From contig JAUILK010000015.1 of the NCBI GenBank assembly GCA_030433275.1, positions 1-64,000 of the forward strand: a stretch of 64,000 nucleotides of DNA, read 5' to 3'. Under the pieces are notes generated by a model. It did no database searches and was not told the origin of the DNA. It saw nothing but the letters and a program-made list of their open reading frames with translations. Position numbers and translations under genes: made by a program. Of the stretch, positions 1-64,000 are shown piece by piece (position 1 is the stretch's first letter; each line of letters begins with the position of its first letter). Source of the DNA: Gammaproteobacteria bacterium (GTDB taxonomy: Bacteria; Pseudomonadota; Gammaproteobacteria; Nitrococcales; Nitrococcaceae).

Positions 1-56
1 CACGCGAAACTGGAAGCCCGTCGGCCCTGTGTGGCTGAATCCTGAGCCGGCACTAA

Positions 57-248
57 AAGCAGCATGACAGAGGCTCCAACTACCTTGACAGACACCGGCT
101 CAAGCGAGCCCACATGCAAGGAAAGAAGGTGTCGTTGTCCGTCGCTTTGAAAAATGAGCGTGCATACCAGTTTTATGAACGGCTCGGTTTTCGAGAGATA
201 AAACAGACCGAAACGCATAATTATTTGTCGTGCGAGCCACAGAGATGA
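57..248 (+). pseudogene. GNAT acetyltransferase, C-terminal fragment
   Basis: The frame is open after an in-frame TAA at 54-56 and ends at TGA 246-248. Its last 40 codons read like the end of a GNAT N-acetyltransferase. The signature NERAYQFYERLGF, which forms beta-strand and helix near the acetyl-CoA pocket, is followed by a short tail ending CEPQR. The upstream acetyl-CoA loop (Q/RxxGxG/A) is not readable in the preceding codons. Only about 60 residues remain of a family that is usually 140-180 residues, so this is a 5'-truncated remnant. The first possible ATG is at 114. It lies just left of the repeat-bounded island and may be debris of an adjacent insertion. Confidence 0.6.
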
Positions 249-372
249 ATCCTTTTCAGTTCCGAGCGCCTGCATGACAACCTGTTGCAGCGGACCGTGA
301 TGGATAGATAAAGGTGAAGGTCATACATGCGGTGCCCGGCAACTGAGCCAGGGCGGTTTCCCCCTAAAAATT

Positions 373-438
373 CCGTTCATGCTGAGGTCCTTCGGCTACT
401 TCTCAGGGCGGGCTTGTCGAAGCGCTCAGAGCGAACGG
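373..438. repeat. REP-like palindromic element
   Basis: An imperfect inverted repeat opens with ccgttcatgctgag and closes with cgctcagagcgaacgg. Its centre contains the ggcttgtcgaagc word. This matches the widespread extragenic palindrome family with TTCGACAAGCTCAG...GAACGG half-sites found in many proteobacteria. The rest of the 249-507 interval shows no convincing gene. Confidence 0.5.
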
Positions 439-507
439 GTTAATTAAATTAGCGTCGCTTAAATGCTTCGAGATTGGCGGCGCCCGACCGTCTACCGTTC
501 GTTATGA

Positions 508-537
508 CTACACGGCGATCGGGGCTTTGATGGCCGG
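508..537. repeat. Left 30-bp direct repeat (att-like copy of thyA 3' end)
   Basis: It begins ctacacggcgatcggggctt and is identical to 5858-5887 over 30 bases. Identity stops at both edges (538 versus 5888, and 507 versus 5857). Read on the minus strand it would encode PAIKAPIAV and a stop codon, with no thyA coding sequence attached. Confidence 0.85.
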
Positions 538-581
538 GTGCCACTCGTGCAATGTGCTCATCGCCCAGTTTTCTTACCATT

Positions 582-614
582 ATTAGTGCTAATGTTTTTG
601 GATCTGTCAGATCC
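582..614. promoter_or_regulatory. Two palindromes upstream of the helicase gene
   Basis: A perfect 12-bp palindrome, ATTAG-TG-CTAAT, occupies 582-593. A second perfect inverted repeat, GGATCTG-T-CAGATCC, occupies 600-614. Both lie 60-95 bases before the start codon of the helicase-nuclease gene, a usual position for operator or promoter elements. No regulator gene is seen in the island. Confidence 0.3.
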
Positions 615-665
615 ATGGTCATTCAACACCTGATAGCTACGAGAGAGTGGGATTTTAACAGGGAA

Positions 666-674
666 GGGGGGGGG
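666..674 (+). repeat. G9 homopolymer in the ribosome-binding region
   Basis: Nine consecutive G residues sit two bases before the ATG at 677. They are preceded by gggaa, so the tract overlaps the Shine-Dalgarno region. Slipped-strand changes in its length would alter the distance between ribosome-binding site and start codon. Confidence 0.7.
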
Positions 675-676
675 CT

Positions 677-3600
677 ATGCCTATACAGGAGGTTACACAG
701 ACGGCACATCAGATTTTTGATTATCTGATCGACTGGGAGCAGCAGACTCGTAAGCCGTTCTTTCGCATCACCGATCATCAGGATCTAGTGATCGAGGAAG
801 CCGAGCTGGTTGGGCTTCCTGGAATCGAGTTCGACGTTGCCGGTAGCGAGGCTGACACGTGGCTTGTGCTCGAGCGGCTGCGTCCAGAGTCACCACCCCA
901 GCCGCCTGAACTAATCGCCGAATTTCTTGCCTTGAAGAACAATCCCGACGCTGATCCGGGTGTGTATGAAGCGATCGAAGTGCACCGCGATGACCTGCCG
1001 GAGACTCTCGCCGGGGTGGCCGCCGCAGCCAGTGTAATGCCCGAACCGGACGTGGATGGCCTGGTGCGCCTGGCCTTGGAAGATCTCCCAGCTGTGGCAA
1101 GCGAGATTAATCGTTGGGTGGCAGACGAATGGCGACGCTGGACAGAGCGGGAACGGCCGCGCCGACGCACAATCAAGCTCTATGAGGCACTCTTTCGGCT
1201 TCAGAAGCGTATCGAGGAGGAGGGCACGGAGTCACCCACGGAGCTTGTATGGGGGCTTGGGCGTTGCACTTGGAATCATTCGAGTGCCCACATCGATTAC
1301 CCTCTCCTCACGCGCCGGGTGGAGATCGAGATTGACGAGCGGCTCAACATTGTCGTTCGCCCCACGCAGCACGAGCCGGTGATCGAAACTGAGCGGTTGG
1401 AGCGTCTCGGTATCGATAGCGCGGCCACGGTGCGCGATTTCGCGAGGCAACTCATCGCCGACGACGATGCCATTGAGATGGCACCTTGCAATCGCGAGTC
1501 CTACGCCGATATCGCGCGCCAAGCGGCAAGCCACCTACACGAGCGCGGCGAATACTTTCCCTACGAGCGCGTCGACGAAGGTGATCGCCGCAACCCGGCG
1601 GCGCGCGACTACCCGCGCCTGAACGATACTTGGGTGCTCTTCGCCCGGCGCCGGGGCACCCATATCTTCGCCGAAGATGTCCGGCGCCTCAAGGAATCAT
1701 TGGAAGAAAGCGAGCGTACGCCGTCAATTCTTGAGGCTATCGTCAAAGGGCCTCCCGCGGAGCAGAAGGGTTTCGAACGCATTAACTATCGTGGATTTGC
1801 CGGGATAGCGAGCGGCGGGGGAAGCCTTGCCTTCGGGCGCGAGCACATTCCGTCTGAGGCGCGCGAGCTCTACTTTCCGAAGCCCTATAACACCGAGCAG
1901 GTGCAGATTGTCGAGCGGCTCGACCAATCCGATGGTGTCGTCGTCCAAGGGCCGCCGGGTACCGGCAAGTCGCATACGATCGCCAATATTATCTGCCACT
2001 ACCTCGCCACCGGCAGACGCGTACTCGTGACCTCCAAGGGCGAGTCGGCGCTTGAGGTGTTGCGCGACCATCTTCCCCCACCCCTACGCTCGCTCGCGAT
2101 CAGTCTGCTCACGAGCGAGCGCGAAGGACTGAGGCAACTAGAGCGTTCGGTAGGCTCCATCGCCGGTCAACTCGCCATCCTCAACGAGCGGGAGCTCGAA
2201 CGTGATATCCGCGATAACCGGCATAGGGTGGATACTTATCATGAGAAGATTGCGGGGATCGACGGTGAACTAGAAGAGATCGCGGGGACACATCTTTCGA
2301 ATCTTGAGGTGCGCGGCAAGCAGTACCGCCCCGAGGACTTGGCCTGCTGGGTGGTGGAGGCGCGCTCCCGTCACGGTTGGCTGGAGGACCGCCCAAAGGG
2401 CATCATTGGAAACATGCCTTTCAGAGAGGCCGATCTCGACGAGCTTCGCGCCATTCGTGATCGCGCCGGGGATCGCTGGATCCATTTGAGCGTGGCAACC
2501 CCGGCGCTCGCGGAGCTGCCAACTGAGCAGAGCATCGTCGAGACGCACCGGCACCTTCGCTCGCGGGTGGCGCTTCTTGAAGCGGCCGCAGTTGGGGAGG
2601 TGCTGGAATTTGATTCTCACGCCTTGCGCAAGGCCAAGGAGCTTGAGGATGGCCTGAAGGAGTATCGCGAGCATCTGGACTTGCTGAGGAGCGACTGGGA
2701 GCGGCGGCTACGTGTGGACTTCGCTGAAGAGGGCGAGGCAGGCCAGCATATCGATGCCATCGAGCAATGGCTTTCAGAAGTCGAGTTGCTTGAGGAGCGG
2801 CGGAAACCGCTTATCGGGCGTGCCATTGAGTTAGAGAATGGCGCGCTCTCTGAGTTGAAGTTTCATAAGGCACTTGCCCGGGGCGCGGCCGGTAAAAAAC
2901 CGGTAGGGCTTTTCGATGCGGGCGCTATCAAGGAGGCAATCGCCGCGGTGCGCCTGGACGGTGAACCGCCGCGCGATGCCGAGCAGTGGACGCTCGTTCG
3001 CGATACTGCAGCATTGCGCCGTGATGCGCGTCAGGCGCTTGTGCGCTGGAATGCGCTGGCCGAGGAGATTGGTGCGCCAGCCGAGGATACGCCGCCCCAG
3101 CATGCGCCGCGTCGCATTGCTGAGATCGCGGACGCCTGCCGGCGCGCTTGCCGTTTGGGCCGGGAGTTTGATCGACGCCTCCCCGGCTGGGTCCGTGCTC
3201 TTTTTGGGCCTGGAAAAGAGACCCTTCTCGCCGATGATGCCGGACTCGATCGGTTACACCGCTCGCTTGATGCTGGTATCCAGCGCGCCGATCACGACAT
3301 AGCATTGCGGCGGTTGCGTGAGTTCCGCAAGCGTCTAACGGCCTACTCGGACCCCATTTCCGAGCGTGCCCGCGAGATCATCCAGAGACTTGGTGATGAG
3401 GATTTCAGGCGCGATGCGTTAGAGTCGGCATGGCATGCGCTGCGCGAAGACCTGCGCCGAATCGAGAGCCTAGAGGCAGATTTCGAGCGCGCCGGCGAGA
3501 TCATAAAATCCATCCGAGAAGCTGGTGCGCCGCGGTGGGCGGATCGTCTCGAGCATGGGGTTCCCGGTGCTGAGGGTGATACTTCACTGCTGCCATCGGA

Positions 3601-5785
3601 TGCGAGCGAGGCTTGGGTGTGGGCGCAGAGTGCGGCCTATATAGAGGCCATCGATCAGCGAGACCGCCTCCAGATGCTCTCCGCCGCACGCTCTGAAGCG
3701 GAGCGCTATCTCGCCCAAGCTCACCAGCACACAGTGGAACTGAGCACTTGGCTTGCTATCAAGCGCAACACCACGAGTAGCATCAGCGCCGCCCTTCAGG
3801 CCTATCTCAAGGCAATCAAAAGCATCGGCAGTGGTACAGGCAAGCGCGCTGTGCGCTACCGGCGTGAGGCACAGCGCGCGCTGAAGACCGCTCACCAAGC
3901 TGTGCCCTGCTGGATTATGCCGCATCACCGAGTTTCGGAGTCACTGCCGCCGGAGTTTGGGAGCTTCGATCTTGTGATCATCGATGAGGCTTCACAGTCC
4001 GATGCTTGGGCGCTTCCGTCACTCCTGCGGGGCAAGAAAATCCTTATCGTCGGCGACGACAAACAGGTATCGCCGGGTGCTGTCGCGGTCCCCGAGGAAA
4101 CGATTCGGCGTATGCAGGGGAAGCACCTCGCTTCGGCCGTATATGGTTCCTTCCTACTTCCGGACCGCTCGATTTATGATCTTGCGAGCACGCTTTTCGC
4201 CGAGAACATCATCCGGCTACGCGAGCACTTCCGCTGCGTGGAGCCAATCATCCAGTTCTCTTCGCGGGAATTCTACGGCAACGAGATCAAGCCGCTGCGC
4301 ATTCCGAAGCCATCCGAGCGGATTGACCCACCCCTTGTCGATGTATTCGTCGAGGATGGATCGCGCGACGCCAGGCGACAGACAAACGAGGCTGAGGCCG
4401 AGGCAATCGTCGATGAGATTGCACGCCTTGTAGATGATGTGCGCTATGCTGGGCGCAGCATTGGCGTAGTGACGTTGCTCGGGCATCAGCAGGCGAATCT
4501 GCTGCGGGAGCGTATCTATCAGCGTATCGGTAGTGAGGCTTGGCAGGCCCATAACCTCCACGTTGGCGAGCCGAGCAACTTTCAGGGGCGTGAGGCCGAT
4601 ATCGTAATGCTCTCCATGGTGGTCTGCCCGGCGCAGTTGAAGGCAGCCACGCTACCAAGCGACGAGCAGCGCTTCAACGTTGCTGCTTCCCGGGCACGCG
4701 ATCGACTCTATGTCTTTCACAGCGTTCCGCGTGAGCGCCTGAGCAAGCGAGATCTTCGCGCGCGGTTGCTCGATCACCTTCAGGTACCGATCGAGCATGG
4801 ACCGAGGCCTGATGTCTCCGAGCTTAGGGATCTCTGCCAGTCAGGCTTCGAGGCCGCGGTCTTCGATGCGCTTGTAAAGCGCGGCTATCGGGTCACCCCA
4901 CAGGTACGCGCCGGGGGCTACTCAATCGATCTAGTGGTTGAGGGCGACAATGATGCGCTCCTCGCTATCGAGCTCGATGGGGATCAGTATCACATCGACC
5001 GCTGGATCGAGGACATGCACCGGCAGCGGGTGCTCGAACGCATGGGCTGGCGGTTTTGGCGTTGCTGGGGCTCCTCCTATACGCTCGACTCCGAGAGCTG
5101 CCTCGCTGACCTCGAGGGGCGCCTCGCCGCAATCGGTATTTTGCCGAACGGTGGGATAGGCGGGGCGCCGAGCCGTTACACGGAGTATCGTCGAGTGCGT
5201 GGCCTATCCGGTGAAGACGCTGCAGGGATGGCGTGGCCTTTGGAGACCGAAAAGCGCAAGAGCAAGGCAACAAATGCAGCTGAGGATGTCGGGGTGGAAA
5301 CGTCGATGGTAACTGCTTTGGTTGGGGCAACCACGAAGTCCGGTGAAATGGCGCCACGCACCCTCCAGGGCGGTGAAGTGCCGACGCGCCCTGGTTGCGC
5401 CCAGGGAGTTCTGTTTCCTGACCCCTATGACCAGGCTATCCCGGGCAGTTTCGAAGAAGCTACCATCGTCCGCGGCGATGATGCCGGAGAGCTTGCTGCA
5501 ACGGAGAGCGTGCCAACCGAGGAATTACCTCCACCAGGTCAGGTCTCAGCGCGTGTGGTGGAGATCAACGATGTAGTTGTCTATGAGACCGTGGATAAGC
5601 GCCGCCAGCAGGGCCGAGCGCAAATCGTCTCCGGCAATTCGAAACCTGACTACGGCATTCTCAATCGTGAGACGCCGTATGGCGTGGCGCTGCTCGGTGC
5701 CAGTGTGGGCGAGATTGTTACTGCGATGATGCCCGGCAACCGTCGAGTGCAGTTGCAGATACTTGGCATTGAGAGACCAGAATAG
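677..5785 (+). CDS. SF1 helicase - Vsr-like nuclease - GreA/GreB-like domain fusion
   Basis: This 1702-residue protein probably binds and cuts nucleic acid. About 400 N-terminal residues of unrecognised type precede a superfamily 1 helicase core. Walker A is GPPGTGKS at 425-432 and Walker B is VIIDEASQ with D1103/E1104. Later motifs include GDDKQVSP, EHFRC, NFQGREADIV and NVAASRARDRLYV. A long helical insertion separates Walker A and B, as in AAA_11/AAA_12 Upf1-like helicases. Residues about 1389-1490 resemble the Vsr/MTES_1575 PD-(D/E)XK fold, with D1418 and the E1432-x-D1434 strand. Residues about 1627-1702 resemble the C-terminal FKBP-like domain of GreA/GreB. Helicase-Vsr single-gene proteins are known among phage-defence candidates; defence here is inferred. 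The gene is alone within a thyA-flanking repeat pair. Confidence 0.85.
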   Translation: MPIQEVTQTAHQIFDYLIDWEQQTRKPFFRITDHQDLVIEEAELVGLPGIEFDVAGSEADTWLVLERLRPESPPQPPELIAEFLALKNNPDADPGVYEAIEVHRDDLPETLAGVAAAASVMPEPDVDGLVRLALEDLPAVASEINRWVADEWRRWTERERPRRRTIKLYEALFRLQKRIEEEGTESPTELVWGLGRCTWNHSSAHIDYPLLTRRVEIEIDERLNIVVRPTQHEPVIETERLERLGIDSAATVRDFARQLIADDDAIEMAPCNRESYADIARQAASHLHERGEYFPYERVDEGDRRNPAARDYPRLNDTWVLFARRRGTHIFAEDVRRLKESLEESERTPSILEAIVKGPPAEQKGFERINYRGFAGIASGGGSLAFGREHIPSEARELYFPKPYNTEQVQIVERLDQSDGVVVQGPPGTGKSHTIANIICHYLATGRRVLVTSKGESALEVLRDHLPPPLRSLAISLLTSEREGLRQLERSVGSIAGQLAILNERELERDIRDNRHRVDTYHEKIAGIDGELEEIAGTHLSNLEVRGKQYRPEDLACWVVEARSRHGWLEDRPKGIIGNMPFREADLDELRAIRDRAGDRWIHLSVATPALAELPTEQSIVETHRHLRSRVALLEAAAVGEVLEFDSHALRKAKELEDGLKEYREHLDLLRSDWERRLRVDFAEEGEAGQHIDAIEQWLSEVELLEERRKPLIGRAIELENGALSELKFHKALARGAAGKKPVGLFDAGAIKEAIAAVRLDGEPPRDAEQWTLVRDTAALRRDARQALVRWNALAEEIGAPAEDTPPQHAPRRIAEIADACRRACRLGREFDRRLPGWVRALFGPGKETLLADDAGLDRLHRSLDAGIQRADHDIALRRLREFRKRLTAYSDPISERAREIIQRLGDEDFRRDALESAWHALREDLRRIESLEADFERAGEIIKSIREAGAPRWADRLEHGVPGAEGDTSLLPSDASEAWVWAQSAAYIEAIDQRDRLQMLSAARSEAERYLAQAHQHTVELSTWLAIKRNTTSSISAALQAYLKAIKSIGSGTGKRAVRYRREAQRALKTAHQAVPCWIMPHHRVSESLPPEFGSFDLVIIDEASQSDAWALPSLLRGKKILIVGDDKQVSPGAVAVPEETIRRMQGKHLASAVYGSFLLPDRSIYDLASTLFAENIIRLREHFRCVEPIIQFSSREFYGNEIKPLRIPKPSERIDPPLVDVFVEDGSRDARRQTNEAEAEAIVDEIARLVDDVRYAGRSIGVVTLLGHQQANLLRERIYQRIGSEAWQAHNLHVGEPSNFQGREADIVMLSMVVCPAQLKAATLPSDEQRFNVAASRARDRLYVFHSVPRERLSKRDLRARLLDHLQVPIEHGPRPDVSELRDLCQSGFEAAVFDALVKRGYRVTPQVRAGGYSIDLVVEGDNDALLAIELDGDQYHIDRWIEDMHRQRVLERMGWRFWRCWGSSYTLDSESCLADLEGRLAAIGILPNGGIGGAPSRYTEYRRVRGLSGEDAAGMAWPLETEKRKSKATNAAEDVGVETSMVTALVGATTKSGEMAPRTLQGGEVPTRPGCAQGVLFPDPYDQAIPGSFEEATIVRGDDAGELAATESVPTEELPPPGQVSARVVEINDVVVYETVDKRRQQGRAQIVSGNSKPDYGILNRETPYGVALLGASVGEIVTAMMPGNRRVQLQILGIERPE

Positions 5786-5801
5786 CCGTGACTAAAAAAC
5801 T

Positions 5802-5830
5802 AATTGTGTTCCCTCAAGCTGGCCACAATT
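5802..5830 (+). terminator. Weak hairpin after the helicase gene
   Basis: AATTGTG at 5802-5808 pairs with CACAATT at 5824-5830 across a 15-base loop. A tctcttt stretch follows. The stem is short and AT-rich, so this is only a possible terminator. Confidence 0.25.
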
Positions 5831-5857
5831 TCTCTTTGTCGCTAGGGGTTGTCAATG

Positions 5858-5887
5858 CTACACGGCGATCGGGGCTTTGATGGCCGG
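5858..5887. repeat. Right 30-bp direct repeat (att-like, inside thyA)
   Basis: This is the last nine codons and stop of thyA on the minus strand, identical to 508-537. It marks the probable junction at which the island joined the chromosome, leaving thyA intact. Confidence 0.85.
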
Positions 5888-6691
5888 ATGTGGATCGTAG
5901 CCGACGATCTCGAAATCATCATAGCAATAGTCGAAAATCGAGTCGGGTTTGCGTGTGATGATCAGCTTCGGCAACGGGCGGGGCGCCCGGGAGAGTTGGA
6001 GTTCGGCCTGTTCCAGATGGTTGGAGTACACGTGGACATCGCCACCGGTCCAGACGAAATCGCCGGCCGCCAGGCCGCATTCTTGGGCGATCATATGGGT
6101 AAGCAAGGCGTAGCTGGCAATATTGAACGGCAGACCCAGAAATACATCGCAGCTGCGCTGGTAGAGCTGGCAGGACAGTTTGCTCCCGGCGATATAGAAC
6201 TGGAACAGGGCATGGCAAGCGGGCAAGGCCATCCGGCCTTGGGCAACGTTTGCTTGCGGGCTCAGGGATTCGTCCGGCAGGTATTCGACGTTCCACGCGC
6301 TGACGATGTGGCGGCGTGAGTTCGGGTTCTGCTTGATACCTTCGATCACGTTCGTAATCTGATCGATTGTGCCACCATCCTGAGTCGGCCACTTGCGCCA
6401 CTGTGGTCCATAAATGGGTCCCAACTCGCCGTGCTCGTCGGCCCACTCATCCCAAATGCGTACCCCATTCTCCTTTAGATAGTCGATGTTGCTCTCGCCG
6501 GAGAGAAACCAGAGTAACTCATGGACGATGGAGCGTAGATGCAGCCGTTTGGTGGTAAGCAGTGGTAAGCCTTGTTGCAGATCGAAACGCATCTGATAGC
6601 CAAACACGGACAGCGTGCCGGTTCCCGTGCGGTCGCTTTTCTGTGCGCCTTGGCGGAGGACATGGCGCAGCAGTTCCAGATACTGTTTCAT
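5858..6691 (-). CDS. thyA: Thymidylate synthase
   Basis: Makes dTMP from dUMP with methylene-tetrahydrofolate as carbon donor and reductant, in the cytoplasm. The 277-residue protein shows the whole ThyA fold. [11 protein letters not shown] lies near residues 21-31. The active-site cysteine is C159 in [11 protein letters not shown]. The nucleotide-binding [17 protein letters not shown] and the closing DVHVYSNH follow. It is about 13 residues longer than E. coli ThyA because of a small insertion before the catalytic loop (around [10 protein letters not shown]). It lies 67 bp downstream of lgt on the same strand, the usual lgt-thyA pair. Its last 30 bases are duplicated at 508-537, so a mobile island abuts its stop codon. 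Confidence 0.97.
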
Positions 6692-6758
6692 TGGACCGCC
6701 CGTGGGGTGCGTTCGTTGCCGGGGCCGTGGCTATGGCGTGCGTCACCTTGGATAGGTG

Positions 6759-7565
6759 TCATGCGTTCGTCGATCCGGCGCCTGCAAGTTGGCCACGATA
6801 AGCCCAGCTGAGCAAGCCCAGGCCGACGATAATCATCGGCAGGGAGAGAGCCTGCCCCATGGTGAGCCAGCCAAAGGCGAGGTAGCCGAGCTGGGGATCC
6901 GGCATGCGCACGAACTCCACCAGAAAACGAAACACACCATAGCAGAGCAGGAACAAGCCGGATACCGCGCCGGTCGGCCGTGTCTGTCGGGAGAACAGCC
7001 ATAGGACGGTGAACAGTATGACGCCTTCGAGCAGGAACTCGTAGAGCTGCGAGGGGTGCCGGGGTTGGAAACCCAATGGCGGATAGACCATGCCCCAAGG
7101 CAGGGTTGTTGGCGCACCCCAGAGCTCACCGTTGATGAAGTTGCCGATGCGTCCGGCCCCGAGCCCGATGGGCACCAGCGGAGCCACGAAGTCGATAACC
7201 CGCCAAAACGGCACCTCGATGCGCCGTGCGAACCACCAAGTCATGGCTATGACGCCGAGCAATCCTCCGTGGAAGCTCATCCCTCCGTGCCAGATTTGGA
7301 ACAGAGCCAAGGGATTGGCGAGCAGCTGATTCAAACCATAGAAGAGCATATACCCCATGCGCCCGCCGATTATGACCCCCAACGCGACGAACAGCATCAG
7401 GTCGTCGACTTGCTGGGGCTGGATCGGGAACTCAGGCCGCCGTGCCCGCCACCGACCGAGCCACCAGCCGGCTATGAAGCCGACCGCATACGTGATGCCA
7501 TACCAGTGAACAGCTAACGGACCGAGCCGAAAGGCGATCGGGTCGATGTCCGGGTAGTGCAGCAT
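6759..7565 (-). CDS. lgt: Prolipoprotein diacylglyceryl transferase
   Basis: An inner-membrane enzyme that moves diacylglyceryl from phosphatidylglycerol to the lipobox cysteine of prolipoproteins, the first step of lipoprotein maturation. The 268-residue protein has about seven hydrophobic segments. The Lgt signature [13 protein letters not shown] is at residues 138-150, with the essential arginine at 139. HGGMSFHGG is at 93-101, with the histidine equivalent to E. coli H103. Length is normal for the family. It starts the lgt-thyA operon and is divergent from the SH3-domain gene across a 265-bp interval. Confidence 0.97.
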
Positions 7566-7830
7566 TGGCGATCTCCGTGGGCTGCTGTTGGGCAGCTGCT
7601 GCGCCTGTGTAGCCTCTGACGGGCAATCGGTTCGATGCCATCAGCATTTAAGAGAGCGGTGTGCCGTGCGCGGGGTTCACCGCCATGATCGTGCAACTGG
7701 GTTCCATTGAATGGATTATTGCGCGTAGATTGCGCGATGGTATCCAGTCGGCATTAGTTTTTCGACCTGCGGGCATTCGCTACAATCGACAGCCTCAAGG
7801 AGGAACTTAGGCAGTCATAGGAGGTTTGCC

Positions 7831-8622
7831 GTGCACAGCCTGAATCATCCACGGGGGCGCTTCGAGAACGCAGCCATTTCAGCCAAGGCTCATTCGCTAT
7901 TCTACACGGCAAGGGATGGCTGTGCTGCGCTTGCAGAGGTGGTCCGACGGGGCAAGCTGTGCTCCAGAACCTCTCTCGGAGTGCTCTTCTGGCTTGGCCT
8001 GTTGGGCGTGCTCGGCAGTGCCTATGCCGGTCCTACCCGCTATGTGACCGACGAGTTCACGATCACGTTGCGCAGTGGTGCCGGCAACCAATACCGGATT
8101 CTAAAGCTTTTGCCAACGGGTACGGCCTTGGAAGTATTGGAGCGGGGCAAGGGCTGGACGCGGGTCGGTACCATTGAGGGGCGGCAAGGCTGGGTGTCCT
8201 CGCAGTATCTCATCGGCCACCCGCCAGCGGTGCAGCGTTTGCGACAGATCAGTGCCGAGCTGGCGCAACGGCAGGCGCAGGATGATCAAATCAAACAGCA
8301 GATGGAGAAGACTCAGCAGCAACTTGCGCAAGCACGTGAGCGTATGCGAGCGCTCTCTAGCGAGCGCGCTCAGCTTTCCCAGCGGCTCGACGCCTCCCGT
8401 GAAGGGTTCAAGTTGGCCACCGAGAACAAGCGGCTCAAAAAAAAGGTCATCGATCTTGAGCGACGCCTTCAGGATCTGACCAACGAGACCGAACGCCTTG
8501 CTGACCGCAGCCGTCAAGACTGGTTTCTGGTGGGTTCGGGCGTGTTGTTCGCTGGTATGCTGGTAGGCGTCATTATGACGCGTATCCGCTGGCGGCGTCG
8601 TTCCTCGTGGGGAGATTTGTGA
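7831..8622 (+). CDS. SH3-domain, coiled-coil envelope protein (TIGR04211/YgiM type)
   Basis: Probably a membrane-anchored periplasmic protein. After a hydrophobic segment (about residues 47-66, ending SAYAGP) comes a bacterial SH3 domain. It contains the motif LRSGAGNQYRILKLLPTGT and ends GWVSSQYL. A charged coiled coil follows (about 135-235), then a C-terminal membrane segment (LVGSGVLFAGMLVGVIM) and a basic tail. The layout matches the TIGR04211 family. The GTG at 7831 has an ideal AGGAGG six bases upstream, so I chose it. However, it leaves about 45 residues before the signal segment, and a GTG at 7939 would give a conventional signal peptide. An A8 run lies inside the coding sequence near 8437. 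Confidence 0.8.
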   Translation: MHSLNHPRGRFENAAISAKAHSLFYTARDGCAALAEVVRRGKLCSRTSLGVLFWLGLLGVLGSAYAGPTRYVTDEFTITLRSGAGNQYRILKLLPTGTALEVLERGKGWTRVGTIEGRQGWVSSQYLIGHPPAVQRLRQISAELAQRQAQDDQIKQQMEKTQQQLAQARERMRALSSERAQLSQRLDASREGFKLATENKRLKKKVIDLERRLQDLTNETERLADRSRQDWFLVGSGVLFAGMLVGVIMTRIRWRRRSSWGDL

Positions 8623-8807
8623 GATCCTTTAAAGGGAGAAGTATGGGCTGTCTATGGCCCGATGTCATGTAAAACCACCGCATTAGGCATTACGGCCGAT
8701 TGGTGTGGTTAGCTGGAATGTGGCACGGTCGTGGATGGAGCAACCCCGAACGGTCAGCCCGAAGAGCAACCGCGGGCCAGATCAGCCAGCTGGATAAGGA
8801 GTACGCC

Positions 8808-9986
8808 ATGGCCGCAACCGTGCCAACCCTTCGCCAGATGCTTGGCGAACTGATTCGGCTGCCGTCCGTGAGCAGCGTCGATCCGGCTTTGGATCAGAGC
8901 AACCGCGCCGTGATCGAGCAGCTGGCGCACTGGCTCGATTCCTTGGGCTTCGTGATTGACATACGTGAGTTGCCCGGCCAGCCGCGCAAGGCGAACTTAG
9001 TGGCAACGCTCGGCAGCGGTTCAGAGGGTCTGGTCCTGGCGGGCCATACCGACACCGTTCCATATGATGTCAATCGCTGGAGCACGGATCCTTTCCAGCT
9101 CACGGAGCGGGAGGGGCGTTTATACGGGCTCGGCGCCAGCGATATGAAATCTTTTTTTGCCCTTGTACTTGAGGTGGTTCGGCACGTGCGTGCGCAGGAT
9201 TTGCGCCGGCCGCTGACCATCCTTGCTACGGCCGATGAAGAAAGCGGCATGACCGGTGCCAAAGCTCTGGTTGATGATGGCCGGCCGATCGGCCGTTACG
9301 TTTTGATCGGTGAGCCGACCGGGCTGCGGCCGATTCATTTGCACAAAGGCGTTATGATGGAGTCTGTGCGGCTGATCGGCCGTTCCGGTCATTCCAGCGA
9401 TCCCAGCCTTGGCGTCAACGCGCTGGAGGCGATGACTGTTGCGCTCAATGAGATTCTGGCCTGGCGCGCAGAGTTGCAGCAGCGCTATCGGGATACCCGA
9501 TTTCGGGTTCCGGAGCCCACCCTGAATCTGGGACATATCCACGGCGGTGATAATCCCAACCGTATCTGCGCCGAGGCAGAGTTGCACTTTGATCTACGGC
9601 CATTGCCCGGTATGGATCTGGATGAGTTGCACACGCAGTTGGTCCAGCGCCTTGATCGGGTGCTGGCCCGTTCGGCTGCGGCGCTGGAGATACGCCCCTT
9701 GTTTCCGGGTTTGCCGCCGCTGGCGACACCGGCGGACTCGTGCATCCTCCAGGTGGCTCGGGAGTTGACCGGAGCCGAGCCGGGCGCGGTCGCCTTTGGC
9801 ACCGAAGGCCCGTTTTTCACGGCGCTGGGTATGGAGGTGGTGGTGCTGGGTGCCGGGGATATCGATCAGGCTCATCAGCCCGATGAGTATTTATCGGTGG
9901 ATCGCATTGCCCCTATGATCGATCTGTTGCAGCGGTTCATCCGCCGTTTCTGCGTGGAGCCGACGGTAGATGGGAGGGCGGGATGA
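8808..9986 (+). CDS. argE: Acetylornithine deacetylase
   Basis: Hydrolyses N-acetyl-ornithine to ornithine in linear arginine biosynthesis. The protein is an M20 metallohydrolase of 392 residues. Metal ligands sit in GHTDTVP (H80, D82) and GLGASDMK (D112). The catalytic glutamate pair is in TADEESG (144-145), and GEPTGL follows. The ATG at 8808 is preceded by AAGGAG at good spacing. The frame is open from 8700, but those codons lack family character and the 392-residue length fits ArgE. The stop overlaps the argA start in an ATGA, which implies translational coupling of the first enzyme and the deacetylation step of the same pathway. Confidence 0.93.
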   Translation: MAATVPTLRQMLGELIRLPSVSSVDPALDQSNRAVIEQLAHWLDSLGFVIDIRELPGQPRKANLVATLGSGSEGLVLAGHTDTVPYDVNRWSTDPFQLTEREGRLYGLGASDMKSFFALVLEVVRHVRAQDLRRPLTILATADEESGMTGAKALVDDGRPIGRYVLIGEPTGLRPIHLHKGVMMESVRLIGRSGHSSDPSLGVNALEAMTVALNEILAWRAELQQRYRDTRFRVPEPTLNLGHIHGGDNPNRICAEAELHFDLRPLPGMDLDELHTQLVQRLDRVLARSAAALEIRPLFPGLPPLATPADSCILQVARELTGAEPGAVAFGTEGPFFTALGMEVVVLGAGDIDQAHQPDEYLSVDRIAPMIDLLQRFIRRFCVEPTVDGRAG

Positions 9987-11302
9987 AGCGGGAGTCGACC
10001 CGTTTCGTTGACTGGTTCCGCCACAGTTTACCTTACATCAACGCCCACCGAGGCCGGACCTTCGTCATCGCCTTTGGTGGTGAAGCAGTGGCTGGTGGAA
10101 CTTTGCCGGTGCTGATCCACGATCTTGCGCTGCTGAGCAGCCTCGGTGTCCGGTTGGTGCTGGTGCCGGGTGCGCGGCCCCAAATCGAGCAGCGATTGCG
10201 AGCTCGCGGCTGCACGATCCGCTATGTCAACGGGCTGCGCATTACGGACGAACTTGCCCTCGCTTGTGTGAAGGAAGCGGTGGGCGCGGTTCGTGTGGAA
10301 ATCGAAGCGTTATTGTCCATGGGGCTAGCCAATTCTCCTATGGCCGGTTTACGTATTCGGGTGGCATCCGGCAATTTCGTTACCGCGCGCCCGTTGGGTA
10401 TTCGCGAGGGTATCGATTATTTGCATACCGGAGAGGTGCGGCGAGTGGATGGCGCGGCGATCCGCCAGCGCCTGAATGACAATGCGGTGGTTCTGATCGC
10501 TCCGCTGGGTTATTCGCCCACTGGCGAGGTGTTCAATCTTTATTCAGAGGATGTGGCGTTGGCCGTGGCGCGGCAGATCGGTGCCGACAAACTGCTGTTT
10601 CTGCAAGAGGGTGCACAAGTGTACGACAGTGCCGGCGCTTTAGTGCGAGAGATGACCACCGAGGAGGTGCAGATTTATTTGCATGAGCATGCCGCGCTTA
10701 CTTCCGAGCTACGGCGGCTGCTTACCGGAACGCTCGAAGCGTGCCGGGGCGGTGTGCGGCGGGTGCATTTGCTCGGCGGAGCCGACGACGGGGCGTTGCT
10801 GCTGGAACTGTTCACGCGCGATGGGGCCGGCACGCTGATCACCGCGCGTCCGTTCGAGACGACCCGCGCCGCCGTAATCGACGATATCAGCGGCATTTTG
10901 GAGTTAATCGAGCCGCTCGAGCGCGATGGCACCCTGGTGCGCCGCTCGCGCGAGCGGCTCGAAACGGAGGTTGAGCATTTTACGGTCATCGTGCGCGAGG
11001 GCACTATTATAGCTTGTGCCGCGCTTTATCTGATGCCCGATGAAGCCCTGGCGGAGCTGGCTTGCTTTGTGGTGCATCCCGACTATCGGGGCGGTGAACG
11101 CGGTGATGCCCTGCTCAAACAGATGGAGCGTACCGCTGCCGCGCAAGGTGTGCAAGCTTTGTTCGTGCTGACCACTCGTAGTGCGCACTGGTTCCAGGAG
11201 CGGGGTTTCCAACCTGCTACTTTGCAGGATCTCCCGATCGGTCGGCAGCGGTTCTATAATTTTCGCCGTAACTCCCGAGTATTCATCAAACAGTTGCTGT
11301 GA
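9983..11302 (+). CDS. argA: N-acetylglutamate synthase
   Basis: Catalyses acetyl-CoA plus glutamate to N-acetylglutamate, the arginine-inhibited first step of arginine synthesis. The 439-residue protein has the two-domain ArgA plan. An amino-acid-kinase-like domain comes first (FVIAFGGEAVAGG, LVLVPGARPQIEQRL, LIAPLGYSPTGEVFNL), at about residues 20-290. A C-terminal GNAT domain follows (LACFVVHPDYRGGERGDALL, HWFQERGFQ). Length matches the E. coli enzyme. It overlaps argE by ATGA and ends nine bases from the convergent glucosaminidase gene. Confidence 0.95.
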   Translation: MKRESTRFVDWFRHSLPYINAHRGRTFVIAFGGEAVAGGTLPVLIHDLALLSSLGVRLVLVPGARPQIEQRLRARGCTIRYVNGLRITDELALACVKEAVGAVRVEIEALLSMGLANSPMAGLRIRVASGNFVTARPLGIREGIDYLHTGEVRRVDGAAIRQRLNDNAVVLIAPLGYSPTGEVFNLYSEDVALAVARQIGADKLLFLQEGAQVYDSAGALVREMTTEEVQIYLHEHAALTSELRRLLTGTLEACRGGVRRVHLLGGADDGALLLELFTRDGAGTLITARPFETTRAAVIDDISGILELIEPLERDGTLVRRSRERLETEVEHFTVIVREGTIIACAALYLMPDEALAELACFVVHPDYRGGERGDALLKQMERTAAAQGVQALFVLTTRSAHWFQERGFQPATLQDLPIGRQRFYNFRRNSRVFIKQLL

Positions 11303-11311
11303 AGGATGGCT

Positions 11312-12265
11312 CTATTCGCGGCTTGGTCGCGGGCGAGTTGCGGCCAAATGGACGTTTTGCAGGGCTTGGGGCAAATTGTTGTGACGTAGCATCGTCCGGA
11401 TATCGGCCACGTAAGCTGCGCCCCGTTCAGAGTAGTGATCCAGGCCGCCGGCTAAGTTTGCGGCATCCGGTTGCTTATCGTGGTTGCGCAGTTGCTCTCG
11501 CAGTTGCCGCAACTGTGCATACGCCCGGTGGGTGTTGAGGTTGTGCATGTAGCTGTGCACCGAGCCGCGTAGGCTGCCGAAGGCGCGGACGTAATGGCGC
11601 AGGTGGTCGGCCCGGCGGTCCGGGGCGAGTCCCTGATCCGGATTCCAGGTCCGCTCGCCGAACAGGTTGTTGCCTTCCCGGGCAAAGCGTGAGCTGCCCC
11701 AGCCGCTTTCGCTTGCGGCCTGCGCCAAGGCCAGCGCCGGCGGAATCCGGTCGACCCGGCGCAGCAGTTGTAGGCGCACGGCCGGGTTGTCGAGATCGGC
11801 GTTGATGCCATGGTCTAGGGCGATTGCTACCACCTGCTCCCGAAGTGATCCCTCGGCTGGGAGATTGCCTTGGGCAAAAGCGCGCTTAAGGAGTGAGCGC
11901 TCGGCCTGTAGTCGGCGGTTTTCGGCCAGAATCAGGGGCAGGAGGCTGCGAAAGAACAACGATTTCTTGCGGCTTGGCGATTGCTCGCCCAAATCAGTAG
12001 GCAGCGAGGTCACCGCAAGCGCCGGCACCGCTCCGTGCGGGGGCCAGGCGTAGCCGTGTTCAGCAAATAGTGTTGCCAATGAATTGGCATCCGCGGCTTT
12101 GATCGGCTGCAAGTGCGCGGCGGTGGGGGATAGGGTGGCATGATCGGCCGTGCTAGACCACCACAACCCCCCGCTCAGTGTCAGCCCGGCGAGCAAGGCT
12201 GTACCCGCGACCCATGGTGGGCGTATACGTGCGGTTATGCTGGTGATGGCGTTCGGTTTTTTCAT
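11312..12265 (-). CDS. Bax-like glucosaminidase (peptidoglycan hydrolase)
   Basis: A predicted exported endo-beta-N-acetylglucosaminidase that cuts peptidoglycan glycan strands. The 317-residue product from ATG 12265 starts MKKPNAI and has one N-terminal hydrophobic segment (about 18-36), a signal anchor or signal peptide. The glucosaminidase core includes ALAQAASESGWGSSRFAREG, with the probable catalytic glutamate at 187. NNLFGERTW and a SYMHNLNTH segment typical of Bax follow. I chose this start because it overlaps the upstream EVE gene in an ATGA and keeps the signal segment at the N terminus. The longer open frame to 12448 reads through the EVE gene. Confidence 0.88.
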   Translation of the reverse strand: MKKPNAITSITARIRPPWVAGTALLAGLTLSGGLWWSSTADHATLSPTAAHLQPIKAADANSLATLFAEHGYAWPPHGAVPALAVTSLPTDLGEQSPSRKKSLFFRSLLPLILAENRRLQAERSLLKRAFAQGNLPAEGSLREQVVAIALDHGINADLDNPAVRLQLLRRVDRIPPALALAQAASESGWGSSRFAREGNNLFGERTWNPDQGLAPDRRADHLRHYVRAFGSLRGSVHSYMHNLNTHRAYAQLRQLREQLRNHDKQPDAANLAGGLDHYSERGAAYVADIRTMLRHNNLPQALQNVHLAATRPRPSRE

Positions 12266-12735
12266 GGCCTTGTCCGGTGTTCCATGTCCAGAATGGCTTG
12301 CCAGTGCTCGGCACTCAGCGGCATGATCGATAATCGGTTGCCGCGGCGGATCAGCGGTGTGTCCGCCAACTCGGGATTGGCCTTGAGTTCGGCGAGCGGG
12401 ACGGTGCGCGCCAGGCGCCGCTTGAAGCGGACATCGACCATGTGCCAACGCGGCCGGTCCGGGTCGCTTTTAGGGTCGAAATACTTTGACTCCGGGTCAA
12501 AGGCTGTGTGATCCGGGTAGCCGGCACGGACGATTTCCATGATGCCGACGACACCGGGCTGCGGACAATTGGAGTGATAGAATAGCGCGAGATCGCCAGG
12601 CTGCATCTGATCGCGCAGCATGTTGCGTGCTTGGTAGTTGCGTACGCCTTCCCAGTGATCGGTTTGCGAGGGCTGTGCGGCGAGATCATTAATGCCGTAT
12701 ACGCTCGGCTCGGATTTCATAATCCAGTAGCTCAT
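12262..12735 (-). CDS. EVE domain protein
   Basis: The 157-residue protein is a single EVE (PUA-like) domain. It opens YWIMKSEPSVYGINDL, with WEGVRNYQARN and LFYHSNCPQPGVVGIMEI, followed by a conserved WHMVDVRF strand. EVE domains bind modified or unusual bases in nucleic acid. Stand-alone forms are common beside ygfA in proteobacteria, with no settled cellular role. It lies between ygfA (21 bp upstream) and the glucosaminidase gene, which it overlaps by ATGA, so the three probably form one operon. Confidence 0.9.
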   Translation of the reverse strand: MSYWIMKSEPSVYGINDLAAQPSQTDHWEGVRNYQARNMLRDQMQPGDLALFYHSNCPQPGVVGIMEIVRAGYPDHTAFDPESKYFDPKSDPDRPRWHMVDVRFKRRLARTVPLAELKANPELADTPLIRRGNRLSIMPLSAEHWQAILDMEHRTRP

Positions 12736-12756
12736 GCGGTCCTTGCCTCGGCTGAT

Positions 12757-13389
12757 TCATGATCGGTTCGTGTCGCTCGAACGCGCACGGCGTTCGATTT
12801 GGCAGCGGCTCAAGCCTTGCTCGGTCGCGACATCGGCGAGTGGGACATCCCACGGCTCGGTCGGCAGTTCGGCGATTCGCTGAAAGCTAAACGCAATGCC
12901 TAACAGTCGGGGTCGCCGCCAGCGGCCGCGCCGGTGGCGTGTGAAGGCGAACGTACGGTCATAATAGCCGGCACCCATACCCAGGCGATGCCCTTGCCCG
13001 TCGAACGCCACCAGGGGAACCAACACCAAATCCAGATCCCGACAGGCGATTCGGTTGGCTTGTTGAGGCAGGGGCTCTGGAATTCCGAAACGATTTGCGC
13101 GCAAACCCTCGCCAGGTCGGTACCGGTGGAAGCGGAGTGTTTTAGCTGGCTTCTGCTTCAGTACGGGCAGATAAATCGCTCGCCCATCCTGATGCGCTTG
13201 CTGCAGAAAATCGCTGAGATCTATTTCTCCGTCCGTCGCCCAATAGCAGGCAATGCGGCGGCTGTGGCGGTACCAGCGGCTGCGACGCAGCACTGCAGTC
13301 AACCGGCGAGCGGCGCGGGTGCGCTCGCTCAGGTCCAATTGGCGGCGCTGCCAGCGAATACGGTGACGGAGCTCGGCTTTGGATTCCAT
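12757..13389 (-). CDS. ygfA: 5-formyltetrahydrofolate cyclo-ligase
   Basis: ATP-dependent conversion of 5-formyl-THF to 5,10-methenyl-THF, which recycles a storage or inhibitory folate. The 210-residue protein has the family features. An N-terminal basic helix is followed by IACYWATDGEIDLSDFL and LVLVPLVAFDGQGHRLGMG. The nucleotide loop GMGAGYYDRTF is near residues 136-146, and the C terminus contains VPLADVATE. It lies directly downstream of the 6S RNA gene on the same strand, the conserved gammaproteobacterial ssrS-ygfA arrangement, where one transcript can carry both. Confidence 0.94.
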   Translation of the reverse strand: MESKAELRHRIRWQRRQLDLSERTRAARRLTAVLRRSRWYRHSRRIACYWATDGEIDLSDFLQQAHQDGRAIYLPVLKQKPAKTLRFHRYRPGEGLRANRFGIPEPLPQQANRIACRDLDLVLVPLVAFDGQGHRLGMGAGYYDRTFAFTRHRRGRWRRPRLLGIAFSFQRIAELPTEPWDVPLADVATEQGLSRCQIERRARSSDTNRS

Positions 13390-13479
13390 GCGCCACCCGT
13401 CTGCTAGGCCTATTCAGCAACGAAGCCAACAGGGTGTTTCTGAGGACTAGTTTTTAGACTGCTTGCCATTTGGGCAAAA

Positions 13480-13674
13480 AAGACATCCCCCGCGCCGTGC
13501 CGTACAGGTATCGCCCTTGAACCCTTCGGTCCAGGTGGGAATCCCGAGCGATCCTTTAGGCTTTCCGCTCTGTGGCAGACTTGCTCACCAGCATCGCTAC
13601 CGTATTTCCCGCGGCGATTGAATGTCGGCTCAAAAAACGTAGTACCTGCGCTCGAACACCGCAGGGGATGTCCA
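13480..13674 (-). ncRNA. ssrS: 6S RNA
   Basis: Regulatory RNA that mimics an open promoter and sequesters sigma70 RNA polymerase. On the minus strand the terminal stem is formed by gacatcccc near 13664-13672 (5' side) and ggggatgtc at 13482-13490 (3' side). The 3' arm reads ccgaagggttcaagggcgat, close to the E. coli 6S segment ending aagggttcaagggttac. A T-run (plus-strand A's at 13475-13481) follows. A length of about 195 nt and the position between zapA and ygfA agree with ssrS of gammaproteobacteria. Exact ends are estimated. Confidence 0.85.
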
Positions 13675-13680
13675 ACTCGG

Positions 13681-13710
13681 ATAATGCCGTACCACATGGC
13701 AACTCGTCCA
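13681..13710 (-). promoter_or_regulatory. Probable promoter of the 6S RNA gene
   Basis: On the minus strand TGGACG is followed after 18 bases by CATTAT (plus-strand 13681-13686). Transcription would begin near 13674, which coincides with the inferred 6S RNA 5' end. The hexamers are only moderate matches to sigma70 consensus. Confidence 0.4.
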
Positions 13711-13869
13711 GCCCTGCCTCGGTAAGCGGATCCGATCGGCCGGCCCGCAGGCGCCTACGCCGTCGCTTTATGGCAAACACCGAAAGCGATCCCGCTCTGG
13801 CCAGATAGTTTGGGCGGCAGCAGGCTTTGGCGTATTCGGCAGCACTCGTCGTTGGGAGCCGAACCGACT

Positions 13870-14160
13870 TTACCGGAACAGGATACAGTTGCGGATCCAA
13901 TAAGCCAGGTGCAGGCCAAACAGTACGATAAGGTAAGAGCAGGTGGCTGCCAGCACGTGGCCCCAGATGGAATCCTCACCGCCTTGCACATGACCGAACA
14001 CCAGCCAGGCGGAGACAACGGAGAGAATGATGAGCAGGGTCGCGACGATGAAATCGAATTTCAGTACGGCACGCTGATCCGCCGAATGCGGCGCGATGTG
14101 GCGATAAAACAAAAAACCGCCTAAAAAGATCGGTAAAACGAGTAGCTGTGATGTAAGCAT
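13870..14160 (-). CDS. Small integral membrane protein
   Basis: A 96-residue protein from ATG 14160, with a gaggta ribosome-binding site nine bases upstream. It has three hydrophobic segments: LLVLPIFLGGFLFY near the N terminus, then VATLLIILSVVSAWLVFG, then LAATCSYLIVLFGLHLAYWI. I do not recognise the family. It lies between hemD and the 6S RNA gene on the same strand, 59 bp after hemD. It could be a membrane partner for a haem-related protein, but nothing in the sequence shows that. Confidence 0.65.
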   Translation of the reverse strand: MLTSQLLVLPIFLGGFLFYRHIAPHSADQRAVLKFDFIVATLLIILSVVSAWLVFGHVQGGEDSIWGHVLAATCSYLIVLFGLHLAYWIRNCILFR

Positions 14161-14219
14161 GGCAGTACCTCGGTGCAAGGCGCTGAGGCGATAGCGGTTA
14201 CGCGCCCCCGCCCCTGTTG

Positions 14220-15023
14220 CTAGCTTGCAGGCGTCTCCCCTGCGGCCCATTCTAGAAGGGCTGTGAACATGGCCTCGTCACTCGGATCATCGGCGACCAC
14301 AATCGGCGAACGCAAGCCTTCTGAGCGGGCGACACCGGCAATGCGCCTGCTGCCAAAAACGAAACTGGACTGATTGAGCAAATGGCGCAGCTGAGGACCC
14401 AACCCTCTCCACAGAGCAAGAAAAGCCTCGCCGCTGGTAATGGCTATGGCATCGAGGCGATTGTGTAGCAACAGTTGCTCGATCTGCTCGAACTGTCTCT
14501 TGGTGGGGGGGCGGCGCTCGTAGACTTGAATATAGATAACCTCGGCGCCTCTTGATCGCAACACAGAGCCGGCCAATTCACGTCCCCCCGGTCCTCTGAG
14601 GATGGCGATCTTCATGGTGCCAACCTTCTCGAGGATGGGGAGCTTCAAGAGTGATTCACTATCAAAGCCGGTTGTAGGGACGATATCGACCGGGTAACCC
14701 AGATCGGCAATCGCATGTGCGGTTTTTACTCCGATCGCCGCAATTTTTGCACGACCCTGTACGTTGCGCAGCAGGTCAAGTAGAGGAAGGCCGAAATTGG
14801 CGGCGTTGGGGCTGTTGAATATCAGCAGGTCGAACGAAGCGAGCTCGGCTCGCAGGCGCGCAAGCGAGGGGGTTGTCGGTGTGGCGGAAATGTTGAGCAG
14901 GGGGCAGCGCAGCGGGTTCGCGCCCGCGAGCGCGAGCATTCGACAAAACGATTCGGCCTGGTGCGCTGGACGCGTGACCACGATGTTCCTGTTTTTCAAT
15001 GAGTCGCAGTCGGCTGGCTGCAT
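14220..15023 (-). CDS. hemD: Uroporphyrinogen-III synthase
   Basis: Closes and isomerises hydroxymethylbilane to uroporphyrinogen III, the branch point of haem, sirohaem and cobalamin synthesis. The 267-residue protein has low but typical HemD conservation. NIVVTRPAHQAESF comes first, then LLIFNSPNAANF, then KIAAIGVKTAHAI. The central YIQVYERRPP linker and LDAIAITSGEAFLAL follow. Starts are possible at ATG 15023 or GTG 15032. hemD usually follows hemC; here it stands alone between zapA and a small membrane protein, with no hemC, hemX or hemY nearby. Confidence 0.88.
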   Translation of the reverse strand: MQPADCDSLKNRNIVVTRPAHQAESFCRMLALAGANPLRCPLLNISATPTTPSLARLRAELASFDLLIFNSPNAANFGLPLLDLLRNVQGRAKIAAIGVKTAHAIADLGYPVDIVPTTGFDSESLLKLPILEKVGTMKIAILRGPGGRELAGSVLRSRGAEVIYIQVYERRPPTKRQFEQIEQLLLHNRLDAIAITSGEAFLALWRGLGPQLRHLLNQSSFVFGSRRIAGVARSEGLRSPIVVADDPSDEAMFTALLEWAAGETPAS

Positions 15024-15111
15024 CCAATACACCGTACAAGCTGAAGCGGTCTAGCCAGACAATGCCGCTCCGTTGATTTGTTGACCTCGGTTGCTGAAAG
15101 GGGGAAATTGC

Positions 15112-15426
15112 TCAATCGGCATCAGTGTCATCGCTGTGTCTGTCGGTGCCCAGGGCTTCGGTCACCCGGCGGCTCAAACGGCGCAACCGCTCGCTCACGG
15201 CCTCTATTTTATCGGCACTACGGCGGGATTCGAGCATCTCATGTGTGATGTTCAGCGCCGCCATTACGGCGATTCGGTCCATGCCCACGATTTTGCCTGA
15301 GTCGCGGATTTCGCGCATCTGTTCATTGAGATAGGCGGCGGATTCGAGCAGATTGGCGCGCTCCTCGTCACGGCAAGCTACGAAATACTCCCTATCCAGG
15401 ATGGTTACCTTGATGGGTCCGGGCAT
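15112..15426 (-). CDS. zapA: Cell division protein ZapA
   Basis: ZapA binds FtsZ and bundles protofilaments at the division ring. The 104-residue protein has the ZapA pattern. The N-terminal strand VTILDREYFVACRDEERANL is followed by a dimer helix (LESAAYLNEQMREIRDSGKI). MDRIAVMAALNITHEML leads into a C-terminal coiled coil. AAGG lies just before the ATG. It starts five bases after the upstream coiled-coil gene and is divergent from ygfB, which is the conserved arrangement in gammaproteobacteria. Confidence 0.95.
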   Translation of the reverse strand: MPGPIKVTILDREYFVACRDEERANLLESAAYLNEQMREIRDSGKIVGMDRIAVMAALNITHEMLESRRSADKIEAVSERLRRLSRRVTEALGTDRHSDDTDAD

Positions 15427-15431
15427 GGGCC

Positions 15432-15668
15432 TTAATGATTCTCCATGGCTTTGAGGCGGCTGATCATCGCCTCGATTCGAGAGCGAGCCGTCTCGTTTTT
15501 CTCGAGTAACGATGCGCGTTCGGCATTGAGTGCCTCCTGCGTATGGCGGAGCATTTCGTTTTCTTGGCGCAGCCGCTCCACGACTCGCAGCAATGCATCG
15601 ATGCGCTGCTCTAGTTGAGTGATCTGTTCATTAGCTGAATCAGTGACTTGGCCTACATCCTTCGTCAT
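15432..15668 (-). CDS. Short coiled-coil protein upstream of zapA (TIGR02449-like)
   Basis: A 78-residue, almost entirely helical protein. It starts MTKDVGQ and contains a heptad-rich stretch (ITQLEQRIDALLRVVERLRQ and onward) over its whole length. Proteins of this TIGR02449 type commonly precede zapA and are often annotated as ZapB-like division factors; direct evidence here is only position and coiled coil. A strong sigma70-like promoter ends immediately before the ATG at 15668, so translation may start on a leaderless message. The open frame extends to 15785 but overlaps ygfB and the promoter. Confidence 0.8.
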   Translation of the reverse strand: MTKDVGQVTDSANEQITQLEQRIDALLRVVERLRQENEMLRHTQEALNAERASLLEKNETARSRIEAMISRLKAMENH

Positions 15669-15674
15669 ATGCTG

Positions 15675-15703
15675 AATATAGAGTGATGCGTGTGGCCGGT
15701 CAA
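15675..15703 (-). promoter_or_regulatory. Sigma70-type promoter for the zapA operon
   Basis: On the minus strand a -35 box TTGACC (15698-15703) is separated by exactly 17 bases from a -10 box TATATT (15675-15680). The expected transcription start is about 15668, the first base of the initiation codon. This would give a leaderless or nearly leaderless mRNA. Confidence 0.65.
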
Positions 15704-15777
15704 CGGCCCAGTTAGGGCCAGCTCTGTTACGATAGTTTCCATTACAATACGTCAAGCTTGTGTGAAATTGGGTCAGC

Positions 15778-16362
15778 ATGACCATGTTGGAACTCTATCA
15801 ACCCCTTGATCAGGCGCTTACGGCGCTGGAGACGGGTGGCGGCGCCGCCGCGGCCCATGGTCGGCTCTGCGGCATGCTCACGGTCTCGAAAAATGTTGAT
15901 CGGGCACGCTGGATTGCCGAGGTGCTGGAGGATACCGCTCCCCGCGGAGACGCGGCTAAAGCCTGCCTGGTGTTGCTTAGCCGTCTCTATGAGGAAACCT
16001 GCGAGGCGCTGGCTGACCGGGAGCTCGGCTGGCGGATTCTGTTGCCGGATGACTTCGAACCCCTGGCTGTGCGCACCGCCGCCCTCGGTGCCTGGAGCGA
16101 AGGCTATTTGCTCGGCTTGGCCGTGGGCGGGTTGACCGATGGGGCCGGTTTGCCGGGCGAGGCTCGCGAGGCCTTGGGCGATCTTGCCGAGATCGCCCAA
16201 GTGGATACGGACCCTGAAGACGATGAAGACAACGAGCAGGCCTATGCGGAGTTGGTCGAATATGTGCGGATGAGCACGCTGCTGATACGCGAGCATATCG
16301 GTGGACCTGATGCCGCTGGTAAGCGGTCTGACGGTCACGAGTCCAGGCCGCGGTTGCATTGA
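15778..16362 (+). CDS. ygfB: UPF0149 family protein YgfB
   Basis: The 194-residue acidic helical protein belongs to the YgfB/UPF0149 family. It shows AAHGRLCGML, AWSEGYLLGLAVGG and the acidic EDDEDNEQAYAELVEYVRM. No enzyme activity is known. In Pseudomonas aeruginosa YgfB has been linked to control of ampD and beta-lactamase expression, which may matter because ampD is also in this window. It opens the ygfB-pepP-ubiH operon as in E. coli. ATG 15778 or 15784 may be the start. Confidence 0.92.
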   Translation: MTMLELYQPLDQALTALETGGGAAAAHGRLCGMLTVSKNVDRARWIAEVLEDTAPRGDAAKACLVLLSRLYEETCEALADRELGWRILLPDDFEPLAVRTAALGAWSEGYLLGLAVGGLTDGAGLPGEAREALGDLAEIAQVDTDPEDDEDNEQAYAELVEYVRMSTLLIREHIGGPDAAGKRSDGHESRPRLH

Positions 16363-16383
16363 CTGAGCTGTCGTGGAGGTGCC

Positions 16384-17688
16384 ATGGATCGCAACGAATT
16401 TGCCAAGCGTCGAGCCGATTTGAAGCAATTGATGGGCGATGAGGGTATTGCCATCATCCCGGCTGCACCGCAGCGGCGGCGCAATCGCGATGTCTTCTAT
16501 CCTTACCGGCAGGACAGTGATTTTTTCTATCTCACCGGTTTTGGCGAGGCTGAGGCCGTGGCTGTGCTCGTTCCCGGCCGTCAGCACGGCGAGTGTTTAC
16601 TGTTCTGCCGTGAGCGCGATCCCGCTAAGGAGGTATGGGACGGCCCGATTGTTGGCCAGGAGCGGGCGGTCAGCGATTACGGTATGGATGATGCCTTTCC
16701 AGTGGACGATATCGACGAGATTTTGCCCGGGCTGATCGAAGGGCGACGCAAAGTATTCTACACGATGGGCATTGATGCCGAGTTTGATCATCGGGTTATC
16801 GGTTGGGTGAATCAGGTGCGTGAGCGGGCGCGCTCCGGAGTTCGGGCGCCGGCAGAATACGTCTCGCTCGAGCATCTGCTGCACGAGATGCGTTTGATAA
16901 AAGGGCGAGCGGAAATCGAGGTGATGCGTAGCGCTGCTGAGATCAGCGCACAGGCGCATCGGCACGCTATGGCTGTTTGCCGGCCCGGTCTCTATGAGCA
17001 TGCGATTGAGGCGGAGTTTCACGCCATATTCCGTCGCTACGGCGGCTGGCCGGCTTATCCGCCGATCGTAGGCGGCGGCCGCAATGCGTGTGTTCTGCAT
17101 TACATAGAGAACTCGGCGCCGTTACGGGCCGGCGATCTGTTGTTGATCGACGCCGGGGTCGAACTCGATTGTTACGCCTCCGATATTACCCGCACCTTCC
17201 CTGTCAACGGTCATTTCAGCGGTGAGCAGCGAGCCGTCTATGAACTTGTGCTCGCCGCGCAAGAGGCGGCCATCGCTGAGGTGCGGCCTGGCAAGCACTG
17301 GAATCAGCCGCACGAGGCCGCCACCGAAGTTTTGGTCGAGGGTATGCTTGAGCTCGGTTTGCTGCACGGTGAGCGTGACGCCATCATAGAGCAAGGCGAT
17401 TATCGGCGTTTTTTCATGCACCGCACGGGGCATTATCTAGGTATGGATGTGCATGATGTGGGCGATTACCGCATCGACGGTCAGTGGCGCGAGCTCGAGC
17501 CAGGTATGGCGCTAACTGTGGAGCCCGGACTTTACATCGCGGCAGGTAGTGAGGGTGTAGACGAGCGTTGGTGGAATATCGGCGTGCGCATCGAGGACGA
17601 CGTGATCGTGCTGCGTGAGGGTTGCGAGGTGATAAGCGCCGCGGCGCCCCGTGCGATCGATGCGATCGAAGCGCTGATGGCGAAATGA
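16384..17688 (+). CDS. pepP: Xaa-Pro aminopeptidase P
   Basis: Manganese-dependent M24B peptidase that removes an N-terminal residue before proline. The 434-residue protein has an N-terminal creatinase-like domain and a C-terminal pita-bread domain. All five metal ligands are visible: D256 and D267 in the IDAGVELDCYASDITRTFP segment, H350 in HRTGH, E380 in VEPGLY and E404 in VRIED. It follows ygfB by 21 bp and overlaps ubiH by ATGA, the conserved order. Confidence 0.96.
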   Translation: MDRNEFAKRRADLKQLMGDEGIAIIPAAPQRRRNRDVFYPYRQDSDFFYLTGFGEAEAVAVLVPGRQHGECLLFCRERDPAKEVWDGPIVGQERAVSDYGMDDAFPVDDIDEILPGLIEGRRKVFYTMGIDAEFDHRVIGWVNQVRERARSGVRAPAEYVSLEHLLHEMRLIKGRAEIEVMRSAAEISAQAHRHAMAVCRPGLYEHAIEAEFHAIFRRYGGWPAYPPIVGGGRNACVLHYIENSAPLRAGDLLLIDAGVELDCYASDITRTFPVNGHFSGEQRAVYELVLAAQEAAIAEVRPGKHWNQPHEAATEVLVEGMLELGLLHGERDAIIEQGDYRRFFMHRTGHYLGMDVHDVGDYRIDGQWRELEPGMALTVEPGLYIAAGSEGVDERWWNIGVRIEDDVIVLREGCEVISAAAPRAIDAIEALMAK

Positions 17689-18938
17689 GCGCTGCGCCGG
17701 AATACGATGTTGTTATCGTGGGCGGCGGTCTGGTCGGTGCGAGCTTGGCTTGCGCCCTCGCCACGGCGGCTGTGCGGGTGGCCGTCATCGAACCGTTTCC
17801 GCCCGAGGTCGATGCTCAGCCGAGCTTCGATGAGCGCCAGATTGCCTTGGCGCCGGCAACGCGGCGTATTTTCGAAGCCCTGGGGTTGTGGTCAGCGATT
17901 GCTATGGAAGTCACGCCGATCCGTGAGATCCACGTCTCCGAGCAAGGGGGGTTCGGGATCACTCGAATGTCGGCCGCCGAGGAAGGGCTCGACGCCTTAG
18001 GCCATATACTGCCCAGTCGCCGTCTCGGTGCGGCGCTGTTCGAGCGGTTGCGCGCGCGGCCCGAGATCACCCTTTATTGCCCGGCCAAGGCGCAGGATGT
18101 AACAGTGGATGCAATGGCAGCAACCGTGAGGATTGAGAGCGAGCAGGGGATGCAAAGCCTGAGCGCGCCGCTGCTCGCCGTCTGCGATGGCGCTCGCTCT
18201 AGGATCCGCGAGCGGCTCGGGATCCGGTTACGGGAGCGCTCGTATCAGCAGGTGGCCGTGATCGCCAATGTGACGCCGGAGCGCAATCCTGATGGACGCG
18301 CCTACGAGCGTTTTCTGGCGGGCGGCCCACTCGGAGTGTTGCCGGCCGCGGGCGGCGGATGTGCGGTAATCTGGACGATGCCGGTGGCGTTGGCCGAAGC
18401 GGTGCTCAAGTTGGATGAGGCGGGGTTTTTGGCGCGGCTACAGGCAGCGTTCGGTTATCGCCTGGGCCGTTTTCTTGCTGCTGGTAAGCGTTCGGCCTAT
18501 CCTTTGGCGGTCTTGGTGGCTGAGCGCTGTGCGGCGCAGCGTGCGCTGGTGATTGGCAACGCCGCGCATACCCTGCATCCGGTGGCTGGGCAGGGTTTCA
18601 ACTTGGCGCTGCGTGATGTGGCCGTTCTCGCCGAGCTCGTAACGGACACCCTCGAGGCGGGTGGTAATCCGGGCGAGCCGCAGCTTCTGGAGCGTTATCA
18701 ACGTTTGCGGCGGGTCGATTACCAGCGCACGCTGGCTTTTACTGATGGAATCGTGCGGCTTTTCTCCAACCGGTTGCCCGGTTTGACGCTGGCGCGCAAT
18801 CTCGGGTTGCTGTTCTTGGACCTGTTTCCGGGCAGTCGCCAGACGCTCATGCATCAGGCTATGGGACGCTCTGGCTGGTTGCCGCGGCTGGCCCGTGGTC
18901 TGCCGCTTGCCAGCGTGGAGCGGGGGATGGACGGATGA
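17685..18938 (+). CDS. ubiH: 2-octaprenyl-6-methoxyphenol hydroxylase
   Basis: FAD-dependent aromatic hydroxylase of ubiquinone biosynthesis, acting on membrane-bound prenylphenols. The 417-residue protein has the N-terminal dinucleotide fold VVIVGGGLVGASLACALA, a QIALAPATRRIFEALGLW segment, and the second FAD motif GNAAHTLHPVAGQGFNLALR. Asparagine replaces the usual aspartate in G(D/N)AAH, as in other UbiH proteins. The ATG at 17685 overlaps the pepP stop (ATGA), and the next hydroxylase overlaps its end in the same way. Confidence 0.93.
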   Translation: MSAAPEYDVVIVGGGLVGASLACALATAAVRVAVIEPFPPEVDAQPSFDERQIALAPATRRIFEALGLWSAIAMEVTPIREIHVSEQGGFGITRMSAAEEGLDALGHILPSRRLGAALFERLRARPEITLYCPAKAQDVTVDAMAATVRIESEQGMQSLSAPLLAVCDGARSRIRERLGIRLRERSYQQVAVIANVTPERNPDGRAYERFLAGGPLGVLPAAGGGCAVIWTMPVALAEAVLKLDEAGFLARLQAAFGYRLGRFLAAGKRSAYPLAVLVAERCAAQRALVIGNAAHTLHPVAGQGFNLALRDVAVLAELVTDTLEAGGNPGEPQLLERYQRLRRVDYQRTLAFTDGIVRLFSNRLPGLTLARNLGLLFLDLFPGSRQTLMHQAMGRSGWLPRLARGLPLASVERGMDG

Positions 18939-20125
18939 GCCGTACCGATGCGGATGTGGCGATTCAGGGCGCGGGAATGGTCGGCTTGCTGCTCGCTGCG
19001 GCCTTGGCACACCGCGGGCTGCGGGTGCTGTTGCTGGACAAGGAAGGTTTGCCGCAGTGGCAAGCGCAGCGGTATGGCCAACGAGTATGCGCCATCAATC
19101 TCGCCAGCGAGCGTTTGCTGCGTGGGTTGGAGATTTGGGAGGCGCTACAGCGGGTCAGTCCCTTTCGCGCGATTCGGGTTTGGGATGCGCTCGGTGGTGG
19201 TCGGGTTGCCTTCGATGCCGCCGATCTGGGCGAGCCGCATCTTGGCCATATTATCGAGAATGATTTGATTCGCAGCGCGCTGTACCAATCGGTTAGGGCC
19301 ACTAAGAGGGTCCAGATTCGGATTCCGGCATGCGTCCAACGCTTGGAGCCCGATGATGAAGCAGTGACTTTGCGGTTGAGCGACGGCACTCGCGTTACGG
19401 TTGCTCTCGTCGTCGGCGCCGATGGTGCCCGCTCAGCAATTCGCGAGTTGCTCGGTATTCCGGTACGGCTGAGCCGCTATGCGCAGAAGGCGATCGTGGC
19501 GCCGATTCGTACCGAAATAGCGCACGAGGAGATTGCTCGGCAATGGTTTCTACCCGGCGGGCCACTGGCTTTTTTGCCGCTCGCCGATGGACGTTGTTCG
19601 ATCGTTTGGTCGCTGCCAACCGTGGAGGCGGAGGCTCGCCTTGCCCTCGACGAAACTGCTTTTTGCCAGGCGCTGGCGCATGGTTCCGCAGGTGAGTTGG
19701 GTCATGTCTTGGAAGTGGGTGAGCGCGGCGCGTTTCCGCTGTATCGGTTGCATGCGGCTCGCTATTGTACCGAGCGAGCCGTCCTGGTCGGTGATGCGGC
19801 CCATGTGATTCATCCGCTTGCCGGCCAGGGTGTCAATCAGGGGTTTCAGGACGTTGCGGTACTCGCCAAGGTGCTGATCGATGCCCAGCGTCGCGGTCGA
19901 GATATCGGTGGTCGGCTGGCGTTACGGCGTTACGAACGGGCCCGGCGTGGTGACAATCTGCTCATGGAATGGTCCATGGAAGGATTTCATCAATTGTTTA
20001 CGCGCCGCCGCCCGCCCCTGGTTCGGTTACGCAGCTTAGGACTCGGGATGACGCATCGCAGCACTTCGGTAAAGCGGTTTTTTATGCGCAGGGCAATCGG
20101 GGCTGATGTCTCGATTCTGCCGTGA
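18935..20125 (+). CDS. ubiI: UbiH/UbiF/VisC-family FAD-dependent hydroxylase
   Basis: A second flavin monooxygenase of ubiquinone ring hydroxylation, 396 residues. It has the FAD fold VAIQGAGMVGLLLAAALAHRG, the conserved GQRVCAINLASERLL, and LVGDAAHVIHPLAGQGVNQG with a normal GDAAH motif. It takes the place of visC/ubiI in the E. coli operon, directly after ubiH with an ATGA overlap. Family members hydroxylate C5 or C6 of the ring, and sequence alone does not separate UbiI from UbiF; position favours UbiI. The downstream gcvT start lies 35 bp after its end. Confidence 0.82.
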   Translation: MSRTDADVAIQGAGMVGLLLAAALAHRGLRVLLLDKEGLPQWQAQRYGQRVCAINLASERLLRGLEIWEALQRVSPFRAIRVWDALGGGRVAFDAADLGEPHLGHIIENDLIRSALYQSVRATKRVQIRIPACVQRLEPDDEAVTLRLSDGTRVTVALVVGADGARSAIRELLGIPVRLSRYAQKAIVAPIRTEIAHEEIARQWFLPGGPLAFLPLADGRCSIVWSLPTVEAEARLALDETAFCQALAHGSAGELGHVLEVGERGAFPLYRLHAARYCTERAVLVGDAAHVIHPLAGQGVNQGFQDVAVLAKVLIDAQRRGRDIGGRLALRRYERARRGDNLLMEWSMEGFHQLFTRRRPPLVRLRSLGLGMTHRSTSVKRFFMRRAIGADVSILP

Positions 20126-20159
20126 CATCGAGATCGAACCACGCGAGCAAGGGCCATAT

Positions 20160-21245
20160 ATGGGACAGCATACGCCGCTCTACGGGAAACATTGTGAAGC
20201 AGGGGCCCGTATCGTCGATTTCGCCGGCTGGGACATGCCGATTCAATATGGCTCGCAGATCGAGGAGCATCGGGCCGTGCGCCGCGACGCCGGGATGTTC
20301 GACGTCTCTCACATGGCCATCGTCGAGATCACCGGCGCGCGGGCCCAAGAGTGTCTGCGCCACCTGCTGGCCAACGATGTGGCGAAGCTCAAAAAGCCGG
20401 GGAAAGCGCTTTATACTTGTTTGCTGAACGAACAAGGTGGCGTGCTCGATGACCTGATCGTCTACTATCTTTCCGAGGGTCACTACCGAACCGTCGTCAA
20501 CGCGGCCACTCGTGATAAGGATCTGAATTGGATCAAGATCCAAGGCGAGCGATTTCGAGTCCAGATCGAATATCGCGATGATCTGGCGATGCTCGCAGTG
20601 CAAGGTCCCCGGGCGCGTGAGAAGGTGTTGCGAGTCTTGCCCTCCGATCTGGCCGTCGCCGCGCGGGCACTTGCGCCGTTTACGGGGCTCGAATGTGCGG
20701 GGGTCTTCGTTTCGCGCACGGGCTACACTGGTGAGGACGGTTACGAAATCATGTTGCCGGCCGACGCTACGCCGGCCTTATGGGAAGGCCTGTGCGAACA
20801 AGGGATACAGCCATGTGGGCTGGGTGCGCGTGATACATTACGCCTCGAGGCCGGTATGAACCTGTACGGCCAGGATATGGATGAGACGGTTACGCCATTG
20901 GAGTCTGGGCTGGCTTGGACTGTGGCTTGGGAGCCGACCGAGCGGAAGTTTATCGGCCGCGCTGCGTTGCAGGCGCAACGCAGCGCGGGAATGCAACGGC
21001 AGTTGATTGGCCTGGTGCTCGAGGCGCGCGGTGTGATCCGTGCGCATCAAGTGGTCCGTAATGATGAGGGGCTGACCGGCACCGTGACGAGTGGCAGTTT
21101 TGCCCCGACGCTCGGCAAATCCATCGGTCTTGCCCGGGTGCCGGTGGGCTTTGGCAGGCGTTGCGAAGTGCAGATCCGTGATCATTTTCTCCCGGCGCAA
21201 GTGATTGATCCGCCGTTCGTGCGCCGCGGCCGGATACTGGTGTGA
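20160..21245 (+). CDS. gcvT: Aminomethyltransferase (glycine cleavage T protein)
   Basis: Transfers the methylene carbon from aminomethyl-lipoyl GcvH to tetrahydrofolate and releases ammonia. The 361-residue protein has TPLYGKH near the N terminus, VDFAGWDMPIQYG, MFDVSHMAIVEI, and the folate-binding region GYTGEDGYEIMLP. LEAGMNLYGQDMDE follows. The start MGQHTPLYGKH at ATG 20160 fits the family; the open frame runs back into the previous gene. It is in the same operon as ubiH/ubiI, as in E. coli. No glycine riboswitch space exists before it. Confidence 0.96.
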   Translation: MGQHTPLYGKHCEAGARIVDFAGWDMPIQYGSQIEEHRAVRRDAGMFDVSHMAIVEITGARAQECLRHLLANDVAKLKKPGKALYTCLLNEQGGVLDDLIVYYLSEGHYRTVVNAATRDKDLNWIKIQGERFRVQIEYRDDLAMLAVQGPRAREKVLRVLPSDLAVAARALAPFTGLECAGVFVSRTGYTGEDGYEIMLPADATPALWEGLCEQGIQPCGLGARDTLRLEAGMNLYGQDMDETVTPLESGLAWTVAWEPTERKFIGRAALQAQRSAGMQRQLIGLVLEARGVIRAHQVVRNDEGLTGTVTSGSFAPTLGKSIGLARVPVGFGRRCEVQIRDHFLPAQVIDPPFVRRGRILV

Positions 21246-21270
21246 CAAAGAGTGAATAGGGAATCTGACC

Positions 21271-21663
21271 ATGAGCAATGTGCCGGACGATCTGAAATAC
21301 ACTGATAGCCACGAGTGGCTTCGTTTGGAGCAAGACGGTGCGATTACCGTAGGTGTCACCGATTATGCGCAGGAATCGCTCGGCGATCTCGTCTTCGTCG
21401 AGATGCCGCAGGTTGGCCGCAAACTCAAAGCCGGTGAGGCCTGTGCCGTGGTCGAGTCCGTCAAAGCCGCCTCCGACACTTACGCGCCGGTGGCCGGAGA
21501 GGTCGTCGATACGAATTCTCGCTTGACCGATGAGCCCGAGCTCATCAACCGCTCGCCCTATGATGAAGGCTGGCTTATGCGGATTCAGCCGGATGACGCG
21601 GACGCGCTGGAGTCTCTGTTGGATCCCGAGGACTATGAAAATATTTTGGCCGAGGCGCAGTAA
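21271..21663 (+). CDS. gcvH: Glycine cleavage H protein
   Basis: Lipoyl carrier protein that shuttles the aminomethyl group between P, T and L proteins. The 130-residue protein has the H signature YTDSHEWLRLE, the strand LGDLVFVEMPQVG, and the lipoylated lysine K65 in VVESVKAASD. The YAPVAGEVVDTN and PYDEGWLMRI segments are typical. It lies 25 bp after gcvT and 40 bp before gcvPA. Confidence 0.97.
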   Translation: MSNVPDDLKYTDSHEWLRLEQDGAITVGVTDYAQESLGDLVFVEMPQVGRKLKAGEACAVVESVKAASDTYAPVAGEVVDTNSRLTDEPELINRSPYDEGWLMRIQPDDADALESLLDPEDYENILAEAQ

Positions 21664-21703
21664 CGCCCGGCAAGCGGTTGCGTAGCAATGTCGTCTCCAG
21701 AGG

Positions 21704-23083
21704 TTGGCCATGCCTTTCATTCCGCACACTGAGCAGGATATCCGGGATATGCTGAACGCGATCGGCGTTGCCGAGATCGCAACCTTGTTCGACGAGATCC
21801 CCGCGTCTTTGCACAGCAGCTTGCCTGCGAGTGTGCCGTCGCAAGTTACAGAGATGGAAATCACTCGGCTGTTGCATGAGCGTGCAAGTCGTGACGTGCA
21901 ACCGGCGTGTTTCATCGGCGCGGGCGCTTATGACCATCATATACCCGCGGTGGTTTGGGAGCTTACCACTCGGGGGGAGTTCTATAGCGCCTATACGCCT
22001 TACCAAGCCGAAGCCTCGCAGGGGACGCTGCAGGTTGCCTACGAATACCAGACCATGATGGTCGGGCTCACCGGCTTGGATGTCTCCAACGCCTCGCTTT
22101 ATGACGGTGCTTCGGCGCTTGCAGAAGCCGTGCTAATGGCTGTACGCGGTAACCGCAAGTCCAGCGCTCGGCGTGTGCTGATGCCTGCCACGGTGCATCC
22201 CGCCTATCGTCGAGTGACTGAGACCATTGTGCGCAACCAGTCGATTCAGCTGGAGGCCGTGGATTACGAAAAGCGCAGCGGGAAGTTGAACCGGGCGGCG
22301 CTGGAGCGCTGGAGCGGCGAGGATGTAACCGCGCTTGTCATCCAACAACCGAACTTTTTTGGTTGCTTGGAGGAGGTGCACGAACTCGTCGACTGGGCCC
22401 ATGCGAACGGTGCCTTGGTGATCGCGGTGGTCAACCCAATTGCGCTCGCGCTGTTAACCCCGCCGGGGGAATGGGGGCAAAGCGGCGCGGACATCGCGTG
22501 CGGTGAAGGCCAGCCGTTGGGCATACCGTTGTCCTCGGGTGGCCCTTACTTCGGTTTTATGGTTTGTAAAAATGCTTACGTTCGGCAGATGCCTGGTCGC
22601 ATCGTCGGCAGGACCGTGGATGCCGAAGGGCGTCCGGGCTATACCCTGACTCTGCAACCGCGGGAGCAGCATATACGCCGCTCTAAAGCCACTTCGAACA
22701 TTTGCACGAATCAGGGGCTTATGGTGACGGCTGCCACCCTCTATATGAGCCTGCTTGGAGCAGTGGGGCTGGAGCGGGTGGCGGCGGCGTGTCACGCCAA
22801 TATTCGGTCCTTGTTGGATGCCGTGGCGGGTATTGAAGGGGTGCGGCCGGCTTTCGCCGGTCCGCTTTTCCATGAAGCGGTGCTGCAGCTCGATGCGCCG
22901 GCCCGGCAAGTGCTGGAGCGGATGGCGGGGACCGGAGTCCTGGGCGGTTATGATCTCAGTCAGAGTTATCCGGAACTCGGCCAGGCTATTCTAGTGTGTG
23001 CCACGGAGAAGCGTACCGACGAAGATACCGCGGCCTACGCTCGGGCAATGCAAAAAGCCCTCCGGGTGGCTCAGCGGGCGTGA
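21704..23083 (+). CDS. gcvPA: Glycine dehydrogenase (decarboxylating) subunit 1
   Basis: The N-terminal half of two-subunit P protein, 459 residues, structurally a PLP-fold subunit without the Schiff-base lysine. It begins [15 protein letters not shown], with the family segments [17 protein letters not shown] and [30 protein letters not shown] and the loop [11 protein letters not shown] follow. It pairs with gcvPB downstream; the tpx gene separates the two, so the subunits are not adjacent as they usually are. Confidence 0.96.
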
Positions 23084-23114
23084 GGCGTTTACACAGCGAC
23101 GAGGGGATGCAGCT

Positions 23115-23615
23115 ATGGCTACAGTTACATTCAAAGGCGACCCCATTCGCCTGAGCGGTGAGCTTCCCGCCGTTGGTTCGAAGGCGCCGGATTTCCGTTT
23201 GATCGCGGGTGATTTGACCGAAATCAACCTAGCCGATCTGCGTGGTCGCAAGCACGTACTCAATATCGTACCGAGCCTGGATACGCCGACCTGCGCCGCC
23301 TCTGCGCGCCATTTCAATCAACGGGTCAGTGCTTACCCGGACACGGCCATCTTGGCAATTTCGGCTGACCTGCCCTTTGCTCAAAAACGCTTCTGCGAGG
23401 TCGAGGGAATCAGCCATGTCAGACCGCTATCTATGATGCGAGACAAGCAGTTCGCCCGTGATTACGGGGTGTTGATCGAGAGTGGGGCATTGGCTGGCCT
23501 GACGGCGCGTGCCGTAGTCGTGCTCGATGCCGAAGGCACCGTGCTTTATACGCAGCTGGTCTCCGAGTTGGCCGATGAGCCGGACTATGAAGCGGTTGTG
23601 GCGGCACTCGGTTGA
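23115..23615 (+). CDS. tpx: Thiol peroxidase (atypical 2-Cys peroxiredoxin)
   Basis: Reduces hydrogen peroxide and alkyl peroxides using thioredoxin. The 166-residue protein starts [15 protein letters not shown] and has the Tpx pattern. The peroxidatic C60 is in [10 protein letters not shown], with the conserved Thr three residues before it. The resolving C94 is in KRFCEVEGI. The arginine of [12 protein letters not shown] completes the site. The start is set by family length and a purine-rich gaggggatgcagct leader. It lies between gcvPA and gcvPB on the same strand, with gaps of 31 and 46 bp, so it is probably cotranscribed with the glycine cleavage operon. Confidence 0.95.
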
Positions 23616-23661
23616 TCACAGCTCAGGCGATGGTGGTGTGCAGGTAGGAGGAAGCCAGACG

Positions 23662-25113
23662 ATGCTGATTTTCGAGCACAACCGGGAGGGGCGGCGCGCG
23701 TACGCGCAAGCGCCGCGACAGCAGATGGAGCATACGGACATCCCGGCCTCCTACCGGCGTCGTGCGCGCGCATTGTTGCCGGAGGTCTCCGAACTGCAGG
23801 TGGTGCGCCACTATACCCGGTTGTCGCAGAAGAATTTTTCCATCGATACTCAACCCTATCCGCTGGGTTCGTGCACGATGAAATACAATCCTCGGGCCTG
23901 CAATACTCTGGCCATGTTGCCGGAATTCCTGGCTCGCCATCCCTATGCGCCGGATCGCTTCGGGCAGGGCTTGCTCGCTTGCCTGTGGGAGCTTCAGGAG
24001 CTGCTGGCCGCCGTTACCGGCATGCAAGGCGTCTCGCTCGCGCCTATGGCTGGTGCACAGGGAGAGCTTGCCGGAGTAGCCATGATCCGTGCCTATCATG
24101 AGGCGCGTGGCGCGCACGAGCGTACTGAGATCATCGTCCCAGACGCTGCCCACGGCACGAATCCGGCTACCGCGGTGATGTGTGGTTATCAGGTGCGCGA
24201 GATTGCCACCGCCGCGGATGGGGATGTGGACATGGCTGCTCTGAAGGGAGCACTCGGACCGCAGACCGCCGGGATCATGCTGACCAATCCGTCCACGGTC
24301 GGCGTCTTCGAGCGGCGGATCGAGGAAATCGCCGGCCTGGTCCACGAGGTCGGCGGATTGCTGTACTACGATGGTGCGAACCTCAACGCCATTCTCGGTA
24401 AGGCGCGTCCGGGTGATATGGGTTTCGATGTCATACATCTGAATTTGCACAAAACTTTTTCCACGCCCCACGGTGGTGGTGGGCCCGGTGCTGGAGCGCT
24501 CGGTGCTGGTAAACGGCTGTATGAGTTCATGCCGATTCCCATTGTCGCCCGTGAAGGGGCGCAGTATCGCTGGCATACTGAGGCCGACCGGCCGCAGAGC
24601 ATCGGTCGGTTGTCCACCTTCGGTGGTAACATTGGCGTGCTGTTGCGAGCCTATGTCTACGCGCGGCTGCTCGGTCGGGAAGGCATGCCCCGGGTCGCGG
24701 AGTTTGCTACGCTCAATGCCAATTATCTTATGGCGCGGCTGCGAGCCGCGGGCTTTCAAATTGCCTATCCGCAGCGCCGGGCGAGTCATGAATTTATCGT
24801 CAGTTTGAAGCGAGAAGCCAAGGAGCTCGGTGTCACCGCTATGGATTTTGCCAAGCGTTTGCTGGATTATGGCTTCCACGCGCCTACCACCTATTTCCCG
24901 TTGCTGGTTGCTGAGGCATTGCTGATCGAGCCCACGGAGACCGAGGCCAAGGAGGATCTGGACGGTTTTGTAGCGGCGATGTGCCGCATCCGCGATGAGG
25001 CTCGTGAGGACATGGCTTTTCTCAAAAACGCCCCTTATAAGCTTGCGGTCCGGCGTCTCGACGAGGTGCGGGCTGCGCGCGATCTGAATCTGAGCTGGAA
25101 ATCGGGCGTATAA
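23662..25113 (+). CDS. gcvPB: Glycine dehydrogenase (decarboxylating) subunit 2
   Basis: Catalytic, PLP-binding half of P protein: decarboxylates glycine and passes the aminomethyl group to lipoyl-GcvH. The 483-residue protein begins [16 protein letters not shown]. It has [23 protein letters not shown] and [10 protein letters not shown]. The PLP lysine K264 is in [16 protein letters not shown]. An AGGAGG ten bases upstream supports the start at 23662. It is the last gene of the operon, and 239 bp without a recognised gene follow it. Confidence 0.96.
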
Positions 25114-25352
25114 CCTGTGGTTCGGTTGCCGACCGACAACCCGACGGGGTCCGGCTCGCCGCTGGCGTTGCCCATATGATCTGTTTCCGGTGATCTTTTG
25201 GGGTGTCGCACGAGTTCTCCCCGCGTCGTTTCAGGCACCGTTGGGTGGGAGTAAGCTACTCTTGTTAGTGCAGGGGTCATGGGTTTTTTGGCCATAATTC
25301 GGCTGTAACCAGCGTCGTACCAGGATGATGTTCAGCAAAGGGGATCGATCGA

Positions 25353-26294
25353 ATGACGGCACTGATTAGCGGTTCATTTGCATTCGACACGATCATGGTA
25401 TTCCGTGATCGTTTCGCGAACCATATTCTTCCGGAACAAGTTCACATTTTGAATGTCTCATTCCTGGTCCAGCAGATGCGCCGCGAGTTTGGTGGTTGTG
25501 CGGGCAACATCGCCTATAATTTGCAACTGCTCGGTGACGCAGTTATTCCCTTAGCCGCCGTGGGCAGCGATTTCGAGGAATATGCCCGCTGGCTAGCGCG
25601 CTGGCAAATTCCGCAGACGCATATTCATCGGATCGATGGTCTCTATACGGCTCAGGCCTATATCACCACCGATCTGGACGATAATCAGATCACCGCTTTT
25701 CACCCAGGGGCGATGGCGCAGGCGCATGAGGTGGATGTGCCCACCAACTATCGCGACTGTGTGGGCATTGTTGCCCCTAACGGTCGAGAGGCGATGCTCA
25801 AGCACGCGCAGCAATTTAGGGAGGCGGAGATTCCGTTCATTTTCGATCCGGGACAGGGTTTACCGATGTTTGACGGTGACGAGCTTACGTACTTCATCGA
25901 TCAGGCGAGCTGGGTAGCGGTTAATGACTATGAATCGCAGCTGTTGCAGGAGCGTACCGGGTTAATGCAGGAGGCGATCGCTGCCCGGGTTCAGGCTCTG
26001 GTGGTGACGCGCGGTGCCGAGGGTTCGTTGGTTTTCACCGATGATGAGTGTTTGGAGATCCCTGCCGTTACCCCGACCGCTGTGAAGGACCCTACCGGTT
26101 GCGGCGATGCTTACCGGGCCGGATTGCTCTATGGGTTGGCGCGGGGGATGGATTGGGTGTGCACGGCACGCATCGCCTCGCTTATGGGGGCAATCAAAAT
26201 CGCGCACCATGGCACGCAGAACCATCACTTCACCATGGATTGGTTTCGTGAGCACTACCGGCAAGTTTTTGGGGAGTCTTTCCCGTCAAGGTAG
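25353..26294 (+). CDS. PfkB-family carbohydrate/adenosine kinase
   Basis: A 313-residue ribokinase-fold kinase. It starts LISGSFAFDTIMVF. The N-terminal motif FGGCAGNIAYNLQLLG binds the sugar or nucleoside. The C-terminal PfkB signature reads DPTGCGDAYRAG, with the catalytic aspartate D252. Proteins of this type are usually called adenosine kinase or sugar kinase in proteobacteria; sequence alone does not fix the substrate. It is convergent with the HDOD gene, with 23 bp between stops, and stands alone after the gcv operon. Confidence 0.85.
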   Translation: MTALISGSFAFDTIMVFRDRFANHILPEQVHILNVSFLVQQMRREFGGCAGNIAYNLQLLGDAVIPLAAVGSDFEEYARWLARWQIPQTHIHRIDGLYTAQAYITTDLDDNQITAFHPGAMAQAHEVDVPTNYRDCVGIVAPNGREAMLKHAQQFREAEIPFIFDPGQGLPMFDGDELTYFIDQASWVAVNDYESQLLQERTGLMQEAIAARVQALVVTRGAEGSLVFTDDECLEIPAVTPTAVKDPTGCGDAYRAGLLYGLARGMDWVCTARIASLMGAIKIAHHGTQNHHFTMDWFREHYRQVFGESFPSR

Positions 26295-26317
26295 GTGACG
26301 TTTTCGGAGAAAAGCTT

Positions 26318-27226
26318 TTATTCATACTCCGTACGTTTGTTCCGCGCGTAATCGAAAGAAGCTCCCTTAAGAGGGAGACTGCCGAACAGCATGCCGTAGA
26401 CTTCGATGGATTGCGTATCTGCATCGGCGGCGAGTTCTTCGGTCAGCGATTCGGTGAGTGGAATTTGCGGCCGGGTGTTCGGCTCGAAAGTTGGAAGTGC
26501 CGTATGACCTCGGGTGATTTTGTGGCCGGGTTCCACCTTGGCGCTCAAAGCGTCGGCGATATGGACGACCCAGGATTCGTCCCGATAATGTTGGCTTAAG
26601 TCGGGATGATGGTGATATGCGGTCACCTCACAGAATACCGCGGGTAGGCCCCAACGGTGCAATAACGCTTCCCCGACCGCGGCATGAGTGAATCCGAGCA
26701 CCTCCCGTTCTACTTGATAGAGCGGAGCGTTCGAATCGGCGAACCGGAACAGGATCTGCTCTGCTTGCTCCGGCAGCTGGTGATAAATTGCCAGTTTGCC
26801 GATATCGTGGAGTAGCCCGGCGACGAAGATTTGCTCGCTCGTGGCGATCCGTAGTCGTTTTGACAGCAAGCGCGCCATGATCCCGCAGTAAACGCTGTGG
26901 TGCCAGAAATCGGCGACATCGACCAGCCGCGTGTCAATGCGAGCAAATGCGCTCGCTATGCAAGTGGCGAGTAGGAGTTCGTGTAGCGCCTTGGTTCCGA
27001 TCACTGAAATTGCGAGGGGGACACTGTCGATCCGTGTCGCTAGGCCGAAATAAGCGCTGTTGACCAAACGCAGCAAGCGTGCAGTGAGTGCCGGCTCGTG
27101 GCGGATCACCTCGCCGATATCCGCCGCACCGTAGCGGGTGTCGGCCAGCATTTCGTTGATGCGGTGATAAGCTCGTGGCAGGGAGGCGAGGCTTGCAGTA
27201 TGGGCGGCGATTTTATCGGCTGTCAT
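26318..27226 (-). CDS. HDOD domain protein
   Basis: A 302-residue protein made mostly of an HDOD domain, an HD-related helical signalling module. Recognisable segments are LPRAYHRINEML, EVIRHEPALTARLLRLVNSA, FVAGLLHDIGKLAIYHQLPE (an HD-like HDIGK) and HAAVGEALLHRWGLP. HDOD proteins act in stress, motility and cyclic-di-GMP related signalling, usually without demonstrated enzymatic activity. The ATG at 27226 has GGGGAGG eleven bases upstream, so I prefer it to the longer open frame starting at 27292. Confidence 0.85.
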   Translation of the reverse strand: MTADKIAAHTASLASLPRAYHRINEMLADTRYGAADIGEVIRHEPALTARLLRLVNSAYFGLATRIDSVPLAISVIGTKALHELLLATCIASAFARIDTRLVDVADFWHHSVYCGIMARLLSKRLRIATSEQIFVAGLLHDIGKLAIYHQLPEQAEQILFRFADSNAPLYQVEREVLGFTHAAVGEALLHRWGLPAVFCEVTAYHHHPDLSQHYRDESWVVHIADALSAKVEPGHKITRGHTALPTFEPNTRPQIPLTESLTEELAADADTQSIEVYGMLFGSLPLKGASFDYARNKRTEYE

Positions 27227-27439
27227 TGCGCGAATGGCCTCCCCTGCGGTGATTGTGAGTGCCCTGCGAGTTCGAGTTTTGCCATAACACACAGAAAACC
27301 GCTTCGTCCCTCAATGAATGTGCGCTGTTTTCACCGAAAACGAATGCGTGTGGCGCGAGAGGCCTTGGACGTTAGCCGTCTTCAACCACTCATTCGTAAT
27401 CTTATCGCGCGTGCTCCGCAGGAAGTCTCGAATGTTTCT

Positions 27440-27462
27440 CAATAATTAAAATCATCTTCTGG
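27440..27462. repeat. 23-bp border repeat, left of the glycogen cluster
   Basis: The sequence caataattaaaatcatcttc plus tgg matches 35326-35348 at 20 of 23 positions in the same orientation. It lies just where the truncated glgX remnant begins. Confidence 0.45.
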
Positions 27463-27474
27463 CCGCCCGATGCC

Positions 27475-27950
27475 GCACGAGATTCGGTGCTACTGGTACG
27501 GGATGGGCTGAGCCACACGCAGCGGGGCAAGACCGTCTGCTGCCTGAACAACGAAATCAGCTGAATGGACTGGTTCGAGCCACATGAGGTCGGCGATTTG
27601 CCAGCGTGCGTCCGATGATTGATCCAATTCAGGAAAACTCATCCGATTTTGCGTCGTTCTCAATTCTTTCACGGCCAGCAACGGTTGCCGACAATCGATC
27701 TGGAAGCCACTCGGTGGATCGACCCGGATGGCCATTCCGTGCAGAACGGTCACTGACCGGAGTGCTCACAGACGTTTGTCGGCCGATCGGCGGGCCAGAA
27801 AATCGGGGTGTCGGGCTTGCGGGAAGTTTTGCTGTTGTATTTCCACCCCAGGTATGGATCCGACAACTTGCCGCCTGCCACGCAACAGTGCAGCATGCTA
27901 TTGGGGGCATCTGCTTGACACTACGGGGACAGCGGCCTGAAGAAGAACTC
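27475..27950 (+). pseudogene. glgX: Decayed 3' part of glycogen debranching enzyme gene
   Basis: One frame keeps clear GlgX C-terminal signatures. SHTQRGKTVCCLNNEIS corresponds to the GRTQxGNNNAYCQDNEISW region. A DWFEPHEVGDL stretch, LIQFRKTHPILRRSQFFHG and LEATRWIDPDGHSVQNGH follow. The frame is interrupted by TGA at 27562, 27616, 27754 and 27916; two of these replace expected tryptophans. A frameshift is needed to read the last recognisable piece (YWGHLLDTTGTAA). The first two-thirds of the gene are absent. It is an inactive remnant, 100 bp before glgP, and it shows that the cluster once included a debranching enzyme. Confidence 0.75.
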
Positions 27951-28053
27951 GTCCGGCCATTCGGGCGGCAGCGAGATTATGGTGTCCGAACGGCCGTCCA
28001 AGTGTGGACTTTGGCCGAGGCGGGCTCGTCAGAGAATCCGGAGGAACTCGGAG

Positions 28054-30579
28054 ATGCATGAAATCAGGCCATTTTGCCTAACGCCACCACGGTTGGCCAT
28101 GGACGAAGACGGCCTCGCTCGGGATCTATGTAGGCACTATGTGCAAACGCTTGGCCGCGACGAGCGGCATTTCAGCCGCAGCTACTGCTACCAAGCGCTC
28201 GCATTGGCCGTACGTGACCGCCTTATGGAACGCTGGCGCGAGACGGAACGTCGCTACCGGGCCGGCGGCTCGAAACGCGCTTACTACCTGTCCATGGAAT
28301 TCCTACTTGGCCGCGCGCTGTCCAATTGCAGCCTTAATCTCGGCCTAAAAGATGCCGTTACCGCGGCGCTGATGCGGTATGGACAAACGCTTGAGGACAT
28401 CGAATCCGTCGAGGACGACGCCGGTTTGGGCAACGGTGGCCTTGGTCGTCTTGCGGCATGCTTTCTTGATAGTTGTGCAACGCTCGGACTGCCCGTGATG
28501 GGCTACGGTATTCGATACGAGTACGGTATGTTTCGTCAGAAGATCGAGGGCGGTGAACAAGTCGAGGAGCCGGATCACTGGTTGCAGGACGGCAATATTT
28601 GGGAAATAGAGCGCCCTGAATCCACTCGCCGCGTTCGTTTCGGTGGCCGCGTGGACACGTTTAGCGATGCGCATGGACGCCTACACAAACGCCTCGTCGA
28701 TACTCGTGACGTTCTGGCGATCCCCTACGACGTACCCATACCAGGTTACCAGAACGACACGGTCAACACTCTGAGGTTGTGGAAGGCGGCCGCGACCAAC
28801 GAATTCCAGCTCGGCGAATTCAATGCGGGTCGTTATCCGGAATCCGTTGCCAGCAAGAACGAAGCCGAGCACATTTCGATGGTGCTCTATCCGAATGACG
28901 CCAGCGAGAACGGTAAGGAGTTGCGTCTACGGCAGCAATACTTTCTCGCATCCGCCAGCTTGCAAGACGCGCTGGAGCGTTGGAAGCATGAGTACGGCGG
29001 GGATTTTGCCCATTTCTCGGACGAGAATTGTTTTCAGATGAACGATACCCATCCCAGCTGTGCCGTTGCCGAGCTCATGCGATTGCTTGTCGATGAGCAC
29101 GGCCTGGGATGGGACGATGCCTGGGAGGTGACGACGCGCAGCCTCGCCTATACTAACCATACCCTGCTGCCGGAGGCGCTGGAGAGATGGCCGGTGCCGA
29201 TGTTCGAGCGGTTATTACCCCGTCTGCTGGAAATCATCGAAACAATCAATGGGCGGTTCCTGGAGCAGGTTTCTGCCCGTTGGCCCGGCGATCTCGAGCG
29301 GCTGCGCCGGCTTTCGATCTTCGAAGGCGGCGATCCCCCCCAGATCCGCATGGCGCATCTTGCGGTCGTCGGCAGTTTCTCTGTCAACGGCGTCGCGGCC
29401 TTGCACACGACGCTTCTAAGACAGGGGTTGTTCAAGGATTTTTCCGAGCTGTGGCCGACGCGAATCAACAACAAGACCAATGGCGTTACCGTCCGTCGCT
29501 GGCTCGCCAATTGCAACGCGCCGCTGAGTCACTTGATCGATGACTCGATCGGCCCGGGATGGAGAACCGACGCCGACAAGCTCCGTGATCTGCAGAGGAT
29601 GGCAGACGACGGCTCCTTCGGCCGCCGCTGGCGCGACATCAAGCAGCAGAATAAGCGGAAGCTCGCCGAGCTGGTAGCCACGGAATGCGGCGTCGATTTT
29701 CCCCCAAACGCCCTGTTCGATGTTCAGGTGAAACGGATTCACGAATACAAGCGGCAGCTTTTGAACCTGTTGCACGTGGTTTATCTCTACGACCGCATAA
29801 AGCGCGGCGATACTGACGGGATGGTGCCACGGTGTGTGCTGATTGGTGGTAAGGCCGCGCCCGGCTACGTTGCCGCCAAGCAGATCATCGCTCTCATCAA
29901 CTCGGTAGCCGACGTCGTCAATCGCGATGCAGATGCCGCCGGCCTTCTGAAGCTGGTTTTCCTGCCCAATTACCGGGTCAGCTCCATGGAAACCATTTGT
30001 CCGGGCACGGACTTGTCGGAACAGATCTCCACCGCGGGCAAGGAGGCGTCTGGAACGGGCAATATGAAGCTGATGCTCAACGGTGCGGTCACGATCGGCA
30101 CGCTGGACGGAGCCAATATCGAGATTTTAGATGAGGTGGGCGAGGAGAATTTCTTCCTGTTCGGGTTGACCGCCGAACAGGTTCTCACGATGCAAAGAGA
30201 TTACGAGCCCAATGCGCTGATCGAATCCGATAGTGATTTTCGGCAGGTCATGTATCTTTTGGAGACCGGGCACTTTCATCCTGGTCCGGATCTCGTACCG
30301 AATGCCTTGTTGCAGGGCATTCGTAGCCCAAGGGATCCTTGGATGACCGCCGCCGATTTTCGCTCCTATGTCGATGCCCAGCAAGCGGTGGCCGAAGCCT
30401 TCTTCGATCAGGAGCGATGGACGCGGATGAGCATTCTCAATACGGCGGCGGCTGGTCGGTTCTCCTCCGATCGCACCATCGCCGAGTATAACGCCCAAAT
30501 CTGGCGCCTGACGCCTTCAAGGGTCCCAGGCGATTCAACGTTTGCCACCGGGACACCAAACGCGGCTATCACGAAGTGA
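28054..30579 (+). CDS. glgP: Glycogen/maltodextrin phosphorylase
   Basis: Phosphorolyses alpha-1,4-glucan ends to glucose-1-phosphate, with PLP cofactor. The 841-residue protein shows [47 protein letters not shown] and [13 protein letters not shown]. The PLP lysine K672 is in [24 protein letters not shown] nine bases before ATG 28054 fixes the start and matches family length. It heads glgP-glgC-pgm-glgA and follows a glgX remnant. Confidence 0.96.
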
Positions 30580-30643
30580 CCGCCCTGACGGCGCCTTGAA
30601 CGATTCATCGCTGAACCACAAAGGCACGCAAGGGGAACCCATT

Positions 30644-33596
<2,953 letters not shown>

Positions 33597-33634
33597 AGGC
33601 GCACCTGATCGGACTATCGGATTGAGCGGACAGC

Positions 33635-35197
33635 ATGCATAGTGTTCTGATGGTCGCAGCCGAGAATGGTACGTTTCCAGGCGGCAAGGTCGGTGGCATT
33701 GGTGATGTCATCCGCGATGTATCGCCGGCCCTGGCGAAAGCGGGGTGCGCGGTTCAGGTTGTCACGCCCTCGTTTGCCGATGTCGTCGGTCGTGCGCACG
33801 GGGCGTCGCAAACCGAGATCAGCGCGCCGTTCCGCGGCAGTCTGGAAAGACTTCTGCTCATGGACATAAGCGCTGACCGGAACTCTGGTGGCGTGCGGCA
33901 TTGGGTCTTGGATCATCCATTGTTTACAGCCACTGGCCGCATCTACAACGACGACCCGCCCGGCACACCGTTTGCAACGGACGCAAATAAGTTCGCCCTG
34001 TTCTGTGCCGGAGTCGGTGCGGCGATTCTCGAAGGTCACTTCGGTCCGCTCGACGTGCTGCATCTGCACGATTGGCATGCCGGGTGGTTGCTCGTGTTGC
34101 GGCGGTTTGCTCCCCAGTTTCAACCGCTCCAGTCGCTCAGGACTGTCTACACAATCCACAATCTGGCGTTGCAGGGTGTGCGCCCGTTTGCTGGCCACTG
34201 GTCGTCACTCGATGCCTGGTTCCCCGATCTGAAGGTGAATCGAAGTATTCTGCAGGATACGCGCTGGCCCGATTGCGTGAATCCCGTAGCCACCGCCATA
34301 CGTTTGGCCGATGCCGTTCACACGGTCTCGCCCACTTATGCTCGGGAAATTCTCCATCCCAGCGCAGTTGAGGGTCGCGGCTACTACGGTGGCGAGGGTT
34401 TGGAAGCAGATCTGCGGAATGCCGCAGACCAGGGGCGTCTATACGGAATTTTGAATGGCTGTGAGTACCCGGCTGCTGTCGAGACGATCGACCGTAGCAC
34501 ATTGTTGGGTGTGGCCGACGCCGAACTGCTGATTTGGGTCGCCGCTCGATCCACAGTCGCGTCGACGCATCTGATTGCCCAAAAACGCCTGGGCGAGTGG
34601 TTAACGCGTAGCGAGCCCGAGGTATTAATCACCAGCGTCGGCCGTGTTACCGGACAAAAAGTCGGCTTGTTGCAGCAGACGCTGGAAGACGGCACGACGA
34701 CACTCGAAGCCCTGCTGGAATTGCTCGGCGATCGTGGACTGTACGTATTTCTCGGTACCGGGGTTGCGGAGCTGGAGTTGTTTCTGACAAAAATCAGTGC
34801 GCTGCACTCGAATTTTCTCTTCCTAAATGGTTATTCCGAGCGTTTGGCCAACGCGATGTACGCAGCGGGCGATCTATTCCTCATGCCCAGTTCCTTTGAA
34901 CCATGCGGAATCAGTCAAATGTTGGCCATGCGATCTGGCCAGCCGTGCTTGGTGCACGGCGTGGGTGGCCTGAGGGATACGGTCAGTGATGAAGTCAATG
35001 GTTTTGTTTTCGAGGGCGAAAATCCGCAGGAGCAGGCCGATAATCTGTTGGCCGAGTTTGCCCGGGCAATAAGCACTCGTCAGCATGAACCGGAACTCTG
35101 GCAACGCCTGTCACGGGCTGCCAAGGCGGCGCGTTTCCGCTGGGAGGAAACCGCCGTGCAATACTGTTCGCATTTGTATGGTCCGGCGCCAGGGTAG
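33635..35197 (+). CDS. glgA: Glycogen synthase
   Basis: GT5 glucosyltransferase that extends alpha-1,4-glucan from ADP-glucose. The 520-residue protein begins HSVLMVAAENGTFPGGKVGG, where K18 lies in the KxGG nucleotide-sugar loop (KTGG in E. coli). LHLHDWHAGWLLVL, TVYTIHNLALQG and GILNGCEY follow. The C-terminal acceptor region reads MPSSFEPCGISQMLAMRSG. It is the last gene of the glycogen operon and somewhat longer than E. coli GlgA (477 residues), partly through extra residues in the middle. Confidence 0.94.
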   Translation: MHSVLMVAAENGTFPGGKVGGIGDVIRDVSPALAKAGCAVQVVTPSFADVVGRAHGASQTEISAPFRGSLERLLLMDISADRNSGGVRHWVLDHPLFTATGRIYNDDPPGTPFATDANKFALFCAGVGAAILEGHFGPLDVLHLHDWHAGWLLVLRRFAPQFQPLQSLRTVYTIHNLALQGVRPFAGHWSSLDAWFPDLKVNRSILQDTRWPDCVNPVATAIRLADAVHTVSPTYAREILHPSAVEGRGYYGGEGLEADLRNAADQGRLYGILNGCEYPAAVETIDRSTLLGVADAELLIWVAARSTVASTHLIAQKRLGEWLTRSEPEVLITSVGRVTGQKVGLLQQTLEDGTTTLEALLELLGDRGLYVFLGTGVAELELFLTKISALHSNFLFLNGYSERLANAMYAAGDLFLMPSSFEPCGISQMLAMRSGQPCLVHGVGGLRDTVSDEVNGFVFEGENPQEQADNLLAEFARAISTRQHEPELWQRLSRAAKAARFRWEETAVQYCSHLYGPAPG

Positions 35198-35325
35198 ACG
35201 CTGCGTATAGCCCGGTCGTCGGGGATGCCAGGTTTGTTGGCTACGTTATATGAGGGCTGATCTCTTTCAGGGGATGGGTGTTTATTCAGCGGCTAAGATT
35301 TCATGATTAAGCTTGGTTTTTTTAG

Positions 35326-35348
35326 CAATGATTAAAATCGTCTTCTAG
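35326..35348. repeat. 23-bp border repeat, right of the glycogen cluster
   Basis: The sequence caatgattaaaatcgtcttc plus tag matches 27440-27462 at 20 of 23 positions. It lies in the AT-rich gap between glgA and the 3' end of the next, convergent gene. Confidence 0.45.
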
Positions 35349-35386
35349 TGCAAGATGTTGAAAGGGCGTCTCCGCACGTTGTGCAT

Positions 35387-37456
35387 TCAATCCTCATGCC
35401 GTGCAAGCTGCTCGGCCAGTTCGGCGGGTGTTTGCAATGGTGGTAAGCAGCGGCGCGCGCGACAAACCCAGGCTCCTTGGCCTTCCAGGCGTACCGAGCC
35501 AATCGCCATGGAGCCTTCATTTCCGGGTAAAAAGAACGCCTGGCGGGCGGGTGCATAGTCCTGCTCGACGGCTCTGCGCCAAGTCGCGGACTCTTCCGCA
35601 GGGCAACGGATTAGGACCGTTTCCACCGGGTCGAGCTGTTCTTCGAGTGCCGTGATCAGCGCGCAATGGCCGTGCGGCAATTCTTTCATGGCGCCGGCGC
35701 CGGCCTCTACCGTGCGTTCGGCTGCTGCTAAATAGCGCTGTTCGGCGAGCAGATGCCCGAGCCGCGCGAGCGCGAGGGCGGCAATGGCATTGCCCGAGGG
35801 GCAGGCATCGTCGCCGAGCGGGCGGGGGCGCTGTATCAGCGGTTCGTGGTCGTCGGCAGTAAAGAAAAAACCGCCGTGTGTCTTATCCTCAAAGCGCGCT
35901 AACAGCAGATCGGCGATGGCGCGCGCCCATTGAAGCCAGTGCGGTTCCCAGTGCGCTTCGAGCTGTTCCAGCAGTGCGGCGAGCAGATAGGCATGATCGT
36001 CCAAATAAGCCGGTAAATCCGCCCGACCGTCTTTCCAGACCGTAAGCAGGCGGCCGTTGCGCCAGAGGTTGGAGTGCAGGAAGCGCAGTGTTTGATTGCT
36101 CGCCGCTGTGAGGGTTGCATTGTCAAAATGCCGCCCCGCTCTTGCCAGCCCGCTAACCATCAGGGCATTCCAGCTGGTAAGGATTTTTTCATCTCGTGGT
36201 GGGCGGGGTCTTTGCCCACGGATCTCGCGTAGGCGCTTACGCGCCGATTGCCACAGGGTTATCAGCTCCTGGCGTGGGCGGTGCTGATTATTGGCTAGGT
36301 CGGTGAAGGTCAAACGGACATAAAGGTGCCAGCGGCCTTCGAAATTGGGCTGGTTATTAAGACCGCAACGGGCCAGGACGACCTCGGCCTCGTTCTCGGG
36401 CAGCGCATTGCGAATCTCCTCCGGAGTCCAGAGGTAGAAGGCGCCTTCACCACCTTCGCTGTCTGCATCCAGGGAGGCGTAGAAGGCTCCGTCCGGATGG
36501 CGCATTTCGCGCAAAGCCCACTGCGCGGTTTCGTTTGCCACCCGCTGGAAGAGTTCCTCACCAGTGGCCCGCCAAGCGTCTGCGTAGAGTGCTAGAAGTT
36601 GGCCATTATCGTAGAGCATTTTCTCGAAGTGCGGAATGATCCAATAATTGTCCACCGAATAGCGGGCGAATCCGCCGCCGATTTGATCGTAGATTCCGCC
36701 CAGCGCCATTTTACGCAGTGTCACTTGGGCCATGCGCAAGGCCTCGTAGTCGGGGACGTCGTTGCCCGCTGTGCGGGCATAATGGCGTAGCAATCGCTCG
36801 ATGCTGCTTGGCTGGGGAAATTTGGGCGCTGGGCCGAAGCCTCCGAAGGTCGGATCAAATTCTCTGGCCAGGGCATTGCGGGCGTTGTCGAACAGTACCG
36901 CCTTCGGTGCTCCAGCGCGGTTCGGCGGTGGCTCGGATAGCCGGTTAAGCGCATCCAGCATGGCCTGATTTTGCTTTTTTATGGCCTTGTTTTGTTGGCG
37001 ATAGGCTTGGGCGATCTGCAGTACAATTTCGTGAAAACCGGGTAATCCGTAGTGCGATTTCGGCGGGAAATAGGTTCCACAAAAGAACGGCATTTGTTCG
37101 GGAGTGAGGAATACGGTAAGCGGCCACCCACCCGGCCGATCGTTCAACAACTGGTGGGCCGTTTGGTAAATTCGGTCGAGGTCGGGCCGTTCCTCGCGAT
37201 CGACTTTGATATTGATGAAGTGTTCGTTCATCACCCGCGCGATTGCTTCGTCCTCGAACGACTCGTGGGCCATGACATGGCACCAGTGACAGGCTGAGTA
37301 GCCGATGGAGAGCAGAATAGGGCGCTCCTCGCGGCGCGCTCGATCCAGTGCTTCCTGACCCCAGGGATACCAATCAACCGGGTTGTCGGCGTGCTGGAGT
37401 AGATACGGGCTGGTTGTGGCGGCGAGTCGATTGCGAGCGTGTCGGGCTTTGCGCAT
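35387..37456 (-). CDS. Thioredoxin-domain (DUF255/YyaL) protein
   Basis: A 689-residue cytoplasmic-looking protein of the YyaL / spermatogenesis-associated 20 family. An N-terminal thioredoxin-like domain opens [21 protein letters not shown]. Its CxxC is [16 protein letters not shown] (C56, C59), and [13 protein letters not shown] follows. A large alpha/alpha barrel with glycosidase-like fold follows ([35 protein letters not shown]). The biochemical role is not established. It is convergent with glgA and divergent from ampD. Confidence 0.9.
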
Positions 37457-37578
37457 GGCGGCGACCTCACTGCTGGCAGGGAATGGGCGGAGCCGCAGGG
37501 CACCAATGGCGCCAGCCTGGATTAGTCCATGCTAACATCTTCGGCGTGGGCTTCGGCGGTGAATCTAAGGAGGCTTAG

Positions 37579-38166
37579 TTGCGTATCGATCCATGCAGCG
37601 GATGGGTAAGCCGCGCACGTCATGTGGCTTCGCCGAACTGCGATGAGCGCCCGCCGGCGACCTTGGTGGATTTGGTGGTTATCCACGGCATCAGTTTGCC
37701 GCCTGGACGATTCGGTGGGCCCTGGATCGACGCCCTGTTTACCAACACCTTGTGCCCGAGCGTCCACCCCTATTTCGAACAGTTGCACGGCCTACGTGTT
37801 TCGAGCCATCTGCTGGTCCGCCGCCGGGGTGAACTGGTTCAGTATGTACCCTTACATCGGCGCGCATGGCACGCGGGTGTCTCCCGTTTCGGGGGACGGG
37901 AGCGTTGCAACGATTTTTCGATTGGGATCGAATTGGAAGGGGAAGACCATCGGCCTTATACCGAAGTGCAGTATCGCCGTTTGTTTGGGTTGCTGCGTGC
38001 CATTATGGTGGCCTATCCGGCTGTGACTCCGGCCCGGGTCGTTGGCCACTGCCACGTTGCCCCTGGGCGCAAGAGCGATCCGGGGCCGGTGTTCGACTGG
38101 CAACGGTTGTATGTCGAGCTTCGCAGTTCAAGCGCCGGAAATGAAGCGCTCTGCATGAGCTCATAA
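37579..38166 (+). CDS. ampD: 1,6-anhydro-N-acetylmuramyl-L-alanine amidase
   Basis: Cytoplasmic zinc amidase that cleaves anhydro-muropeptides during murein recycling and so keeps AmpR-driven beta-lactamase expression low. The 195-residue protein has LVVIHGISLPPG (zinc ligand H36), the conserved FGG and SSHLLVRR segments, SIGIELEG (E119), and GHCHVAPGRKSDPGP with H157 and D167. A histidine replaces the aspartate usual in the GHSDIAPGRK segment. The start is TTG at 37579, supported by TAAGGAGG five bases upstream; there is no suitable ATG. ampE follows. Confidence 0.93.
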   Translation: MRIDPCSGWVSRARHVASPNCDERPPATLVDLVVIHGISLPPGRFGGPWIDALFTNTLCPSVHPYFEQLHGLRVSSHLLVRRRGELVQYVPLHRRAWHAGVSRFGGRERCNDFSIGIELEGEDHRPYTEVQYRRLFGLLRAIMVAYPAVTPARVVGHCHVAPGRKSDPGPVFDWQRLYVELRSSSAGNEALCMSS

Positions 38167-38268
38167 AATGTGGAGCCGCTCCCAGCGCTGAGGCTTGCCC
38201 GCCACACGAGCCGCGAGCGAACCGTATAAGCGGCACCTCGGCAACGCGCCGGTCGTAAGGAAGAGAGC

Positions 38269-39144
38269 ATGCGTCTGATCGCCATTTTGCTTGCCCTATG
38301 GGCCAAACAATATCCGCAGCAATTGGATCGATTGCGTGTCACCGACTCATGCTACCGTTATGCACGTTGGCTGCAGACTCGACTGCCGGTAGGACTTTGG
38401 GGCAGCGCCGGAGTGATTCTTTTGCTGCTTCCACCGTTGCTGTTGGCCTGGTTGATCCAAGGCTGGTTCGGGGATTGGCTGTTTGGCTTGGGCGGCATGC
38501 TGCTCGGTGTGGCGGCGCTGCTATTCGCGTTCGGTACGGAACACAGCGACCTGCTGGTAGAGCAGTTTTTACAGGCTTGGCGCGAGGGTGACCAAGCACT
38601 CGCGCGACAGGCGGCCACGAGCTTGAATGGGGCAACGCTCCCGCCGATGTCCTCTGGCGAAGGACTGCCGCAAGCGGCGGTCCAGGGGCTTTTCTGCTAC
38701 AGCCATGAGCGGATTTTCGGCGTGCTCTTTTGGCTGGTTCTGCTAGGCCCTGTAGGGGCATTCGCTTATCACTTGATCGTGCTAGCCCGCCGCTTCGGGG
38801 ATCGCCATCCGGACAGCGGAGACGGCTTTCGCCAGTCAGCGAGAGGATTTGCATGGATGGCCGGCTGGTTGCCGGCGCGCGTTACCGCTGCCTCATTCGC
38901 GTTGGCCGGCAGTTTCATCCATTGTGCGGAAGGTTGGCGCGCTCGTCGCCATCTTTCCGGGCTGGACGGCAACGCCGAGTTGCTTGCCGCAACCGGGTTT
39001 GGTGCGCTCGGCCTTGCGCCGAGCAGTTCCCTGCGCGAGCTGTTGGATCAGGCGCTCAATGACGCGCGGTCCTTGATTCGTAGGGCGATCGTGGTTTGGC
39101 TAGCGGCCATTACTCTGCTGACCCTGTTTGGTTGGGTGCCATGA
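38269..39144 (+). CDS. ampE: AmpE-family regulatory membrane protein
   Basis: AmpE is an inner-membrane protein next to ampD, proposed as a sensor or signalling partner in beta-lactamase induction and murein recycling. The 291-residue protein starts MRLIAILLALWAKQYPQQLD. It has four main hydrophobic segments, including SAGVILLLLPPLLLAWLI and IFGVLFWLVLLGPVGAFAYH, and a C-terminal VVWLAAITLLTLFGWV. The AmpE-typical AVQGLFCYSHERIFGVLFW is conserved. It is 102 bp downstream of ampD. Confidence 0.88.
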   Translation: MRLIAILLALWAKQYPQQLDRLRVTDSCYRYARWLQTRLPVGLWGSAGVILLLLPPLLLAWLIQGWFGDWLFGLGGMLLGVAALLFAFGTEHSDLLVEQFLQAWREGDQALARQAATSLNGATLPPMSSGEGLPQAAVQGLFCYSHERIFGVLFWLVLLGPVGAFAYHLIVLARRFGDRHPDSGDGFRQSARGFAWMAGWLPARVTAASFALAGSFIHCAEGWRARRHLSGLDGNAELLAATGFGALGLAPSSSLRELLDQALNDARSLIRRAIVVWLAAITLLTLFGWVP

Positions 39145-39443
39145 TGTGAAGCGCTGCGAGGTCCTCTCACCGGCCACAGCGACGCTCGAGCGCATGTGTC
39201 GAAGGTGCCCCATTACGTGGCCCATTGTTGGCTGATCGATCCCCAATGCCCGCACGCAACCTGGAGGCGCTTCAAGCGCAGCGACGTCCGCTGGCTTTTA
39301 CTGGCGAGTTTCGTCGACGAGGCCGCGGTGGCTGCTGTGCCGTTCGACGCCGTATCTTTTCCGCTCGCTGCGTTATGGGCAGTGTGAACCATCTGGTGAA
39401 TTCTTCGGCCGGACTTGACCGCCAGCCTTGTTGACATGCGTCC
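39145..39443. other. Gene-free interval after ampE
   Basis: I see no recognisable coding, RNA or repeat signal in this stretch of about 300 bp; short open frames on both strands resemble no family. Confidence 0.4.
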
Positions 39444-39758
39444 TTAATGCGCCGCTATCTGTGGCGTGGCCTCCTGCTCTATTTGCTCGTCCCGCGCGGG
39501 CCGCGCAATCTCCAGATCGTATTGCTCCTGCAGTCCGAGCCAGAGTTGAGGCGTGGTCTCGAAGTAACGAGCCAGACGCAATGCAGTATCCGTCGTTATA
39601 TACAGCTCACGGGTCGATGCGTTGATGCTAATGCCCTGTGGTTCCAAAAATTCATGGTGGAGGATATCGCCGGGGCTCGTCGGCGCAATCGGTTCGCCGC
39701 CCGGTTCCACGACATCGGCGAAGTCCGTTTTCTCCAAGTCCTCGATTCGGATGCTCAT
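39444..39758 (-). CDS. higA: HigA-type antitoxin lacking most of its HTH
   Basis: The 104-residue protein matches HigA antitoxins at both ends. SPGDILHHEFLEPQGISINA is the start of the XRE domain. TDTALRLARYFETTPQLWLG and LQEQYDLE follow. Between them, where HigA has about 16 more residues covering the recognition helix, only STRELYIT remains. The reading frame is intact, so an in-frame deletion is the simplest explanation. It may still bind HigB but is unlikely to bind DNA normally. The start 12 bp after higB is chosen by the HigA pattern. Confidence 0.75.
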   Translation of the reverse strand: MSIRIEDLEKTDFADVVEPGGEPIAPTSPGDILHHEFLEPQGISINASTRELYITTDTALRLARYFETTPQLWLGLQEQYDLEIARPARDEQIEQEATPQIAAH

Positions 39759-39769
39759 TATCAAGACCC

Positions 39770-40051
39770 TCAATGATACTCGGCTATTTCTACATCGTAG
39801 GCGTTGCCGTCCTCCCATCGGAAGCATACCCGCCAATGGTCGTTGATGCGGATGCTGTGCTGTCCGGCCCGCTCGCTTTTCAGCACCTCTAATCGGTTGG
39901 CCGCCGATACGCGCAAGTCATTGAGCACATAGGCCCGATGGATCATATCCAATTTCTCGCGCGCCCACTTGCGGATTTCCGGCGGCAAACGCTTGATCGG
40001 CATTCCTAGGAAGACCGCAGCTGTTGTTTTTTCACTGAACGTTCTAATCAT
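39770..40051 (-). CDS. higB: HigB-type toxin
   Basis: A RelE-superfamily mRNA interferase that cleaves mRNA on the ribosome. The 93-residue protein begins MIRTFSEKTTAAVFLG and carries RLPPEIRKWAREKL, LNDLRVSAANRLEVLK and QHSIRINDHWRVCFRWEDG. The C terminus YDVEIAEYH is canonical. The ATG at 40051 is preceded by gagaag. Gene order, toxin before antitoxin, is that of higBA. All usual residues appear present, so the toxin looks functional while its antitoxin is altered. Confidence 0.92.
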   Translation of the reverse strand: MIRTFSEKTTAAVFLGMPIKRLPPEIRKWAREKLDMIHRAYVLNDLRVSAANRLEVLKSERAGQHSIRINDHWRVCFRWEDGNAYDVEIAEYH

Positions 40052-40087
40052 GATCTTCTCGGGGGAAGTTTTGGAAAAATTCACTCA

Positions 40088-40120
40088 TGATAAATTTATA
40101 TAAAAAATTCAAAATGTTAA
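40088..40120 (-). promoter_or_regulatory. Probable higBA promoter and AT-rich palindrome
   Basis: On the minus strand TTAACA (40115-40120) and TAAATT (40093-40098) are spaced by 16 bases. The palindrome ATAAATTTAT (40090-40099) covers the -10 box. The position about 40 bp before higB suits an autoregulated toxin-antitoxin operon. Confidence 0.4.
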
Positions 40121-40552
40121 GAAAATCCTCTTGGCAAGATCTGAGAGTCTTGCAAAGGGGTGGGGAGAATAAATCAATTGATTGGCTCCGGCAGTATGCA
40201 TTAACTAACATATAAAATAAATACATCACTAGTGCCTGAATTCTCTATCAATCCGACCCAAGGGGTGAATGGCCGGGCCTTTTCGGCGAGGGATTGAGAA
40301 CCAACGGCTTGTGCTGGCGAGGTCATGGCTGAAGAGCGCAAGGCGCTTGTTTGGTAAAGACGCGCGCTTGGATTGAGAATATCTTCGCGGAATTACTGGG
40401 CCGTTTCGTCCAAATTGATGCTCTTGAGTCGATAAACGCGGCTATGGGGATCGCTCCTGCATTGCAGTGTGTAATTGCGTTATGTGGGATGGTCAAGCGA
40501 ATGATACTAATCAGCCAGTGCCTACATTTCGGTCTGCGATCACCGTCAATCC
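40121..40552. other. Intergenic region upstream of the first GT4 gene
   Basis: AT-rich next to higBA, then GC-richer; no gene is recognised. A word ggattgagaatatcttcgcg near 40371 loosely resembles gcattgagaattctgtcgcg near 43896, in the other gene-poor gap of this region. The two may be traces of a shared, degraded element. Confidence 0.3.
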
Positions 40553-41815
40553 ATGCCGGATGAGCCCCGTAAACCGAGACTGCTGGTGCTGGCCTCGACC
40601 TATCCGCGGTGGCGAGGCGACTATGAACCGGGGTTTGTGCACGCGCTGTGCCGGCGGCTGACCGATCGCTTCGAAGTGGTGGTGCTGACCTCGCGCTCGC
40701 CCGGCGCTGCTCGTAGCGAGACGATGGATGGAGTCGAGGTCATTCGCTATCGTTACGCACCGCAGTGGATGGAGACGCTGGTCTACGGTGGTGGCATCGT
40801 CGCCCACCTGGAGCGCCGTCCCTGGAAGCTGTTGCTGGTGCCGGGTTTCATCTTCGGCCAATACCTGGCCGCTCGGCGACTCGTAAAGCACCGGCGCATC
40901 GATCTGATCCACGCGCACTGGCTGATCCCGCAAGGCATGATCGCGCGCTGGCTCGTGCGGCATGTGGCACCCGTGCCGTTCGTCGTGACCTCGCATGGGG
41001 GCGATCTATTCGGCCTACGCGGGCGATGGTTGCAGCGAATCAAATGCGGAATTGCGACTGCGAGCGCGGCTATGACCGTAGTCAGCGAGGCCATGCGTCA
41101 AGAGGTGGGAGAGCTCGGGCTGCGCCCTCAGCGCCTAGAGGTATTACCGATGGGCGTGGACATGCGTGATCGGTTCACCCCGAATGACACGACCGCGCGG
41201 TGCACCGACGAGATTCTGTTCGTCGGCCGCCTGGTGCCCAAAAAGGGCCTGTCGTACTTGCTCGATGCCATGCCCGCCGTGCTTGCACAGCGGCCGGACG
41301 CGGCGCTCACCATCGCCGGATTCGGTCCGGAGCAGAAGGTTTTGCAGGCCCAGGTCGCGCGGCTTGATATCGAGGCGAGTGTGCGTTTTTTGGGTGCGTT
41401 CACCCAGGCCGATCTCCCAGCGCTGTATCGCCGCGCCGCGTTGTTGGCGGCACCGTTCGTGCGTGATACCAGCGGTAACCAGGAAGGTCTGCCGGTGGTG
41501 CTGATGGAGGCAATTGGCTGTGGTTGCCCGGTGGTGGCGGGGGATGTGGCCGGAGTGCAGGATCTATTGGGCGATCACGCCGACCGGGTGTGCGTGGATG
41601 CCACCGACACCTCGGCTCTCGCTGAGGCTATCCTGCGCGTGCTGGCGCATCCGGCGGAGGCGCGCGAACGGGCGTTGAGCCTGCGCGAAGCAGTGGCACG
41701 CCGTGTGGATTGGCGCGTCATCGCCCACGGTTACGCCAATCTGCTCGAATCTCGTCTGACTGGCGCCGTTGGCGCTGTGTCGGATGGTACGCCACGCTGG
41801 GGTTATGGCAAATGA
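40553..41815 (+). CDS. GT4-family glycosyltransferase
   Basis: A 420-residue GT-B glycosyltransferase, probably for surface polysaccharide. The N-terminal half holds VLASTYPRWRGDYEPGFVHA and TSHGGDLFGLRG. The C-terminal nucleotide-sugar half has ILFVGRLVPKKGLSYLLDAM, GFGPEQKVLQ and the donor loop GNQEGLPVVLMEAIGCGCPV, which provides the E-x7-E type glutamates. Its stop overlaps the downstream methyltransferase start (ATGA). Confidence 0.88.
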   Translation: MPDEPRKPRLLVLASTYPRWRGDYEPGFVHALCRRLTDRFEVVVLTSRSPGAARSETMDGVEVIRYRYAPQWMETLVYGGGIVAHLERRPWKLLLVPGFIFGQYLAARRLVKHRRIDLIHAHWLIPQGMIARWLVRHVAPVPFVVTSHGGDLFGLRGRWLQRIKCGIATASAAMTVVSEAMRQEVGELGLRPQRLEVLPMGVDMRDRFTPNDTTARCTDEILFVGRLVPKKGLSYLLDAMPAVLAQRPDAALTIAGFGPEQKVLQAQVARLDIEASVRFLGAFTQADLPALYRRAALLAAPFVRDTSGNQEGLPVVLMEAIGCGCPVVAGDVAGVQDLLGDHADRVCVDATDTSALAEAILRVLAHPAEARERALSLREAVARRVDWRVIAHGYANLLESRLTGAVGAVSDGTPRWGYGK

Positions 41816-42600
41816 ACAAACAACCCAAGCTGGCTCTGCGCGAGAGCTGCGTCCACGATCTCAGCCGTGATTGGGTGCCGGGTCGATTCGTGAAGATGGG
41901 TGCCGGAACCGGTCACATGGCAAGTCTGTTCTTGGCACGCGGCTTTCACGGTGCTTGCCACGATCTCGGAGCCGACAGCCGGGCTATGACCCGGCGCCGA
42001 TTCGCCGACGTCGGTGAGGCCATTCGGGTGGTCGACACGATGTCTCTGCTGCACGATGGCGAGTTCGATTATCTGTTGGCGTTCGAGGTGCTCGAGCACA
42101 TCGAGGACCATCTTGATATTCTGCGCCAGTGGGTCCAAAAGCTGCGTCTCGGCGGCCGCGTGCTGGTGTCCGTGCCGGCGCACGCAAGTTTGGACGCTCC
42201 GACCAATTGGTCGGTCATGTGCGCCGCTACGAACGAGCTCAGCTGCATCGGTTGTTGGAAGCCGCCGGTATCGGGGCGATCCGTATCGTCAACTACGGTT
42301 TTCCCATCACCGAACTAACGCGTCGGTTATCCAATTGGATGGTGCGCAATGACAGCAGCTATGAGCATCTCGATGCCGAGCAGCGCAGCATACGCAGTGC
42401 GCAGGGTTAAGCCCCGGGAGATCGACCGTGCGCTCTCTCTGGTCAGCGGCAACGCAGTGCGTCCGTTCTGCGTGATCCAGCGCGGGTTCTACCGCTATGA
42501 TCTCGGCGACGGTTTGGTAGCCGTGGCGTTAGGGCTTCTGGTTAGAAGGTGCGGGCGCACAGCGCTTTCAGGCAGGGTTCCAGACGCCGGATCAGTGTAG
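41812..42600 (+). pseudogene. Class I SAM-dependent methyltransferase, frameshifted twice
   Basis: The first frame runs from ATG 41812 with a degenerate SAM loop (KMGAGTGHMASLF) and LLAFEVLEHIEDHLDIL, up to RVLVSVPAHA near 42185. Protein similarity then continues in another frame (RKFGRSDQLVGHVRRYERAQ and RLLEAAGIGAIRIVNYGFPI) until about 42405. It shifts again to REIDRALSLVSGNAVRPFCV and FYRYDLGDGLVAVA. Two indels thus break a gene that would have followed the glycosyltransferase as an ATGA-coupled partner. The expected motif I aspartate is also missing. Confidence 0.75.
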
Positions 42601-43666
42601 CCCAGTCTTCGATCACTACATTCGGGCGGCGTCGATCGGATAGCTGCGTCGTGATCGCGCGGGTCAGATCGTGGGTGTCCTCGGCGCGATACAGCGCCGT
42701 CGGCGTATCGGCGAGGAGTGTAGGCATCACGCCTACTGCGGCGGCTACGAGCGGCAACTCGCAGGCGAGCATTTCATAGGCCTTCTGCGGAAAGCAGTAG
42801 CGCCCGAATGCAGTATCGCGCAAGTAGATCACGCCCACATCCAGTGCACAGAACAGTTCTGCGGCGCGCGCGTGCGGTAGCATGCCGAGGTAATGCACGC
42901 GAGCGTGCCGTGGCGGCGGGAAGTTGTGATCGTGGGAACCGGCCAGCACCAGTTGCGTGGATGGATGAGAGACAGCCACCGCGGGCCAGGCGGCATACAG
43001 CGTGTCCACGCCCTTGTCCTTGCGCAGATTGCCGGCAGTGCCGATCAGCACGCCTTCCTCAGGCAGGCCGAGGCTGCGACGGCAGGCCGCTTGGTTGCGT
43101 GGACGGAACACGACGGTATCCACAGTGCTCGGCATCGCCATGACCTCGCCGCGGGCGTTGTATCCGGTGCGCACCAGTTCGGACAGCGGTTCGCTGGTGG
43201 TGGTCACCAAGTCGGCGCTGCGGATAGCGCGGCGCAGTGCGTCCACCAGTCCGGGAATGCGTGCCTGGCCAAAGCTCTCGAAGTTGTCGTACAGATCGGC
43301 GACATAGGGTCGATGCATGCGCTTGGCGAGCCACGCGCCCAACACCACATGCGGGATGTCCGAAGCACCGATGACGATATCCGGCGCGACCTCGCGCAGG
43401 CGGCGCAGCAGATGCAATGGATAGCTGGCCAGGGCTGGGACATACAGCCGGCCCAGCGAGCGCGATTCCCAAATCAGGCGGCCATGATCCGAACCCGTAT
43501 CGTGCACCCACTCGCCGGCCTCATGTCCCTGGTAGCTGAGGCAGAAGCCGCGCACGTCGTGGCCCAGTCGCGCCAGCTGGAAAGGAATCTCGTAGAGCCG
43601 CGCGTAACGCTCGGCGATGACGTCTTTGCCCATATAGCGACGTTTGCAGAGGAAGGCGATGCGCAT
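42542..43666 (-). CDS. GT4-like glycosyltransferase
   Basis: A 374-residue GT-B glycosyltransferase transcribed against the previous one. The N-terminal MRIAFLCKRRYMGKDVI is followed by an acceptor-side RPYVADLYDNFESFGQ. The donor half contains VLIGTAGNLRKDKGVDTLYA and YCFPQKAYEMLACELPLVAA, the usual K/E-containing donor loop. A role in polysaccharide or glycolipid assembly is inferred from family and neighbours; the sugar is unknown. It converges on the broken methyltransferase and overlaps its last codons. Confidence 0.83.
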   Translation of the reverse strand: MRIAFLCKRRYMGKDVIAERYARLYEIPFQLARLGHDVRGFCLSYQGHEAGEWVHDTGSDHGRLIWESRSLGRLYVPALASYPLHLLRRLREVAPDIVIGASDIPHVVLGAWLAKRMHRPYVADLYDNFESFGQARIPGLVDALRRAIRSADLVTTTSEPLSELVRTGYNARGEVMAMPSTVDTVVFRPRNQAACRRSLGLPEEGVLIGTAGNLRKDKGVDTLYAAWPAVAVSHPSTQLVLAGSHDHNFPPPRHARVHYLGMLPHARAAELFCALDVGVIYLRDTAFGRYCFPQKAYEMLACELPLVAAAVGVMPTLLADTPTALYRAEDTHDLTRAITTQLSDRRRPNVVIEDWATLIRRLEPCLKALCARTF

Positions 43667-44164
43667 GTGGTGTCAAACCAGCTTCGGCGCCGGCCGCGTC
43701 GCAGTCGGAAAATCAACGCGGATGAGGGCGGTGATATGGATCAGCAATGGTATTTCGCTCCCTGGTTCCGATCAGATTCTTGATTCCATCCGTTGACCGC
43801 TGGCCCCGCATACCGCCATCGGCATTGGCGGATTCAAGGCTTTCCCCGGAGACGAGCCGAGGACAAAGCGATTGTCCCGCATAGGCATGTGCCCGCATTG
43901 AGAATTCTGTCGCGGAATCGCCGATTTGCCGGACTTGGGTGGGCACCGAGGCCAGTGTGGGATTCGTCGCCTGGCGCTGAATACTCGGGTACTTGCATCC
44001 AGGCCGAGAGGTCGCGTTGTCCGTGCAGGATGCACCAGACAACGATGTGGAAAACCGCCTAAGGATAATCCTTGAGTGCCCCGCATATTTGCAAGCAGTC
44101 AAATAGCCGTTACTAAGGCGTATTAGAGTGAAGGGGACACGCCGAAGCGCAGAGCAGCCATGCG
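43667..44164. other. Gene-poor interval between glycosyltransferase and Uma2-like gene
   Basis: About 500 bp with long but characterless open frames on both strands. I recognise no protein family, RNA or complete repeat here. It probably contains degraded DNA. Confidence 0.35.
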
Positions 44165-44683
44165 ATGACTGTCCGGGCAAGGAGCCAATATCTTGGCATC
44201 AAGGATTACTTGGCAGGTGAGCTCCTGAGTGAGGTGCGCCACGAGCATATCGGTAGCGATATTTACGCCGTGGTGGGCGCCAGCGACCGGCACAATCTGA
44301 TCGCCGGCAATCTCTTCGCCGCTCTGCGTCCGCTCGTTCGCGGCACGCCATGCCAGCTTTTCATGGCGGACATGAAGGTCCACCTTACCGTTGCCGGCGA
44401 GGATGCGTTTTATTACCCGGATCTCATGCTCGCCTGCGGTCCACGCGATCGTGCCCGCTATTACCAGGAGCGCCCGTGCCTCATCGTGGAGGTGCTCTCG
44501 GAGGCGACCGAGCGCATCGATCGCCTCGCCTATAGCCGCATCGACAGCCTCCAGGAATACTTGATGCTGTCCCAAAACGAGCCGCTGGCAGAATCTACGC
44601 GGATCTTCCGCCCGTTGAGAGCGTACGAAGCGAACTATAATCCAGTGCCGTCCTTCACGCGCCAACCTCTGGAGCTTTCTTAA
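44165..44683 (+). CDS. Uma2-family (DUF820) nuclease-fold protein, altered C terminus
   Basis: A 172-residue member of the Uma2/DUF820 family, which has a PD-(D/E)XK nuclease fold and is common in genomes rich in mobile DNA. The first 140 residues are canonical. YLGIKDYLAGELLSEVRHEH, GASDRHNLIAGNLFAAL, FYYPDLMLACGP (metal-site aspartate) and CLIVEVLSEATERID are present. A few residues usual after ERIDR are missing. The final part after SQNEPLAES does not resemble the family's ending strands. It may be a damaged or truncated copy. Function in the cell is unknown. Confidence 0.7.
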   Translation: MTVRARSQYLGIKDYLAGELLSEVRHEHIGSDIYAVVGASDRHNLIAGNLFAALRPLVRGTPCQLFMADMKVHLTVAGEDAFYYPDLMLACGPRDRARYYQERPCLIVEVLSEATERIDRLAYSRIDSLQEYLMLSQNEPLAESTRIFRPLRAYEANYNPVPSFTRQPLELS

Positions 44684-44730
44684 TCGTATTTTCACTTATT
44701 CTGCACGGCGAGTAGGTGTTGCGGCTTTAC

Positions 44731-45444
44731 TCAGATCTTCAGGTTCGGGTCGAGCCAGAGACGGAAGCCACCTGCAAAGGCATTCTCGTTGTCGCCGCGG
44801 CGGCAGTTGTGCGGCAGTTTTTTGAGTTTGTCGACATTGCCGCCCCCGATGACGATGTACTGTGGCAACAGCGCGTCTTGTAGTTTTTCGATCACGTTGA
44901 TGACCGACCTGCGCCACTTCTTTTTGCCACGGCGTGCAAGACCCCGTTCGCCGGCGAAGTCCTCAAACGTGCTGCGTTTCTTGTAAGGAAGATGGGCCAG
45001 CTCCATCGGTACGCAGACGTGCTCGACGATCATGGCCGAGCCGAGGCCGGTCCCCAGACCGAGAAACAGCATGCGGCCGCCCTGATAGCTGCCGATCGCT
45101 TGCATCATCGCGTCGTTGACGATCCGAATCGGCTTATCGAAAGCCGCGCTGAAATCGAAATTCTTCCAGCCCGGACCGAGATTGACCGGATCGGCCGCAG
45201 GGCGATTGTCGGAAACCGGCCCAGGGTAGCCGATGCCGATCGCATCGTAATTCCAGTCTGCGGTAAGCTTCGTCATTTCCTCGACCATCTCTTCGGCCGT
45301 CATATCGGCGCTGGAATCGATCCGGCGCTTTTCGCTGCCCGTGCTCAGGCGAGCCTTGACACGCGAGCCGCCGATATCAATTGCGAGAACGATTCTGTCT
45401 CGCTGTATTGCGGATCTGCGTTTTGTTGTTGTACCTGCACCCAC
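44731..45444 (-). CDS. ppgK: ROK-family polyphosphate glucokinase
   Basis: Phosphorylates glucose with polyphosphate (and often ATP). The 237-residue protein has the ROK phosphate loop VLAIDIGGSRVKARL, YDAIGIGYPGPV, IVNDAMMQAIGSYQGGRMLF, the second phosphate loop GLGTGLGSAMIV, and a C-terminal YIVIGGGNVDKLKKLP. Proteins with this short ROK architecture are annotated as polyphosphate glucokinase; the choice of phosphate donor cannot be read directly. The start is GTG 45444 with GAGGG upstream, 12 bp after the stop of a vapC remnant. The product could supply glucose-6-phosphate to the glycogen pathway 10 kb away. Confidence 0.8.
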   Translation of the reverse strand: MGAGTTTKRRSAIQRDRIVLAIDIGGSRVKARLSTGSEKRRIDSSADMTAEEMVEEMTKLTADWNYDAIGIGYPGPVSDNRPAADPVNLGPGWKNFDFSAAFDKPIRIVNDAMMQAIGSYQGGRMLFLGLGTGLGSAMIVEHVCVPMELAHLPYKKRSTFEDFAGERGLARRGKKKWRRSVINVIEKLQDALLPQYIVIGGGNVDKLKKLPHNCRRGDNENAFAGGFRLWLDPNLKI

Positions 45445-45456
45445 CTTCGATTTCCC

Positions 45457-45684
45457 TCATTCAGCCTTGTGGATCGATCTGGTCATCCGGAGCGCGAAAC
45501 CCACCAGCGCGTGCTCGAGCGGCTCCAAAACCTCGTACCATACGGAAAGTTTGGCGTAAATGATTGAGTTGATCGCCACGCCACCGTGCTTTGCCGCCCA
45601 GATCAGCTGGGATTGCGACCCGTCCGCTCAGCGCTGATTGTTCTGCACTCCATTGAGCAGAACGCAGGTGTCTACGGGAATCAT
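45457..45684 (-). pseudogene. vapC: VapC-like PIN toxin remnant with premature stop
   Basis: From ATG 45684 the frame begins MIPVDTCVLLNGVQNNQR, the PIN opening strand with the first acidic residue. A TGA at 45628-45630 interrupts it. The same frame continues ADGSQSQLIWAAKHGG, VAINSIIYAKLSVWYEVLEP and LEHALVGFALR, typical VapC core helices. It stops at 45457, before the second half of the PIN domain. The TGA probably replaces a tryptophan. It lies 33 bp after an AbrB-type antitoxin, so this is a dead toxin of an AbrB/VapC pair. Confidence 0.7.
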
Positions 45685-45716
45685 TGCAGGTGCGGGTCGC
45701 GCACATCGGCGTTAGT

Positions 45717-45929
45717 TCATCGGTGGTCTTGCCCGGTATGGAGCGTGCCGCGTAATTGGTCGAAGAGGCCCTGACGAGCGGTCGGCACGGCTTTCTGCAC
45801 AGGCTGTAAAGTAACCTCGCCGCGCGGACCAGGTGAAAAACAGACGGCGCTGGCCGGGCGCAGGTCGAGGTAGTCGCGGATCTTCTTCGGGACGGTCGTT
45901 TGTCTCTTGTTTGTGGATGTGCTCGCCAT
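45717..45929 (-). CDS. AbrB/SpoVT-type antitoxin
   Basis: A 70-residue swapped-hairpin AbrB protein. STNKRQTTVPKKIRDYLDLR is followed by the hydrophobic second half GEVTLQPVQK and a short tail that would bind the PIN partner. CAAGG lies just before the ATG. Such antitoxins bind their own promoter. Its vapC partner downstream is broken, so the antitoxin is an orphan that could still act as a DNA binder. Confidence 0.78.
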   Translation of the reverse strand: MASTSTNKRQTTVPKKIRDYLDLRPASAVCFSPGPRGEVTLQPVQKAVPTARQGLFDQLRGTLHTGQDHR

Positions 45930-46004
45930 GGCCTTGAGGCATTACGTATGCTTAGCAAGGTAATACTTTGCCGATGATGCGACACTGTCGGCAGTGATAC
46001 ACGC

Positions 46005-47096
46005 TCACTCCAGCAATCGTTTGGCGCTCGCCAGTGCCGCTCCTACGACTTGATCCATATTGTAGTAGCGGTATTGTGCCAGCCGCCCCACGAAGGTCAC
46101 GCCGGATTCCTGCTCCGCCAACGCCTGGTAACGCTTGAACAGCGCCTCGTTCTCCGCTCGGGGTACCGGGTAGTAGGGATCGCCTTCGGCCTGCGGGTAC
46201 TCGCGCACGATCGATGTGCCGGAATGGTGCTGGCCGGTCAGGTGCTTGAACTCGGTGATGCGCGTGTAGTCGTGCTCGTTGGGGTAGTTGACCGTGCCGG
46301 TTTCCTGGAACCGTTTCACGTCGGGCAGGTGTTCGTGCTCAAAGCGTAGCGAGCGGTACGGCAGGTAGCCGTAGCAGTAGCCGAAATAGGCGTCGATCGG
46401 TCCGGTATAGACGATATGTCGGGCTTTTACCCGGTCCCGGATGTCACGGAAATCCACGCCGAGCTCGATTGTGATGTTCGGATGATCGAGTAGGGCTTCG
46501 AACATCGTCGTATAACCGTGTTTCGGCATGGCCTGGAAGGTATCGGTAAAATACCGGTCGTCGATGTTGGTGCGCACCGGGATCCGCGCTGCTACGCCGG
46601 CCTTGAGCTGCGAGGGCTCCAATCCCCATTGTTTGCGAGTGTAGTTGAGGAAGAACTTCTCGTAGAGATCGCGCCCGACCGAGTTCAGCACCACATCCTC
46701 GCTGCTGTGCACCGGTTCGCGCGGCTCGCGCACCCGCTCGAAGAAGGCGGCCGCGCCTTGCTCATCCAGTTCCAGCCCGTACAGCCGGTTGAGCGTGTCC
46801 CGGTTGATCGGAAACGGATAGCGTACCCCGTCGACCACGCCGCGTACGCGGTGCTCGTATGGCCGCCACTCAGTGAACCGCGACAGGTACTCGAAAATGC
46901 GCTCGCCGTTGGTATGAAAAATGTGCGGCCCATAGCGGTGCACCAGCACACCGTGGTCGTCGTACTCGTCGTAGGTGTTGCCCGCGATGTGCGGGCGACG
47001 GTCGATCACCCGCACACGCCGGCCGGCGTCGGCGAGTTCGCGCGCGACGACACTGCCGGCGTAGCCGGCGCCGACGATGAGGGTGAGCGATTTCAT
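46005..47096 (-). CDS. glf: UDP-galactopyranose mutase
   Basis: Flavoenzyme that interconverts UDP-galactopyranose and UDP-galactofuranose, the precursor of galactofuranose in surface glycans. The 363-residue protein starts LTLIVGAGYAGSVVARELAD (FAD fold). It has GNTYDEYDDHGVLVHRYGPH, HIFHTNGERIFEYLSRF, YTRKQWGLEPSQLKAGV, and VYTGPIDAYFGYCYGYLPYR with the substrate-binding residues. The ATG at 47096 puts the dinucleotide fold at the N terminus. It implies that the nearby glycosyltransferases may use galactofuranose. Confidence 0.95.
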   Translation of the reverse strand: MKSLTLIVGAGYAGSVVARELADAGRRVRVIDRRPHIAGNTYDEYDDHGVLVHRYGPHIFHTNGERIFEYLSRFTEWRPYEHRVRGVVDGVRYPFPINRDTLNRLYGLELDEQGAAAFFERVREPREPVHSSEDVVLNSVGRDLYEKFFLNYTRKQWGLEPSQLKAGVAARIPVRTNIDDRYFTDTFQAMPKHGYTTMFEALLDHPNITIELGVDFRDIRDRVKARHIVYTGPIDAYFGYCYGYLPYRSLRFEHEHLPDVKRFQETGTVNYPNEHDYTRITEFKHLTGQHHSGTSIVREYPQAEGDPYYPVPRAENEALFKRYQALAEQESGVTFVGRLAQYRYYNMDQVVGAALASAKRLLE

Positions 47097-47304
47097 GCGA
47101 TTGTTCTGTAGTATTGGACGACAACCTGCGGCGAGTTCGAAGCGTCGCCATACCACCAGCGTAGTCCGCGCCTGCGGTCAAAAAATCCGGATGGTTCACA
47201 GATCGTTCTCTATTCTGCGAAGCGGGACGAAGGCGGGCCGGAGCGCGATTGGGGATTTGAGTGGAGTAAAGCACTCATGTACTCAAAAACAGCACAACCA
47301 CAAA

Positions 47305-47337
47305 ATGAATATTTCTCAATATTTGTGAAATATTCAT
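47305..47337. promoter_or_regulatory. Inverted repeat upstream of parD
   Basis: ATGAATATTTC (47305-47315) and GAAATATTCAT (47327-47337) are perfect 11-bp arms with an 11-bp AT-rich spacer. They lie about 40 bp before the parD start, in a locally AT-rich stretch. An operator for the ParD antitoxin is likely. Confidence 0.5.
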
Positions 47338-47376
47338 AATGTAAATGATGCTGGCAGAGCCTAAAGGGGCGAAGCC

Positions 47377-47634
47377 GTGGCAACCATGACCGTATCCCTG
47401 CCCGACCCCATGAAAGACTGGATCGAGGCACAAATCCGTACTGGCGAGTACGCAAGTTCAAGCGATTATGTCCGCGATTTGGTACGTCGCGACCGCGAGC
47501 GGAAAGACCGCCTGGCCGCTCTGCGTAAGTTGCTTGACGAGGTCGAGGCAAGCGGAACGAGCCCCCGGACAATGGAGGAGATTTTTGCGGAGGCCCGTGC
47601 CACCGCTAGGAGTCGTGGATTGCTGAATGAGTAG
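47377..47634 (+). CDS. parD: ParD-type antitoxin
   Basis: An 85-residue ribbon-helix-helix antitoxin. MTVSLPDPMKDWIEAQIRTG is the DNA-binding strand and helix, and YASSSDYVRDLVRRDRERKD completes the fold. The C-terminal helix wraps the toxin (RTMEEIFAEARATARSRGLL). Start is GTG 47377 or ATG 47386. Its end overlaps the ATG of a damaged parE, so the antitoxin is intact but the toxin is not. Confidence 0.88.
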   Translation: MATMTVSLPDPMKDWIEAQIRTGEYASSSDYVRDLVRRDRERKDRLAALRKLLDEVEASGTSPRTMEEIFAEARATARSRGLLNE

Positions 47635-47939
47635 AGATCGGCTTACCAGACAAACCGACCAGAACCTGATTAATATCTACCTGTTCACCTTGGAAGAGTT
47701 CGGTTTTGCGCAAGCGGAAAAATACACATGAGAGCATGAAGCAGTGTATTGAAATGCTTGCCGAGAGTCCGCGCATGGGAAGAGCGGCGGCCGCGATTCG
47801 TCCGGGTGCCCGCCAGCAACACCCGGCTTCTTGCTGGAGTGGCAAAACCCGCAACTGGGAGCCGATCCGGGTGATCTCGCTTAATCCCCAACGGGAGTCG
47901 AAGGTCACGCCAGCCAAGCCAGAAAAGCACGTGGCGTGA
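47627..47939 (+). pseudogene. parE: ParE-type toxin, frameshifted and chimeric
   Basis: From ATG 47627 the frame encodes LINIYLFTLEEFGFAQAEKY, a clear ParE start, then hits TGA at 47729. In the +1 frame the toxin continues KQCIEMLAESPRMGRAAAAI and RPGARQQ, to about 47820. After that, nothing resembles the ParE C terminus, which normally carries the conserved HxVFY strand. At least one indel and a replaced 3' end make the toxin inactive. Confidence 0.72.
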
Positions 47940-47986
47940 AGGTGATCAGATGCGACAAGTACCTTGATAATTACCGGCGGCTGCCG

Positions 47987-48015
47987 TTGACGGACTCCGA
48001 GTCATGACATATGCT
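47987..48015 (+). promoter_or_regulatory. vapBC promoter
   Basis: A -35 TTGACG (47987-47992) and a -10 TATGCT (48010-48015) are separated by exactly 17 bases, about 30 bp before the VapB start. The -10 box lies within the adjacent palindrome. Confidence 0.6.
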
Positions 48016-48029
48016 TAGGCATATGTCAT
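48004..48029. promoter_or_regulatory. Palindromic operator of vapBC
   Basis: ATGACATATGC (48004-48014) and GCATATGTCAT (48019-48029) form perfect 11-bp arms around TTAG. The palindrome covers the -10 box, as expected for repression by an AbrB-fold VapB dimer or the VapBC complex. Confidence 0.65.
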
Positions 48030-48044
48030 TCAGTAAGGGTGAGC

Positions 48045-48287
48045 ATGGCTGATCCAGAGCGTCACGTCCGCTTGTTCCGCAACGGCCGCAATCAGGCCTT
48101 GCGTATTCCTCGCGAGTTCGAGCTGGAGGGGGATGAAGCGATTGTGCGCAAGGAAGGTGACCGTCTGATCGTCGAGCCGCTGCGAAAAGGCCGGTTGCTG
48201 GCACTGCTGGCTACCCTCGATCCCTTGGACGAGCTATTCCCCGACGTCGAGGAGGATCTGGTGCCGCTGGACGATGTGGATCTTTGA
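48045..48287 (+). CDS. vapB: VapB-type AbrB-fold antitoxin
   Basis: An 80-residue protein with the VapB swapped-hairpin opening RLFRNGRNQALRIPREFELE, then EAIVRKEGDRLIVEPL. An acidic toxin-binding tail follows (LDELFPDVEEDLVPLDD). ATG 48045 is preceded by taagggt; an in-frame GTG lies at 48039. The stop overlaps the start region of vapC, typical of a coupled toxin-antitoxin pair. Confidence 0.88.
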   Translation: MADPERHVRLFRNGRNQALRIPREFELEGDEAIVRKEGDRLIVEPLRKGRLLALLATLDPLDELFPDVEEDLVPLDDVDL

Positions 48288-48697
48288 GCGTGGCGCTGCG
48301 CTATCTGCTCGACACCAACATCGTCTCGGATTTGGCCCGGCATCCACGAGGTCTGGTGGCCAGCCGGATTGCCGAGGTCGGTGAGGCCTCCGTCTGCACC
48401 AGTATCGTCGTTGCTGCGGAACTGCGCTATGGCGTACAAAAGTCGGAATCAAAGAAACTCGCCGAACGAATCGATCTCTTGTTATCCGCGCTGGAAGTCC
48501 TGCCGGTGGAGCCACCGGCAGACCGCCGCTATGGGGAGATCCGTCACTATCTCACGCAGCAGGGCACCCTGATCGGCCCGAACGATCTGTTGATCGCGGC
48601 ACATGCGCTGGCGTTGGAACTCGCCATCGTCACTACTAACTTGCGAGAATTTGCGCGCGTACCGGGCCTCAAGATCAAGAATTGGTTGTCCGAATAA
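48284..48697 (+). CDS. vapC: VapC-type PIN ribonuclease toxin
   Basis: A PIN-domain endoribonuclease of up to 137 residues. The acidic metal residues are in place. YLLDTNIVSDLARHP comes first, then the central SIVVAAELRYGVQKS. IGPNDLLIAAHALAL and AIVTTNLREFARVPGL follow. Start is TTG 48284 overlapping the vapB stop, or GTG 48290 two codons later, which gives the usual MALRYLLDTN. The frame is intact, so this pair appears functional. Confidence 0.9.
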   Translation: MSVALRYLLDTNIVSDLARHPRGLVASRIAEVGEASVCTSIVVAAELRYGVQKSESKKLAERIDLLLSALEVLPVEPPADRRYGEIRHYLTQQGTLIGPNDLLIAAHALALELAIVTTNLREFARVPGLKIKNWLSE

Positions 48698-49363
48698 ACG
48701 AATTATTTTTCCCTGAGCGCGGTCACGAGCCTAATTTATTTTAGCGGGGGAGCCATGAAGAATCTGATGTGGCAGCGCATCTGCTCCAGTATCGCAACCA
48801 GCCAGTTCCACTCGATTCGCGTGCTTCAGAACCAGCGTTTTTTGGGAAAACTGCTGCCGTAAGGGCACGGCGGCTCGCGCAGCGCATATTCATCTCCCTT
48901 CGTATCGTCTGGCGGTGGCACGCTGTACCACCCAGGCCTCCTGGTCGCGGTCGACAAATTCCGCGCTTCCAACGGTAAGGCACTCCGATCGGCGTGCACC
49001 GCGCCCTCCTCGATACGGTACCTCAGCACACACAGGCCGAAGCACTCCGAACTTCAAACAGCCTATCGCGCCAGCGCGCCGGGCAAACTTCAACGGAAAC
49101 TGCTGCCGATGGCAGCGGTGAGTGATGTGCCATACATGCCCTGGCCTCTATGCTCCGGTTGGCCCAGGGCATCGCACTCCCTCCTTAGAACGTGGTTTTG
49201 AGTTCAGAAATTGGCCTTCTAAGCCTTCTGATTAAGCTCCATATGATGTCCTTTAGCTTGAGCTGCGTAGGTCCGACCCTGTACCCAGTACCCACCTGTA
49301 CCCCTGGCTGCACCCTTGACCTGTGCTACACTGATTACGTGTTCGAATGATGCAAACTGTACC
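48698..49363. other. Gene-free interval between two toxin-antitoxin pairs
   Basis: About 665 bp with no recognised gene. Short open frames on the minus strand (around 48830-49090) resemble no family I know. Three GTACCC words at 49281, 49288 and 49298 lie 65-80 bp before the next antitoxin gene and might be binding sites. An extended -10-like tgctacact occurs near 49325. Confidence 0.35.
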
Positions 49364-49591
49364 ATGGCCAACCTGACCCTGAGCGTAGATGAAGACATCC
49401 TGCAGAAAGCGCGTGAAATAGCAGTGCGCGAGCACACCTCCGTCAATGCTGTGGTGCGGGAGTTCCTGATCCGTTACGTCGACACCCGTTCGCGCCGGCT
49501 CGAAGCGCTGGATACTCTGGATACGCTGGCGGCACAAAATCACTCGCGCAGCTCCGGAGACTGGTCGCGCGAGTCGCTGCACAAGCGCTGA
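49364..49591 (+). CDS. Antitoxin-like small protein (RHH/VapB type)
   Basis: A 75-residue protein that opens MANLTLSVDEDILQKAREIA and continues VREHTSVNAVVREFL. This is a ribbon-helix-helix pattern common in antitoxins paired with PIN toxins. A flexible charged tail follows. ATG 49364 is chosen because the strand LTLSVDE then sits at the N terminus. The PIN gene starts 15 bp downstream. Confidence 0.75.
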   Translation: MANLTLSVDEDILQKAREIAVREHTSVNAVVREFLIRYVDTRSRRLEALDTLDTLAAQNHSRSSGDWSRESLHKR

Positions 49592-49606
49592 TGCAACGCG
49601 CCGCGG

Positions 49607-50029
49607 ATGCGCGTGTTCATCGACACCAACCTTTGGGCGTATCGACTGGATCGGCGGCGGCCAGAAAAGGCCTGGTTTGTCGCGCATTGGCTGCGCCAGC
49701 TGGCGTCTGAGCACGATATTGTCATCAGCACCCAGGTGATGATCGAGCTGCGTTCAGTATTGACTGGAAAATTCAAGCCCGCCTTTTCACCAAGAGACAC
49801 CCGTATCGCGCTCAACGCCTTGGCCGCCTTCGAGGTCGTCAACACGCATCCCAACATGGTGCTGGACGCTCACGAACTGGCCCAGGCTGAGCGGTTGTCT
49901 TGGTTTGATGCCCTGATTGCCGAGGCGGCACTGCGCAGTCACTGCGACATCCTTTACAGCGAAGACTTCAGTCACGGGCGCAACCTTGGTGGAAAACTGC
50001 TGGTGCAAAACCCGTTTCAGGATGTATGA
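49607..50029 (+). CDS. PIN-domain toxin
   Basis: A 140-residue VapC-like PIN protein. MRVFIDTNLWAYRLDRRRPE holds the first aspartate. ISTQVMIELRSVLTGKF holds the central glutamate. LSWFDALIAEAALRSHCDIL and YSEDFSHGRNLGG hold the C-terminal acidic cluster. All catalytic positions appear present. It is paired with the small antitoxin upstream and is distinct from the VapC at 48.3 kb. Confidence 0.85.
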   Translation: MRVFIDTNLWAYRLDRRRPEKAWFVAHWLRQLASEHDIVISTQVMIELRSVLTGKFKPAFSPRDTRIALNALAAFEVVNTHPNMVLDAHELAQAERLSWFDALIAEAALRSHCDILYSEDFSHGRNLGGKLLVQNPFQDV

Positions 50030-50377
50030 ACTTGACATGGCAGGTGGGGTCGGCAAATGCACCATCGGATGACAAGGGCACGCGGTGTCGGTTGCCATGA
50101 ATACGACCTGCACCCACGTCAACCACGCCGTGTTTGACCTGCCATCACGCGACTGGAAGACCATCAAAATTGAACGCCTACGCGAGACCTTGCGCAGCGC
50201 GGGCAGCCCATCCGCATGCTGGAATTCGACACTGGCTCGGGCGGCATCGCGTGTTACTTCGGCATGCATCCAGACCTGAACTGCAACGTTGCCAGAACTG
50301 ACCCTGAGCCCCAACAGTTTATGTCAAAAAACGTGGTCTGTCCCCGGTTCACGCAGTATTTCGGCCGATTGGGTTAC
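50030..50377. other. Interval downstream of the PIN toxin
   Basis: About 350 bp with fragments of open frame on the plus strand (for example ATG 50216, beginning MLEFDTGSGGIACYFGMHPD) that look protein-like but match no family I know. The 3' end of the HAD gene follows on the other strand. This is possibly degraded coding DNA. Confidence 0.3.
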
Positions 50378-52384
50378 TCATCCTTTCAGGAAGTTTCGAA
50401 GATCGTCAGCGAAAAGCGCAAACTCCAGAGGAATGCGAACATGCCATGGAGAAAGGGCCATCGAACCTTCGAGCCACATGAAGGGAGGGGATTCGAGATT
50501 CTTTTTTTTGGATATCGCCTTGGAGAAGACGGTCCATACATCCTTCCGACGCAGTGGGCGGCATAGCGACTCTACGAACGTTTTCTCGTGCCGCATGTCC
50601 GCGACAGTGCCGAACAGAGCCATTGCGTGCGCATCTGCCGCATTTGGGCGTCGCAGAAAGCTTTCCACATTGGAAAGTATCTCGCCAACGTGCTCGGTCA
50701 ACGCGGAGGAAATCGCGGGGTCAGCAGCGACCAATTGTGCGGCGGAAATCGCTGTTTCATGGAGCTTCGCTGCATACGCTAATTCAGCTTCGCCTCGGAG
50801 TTCTTTACCAAAGACAGGGGCAGGCTGATTTTTTTTCATTTGGTAGCCACGGGTAGTCGCATGCGTGGAGATGAGAAAACAGTGTTCAATGATGACTCGG
50901 CGTCGGGAGAAAAGGGAGCCAGCTTTGGGAACGAATGGATAGGCGATGCCTGCCTGAGCTTCTTTGAGATGGTTACGAGCCAAGGCCAGGTAATAACCCT
51001 TTGGCGCGTGATGTGGCTCCCCTCCGATGTCCAGGATACGTTTAAGGGCTGCCTGGGAATTCAGGGACCAGCCCGCATCGACCAAAGCCCAGGGTGTGTC
51101 GTCGAACAACCCTTCTTGCTTGAAGTACGAGAGTGCAACATTACGCTCCCGCGCAGCTGATAGAGCGACCATTTTTCGGGTGGATGCGTTCCCCATTAGT
51201 TCGTCCAGAAACCTGCTTGCTTGATCGTAGGGTAAATGCTTCGACCACTCGGTGACGCTACAGGACAGATGCCTGCGGATGGTCTCCCGGACATCGTCGT
51301 CCAGGCCCATTCTCACTGTGATGTCGTGCCTGCTGTTGTTTTGCCCGGGGGTCACGGGGAAGCGCCGCCAATCAGTATTATCCGGCGTAATCGAGGGCGG
51401 TAGCCATGCCCGGCGCGATCCGTACAGGTAGCGTAGCTCTAAAACATCACTACCGCTCTGCAGTGCTTGCGCCATCCGAAACAAGATTTCCGCGTCGCGA
51501 GCCACGAAATAAAGCCGGCGTAAGCCGTGGCGCTTCGCATGGTCCAGAACCCAGATGACGTACGCCAGCAGGAAGGGGACGACAATCCTATGTCTTAGGT
51601 GATCCAGCGGGTTGTCTTCGTGATCGGCATCTGTACCCACAGATAGGCGCAATCGCCGGGTCAATCCAGCCAGGAACGAACGCCCACGGTGTCTTGGCAG
51701 CCGACGCCCAGCCATACGAGCTTCCTGAGCGGTCAGCATGCCGTCTCGAATGTGGCAAGCCTTTATGTTTGCGTTAGAAGCCATTCGAATATCTGCATGA
51801 AGATTATCTCCGCTATGAATGAGTTGCGCCGCTTCCAATCCTTCTGCGTTCAGGACGTGATGAAAGAGTTGGCCATGATGCTTGCTGACGCCGACATCGC
51901 AGGACACATACAGTGCATCGCCTTTTTCCATCACACCACAATCCATCAATATGGGCGCAAGAACGGAAGACGGGAGATACATATCCGAAATGAAAATAAT
52001 TCGGTTACCAATTTTGCGAAGATGACGGATCTGGGAAACGACTGCTGGAATGGGGTAAATACTCTCACGCTCAAGCTCGACTTCCGCGTGAATCAGTTCG
52101 TGCACTTGAACAGGTAGACCGTGAGGCAAGTGTAACTGTTCGTAGATATTCTTTATGGTTACCGTCTGACGCGGTTGTGCAATTCTGTGAGCTATTTTCT
52201 CTGCGCGTATACGCAGCGACTGGAATCGTGCTGCAAATTTATGTCTTTCATTATTGTTTAAGTTTTCCGGTGTAAGGCGCACGCCGAGTTCATAAAACAG
52301 ATCTCTCGGGTGCGCAAAAGTGCGAGTGATGCAGGTGTCGAACACGTCGAACGAGTAAGCCGACTTAGTTGTCCTGCCTATCAT
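50378..52384 (-). CDS. HAD-like hydrolase domain protein, COG5610 type
   Basis: A 668-residue protein of the kind found in capsule and O-antigen loci. The N terminus carries a HAD motif I variant, SFDVFDTCITR (nucleophile D13). Motif II lies in RIIFISDMYLPSSVLAPIL, and SGDNLHADIRMA matches the motif IV region. A long second half follows (LRRLYFVARDAEILFRMAQ, WALVDAGWSLNSQAALKRIL) that is conserved in COG5610 proteins but has no established activity. It is the last gene of a minus-strand group with a glycosyltransferase-like and a sulfotransferase gene. Confidence 0.75.
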   Translation of the reverse strand: MIGRTTKSAYSFDVFDTCITRTFAHPRDLFYELGVRLTPENLNNNERHKFAARFQSLRIRAEKIAHRIAQPRQTVTIKNIYEQLHLPHGLPVQVHELIHAEVELERESIYPIPAVVSQIRHLRKIGNRIIFISDMYLPSSVLAPILMDCGVMEKGDALYVSCDVGVSKHHGQLFHHVLNAEGLEAAQLIHSGDNLHADIRMASNANIKACHIRDGMLTAQEARMAGRRLPRHRGRSFLAGLTRRLRLSVGTDADHEDNPLDHLRHRIVVPFLLAYVIWVLDHAKRHGLRRLYFVARDAEILFRMAQALQSGSDVLELRYLYGSRRAWLPPSITPDNTDWRRFPVTPGQNNSRHDITVRMGLDDDVRETIRRHLSCSVTEWSKHLPYDQASRFLDELMGNASTRKMVALSAARERNVALSYFKQEGLFDDTPWALVDAGWSLNSQAALKRILDIGGEPHHAPKGYYLALARNHLKEAQAGIAYPFVPKAGSLFSRRRVIIEHCFLISTHATTRGYQMKKNQPAPVFGKELRGEAELAYAAKLHETAISAAQLVAADPAISSALTEHVGEILSNVESFLRRPNAADAHAMALFGTVADMRHEKTFVESLCRPLRRKDVWTVFSKAISKKKNLESPPFMWLEGSMALSPWHVRIPLEFALFADDLRNFLKG

Positions 52385-52510
52385 TATTGATTGCCCTCAT
52401 TCCATTACAACTAATATCAAAAATATTGTACCTAGAACGCTCTAACGATAAATCAAGTATTTACATTATTATTCCAGCATTGTCATCATGATTTGTGGTT
52501 CTAAAATAAT

Positions 52511-53689
52511 TCAAATAAGATCTAGTAGTCTATTTATTTTTCGGAACAGTGGCGCTTTCCGCAGCAATCGTATAAACTTAATAACCAGCGTACTTTTTAC
52601 TTCTTCTGACCATTCGTATAGCTCTTTTTCTTTTTTCATGTAGGCGTCAGACGCATATTGAAGGGTTGCGGTAGCTGAAGAAGAAAAACAGCTAATTTGC
52701 GAGTGAACAAGCTTGAAATCTAGCGGACCATAAGCAGACTGCGGCTGGGTTCTGCTGTCGTCATATTCTCCATTCCCAAGTTTTAATATCAGATTTCGAA
52801 GATTTTCAGTAGCATTGCCGATGCTAAGTTCTTCTTCTAGGCAATATGCTTGATATGCCATTTTTTCTGCCGGCGGATACAGTAGTTCGTTTATTACCGG
52901 ATAAATATGATCGCAGCTGCGTATCTCCCATGCCGTATCAATATATATGGGCACGGGCCTGTATTCTATGATTGCAGTTGGCAACCCGGAAAGCATGCCT
53001 TCAAGCGCGATAGTGGAAGGAAATGCAATCATGGCGGAGGATGTTGCCAGTAATTTGGTCAAATGCCCGTTGGCAGCTCTCACGCCCAATGCCTGAGCGA
53101 GCCCATTTGTAATTCTCCACACACAATCTATATTTAGTTTATCTGTTAATTTTTTGATATCAGAAAGTGCACGTATCACATTTATGTGATGGTCGTTATT
53201 ATGGGCCGGTGTGCGCGCGCAGCAGATTAATAACGTGGGACGTTGCCTCGATTGTATTACTCTCTTTATTGAAAATCCGTCTAACCTGGGTAAACCAATT
53301 ACACTGATTTTATCTCCAAGCCCCATGGCTGAAAGTATTCTTGCTTGGTGTCGACCTATTACCGATATATGGTTTGCAATAAGTGGTTGGAGAACAGTGC
53401 CAGTCTTTAAAACAAAGCTATGGTTATTCCAGATGTACGACCATTCGATTACACCATCCATGACATACAGCACTGGAATATTTCTTTTGCGCGCTTCAAC
53501 GGCAACTATCCTCTGGAATGGCAACCACTCCAGGCTGAGAAGCACTAAATCTGGTTTTTCCTTGTCGAGAAATAGCGTAGCAGCCGCCTTGCGGTCGTCA
53601 ACATAGATAGGCGTTATTTGTTCAGTTGAGAGCGCGTTCCCATATATGCGCCCGGAATCCTCATGCGAGTTAAGAACGAGTACTTTCAT
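52511..53689 (-). CDS. GT-B-like polysaccharide biosynthesis protein (uncertain)
   Basis: A 392-residue, AT-rich gene. The product has a Rossmann-like N terminus (MKVLVLNSHEDSGRIYG, DLVLLSLEWLPFQRIVAVEA). A donor-side half contains RPTLLICCARTPAHNNDHH and MIAFPSTIALEGMLSGLPTA, then IIEYRPVPIY. The last segments resemble the donor loop of CDP-glycerol/poly-glycerophosphate transferase and Kdo-type capsule proteins. I cannot name the substrate. No good ribosome-binding site precedes ATG 53689. Base composition differs sharply from the flanking housekeeping genes, which suggests transfer. Confidence 0.6.
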   Translation of the reverse strand: MKVLVLNSHEDSGRIYGNALSTEQITPIYVDDRKAAATLFLDKEKPDLVLLSLEWLPFQRIVAVEARKRNIPVLYVMDGVIEWSYIWNNHSFVLKTGTVLQPLIANHISVIGRHQARILSAMGLGDKISVIGLPRLDGFSIKRVIQSRQRPTLLICCARTPAHNNDHHINVIRALSDIKKLTDKLNIDCVWRITNGLAQALGVRAANGHLTKLLATSSAMIAFPSTIALEGMLSGLPTAIIEYRPVPIYIDTAWEIRSCDHIYPVINELLYPPAEKMAYQAYCLEEELSIGNATENLRNLILKLGNGEYDDSRTQPQSAYGPLDFKLVHSQISCFSSSATATLQYASDAYMKKEKELYEWSEEVKSTLVIKFIRLLRKAPLFRKINRLLDLI

Positions 53690-53773
53690 TACATTAATAG
53701 ATGAATGCGATATTAGTGGTAATCATACGCAAAATTATGTTTAAGTGAGCGGCGGTACGGGTTTGAAATAATT

Positions 53774-54571
53774 TTACTCAAATGAATAAGAAAATAACTC
53801 GATGTCGTATCGATAGACATTTTTTACTATATCTATCGATTTTTTGGAGTACATCTCTCTGTAATTAAATAGCTCTTTGTTACGAGATTTATTCCTATAT
53901 TCTAAGCTGCCATTCTGCAAGCCAAGTTTCCGCCTAATATGAATGTAATTTTCATTTATAGTTTCATATCGGCCAATGTAGTCTACCAGTATATTTTGTG
54001 TCGTTGGGTGACAAATAAATTTATATTGTGGTATGAAATGTACATGAGCATATATGTTGTCTTTATTTACCCAAGTGCGCACAAAGTTGTTGAATGATTT
54101 TAGCTCTTCAAGCTTGTGTTTATTCCAAAATTTGAGATCATTTTCATTGCGTGCCTCGCCACCATTTTTTAGGTAGTTGTATGCAGAAAACAACCTGTCC
54201 CACGGGTTTCTGACAAAACAGAATTTAAAGTATCTGTTGAAGTCACTACAGGAATAAACTATTAAATGCTTGACAATGGTGTCATGGCCAATCTTCATCT
54301 TTCCAAATAAAGAAACTGCCACTGAGCTTCCGCCTGTTTTTGGAACATGTATAAAAATACATCTACCTTTATCAAATAAACCAAATGATGACCCGCTATT
54401 AATTGACCGTTTTTCTTGTAATAATTGGAATCGGGTTGGATGAAGTTGCGCAAATAGCGTTCGTCGCATGTCATGTGGTAGCGAAAAAAACATCTTGTTT
54501 CTGAGTGCTATTAACGGTCTCATGATCTGGGTCTGGGTTATCAAAGAAGGCGCCATCATCAGGTCCACCAT
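53774..54571 (-). CDS. Sulfotransferase
   Basis: A 265-residue sulfotransferase-2-family protein that would move sulfate from PAPS to a carbohydrate. The 5'-phosphosulfate loop is IFIHVPKTGGSSVAVSLFG (the KTGGSS P-loop analogue). The 3'-phosphate site is FCFVRNPWDRLFSAYNYL. VHFIPQYKFI and VDYIGRYETINENY follow, as in bacterial carbohydrate sulfotransferases. The gene is strongly AT-rich, unlike the housekeeping part of the window. TAAGG precedes ATG 54571; ATG 54523 is another possible start. An IS630 element is inserted 41 bp upstream of the start. Confidence 0.85.
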   Translation of the reverse strand: MVDLMMAPSLITQTQIMRPLIALRNKMFFSLPHDMRRTLFAQLHPTRFQLLQEKRSINSGSSFGLFDKGRCIFIHVPKTGGSSVAVSLFGKMKIGHDTIVKHLIVYSCSDFNRYFKFCFVRNPWDRLFSAYNYLKNGGEARNENDLKFWNKHKLEELKSFNNFVRTWVNKDNIYAHVHFIPQYKFICHPTTQNILVDYIGRYETINENYIHIRRKLGLQNGSLEYRNKSRNKELFNYREMYSKKSIDIVKNVYRYDIELFSYSFE

Positions 54572-54612
54572 CCAGCCTTATAGCTTTGGTTCCAACTTTT
54601 TCTTTCCTACTA

Positions 54613-55713
54613 AGGAATACGTTGAAAAAGCCTCATTCGGTTTCGGCGGCGTAGCGGAAATCGGGCTGGCCGAAAATGGCTATAACGGCCTGAGGCATGG
54701 CTGCGAATTTCTCCAGCGCCGCCTTTGTTCTCTCCAATAAGTCATTTTTGCTGAGCACGATCTGCTTGCCGACTTCCTGTTTCACGCGCGCCCAAACGCC
54801 TTCGTCAGGATTGAGCTGCGGCGCGTACGGTGGCAGGAAGACCAACTCCACCTGGCCCTTGAGCTCGATGAGTTTGCGCTGCACGAGCTTGGCCCCATGG
54901 ATGCTGCAGCCATCGACGATCAGAATGATTTTGCGCTGCACTCCCTCGACCAGGCGTTCCAGGAACTGGGCAAAGACGGCGGCATTGACGCGGCCTTCAT
55001 GCACCATAAAGCGAAAGTGTCCCCGTGCGTTAACCGCCGAGATCATGTTCAGGCGGTAGCGCGCGCCTGTGCGCTGGACCACTGGGGTGAGCCCCACCGG
55101 CGCCCAGGTGGTGCCGGCATGATGGTCCGAGCGAATCCCGGCCTCGTCGGCAAAGAAGATCAAAGCCCCCTCGCGCTTGGCGCGCACTTTAAGCGCCGGA
55201 AACTCCTTGCGCAGCCACTCGGAAACCCGCAACGGATCGCGCTCGACAGCCCGGCGCAATGGGCGCTGCGGCGATAGCCCCAACGTGCGCAATATCCGGC
55301 CCACGGATACCTCTGAGAGCGATACCTCAAACTTCTGGCGAATCAGCTCCCGTACCAGCGCAAGCGTCCACAGCGCAAAGGGAAATGCGTGTTGACGCGG
55401 GTCCGACCAAGCCACCATCCGGTAAAGCTTGCGCATCTGCTCAGCAGCGAGCTTGGGCTTCGCTCCAGGCCGGGGCTTGCGCTTGAGCGCCTCAATTCCC
55501 CCGTAGTGATACTTCTCCAGCCAGCCGTAGATCGTGCGCCGGTTGATGTCCATCTCCTTCGCCACTTGCTCCGGCGAAAGACCCTTCGACACCATACGCA
55601 CCGCTCGTAACCGGATCGCCTCTTTTCCGGAATCATTAAGGCGTCGCCCATCCGTTTCGCGTTTACATTTCATGCCGATATTATATCGGGTGAGGCTTTT
55701 TTAGTGTAGTCAT
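54613..55713. mobile_element. IS630-family insertion sequence
   Basis: A 1.1-kb element bounded by TA at 54611-54612 and 55714-55715, the target duplication typical of IS630/Tc1-mariner elements. Imperfect terminal inverted repeats share the core AAAAAGCCTCA. The left end begins aaggaatacgttgaaaaagc and the right end, read inward, begins atgactacactaaaaaagcc. One transposase gene fills the element and its stop lies inside the left repeat. It sits just upstream of the sulfotransferase gene and may separate it from its promoter. Confidence 0.8.
54633..55673 (-). CDS. IS630 family transposase
   Basis: A 346-residue DDE transposase in one intact frame. The N-terminal helix-turn-helix includes KGLSPEQVAKEMDINRRTIY and GWLEKYHYGG. 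The catalytic core carries ALIFFADEAGIRSDHHAGTT (first Asp), IILIVDGCSIHGAK (second Asp) and FLPPYAPQLNPDEGVWARVK (third acidic residue). This DDE/D spacing is typical of IS630. The intact frame suggests recent arrival. Confidence 0.95.
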   Translation of the reverse strand: MKCKRETDGRRLNDSGKEAIRLRAVRMVSKGLSPEQVAKEMDINRRTIYGWLEKYHYGGIEALKRKPRPGAKPKLAAEQMRKLYRMVAWSDPRQHAFPFALWTLALVRELIRQKFEVSLSEVSVGRILRTLGLSPQRPLRRAVERDPLRVSEWLRKEFPALKVRAKREGALIFFADEAGIRSDHHAGTTWAPVGLTPVVQRTGARYRLNMISAVNARGHFRFMVHEGRVNAAVFAQFLERLVEGVQRKIILIVDGCSIHGAKLVQRKLIELKGQVELVFLPPYAPQLNPDEGVWARVKQEVGKQIVLSKNDLLERTKAALEKFAAMPQAVIAIFGQPDFRYAAETE

Positions 55714-55820
55714 TAGTAGCAGCGGTCGGTGTCGAAAAACCGAGCATTTTTGCCCTTCCTCTCGTCGAAGATGAACGCTCTTGGTTTCAGGGCCGAATTG
55801 ATCAGATGTTCCTTAAACGT

Positions 55821-56816
55821 TTATTTTTTAGTTAACATGAGTGTAGTGATATTTTTCTGCCCGGTCTTAATCTTCATTGGAAGAGGTAGGATTGCTTGCC
55901 ATTCATTTTTGTTATTTTTAATGGTTAACTTAGTTATAGTCCACGAATCATTAGGCCGCATGGGCCTCGGTTCCAAGGCGATTTTTAAATATCTGAGGTC
56001 TCCCAAGTTATCGCTTGTGAAAATAAAATTGGATCTCCTACCTTTTTTATACGCATCGCCGCTAATCAAATCGTTAGTATGATGCAAATATTTCGATTTT
56101 AGTTTTCCGTCTGGCGGCAGACCTTGAATCGTTATATTGACATTTGAGTCTGTTCCATTTCTTTCGCCACTGGTCACATAGAGTGTGTATTCAACTTTAG
56201 GTTGTTCTTTGTGTAAAGTGATAGAGCCTGGTTCAGAGCCACCAATATCTCTCGAAGGGTAGAAAATACTCTCACCGCCTTGACTGCTCATCACAACAAC
56301 TTTGTTTAATTTCCACTGAGGAGAAATACCGTTATTATCAGAGTCGATTACAATTTTGTTAGGTAATCCGATATTCTTTTGATTTTTCATCTTCAAGATA
56401 TCTGTGCCATTAGCCTTAAAGGCATTTTTTCCTAAATAACCAAGATATTGATTAACGATCAATGGGCTGGTTACGCCGTTATCACTATACATGGTTAGTG
56501 TAATATTTGCATTGGTGCCATCATTGCCTGTTTCAAATTTAATGTTATAATCGACACCTTTTTTTTCACCTAGATCAACAGTATTGGGTGCATCTGAGTG
56601 AATACCTGTTATGGCTTCGGCAGTATCATCCAGATTGTCCCTTACCACCTCTCCAAGGCTATTAGAATTTTCTTTAAATAAAAATGTATACCCTACAAAA
56701 GTAATAATAATCACGATAATAAAGATACTCACAGAACGTATCAACAAAGCCATTCCCTCTATGCGTGATCCTGATTTTTTACCAGTATTATCGTCATTAT
56801 CAGGATTTTTATTCAT
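55821..56816 (-). CDS. Membrane-anchored protein with two PLAT-like domains
   Basis: A 331-residue AT-rich gene. A charged N terminus is followed by one membrane segment (about 23-47, SVSIFIIVIIITFVGYTFLF), so most of the protein should lie outside the cytoplasm. Residues about 88-195 (VDYNIKFETGNDGTNANITL onward) and 205-325 look like tandem PLAT/LH2 beta-sandwiches. The second reads VEYTLYVTSGERNGTDSNVN, NDLISGDAYKKGRRSNFIF and DLRYLKIALEPRPMRPNDSW. PLAT domains bind lipids or other proteins. No catalytic domain is seen. AGGGTG precedes the ATG. Confidence 0.65.
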   Translation of the reverse strand: MNKNPDNDDNTGKKSGSRIEGMALLIRSVSIFIIVIIITFVGYTFLFKENSNSLGEVVRDNLDDTAEAITGIHSDAPNTVDLGEKKGVDYNIKFETGNDGTNANITLTMYSDNGVTSPLIVNQYLGYLGKNAFKANGTDILKMKNQKNIGLPNKIVIDSDNNGISPQWKLNKVVVMSSQGGESIFYPSRDIGGSEPGSITLHKEQPKVEYTLYVTSGERNGTDSNVNITIQGLPPDGKLKSKYLHHTNDLISGDAYKKGRRSNFIFTSDNLGDLRYLKIALEPRPMRPNDSWTITKLTIKNNKNEWQAILPLPMKIKTGQKNITTLMLTKK

Positions 56817-57039
56817 TGCGGCACCCTAATTTTTAATAACCGAATGATTGGTATTTTCATGTGCAATACAGTATAGCTCCGGTTTCTCCGAACACCAGGT
56901 GAGTGATATTTTCGTTGTTGAGGAGGAGGTTGGTGGGGGGCTTTCGTCGAAACTATTGGCCGGCAGATTTAAGATAGAAGCCACTGTGGGTTGAATGACA
57001 CTTTCAGGTCGTTGCCGATCCATCCCGCTCGCGCCGCCC

Positions 57040-58443
57040 TCAATCGCTGAGGATTACCTCGCGAGCGGCCGCGAGACCGCGTGTTGTCATCGTCGGCGGG
57101 TTCGAAAGCAATCTGTCGATGACGGAAAGAGCCAGGTCACGGCGTCCTTGCTCATCCGGCAAGCTGTCGGCGATCTCGCCAAGGACCCAGTGATTGTGTG
57201 CGATCCATGCTCGCGCGGCGATTTTCCGTACCTCCTCATCGGCGTCGGCGAAAAGCGGCAAGGAGGTGGTCAACGGGCTTGCTACCTTGAGCAACTGCCG
57301 GGTGATAGCGGGCTTTCCCAGGGCCGCCCAAGCGTTCCGCGCCGCTCTGGGATCGTGCCCGAACTTCTTGCGGAAGGCGCGCGTAAACGGGCTCAAAAAC
57401 GGCCAATCGCCGCCCTTGACGATGCGATCGACGATTTCCTTGGTGCTTGCTCGATCGCCGTCTTTCACCGGGTCGTAGAGTACGTGATCCCTTACAGCGG
57501 CGTGTATGGGGCTTGTCGCATCCGTGGTGGCGCGTGTCGCTTCGGCCAGCGCCGCGGCGGTGACGGGGAAAAGATACGGCGCTCCCAGTCCCAGGCAGTG
57601 AAAGCTTTCGGGGAGTCGGCCGGCTTTGGCGAAGCCGGCCGCAAAGCCCCGGATGATCTGAGCCAACCGCACGTAGCGCCGCGGCACGGGTTGCGCGAGC
57701 CTGATGCTTTTGGTTTCCATGACAAAGAAGTCCGTCGCGCTTGGGTCGCGCGTGATACCGGCGATGCCGACTGCGGCGTGCCGTACTCCCGCCCGGGCGG
57801 CAAGCCTGCCTGCGGAACGCGCCGTGTTGTAATCCATGGCGCTCAAGACCGCGTGCACCCGGATTCCCTTGCAGCGGGTATCGTTGGCGACGCGCTTCCA
57901 GAGCCGTAACGTCCGCCGGTTGCGAGTGTCGAATCGGGAGACTCGCCACCCGGTCGTCTCCCGCTCCAGGTCCAGCGCGATGAGACAAGCCGTTGCAAAA
58001 TCCTCCTGAGCGATGAGATCGGTCGGCATCATCGATAGCTGGGTGGTCAATAGCGCTTCGGCGTCGATGGTTTCCGAAGTTTCGAGGGTATGGTCCAGCA
58101 CCGCCTGGGCGAGTCGTGAAGCCCGGTCCCTCAATGCGCTAGGAACGTCCGTGCCGCGGGGCACATGACCGAGCGCTTTGCGCAGCTGCTTGACCTGCGT
58201 CCGCAATTGTTTTGCCGGTTCGGTGAAATGGTCGATCGTCGCCTCGATCATGGGTTTGGTGCCGTTGTCCGCGAACAGCGGTAGCCCGAGCGTCCGTATC
58301 CTTTCCGCGGCTTTTAGTGCGGCTGGGGTTGCTCGGTGGGATGAAAGCAGGTAGGCGTGCGGTTGAATCGATTCCTTTGCAAACGCGTCGATGGTCTCAT
58401 TTCGCAAATTTGCAACGAATCGCATGATGCACTCTGAATCCAT
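57040..58443 (-). CDS. Uncharacterised protein, TIM-barrel/TGT-like candidate
   Basis: A 467-residue protein I cannot place with certainty. Several segments resemble tRNA-guanine transglycosylase and DpdA-like barrels. LPLFADNGTK (55-64) recalls the ADSGGFQ loop. HAAVGIAGITRDPSATDFFV follows (222-241). FHCLGLGAPYLFP (281-293) resembles the barrel strand before the active site. ATTDATSPIHAAV (305-317) aligns with the DSTSP-type catalytic Asp segment, with D308. If the assignment holds, the protein would act on a base in tRNA or DNA. The C-terminal 100 residues are helical. It runs with two other unknown genes on the same strand. Confidence 0.45.
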   Translation of the reverse strand: MDSECIMRFVANLRNETIDAFAKESIQPHAYLLSSHRATPAALKAAERIRTLGLPLFADNGTKPMIEATIDHFTEPAKQLRTQVKQLRKALGHVPRGTDVPSALRDRASRLAQAVLDHTLETSETIDAEALLTTQLSMMPTDLIAQEDFATACLIALDLERETTGWRVSRFDTRNRRTLRLWKRVANDTRCKGIRVHAVLSAMDYNTARSAGRLAARAGVRHAAVGIAGITRDPSATDFFVMETKSIRLAQPVPRRYVRLAQIIRGFAAGFAKAGRLPESFHCLGLGAPYLFPVTAAALAEATRATTDATSPIHAAVRDHVLYDPVKDGDRASTKEIVDRIVKGGDWPFLSPFTRAFRKKFGHDPRAARNAWAALGKPAITRQLLKVASPLTTSLPLFADADEEVRKIAARAWIAHNHWVLGEIADSLPDEQGRRDLALSVIDRLLSNPPTMTTRGLAAAREVILSD

Positions 58444-58584
58444 TCACGGGACTTGCGCATACAGAGTACACGCAGCCGCTCCACTCGTTCTAGGATTGGG
58501 GTGTGGCGCTGGGTTTCAGTACAAGAATGTCATCCGCACGTGCGGCATTTTGTAAACCCATATTCATCTGGGACGATGCGCGCG

Positions 58585-58890
58585 CTAATCCTCGAAGAAA
58601 TGCTTGATTTTACATGTCAAATAGGCCAAGAACGATTGGCCGGATTTTTCTGCGGCTTCGTCCGAGGCCTGCTGGGCTGCCTCCAATTCGGCCCGAGCCT
58701 CGCCGAGCTGCTCTGATAGACCGGTGCATTCGGGGTCGTTGCTCGGTATGCTCCCCTTGCAATGCAAAGGGATACCGCTCTCTATGAGCCAGACACCTTC
58801 CTCCGCCGCGGAAAGCTGATCACGGGCGTTTTGAAACGCGGCATAGTCTTGTTCGAAAGTGTTGTACAGTTCTTCGCACGGACCGGACAT
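58585..58890 (-). CDS. Small cysteine-containing coiled-coil protein
   Basis: A 101-residue protein with an excellent AAGGAG seven bases before its ATG. It is mostly helical, with heptads over residues 8-30 and 60-85 (LSEQLGEARAELEAAQQASD). Four cysteines (in GPCEELY, LHCKGS, PECTGL and LTCKIK) could pair. No signal peptide is visible and no family is recognised. It lies between two unknown genes and may be part of the same transcript. Confidence 0.6.
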   Translation of the reverse strand: MSGPCEELYNTFEQDYAAFQNARDQLSAAEEGVWLIESGIPLHCKGSIPSNDPECTGLSEQLGEARAELEAAQQASDEAAEKSGQSFLAYLTCKIKHFFED

Positions 58891-58970
58891 TGCCTATCTC
58901 CTTACCCAGCGGACTGGAATCGAGAAGAGATCGTCCTCACAGCTGGTTCGCTGGTCAGGACCGCGGAGGG

Positions 58971-60347
58971 TTACTCCCCTCGATCGATTAGGTCCTTCAT
59001 GAAATCGAGATAAATCAACTCACCTGCTCCTTCGACGCTCGTCTGACGGGAGGGCTCCGCGCTCTGGTGCGGACCGAGCGACCAGTGCATATTGAGCCCG
59101 TTCCGCCACGGTTGATACCAGCGCCTCGCGGATCTAAGAAAAGCGATGCGCCAACTCCTGTCACTGAGATCCGCCAACGAAAGTCTATCCACTTCGATGC
59201 CTGGCGAATCATCCAGTAGTGCAGAGTTCTTGCGGAAAATTCCGCTCAGACGGCAAAAGGCCCCATCAGTCACACCTAGATGGGGTAGGTGCATGAATAG
59301 CGCCGCCGCGCTTGCGCGGGTTTGGCTAGAAGGGTCGAGCAGCTCGATGCGGCTGACCAGTCCACTGCCCCCTGGCCGAATCGCTTCCACCCGCGTTGCA
59401 AAGCCTTCCACCTCAACGAATTCGCCCCCCTCGAGCCGGCCCAGATGGGGGAGTTGGGTATCCTTGCCGTTGGGGAGTTTCGTGTCGAACGCGAGGCCGG
59501 CCGCCTTGTCGTAGAGCTCGAGCACGTCGGCGTCTGGTTCATCCCTGAGCAGGTTCAGGGCAATGCGGTAACTCGCCGCGTGGGCAGCGGTCGCTTCCCG
59601 GGTCAGGGCGCCCGCGCGCATTGCCAGACGGCCCAGGTTTTCGGCGGCGCCGCCTTTTCCCTCTTCGCGGAGCCGTTGCATCGCCACGAAAACCTTGGCC
59701 TGAGGGCGCGCGAGGCGTGGAAGGCTCTGCTCGATGATGCCGGCCAATGCGCAGGCCTCCTCTACCACGTCGTCCGTTGGGGCCCGGGACGTCATCCGGT
59801 GGTAAATCCGGAGCTGGCCGGCGCGGATCAGCGTTTCCACCTCCTCGACGATGCGCTGAAATGCGTTTGTGGTTTCGGTGTGGAAGTGTGCTGCAGACTC
59901 TGGCTGTACCGAGCGGAGCGTGAGGTTGAACGCCGCGTGTACGACACCGAGCAGACCTCGGGACAGACTCACGATCGCCACGTCGTGACCGTGCGGAGGA
60001 AGATGGTCACCCCGTCCGAGCCCTGCTGCCAATCCGTGGTCGTCGGTCCTGGCCGGTTGATCCAAGTATACGGCGAGATCATCATCGATCTCTCTGGCAG
60101 TCCGCTGCCGGCGGGTCGCCATTCTTTCGGTGCCCTGAAAGACGCGTAGTGCCGCGTACCCCAGCCCCATGCTGCGAATTCCCAACAACTCGGTGAGTGG
60201 CCAATCCGAAGCATTGACCGCTTCGCGCAGTGCGGCTGGCGTGTCCAGTAGCTCACGGAGCAAGGAAGCGGTGCAGCTCAATCCGGGTGATCCAGTGAGG
60301 CGGAGGTCGGCGATCCGAGTTGCGATGGCGGTTTGTTGTTGTGTCAC
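58971..60347 (-). CDS. Uncharacterised 458-residue protein
   Basis: I do not recognise this family. The N-terminal two-thirds are helical and rich in charged residues (for example REIDDDLAVYLDQPARTDDH and NAFQRIVEEVETLIRAGQLR). The last third looks beta-rich (GRLEGGEFVEVEGFATRVEA, GGSGLVSRIELLDPSSQTRA) and could be an OB-like or SH3-like domain. It ends in an aromatic segment (RSARRWYQPWRNGLNMHWSL). The GTG at 60347 has GGAGGG seven bases upstream, so it is preferred to the longer open frame reaching 60395. The gene is upstream of the small coiled-coil and TGT-like candidate genes on the same strand. Confidence 0.6.
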   Translation of the reverse strand: MTQQQTAIATRIADLRLTGSPGLSCTASLLRELLDTPAALREAVNASDWPLTELLGIRSMGLGYAALRVFQGTERMATRRQRTAREIDDDLAVYLDQPARTDDHGLAAGLGRGDHLPPHGHDVAIVSLSRGLLGVVHAAFNLTLRSVQPESAAHFHTETTNAFQRIVEEVETLIRAGQLRIYHRMTSRAPTDDVVEEACALAGIIEQSLPRLARPQAKVFVAMQRLREEGKGGAAENLGRLAMRAGALTREATAAHAASYRIALNLLRDEPDADVLELYDKAAGLAFDTKLPNGKDTQLPHLGRLEGGEFVEVEGFATRVEAIRPGGSGLVSRIELLDPSSQTRASAAALFMHLPHLGVTDGAFCRLSGIFRKNSALLDDSPGIEVDRLSLADLSDRSWRIAFLRSARRWYQPWRNGLNMHWSLGPHQSAEPSRQTSVEGAGELIYLDFMKDLIDRGE

Positions 60348-60902
60348 GCTGATTCCCTCCGTTGCGACAGGTACAGGGGTGCGGCGGAACGCCACTGGCT
60401 CGTCGGATTCTTTGGGCGTGGCGCGGAGACGCGGGCCGCCGGCGATAGTACGCTCCCGCGTCTTCGACCCAAGCGCTCCAGCACCGCGCTTGGCTATGAG
60501 CCCTATCCTCGAATTCCAACAACATCATACGTTCGCTTCATTGGGTCATCGGTGCCCAGTCTTGAGGCTTATAGGCAGTATAAACCCCTTTTTGTCCGAC
60601 AGAATCATCTCCTCGCCAGCGCCCGATCGTCGATCTGATCCGCGAAGTACCCTGGGCCGGCATTGTGCCACCCAAATTCACCTCGACCATAGGCCCGCCG
60701 ATGTCACCAGCGCGCGGTGTTTGCTTATTCGGCGCAAATACCCCGTAAAAGCGCGTCAGATCGCCGCTGCGCTGATGTTCGCATGCCGCCCCGGGCTCGA
60801 ATCCGAGTCCGCGCAGCTCAAGAAGAAGCCCGATCGACAGATCGGGGCTCCCGCCCGTAACAGAAATATAGCTATGGGTCGTCAGTTTGACCCGGGCACC
60901 GC
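60348..60902. other. Interval between the protease and the unknown gene
   Basis: About 555 bp. A minus-strand frame is open to 60538 and encodes a protein-like stretch (YISVTGGSPDLSIGLLLELR, RAGDIGGPMVEVNLGGTMPA). Its only early start lies inside the protease gene, so I do not call it a gene. It may be a remnant or may need an unseen start. Confidence 0.3.
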
Positions 60903-63650
60903 TTAGCCCTGCGTTGTCTCGTCCCGGCTGTTGTTGTCTTCCGCACACTCGCTGACGGACTGGTTGCTGTCTACGTCCGCGCGAATCGTGCAGTTGGGGT
61001 CGAAGCAATTGCCGCCGGGTGGGGTCACCACCGTCAGCGACGTATTGTCCCCAGCCTCAAGCCCGCTAGGGACAGGCGAGGTGACCGCTATGGACTGCCT
61101 GGGATCGAAAACCGTACGCAGCTTGAAGGGTCCGGCGTCGGCATTACCTATGTTGGCAATCCCGACACGAACCGAGGTTTTGCAGCTTCCCGTCCCGCTG
61201 GGGCAGCTCACCTTCGGCGTGCCTATGTTACTCACGACCAGGTCCGGGCAGCTGGACGTGGGCGGCTGACGCTTGATCGGACGCTCGCGGATGTCCTCCA
61301 CATCGATACTGATCGTGCCATGCCGGGCAGTCTCGCAACGACAGCACCGGGGCACCTTCGAGCACTGCCCACGAGTCTGGTCACAGCAGCCGTGCTCCCG
61401 CCGGCAATGACGCTTCTTGTCGGAGTGGTGATCGCAGCACTCGACGTCAGCCTTGCAGCGCCTGCTCTCGTGCACCAGGCCGCTGGCGGTATAGACGGCG
61501 GTGACATCCAGGCTCTTGTCACTGCGCAGGACGACGAAGCCCTTGAGATAGGAGGACGGCAGCCCGGTCGGGAATAGTTGCCGACGGATATCGATACAGT
61601 CCACTTCCATCGCCTCGCCCGGGGCCAGTGCGTCCTTGCCCAGCGACAGCACCTCGCCTGGTTCATCGCCATCCGGCGGGAACGTCAGGGACAACGTCTT
61701 GCTGAACCTTGCCGTGCTGTCGTTCGCGTTGAGGACGTTGATCGCGGTGGCGTAACGTCCCGGAGCCAACCGCATCCCGGCCGCATCCTTCTGCAGGCCG
61801 CATACCACCTTGGCTGAATACCGGTACCTGGGTTCGGCCTCGTCACACACGCCGTTCCGATTCCGGTCCGTGCAGGCACCGCTCGAGATGTCGATCGCAT
61901 CGTCGATGCCATTCCCGTTGAGGTCCGGAGTCACCCCAGAGAGCTGCGCGAAGATGCGCGACTTTAGAGGTCCGACCACGAACCGCTGCAGATCTCGGTC
62001 GAAATATCTGGCATCGGGATCGGTCAGCGTCGCTTCGAGGTAGACGCGGGCTGCCGGGAACAGCCCTAGAATGTGACCTTTCCGGCAGTATTCCATGCGA
62101 TTGGGCGCAATCGCATCGGGAATGGGCGGCGGCGTGATCAGACCGCATTCGGCCGGGGGTTTGGCGATGAAGTCCACGGCACGTTTCTCTGCCAAGCTGC
62201 CGACGGTTACATCCGTCGTGTCGACGACCGTGAACGTGTCCTGGTCTGTTCCGCGGACAGCCCACGGCTCTACTGGGCGGCCATCGAAACCCTTCAGCTC
62301 ACCCCCGGGCACCATCTCATTGATGTCTACGGTCCGTGGCAGGTAACGCACCACGAAGTCGGATAGAATCAGTGGTCCGTTCTCCGGGTCCGGGTTGGAG
62401 AAGGTGACGTGGAAGCCGCCCGTTGCCGGATCGAAGGATCCCCCGGTCGTGTACCCAACCACTCGCGGCTTGAGTTCCATGGGCGACCCACCTGCGGTGA
62501 ACTCGACGTCGCGGACGATGTAGTCCGTCGTCAGTCCCACGCCGACGTGGAACTCCTCGCCGGCAGGGATCTGACCATCGGCGCCGTTGTCCCAGGACTT
62601 CGCATCGGTGAAAGTGATGATGAAGCGATCGTAGTTGTCACCCTTGAAGGTCTCGGAACCATCCCCGCTGATGCTCACATCCCCCCAGGGACTGAGGCCG
62701 CCCGTATACATCGATCCCTTAGTCGGCGTACCGTCGGCCGGCCTTACCAGCACGGTGATCCGGAAGCCATCCGCCGTGCTGTCGTTCGGGTTGATGAAAT
62801 CCCAGTTGCTGACGGTCTGCTCGTAGAGGCCGAGATTTCGCGCCAGGATTTCAAAGCTGGTGTTGCTGAAGTGCCTGTCCTGCGCCCGGTCCTCACCCGA
62901 GGGCGTGGACATCAGGTGATTGGATTCCTCGTCTTCGGATCCCACCGGGGCGGCGTCCGGGTGATCGGGGCCGTAATTGTGGCCGCCCTCATGGCTGATC
63001 GTACCGCCGATGGCGTTGGCCCAGCGTGCGAGGGTGGAGTTGGCGCCGTTCAGTGCTCCACCGGAGCCACCGAATGAGCTCTCGAAACTCCCCGCCCAGA
63101 CCCTCGCGTAGTCCATCTCGTTGTCGTCGAAGTCGTCGAAGGCCTGGGCGATGCCGAACAGGTCGGGATTGGTGTCGGACCCGATACCGATGACTTGCCA
63201 GCGCGGATCGCTCGGCAGGGGATCCGTGGTGCCATTGGCACTCGTTGTCTGCTTCACTTGTACGTCGAACTCGCAGTAGTCGGTCCTCACCCGCTCGGTG
63301 ATTGCGTTGCGCAATTGCGTGGTGCTGCCGATCCCCGGGTCGAGGTCATTGATATCGAAGGGCGCCAGCGGTGAAGTGGAGACATCCCACCCGCCGGGAT
63401 CGTCCGGAAAATCGCTGTCCGTCGCGGTGGGGAAGTAGAGGTACAGCACACTGCCCGCACCGGGGCGATTCGCCTGGCAGTCCACGACTGCAGCCCGCGG
63501 GGACGATACGATCGACAAGCTGATCAGTAGACCTGCCAAGATGGTTGGCAGAGGACCGAATCTCGGGGGCGCGGTTTCGTGCTCGCGCCGGCCATCATCG
63601 GCCGCAGATCGCGTGATGACGGGACCTTCCTGGTAATTTTGCTCTTGCAT
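60903..63650 (-). CDS. Secreted metzincin-like zinc metalloprotease with CARDB-like end
   Basis: A 915-residue exported protein. A 30-residue polar N terminus precedes a signal segment (LPTILAGLLISLSIVSSPRA). The zinc site HEGGHNYGPDH at 220-230 fits HExxHxxGxxH, with ligands H220, H224 and H230 and catalytic E221. ESNHLMSTPSG downstream could be the Met-turn. A calcium-loop-like DLNGNGIDDAID and DRNRNGVCDEAE occur in the middle. A cysteine/histidine-rich stretch (CKADVECCDHHSDKKRHC) follows. The C terminus looks like a CARDB/Ig-like repeat (CPDLVVSNIGTPKVSC onward). ATG 63650 is preceded by GGGAG; the frame opens earlier, at 63743. Confidence 0.75.
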   Translation of the reverse strand: MQEQNYQEGPVITRSAADDGRREHETAPPRFGPLPTILAGLLISLSIVSSPRAAVVDCQANRPGAGSVLYLYFPTATDSDFPDDPGGWDVSTSPLAPFDINDLDPGIGSTTQLRNAITERVRTDYCEFDVQVKQTTSANGTTDPLPSDPRWQVIGIGSDTNPDLFGIAQAFDDFDDNEMDYARVWAGSFESSFGGSGGALNGANSTLARWANAIGGTISHEGGHNYGPDHPDAAPVGSEDEESNHLMSTPSGEDRAQDRHFSNTSFEILARNLGLYEQTVSNWDFINPNDSTADGFRITVLVRPADGTPTKGSMYTGGLSPWGDVSISGDGSETFKGDNYDRFIITFTDAKSWDNGADGQIPAGEEFHVGVGLTTDYIVRDVEFTAGGSPMELKPRVVGYTTGGSFDPATGGFHVTFSNPDPENGPLILSDFVVRYLPRTVDINEMVPGGELKGFDGRPVEPWAVRGTDQDTFTVVDTTDVTVGSLAEKRAVDFIAKPPAECGLITPPPIPDAIAPNRMEYCRKGHILGLFPAARVYLEATLTDPDARYFDRDLQRFVVGPLKSRIFAQLSGVTPDLNGNGIDDAIDISSGACTDRNRNGVCDEAEPRYRYSAKVVCGLQKDAAGMRLAPGRYATAINVLNANDSTARFSKTLSLTFPPDGDEPGEVLSLGKDALAPGEAMEVDCIDIRRQLFPTGLPSSYLKGFVVLRSDKSLDVTAVYTASGLVHESRRCKADVECCDHHSDKKRHCRREHGCCDQTRGQCSKVPRCCRCETARHGTISIDVEDIRERPIKRQPPTSSCPDLVVSNIGTPKVSCPSGTGSCKTSVRVGIANIGNADAGPFKLRTVFDPRQSIAVTSPVPSGLEAGDNTSLTVVTPPGGNCFDPNCTIRADVDSNQSVSECAEDNNSRDETTQG

Positions 63651-63766
63651 GGCAGTACTCCCTGATTGGAACGTGATGGTCCATGCTTCTTGCCCAGGTA
63701 TTTCTGCTCGACTCTCCTTGTATCCCCGCGTTTTCTCGCTCACTCACTCGCATACGGTGGGGCCGT

Positions 63767-64000
63767 CTACTCATCTCCCTCGGTGTCACCTGATCTTGAC
63801 GACGCCAGATAGCGATGCAACGCAGATCTCGCCCGATAGGATGCAAGCTCACGGTCGGTGCATTCGCGTGCCGGTTCTTCGATGCCTTTGGCAGCTGCTT
63901 GCTGCGGCGAACCGAAGCAACGTAGGTAACCCTTCAGCGCCGATGTGAACGTATCCAGATCGAAGCGATAGCCATAAAGTTCACCGCCATCGACCTTGAA
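63767..64000 (-). CDS. C-terminal part of an unidentified protein (cut by window edge)
   Basis: The frame is open from the window end to TAG at 63767-63769 and gives 77 residues ending SSRSGDTEGDE. It begins FKVDGGELYGYRFDLDTFTS and continues with a helical region. I recognise no family. It runs on the same strand as the metalloprotease, 117 bp upstream of its start. Confidence 0.5.
   Translation of the reverse strand, partial: FKVDGGELYGYRFDLDTFTSALKGYLRCFGSPQQAAAKGIEEPARECTDRELASYRARSALHRYLASSRSGDTEGDE

Follow-up and report, generated by a model that had tools for sequence, protein, structure and literature searches.

A one-gene island without an integrase at the 3' end of thyA

How does a stretch of 5.35 kb holding a single long gene come to lie between two copies of the last codons of thyA, beside a thyA gene that is itself intact? 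We addressed this question in a window of 64,000 nucleotides, bases 1-64000 of contig C48 (71,380 bases), from a gammaproteobacterial draft genome of 3.41 Mb in 104 contigs (G000). The window begins with the first base of C48, so there is no sequence to its left. An exact copy of the first 98 bases of the window is found on contig C55, and 97 of these bases also occur on C59. The features of the locus are collected in Table 1.

Table 1 Features at the thyA locus of the window
Feature	Position	Strand	Evidence or remark
Native flank downstream of uninterrupted thyA	258..507	.	Matches G001 beside thyA
Left thyA 3'-tail copy (putative left attachment site)	508..540	-	33 nt, 1 mismatch to 5858-5890
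Left non-coding island end, upstream of the helicase gene	541..676	.	47.1% GC; missing from the G001 empty site
Sole long island gene, predicted 1702-aa helicase with nuclease domain	677..5785	+	ORF and profile matches
Right non-coding island end	5786..5857	.	44.4% GC
Right thyA-tail copy (putative right attachment site), the end of intact thyA	5858..5890	-	Same junction in G004
thyA, target gene, 277 aa, intact frame	5858..6691	-	Pfam Thymidylat_synt 3.5e-122

Two thyA tails and an empty site

The initial annotation described positions 508-537 and 5858-5887 as identical over 30 bases with immediate divergence on both sides, and the right copy as the final nine codons and stop of thyA. All 30 bases match. 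The left edge is as sharp as described, but the right edge is softer, since the match reaches 33 nt (508-540 versus 5858-5890, 32 of 33 matching) with a sole mismatch at 538 G / 5888 A. The assignment of the right copy is likewise correct, with ten codons in the 33-nt form, and the left copy also comprises ten codons and a stop, its first codon being CAC. The mismatch is synonymous, and thyA of a second genome of the same genus (G004) has the G form. Read along the plus strand, identity between the copies starts at the first base of the stop codon and remains inside the coding sequence. From left to right, the native flank is followed by the left copy, the island after 540, the right copy after 5857 and then thyA. 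As judged from this arrangement, the working thyA present after the insertion takes its last codons from the repeat.

The repeat is not explained by chance, because about 5e-11 exact 30-mer pairs are expected in 6 kb at the local GC and, when 60 stretches of 5.1 kb were drawn at random from the window, their longest flanking exact direct repeats measured only 12-17 nt. At up to three mismatches, one copy of the 30-mer was found in G001, of the same genus, and one in G004, and none in the other 20 of the 23 family genomes. The whole host genome holds two copies at the same threshold, not the many that the initial annotation had named as evidence against integration; the other such configuration, two copies in a relative that lacks the helicase gene, was absent from the relatives seen.

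Four same-genus genomes were searched with window positions 1-6000, giving matches in G001 and G004 and none in G002 and G003. G001 has one tail copy without the island, which is the empty site in a close relative that had been proposed as a check. The left side of the left copy adjoins the native downstream flank, and that flank aligns with the G001 empty site: window 319-540 aligns at 91% with positions 17593-17816 of the G001 locus (L037), 258-306 matches 17368-17416, and the thyA-lgt segment at 5857-7824 aligns at 88% with 17783-19762, the flanks being contiguous. The window thyA protein is 94% identical to that of G004 and 92% to that of G001. The thyA of G003 is only 64% identical to the window protein, though its lgt is 79% identical in DNA, and this genome therefore says little about the site; a protein search found no thyA match in G002.

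The single tail and contiguous flanks of G001 show an insertion, and the integration that had earlier been proposed from the repeat is thereby supported. Integration rather than another rearrangement is supported at the sequence level by the identity beginning at the stop codon, the right junction shared with G004, and an island that appears younger than its flanks; as its agent we infer a site-specific recombinase. We read the island as a 5,350-bp integrated unit with one long gene at the thyA 3' end, bounded by two tail copies. Its composition is not foreign, with a GC content of 60.2% (remainder of the window, 58.1%) and a helicase GC3 of 66.7% versus 67.0-76.6% in three neighbour genes.

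Two candidates based on inverted symmetry were rejected. A core dyad in the left copy (an inverted pair matching at 9 of 11 positions around 8 bp) was matched by 8.9% of 20,000 synonymous recodings, and that of the right copy was equalled by 38% of synonymous recodings, with base shuffles giving 0.4%; the DNA fold z was -0.39. Insertion as an IS or transposon was set aside as well, as the long gene is not a transposase and, among the 20 inverted pairs listed, no pair spans the island with an arm at either end.

In G004, the junction between the last part of the helicase gene and thyA falls on the same base as in the window (tail at L038 2163-2195, with two mismatches, at 5864 and 5888). The right non-coding end shows two differences from G004 in its last ~45 bases and a 27-bp indel further left. 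The G004 contig then ends inside the gene, so that only a single assembly shows the left junction, and the remainder of the helicase gene was not found in G004. Over the last 263 helicase codons, to which the comparison is confined, window and G004 (whose matching record describes a metagenome assembly) differ by a dS of 0.086 and a dN of 0.018, against dS values of 0.235-0.365 for 11 neighbouring genes. These neighbours were frames >180 aa in window 1-26000 matched in the G004 contig, those with <70% protein identity being dropped. Fisher tests on synonymous differences gave p values of 2e-4 for helicase versus thyA and 9e-5 for helicase versus lgt. The neighbouring genes have diverged about three times as much as the 3' part of the helicase gene, and the island has therefore moved after the lineages split. 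The divergences indicate that it either spread from one lineage to the other after the split or was acquired by both independently out of a shared pool; in both cases this junction was formed repeatedly, unless an exchange was bounded close to it.

The helicase-nuclease gene and its relatives

The predicted protein has a Walker A motif at residue 425, DEAS at 1103, a REase_MTES_1575 nuclease domain at 1391-1481 and a GreA/GreB-C-like stretch at 1626-1699. Profile E-values were 5.9e-16 for AAA_11, 4.6e-20 for AAA_12, 2.7e-29 for the MTES_1575 nuclease and 7.6e-6 for the GreA/GreB C-terminus. The last of these falls just below its cut-off (26.3 vs 26.9 bits) and lies above it in the Thioalkalivibrio relative described below (31.7 bits). 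The AlphaFold pLDDT of the C-terminal domain is 63, and Foldseek with this model returned nothing at E <=0.001, its best rows looking unrelated; the putative GreA/GreB reading comes from the profile matches only.

The protein matched the PADLOC profiles PDC-S37 (2.5e-67, the best stretch covering profile positions 732-1336 of 1550) and Hhe (2e-38), and the NCBIfam profiles ProA (1.8e-72) and Hhe (4.5e-54). Like these families it combines a helicase with a nuclease domain, and the ProA profile extends over residues 396-1485. In contrast to ProA and Hhe proper, it scores far below the curated whole-protein cut-offs (244.5 bits vs 1500 for ProA, NF058533; 183.5 bits vs 2000 for Hhe, NF042953) and has an Rnk/GreA-like C-terminus. 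Profile comparison places the helicase-nuclease as a distant relative of the anti-phage proteins ProA and Hhe, and an anti-phage role is likely by this kinship. Promoter-like sites in 300-6900 numbered 0 versus 1.6 in shuffles and terminator-like sites 5 versus 5.1, which gave nothing usable.

Relatives of the gene are thinly spread. In the class sample, 34 of 274 genomes have any match to the helicase protein, and besides G000 itself, G234, G235, G313 and G095 match over >1,300 residues at 30-38% identity. Among plasmids, 383 records match, all at <60% identity, and 24 of them cover at least 80% of the gene. The phage collection gave two weak partial matches, and IMG/VR contained neither a relative of the gene nor an exact 23-mer of the thyA tail. 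A scan by pattern through 84,980 species genomes yielded 18 loci, with a single full-length relative above 40% identity, that of Thioalkalivibrio thiocyanoxidans ARh2 (60%; 61% in a second comparison).

Flanking repeats were then sought at 22 helicase loci. The longest belonged to the Thioalkalivibrio locus (L097, 44 nt), followed by L102 (43 nt), L146 (21 nt) and L114 (20 nt); 12 further loci had repeats of 11-17 nt and six, with little or no flank, had none. We do not regard L102, L146 and L114 as islands; parts of the L102 repeat recur at further places in that locus. An integrase match was obtained at one of the 22 loci (L145).

The Thioalkalivibrio homologue is flanked by an intact tRNA-Asn on one side and by a duplicate of the tRNA 3' end on the other, the repeat comprising 44 identical bp plus 26 bp of the following region. 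L097 resembles the window island in its full-length helicase-nuclease, in direct repeats of a gene 3' end, and in that no integrase was detected, either with the integrase queries or by reading its ORFs. It differs in its attachment gene, in its length of 7.2 kb, and in the second segment and third, degenerate tRNA tail that follow. This short third tail (12 bp exact) is present at 18387, and L097 therefore looks like a tandem arrangement. Debris of an IS4-type transposase was also read from its ORFs, without a profile test. The ends of the two islands have no detectable shared sequence.

When 30 genomes of the genus were searched with the right flank of L097, 29 matched, the best ones mostly through the tRNA 3' end alone. 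Six congener tRNA-Asn loci (L182-L187) all lack the helicase. Two of them, L182 and L183, are islands with a second tRNA tail and an adjoining tyrosine integrase, that of L183 being 57% identical to an integrase on contig C89 of the host genome. L186 and L187 read as empty, L185 has ~4 kb between tRNA and flank with no second tail, and L184 stops at a contig end.

Routes of entry into thyA

That the unit contains no integrase, as initially annotated, was confirmed: its one long gene is not a recombinase, and a tblastn search with ORFs taken from 13 of the host genome's 14 PF00589 places gave no integrase match in the window. The same held when integrase queries were compared with 65 thyA loci, of which some overlap and most have ~1.5-kb flanks (30 from a thyA protein search, the window's own included, 30 from a tail-pattern search and 5 fetched). 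The thyA-tail pattern matched in 168 of 369 class genomes, more than once in G000, G206, G291, G310 and G167, with the copies of G206, G291 and G310 on different contigs; no other close tail pair was seen in the 369 genomes, the copies being placed for all of these five but G167. At the order level, 23 of 54 genomes matched, G000 alone with two copies. As no second close tail pair appeared, thyA is not shown to be a common target, and the idea of a class-wide hotspot was dropped.

We consider it probable that the locus holds a CIME-like island, lacking an integrase, that integrated site-specifically at the thyA 3' end. A circular form with a thyA-tail attachment site would have recombined with the chromosomal tail inside the shared 30 bases. 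The working thyA would from then on have ended in the tail copy brought by the island, with its original end displaced to the opposite side of the island. The enzyme, for which a tyrosine integrase of phage or ICE type is the most likely candidate, would have acted in trans or been lost later. What would maintain this non-autonomous element is its cargo, the helicase-nuclease, which probably restricts phages. Since the same gene family lies at tRNA-Asn in Thioalkalivibrio, this cargo appears to have been moved by carriers with different target sites.

An identical product would arise from a single homologous or microhomology crossover over ~30 bp, by which host recombination, with no dedicated integrase, took in a circle or taken-up DNA carrying the thyA tail. 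Such a route fits the lack of a recombinase and would require no common enzyme for the differing target sites in two genera. Moreover, recombination between thyP3 of phage phi3T and thyA of Bacillus subtilis, cited as apparently independent of the phage integrase in the accessible part of PMC8637289, implies that thyA can act as homology for incoming DNA. We nevertheless regard a crossover as unlikely, because the start of identity exactly at the stop codon, which is expected of a gene-restoring attachment site, would be a coincidence, and G004 uses the same base. Furthermore, the island lies beside a more diverged thyA, which argues against travel with long flanking homology on the thyA side. 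Vertical descent of an immobile remnant appears more improbable still. A larger, integrase-bearing island would have entered thyA once and shed all but the useful gene, with G001 never having had it or having excised it. The helicase dS, about one third of that of the 11 neighbour genes, speaks against simple vertical descent, and the non-coding debris is little (136 and 72 bp), although no integrase is left. The thyA dS does favour a remnant, being 0.246 between G000 and G004 versus 0.384 and 0.354 in comparisons with G001, but at lgt G004 is nearest to G001 (0.185 vs 0.255 and 0.281). We give very little credence to an assembly artefact, a false join of a strain variant at the 30-bp repeat: the two copies are not identical (538/5888), the flank on the left is native and the right junction recurs in another assembly, against which stand the single sighting of the left junction and the draft state of the genome.

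Returning to the site-specifically integrated, CIME-like island, a further-reaching proposal is that it is a minimal and still mobile one-gene defence unit, a satellite consisting of cargo and att, which is moved wholly in trans by borrowing integrases of differing specificity (for the thyA tail here and for tRNA-Asn in Thioalkalivibrio). We hold this only tentatively and find it rather doubtful.

Significance and comparison with known systems

With thyA, the candidate list of island targets gains a protein-coding gene from a central pathway, and a putative anti-phage gene is found alone with only attachment sequence. The empty site, shared junction and lower divergence offer a small, well-defined system for testing whether one-gene defence islands are mobilised in trans. 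Since the family occupies two attachment genes that are unrelated, further cases might be sought by scanning for solitary defence genes enclosed by repeats of a gene's 3' end where no integrase is present.

The kind of element is already known, and islands that restore the gene they enter, protein genes included, have been described (PMC12884075, PMC4482086; 'thyA' does not occur in the accessible part of PMC12884075). In the accessible parts of the open-licence papers searched on thyA or thymidylate synthase and integration, thyA was nowhere described as the attachment site of an integrase. Compared with site-specific islands in general, the window island has target-derived direct repeats and an empty site but no recombinase gene in the element. 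The dusA islands, in the portion of PMC4482086 available, likewise have direct repeats of the target gene and replace the gene end with island sequence. They differ in their point of entry at the 5' end, in a mean length of 42.6 kb and in an integrase common to all, whereas the window island is at the 3' end of thyA, measures 5.35 kb and has no integrase. A CIME is described in the available part of PMC5704250 as an element whose integration and transfer genes have been lost while attL and attR were kept. The window island corresponds to this description: putative attachment sites derived from the 3' end of a gene are present on both sides, and genes for integration or transfer are missing. 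It departs from a CIME as described there in its single gene, in that no accreted, ancestral or related mobilising element was found at thyA (65 loci, 369 class genomes), and in the transfer after the split of the lineages that its low divergence indicates.

Left end of the window and the thyA flank

The window opens on a multicopy sequence with exact copies on contigs C55 and C59 of the assembly. The C55 copy adjoins an open reading frame with weak matches to rve (transposase), and the sequence is probably the end of an insertion sequence that broke the contig. Within the native sequence downstream of thyA, a further segment looks like a dispersed repeat, with matches on contig C3 of the same genome, on contig C143 of the congener G004, and at other places in G001, the same-genus genome with the empty site. 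In G001, the thyA flank adjoins a folA-like gene, identified from reading the open reading frame there. Contig C44, which carries such a gene in the window's genome, may be adjacent to the window's contig (C48).

Features of the window and of compared loci
Feature	Location	Remarks
Multicopy sequence	window 1-98	
GNAT-type acetyltransferase fragment	window 129-248	C-terminal part only; FR47, 1.2e-4
Repeat-like segment	window 364-442	
GreA/GreB C-terminal or Rnk-like domain	window 5552-5782	helicase residues 1626-1702
folA-like gene	L149 (contig C44) 2658-4076	~0.5 kb from C44 end
thyA of G003	L039 3313-4101	
Second segment, Thioalkalivibrio	L097 16409-18400	

Divergence of thyA in a congener

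The thyA of G003, another genome of the genus, is only 64% identical to that of the window, versus 79% in DNA for the adjoining lgt; one of the lineages may carry a replacement thyA.

Helicase C-terminal domain and the Thioalkalivibrio locus

The helicase-nuclease ends in a fused GreA/GreB C-terminal or Rnk-like domain. Domains of these types bind RNA polymerase, which would suggest a putative transcription-linked step in defence by the helicase-nuclease. The same domain is present in the Thioalkalivibrio relative, whose helicase island is adjoined by a second segment lying between two tRNA-Asn tails; this segment carries an AsmA-family gene and is missing from the empty site of a congener (L186).
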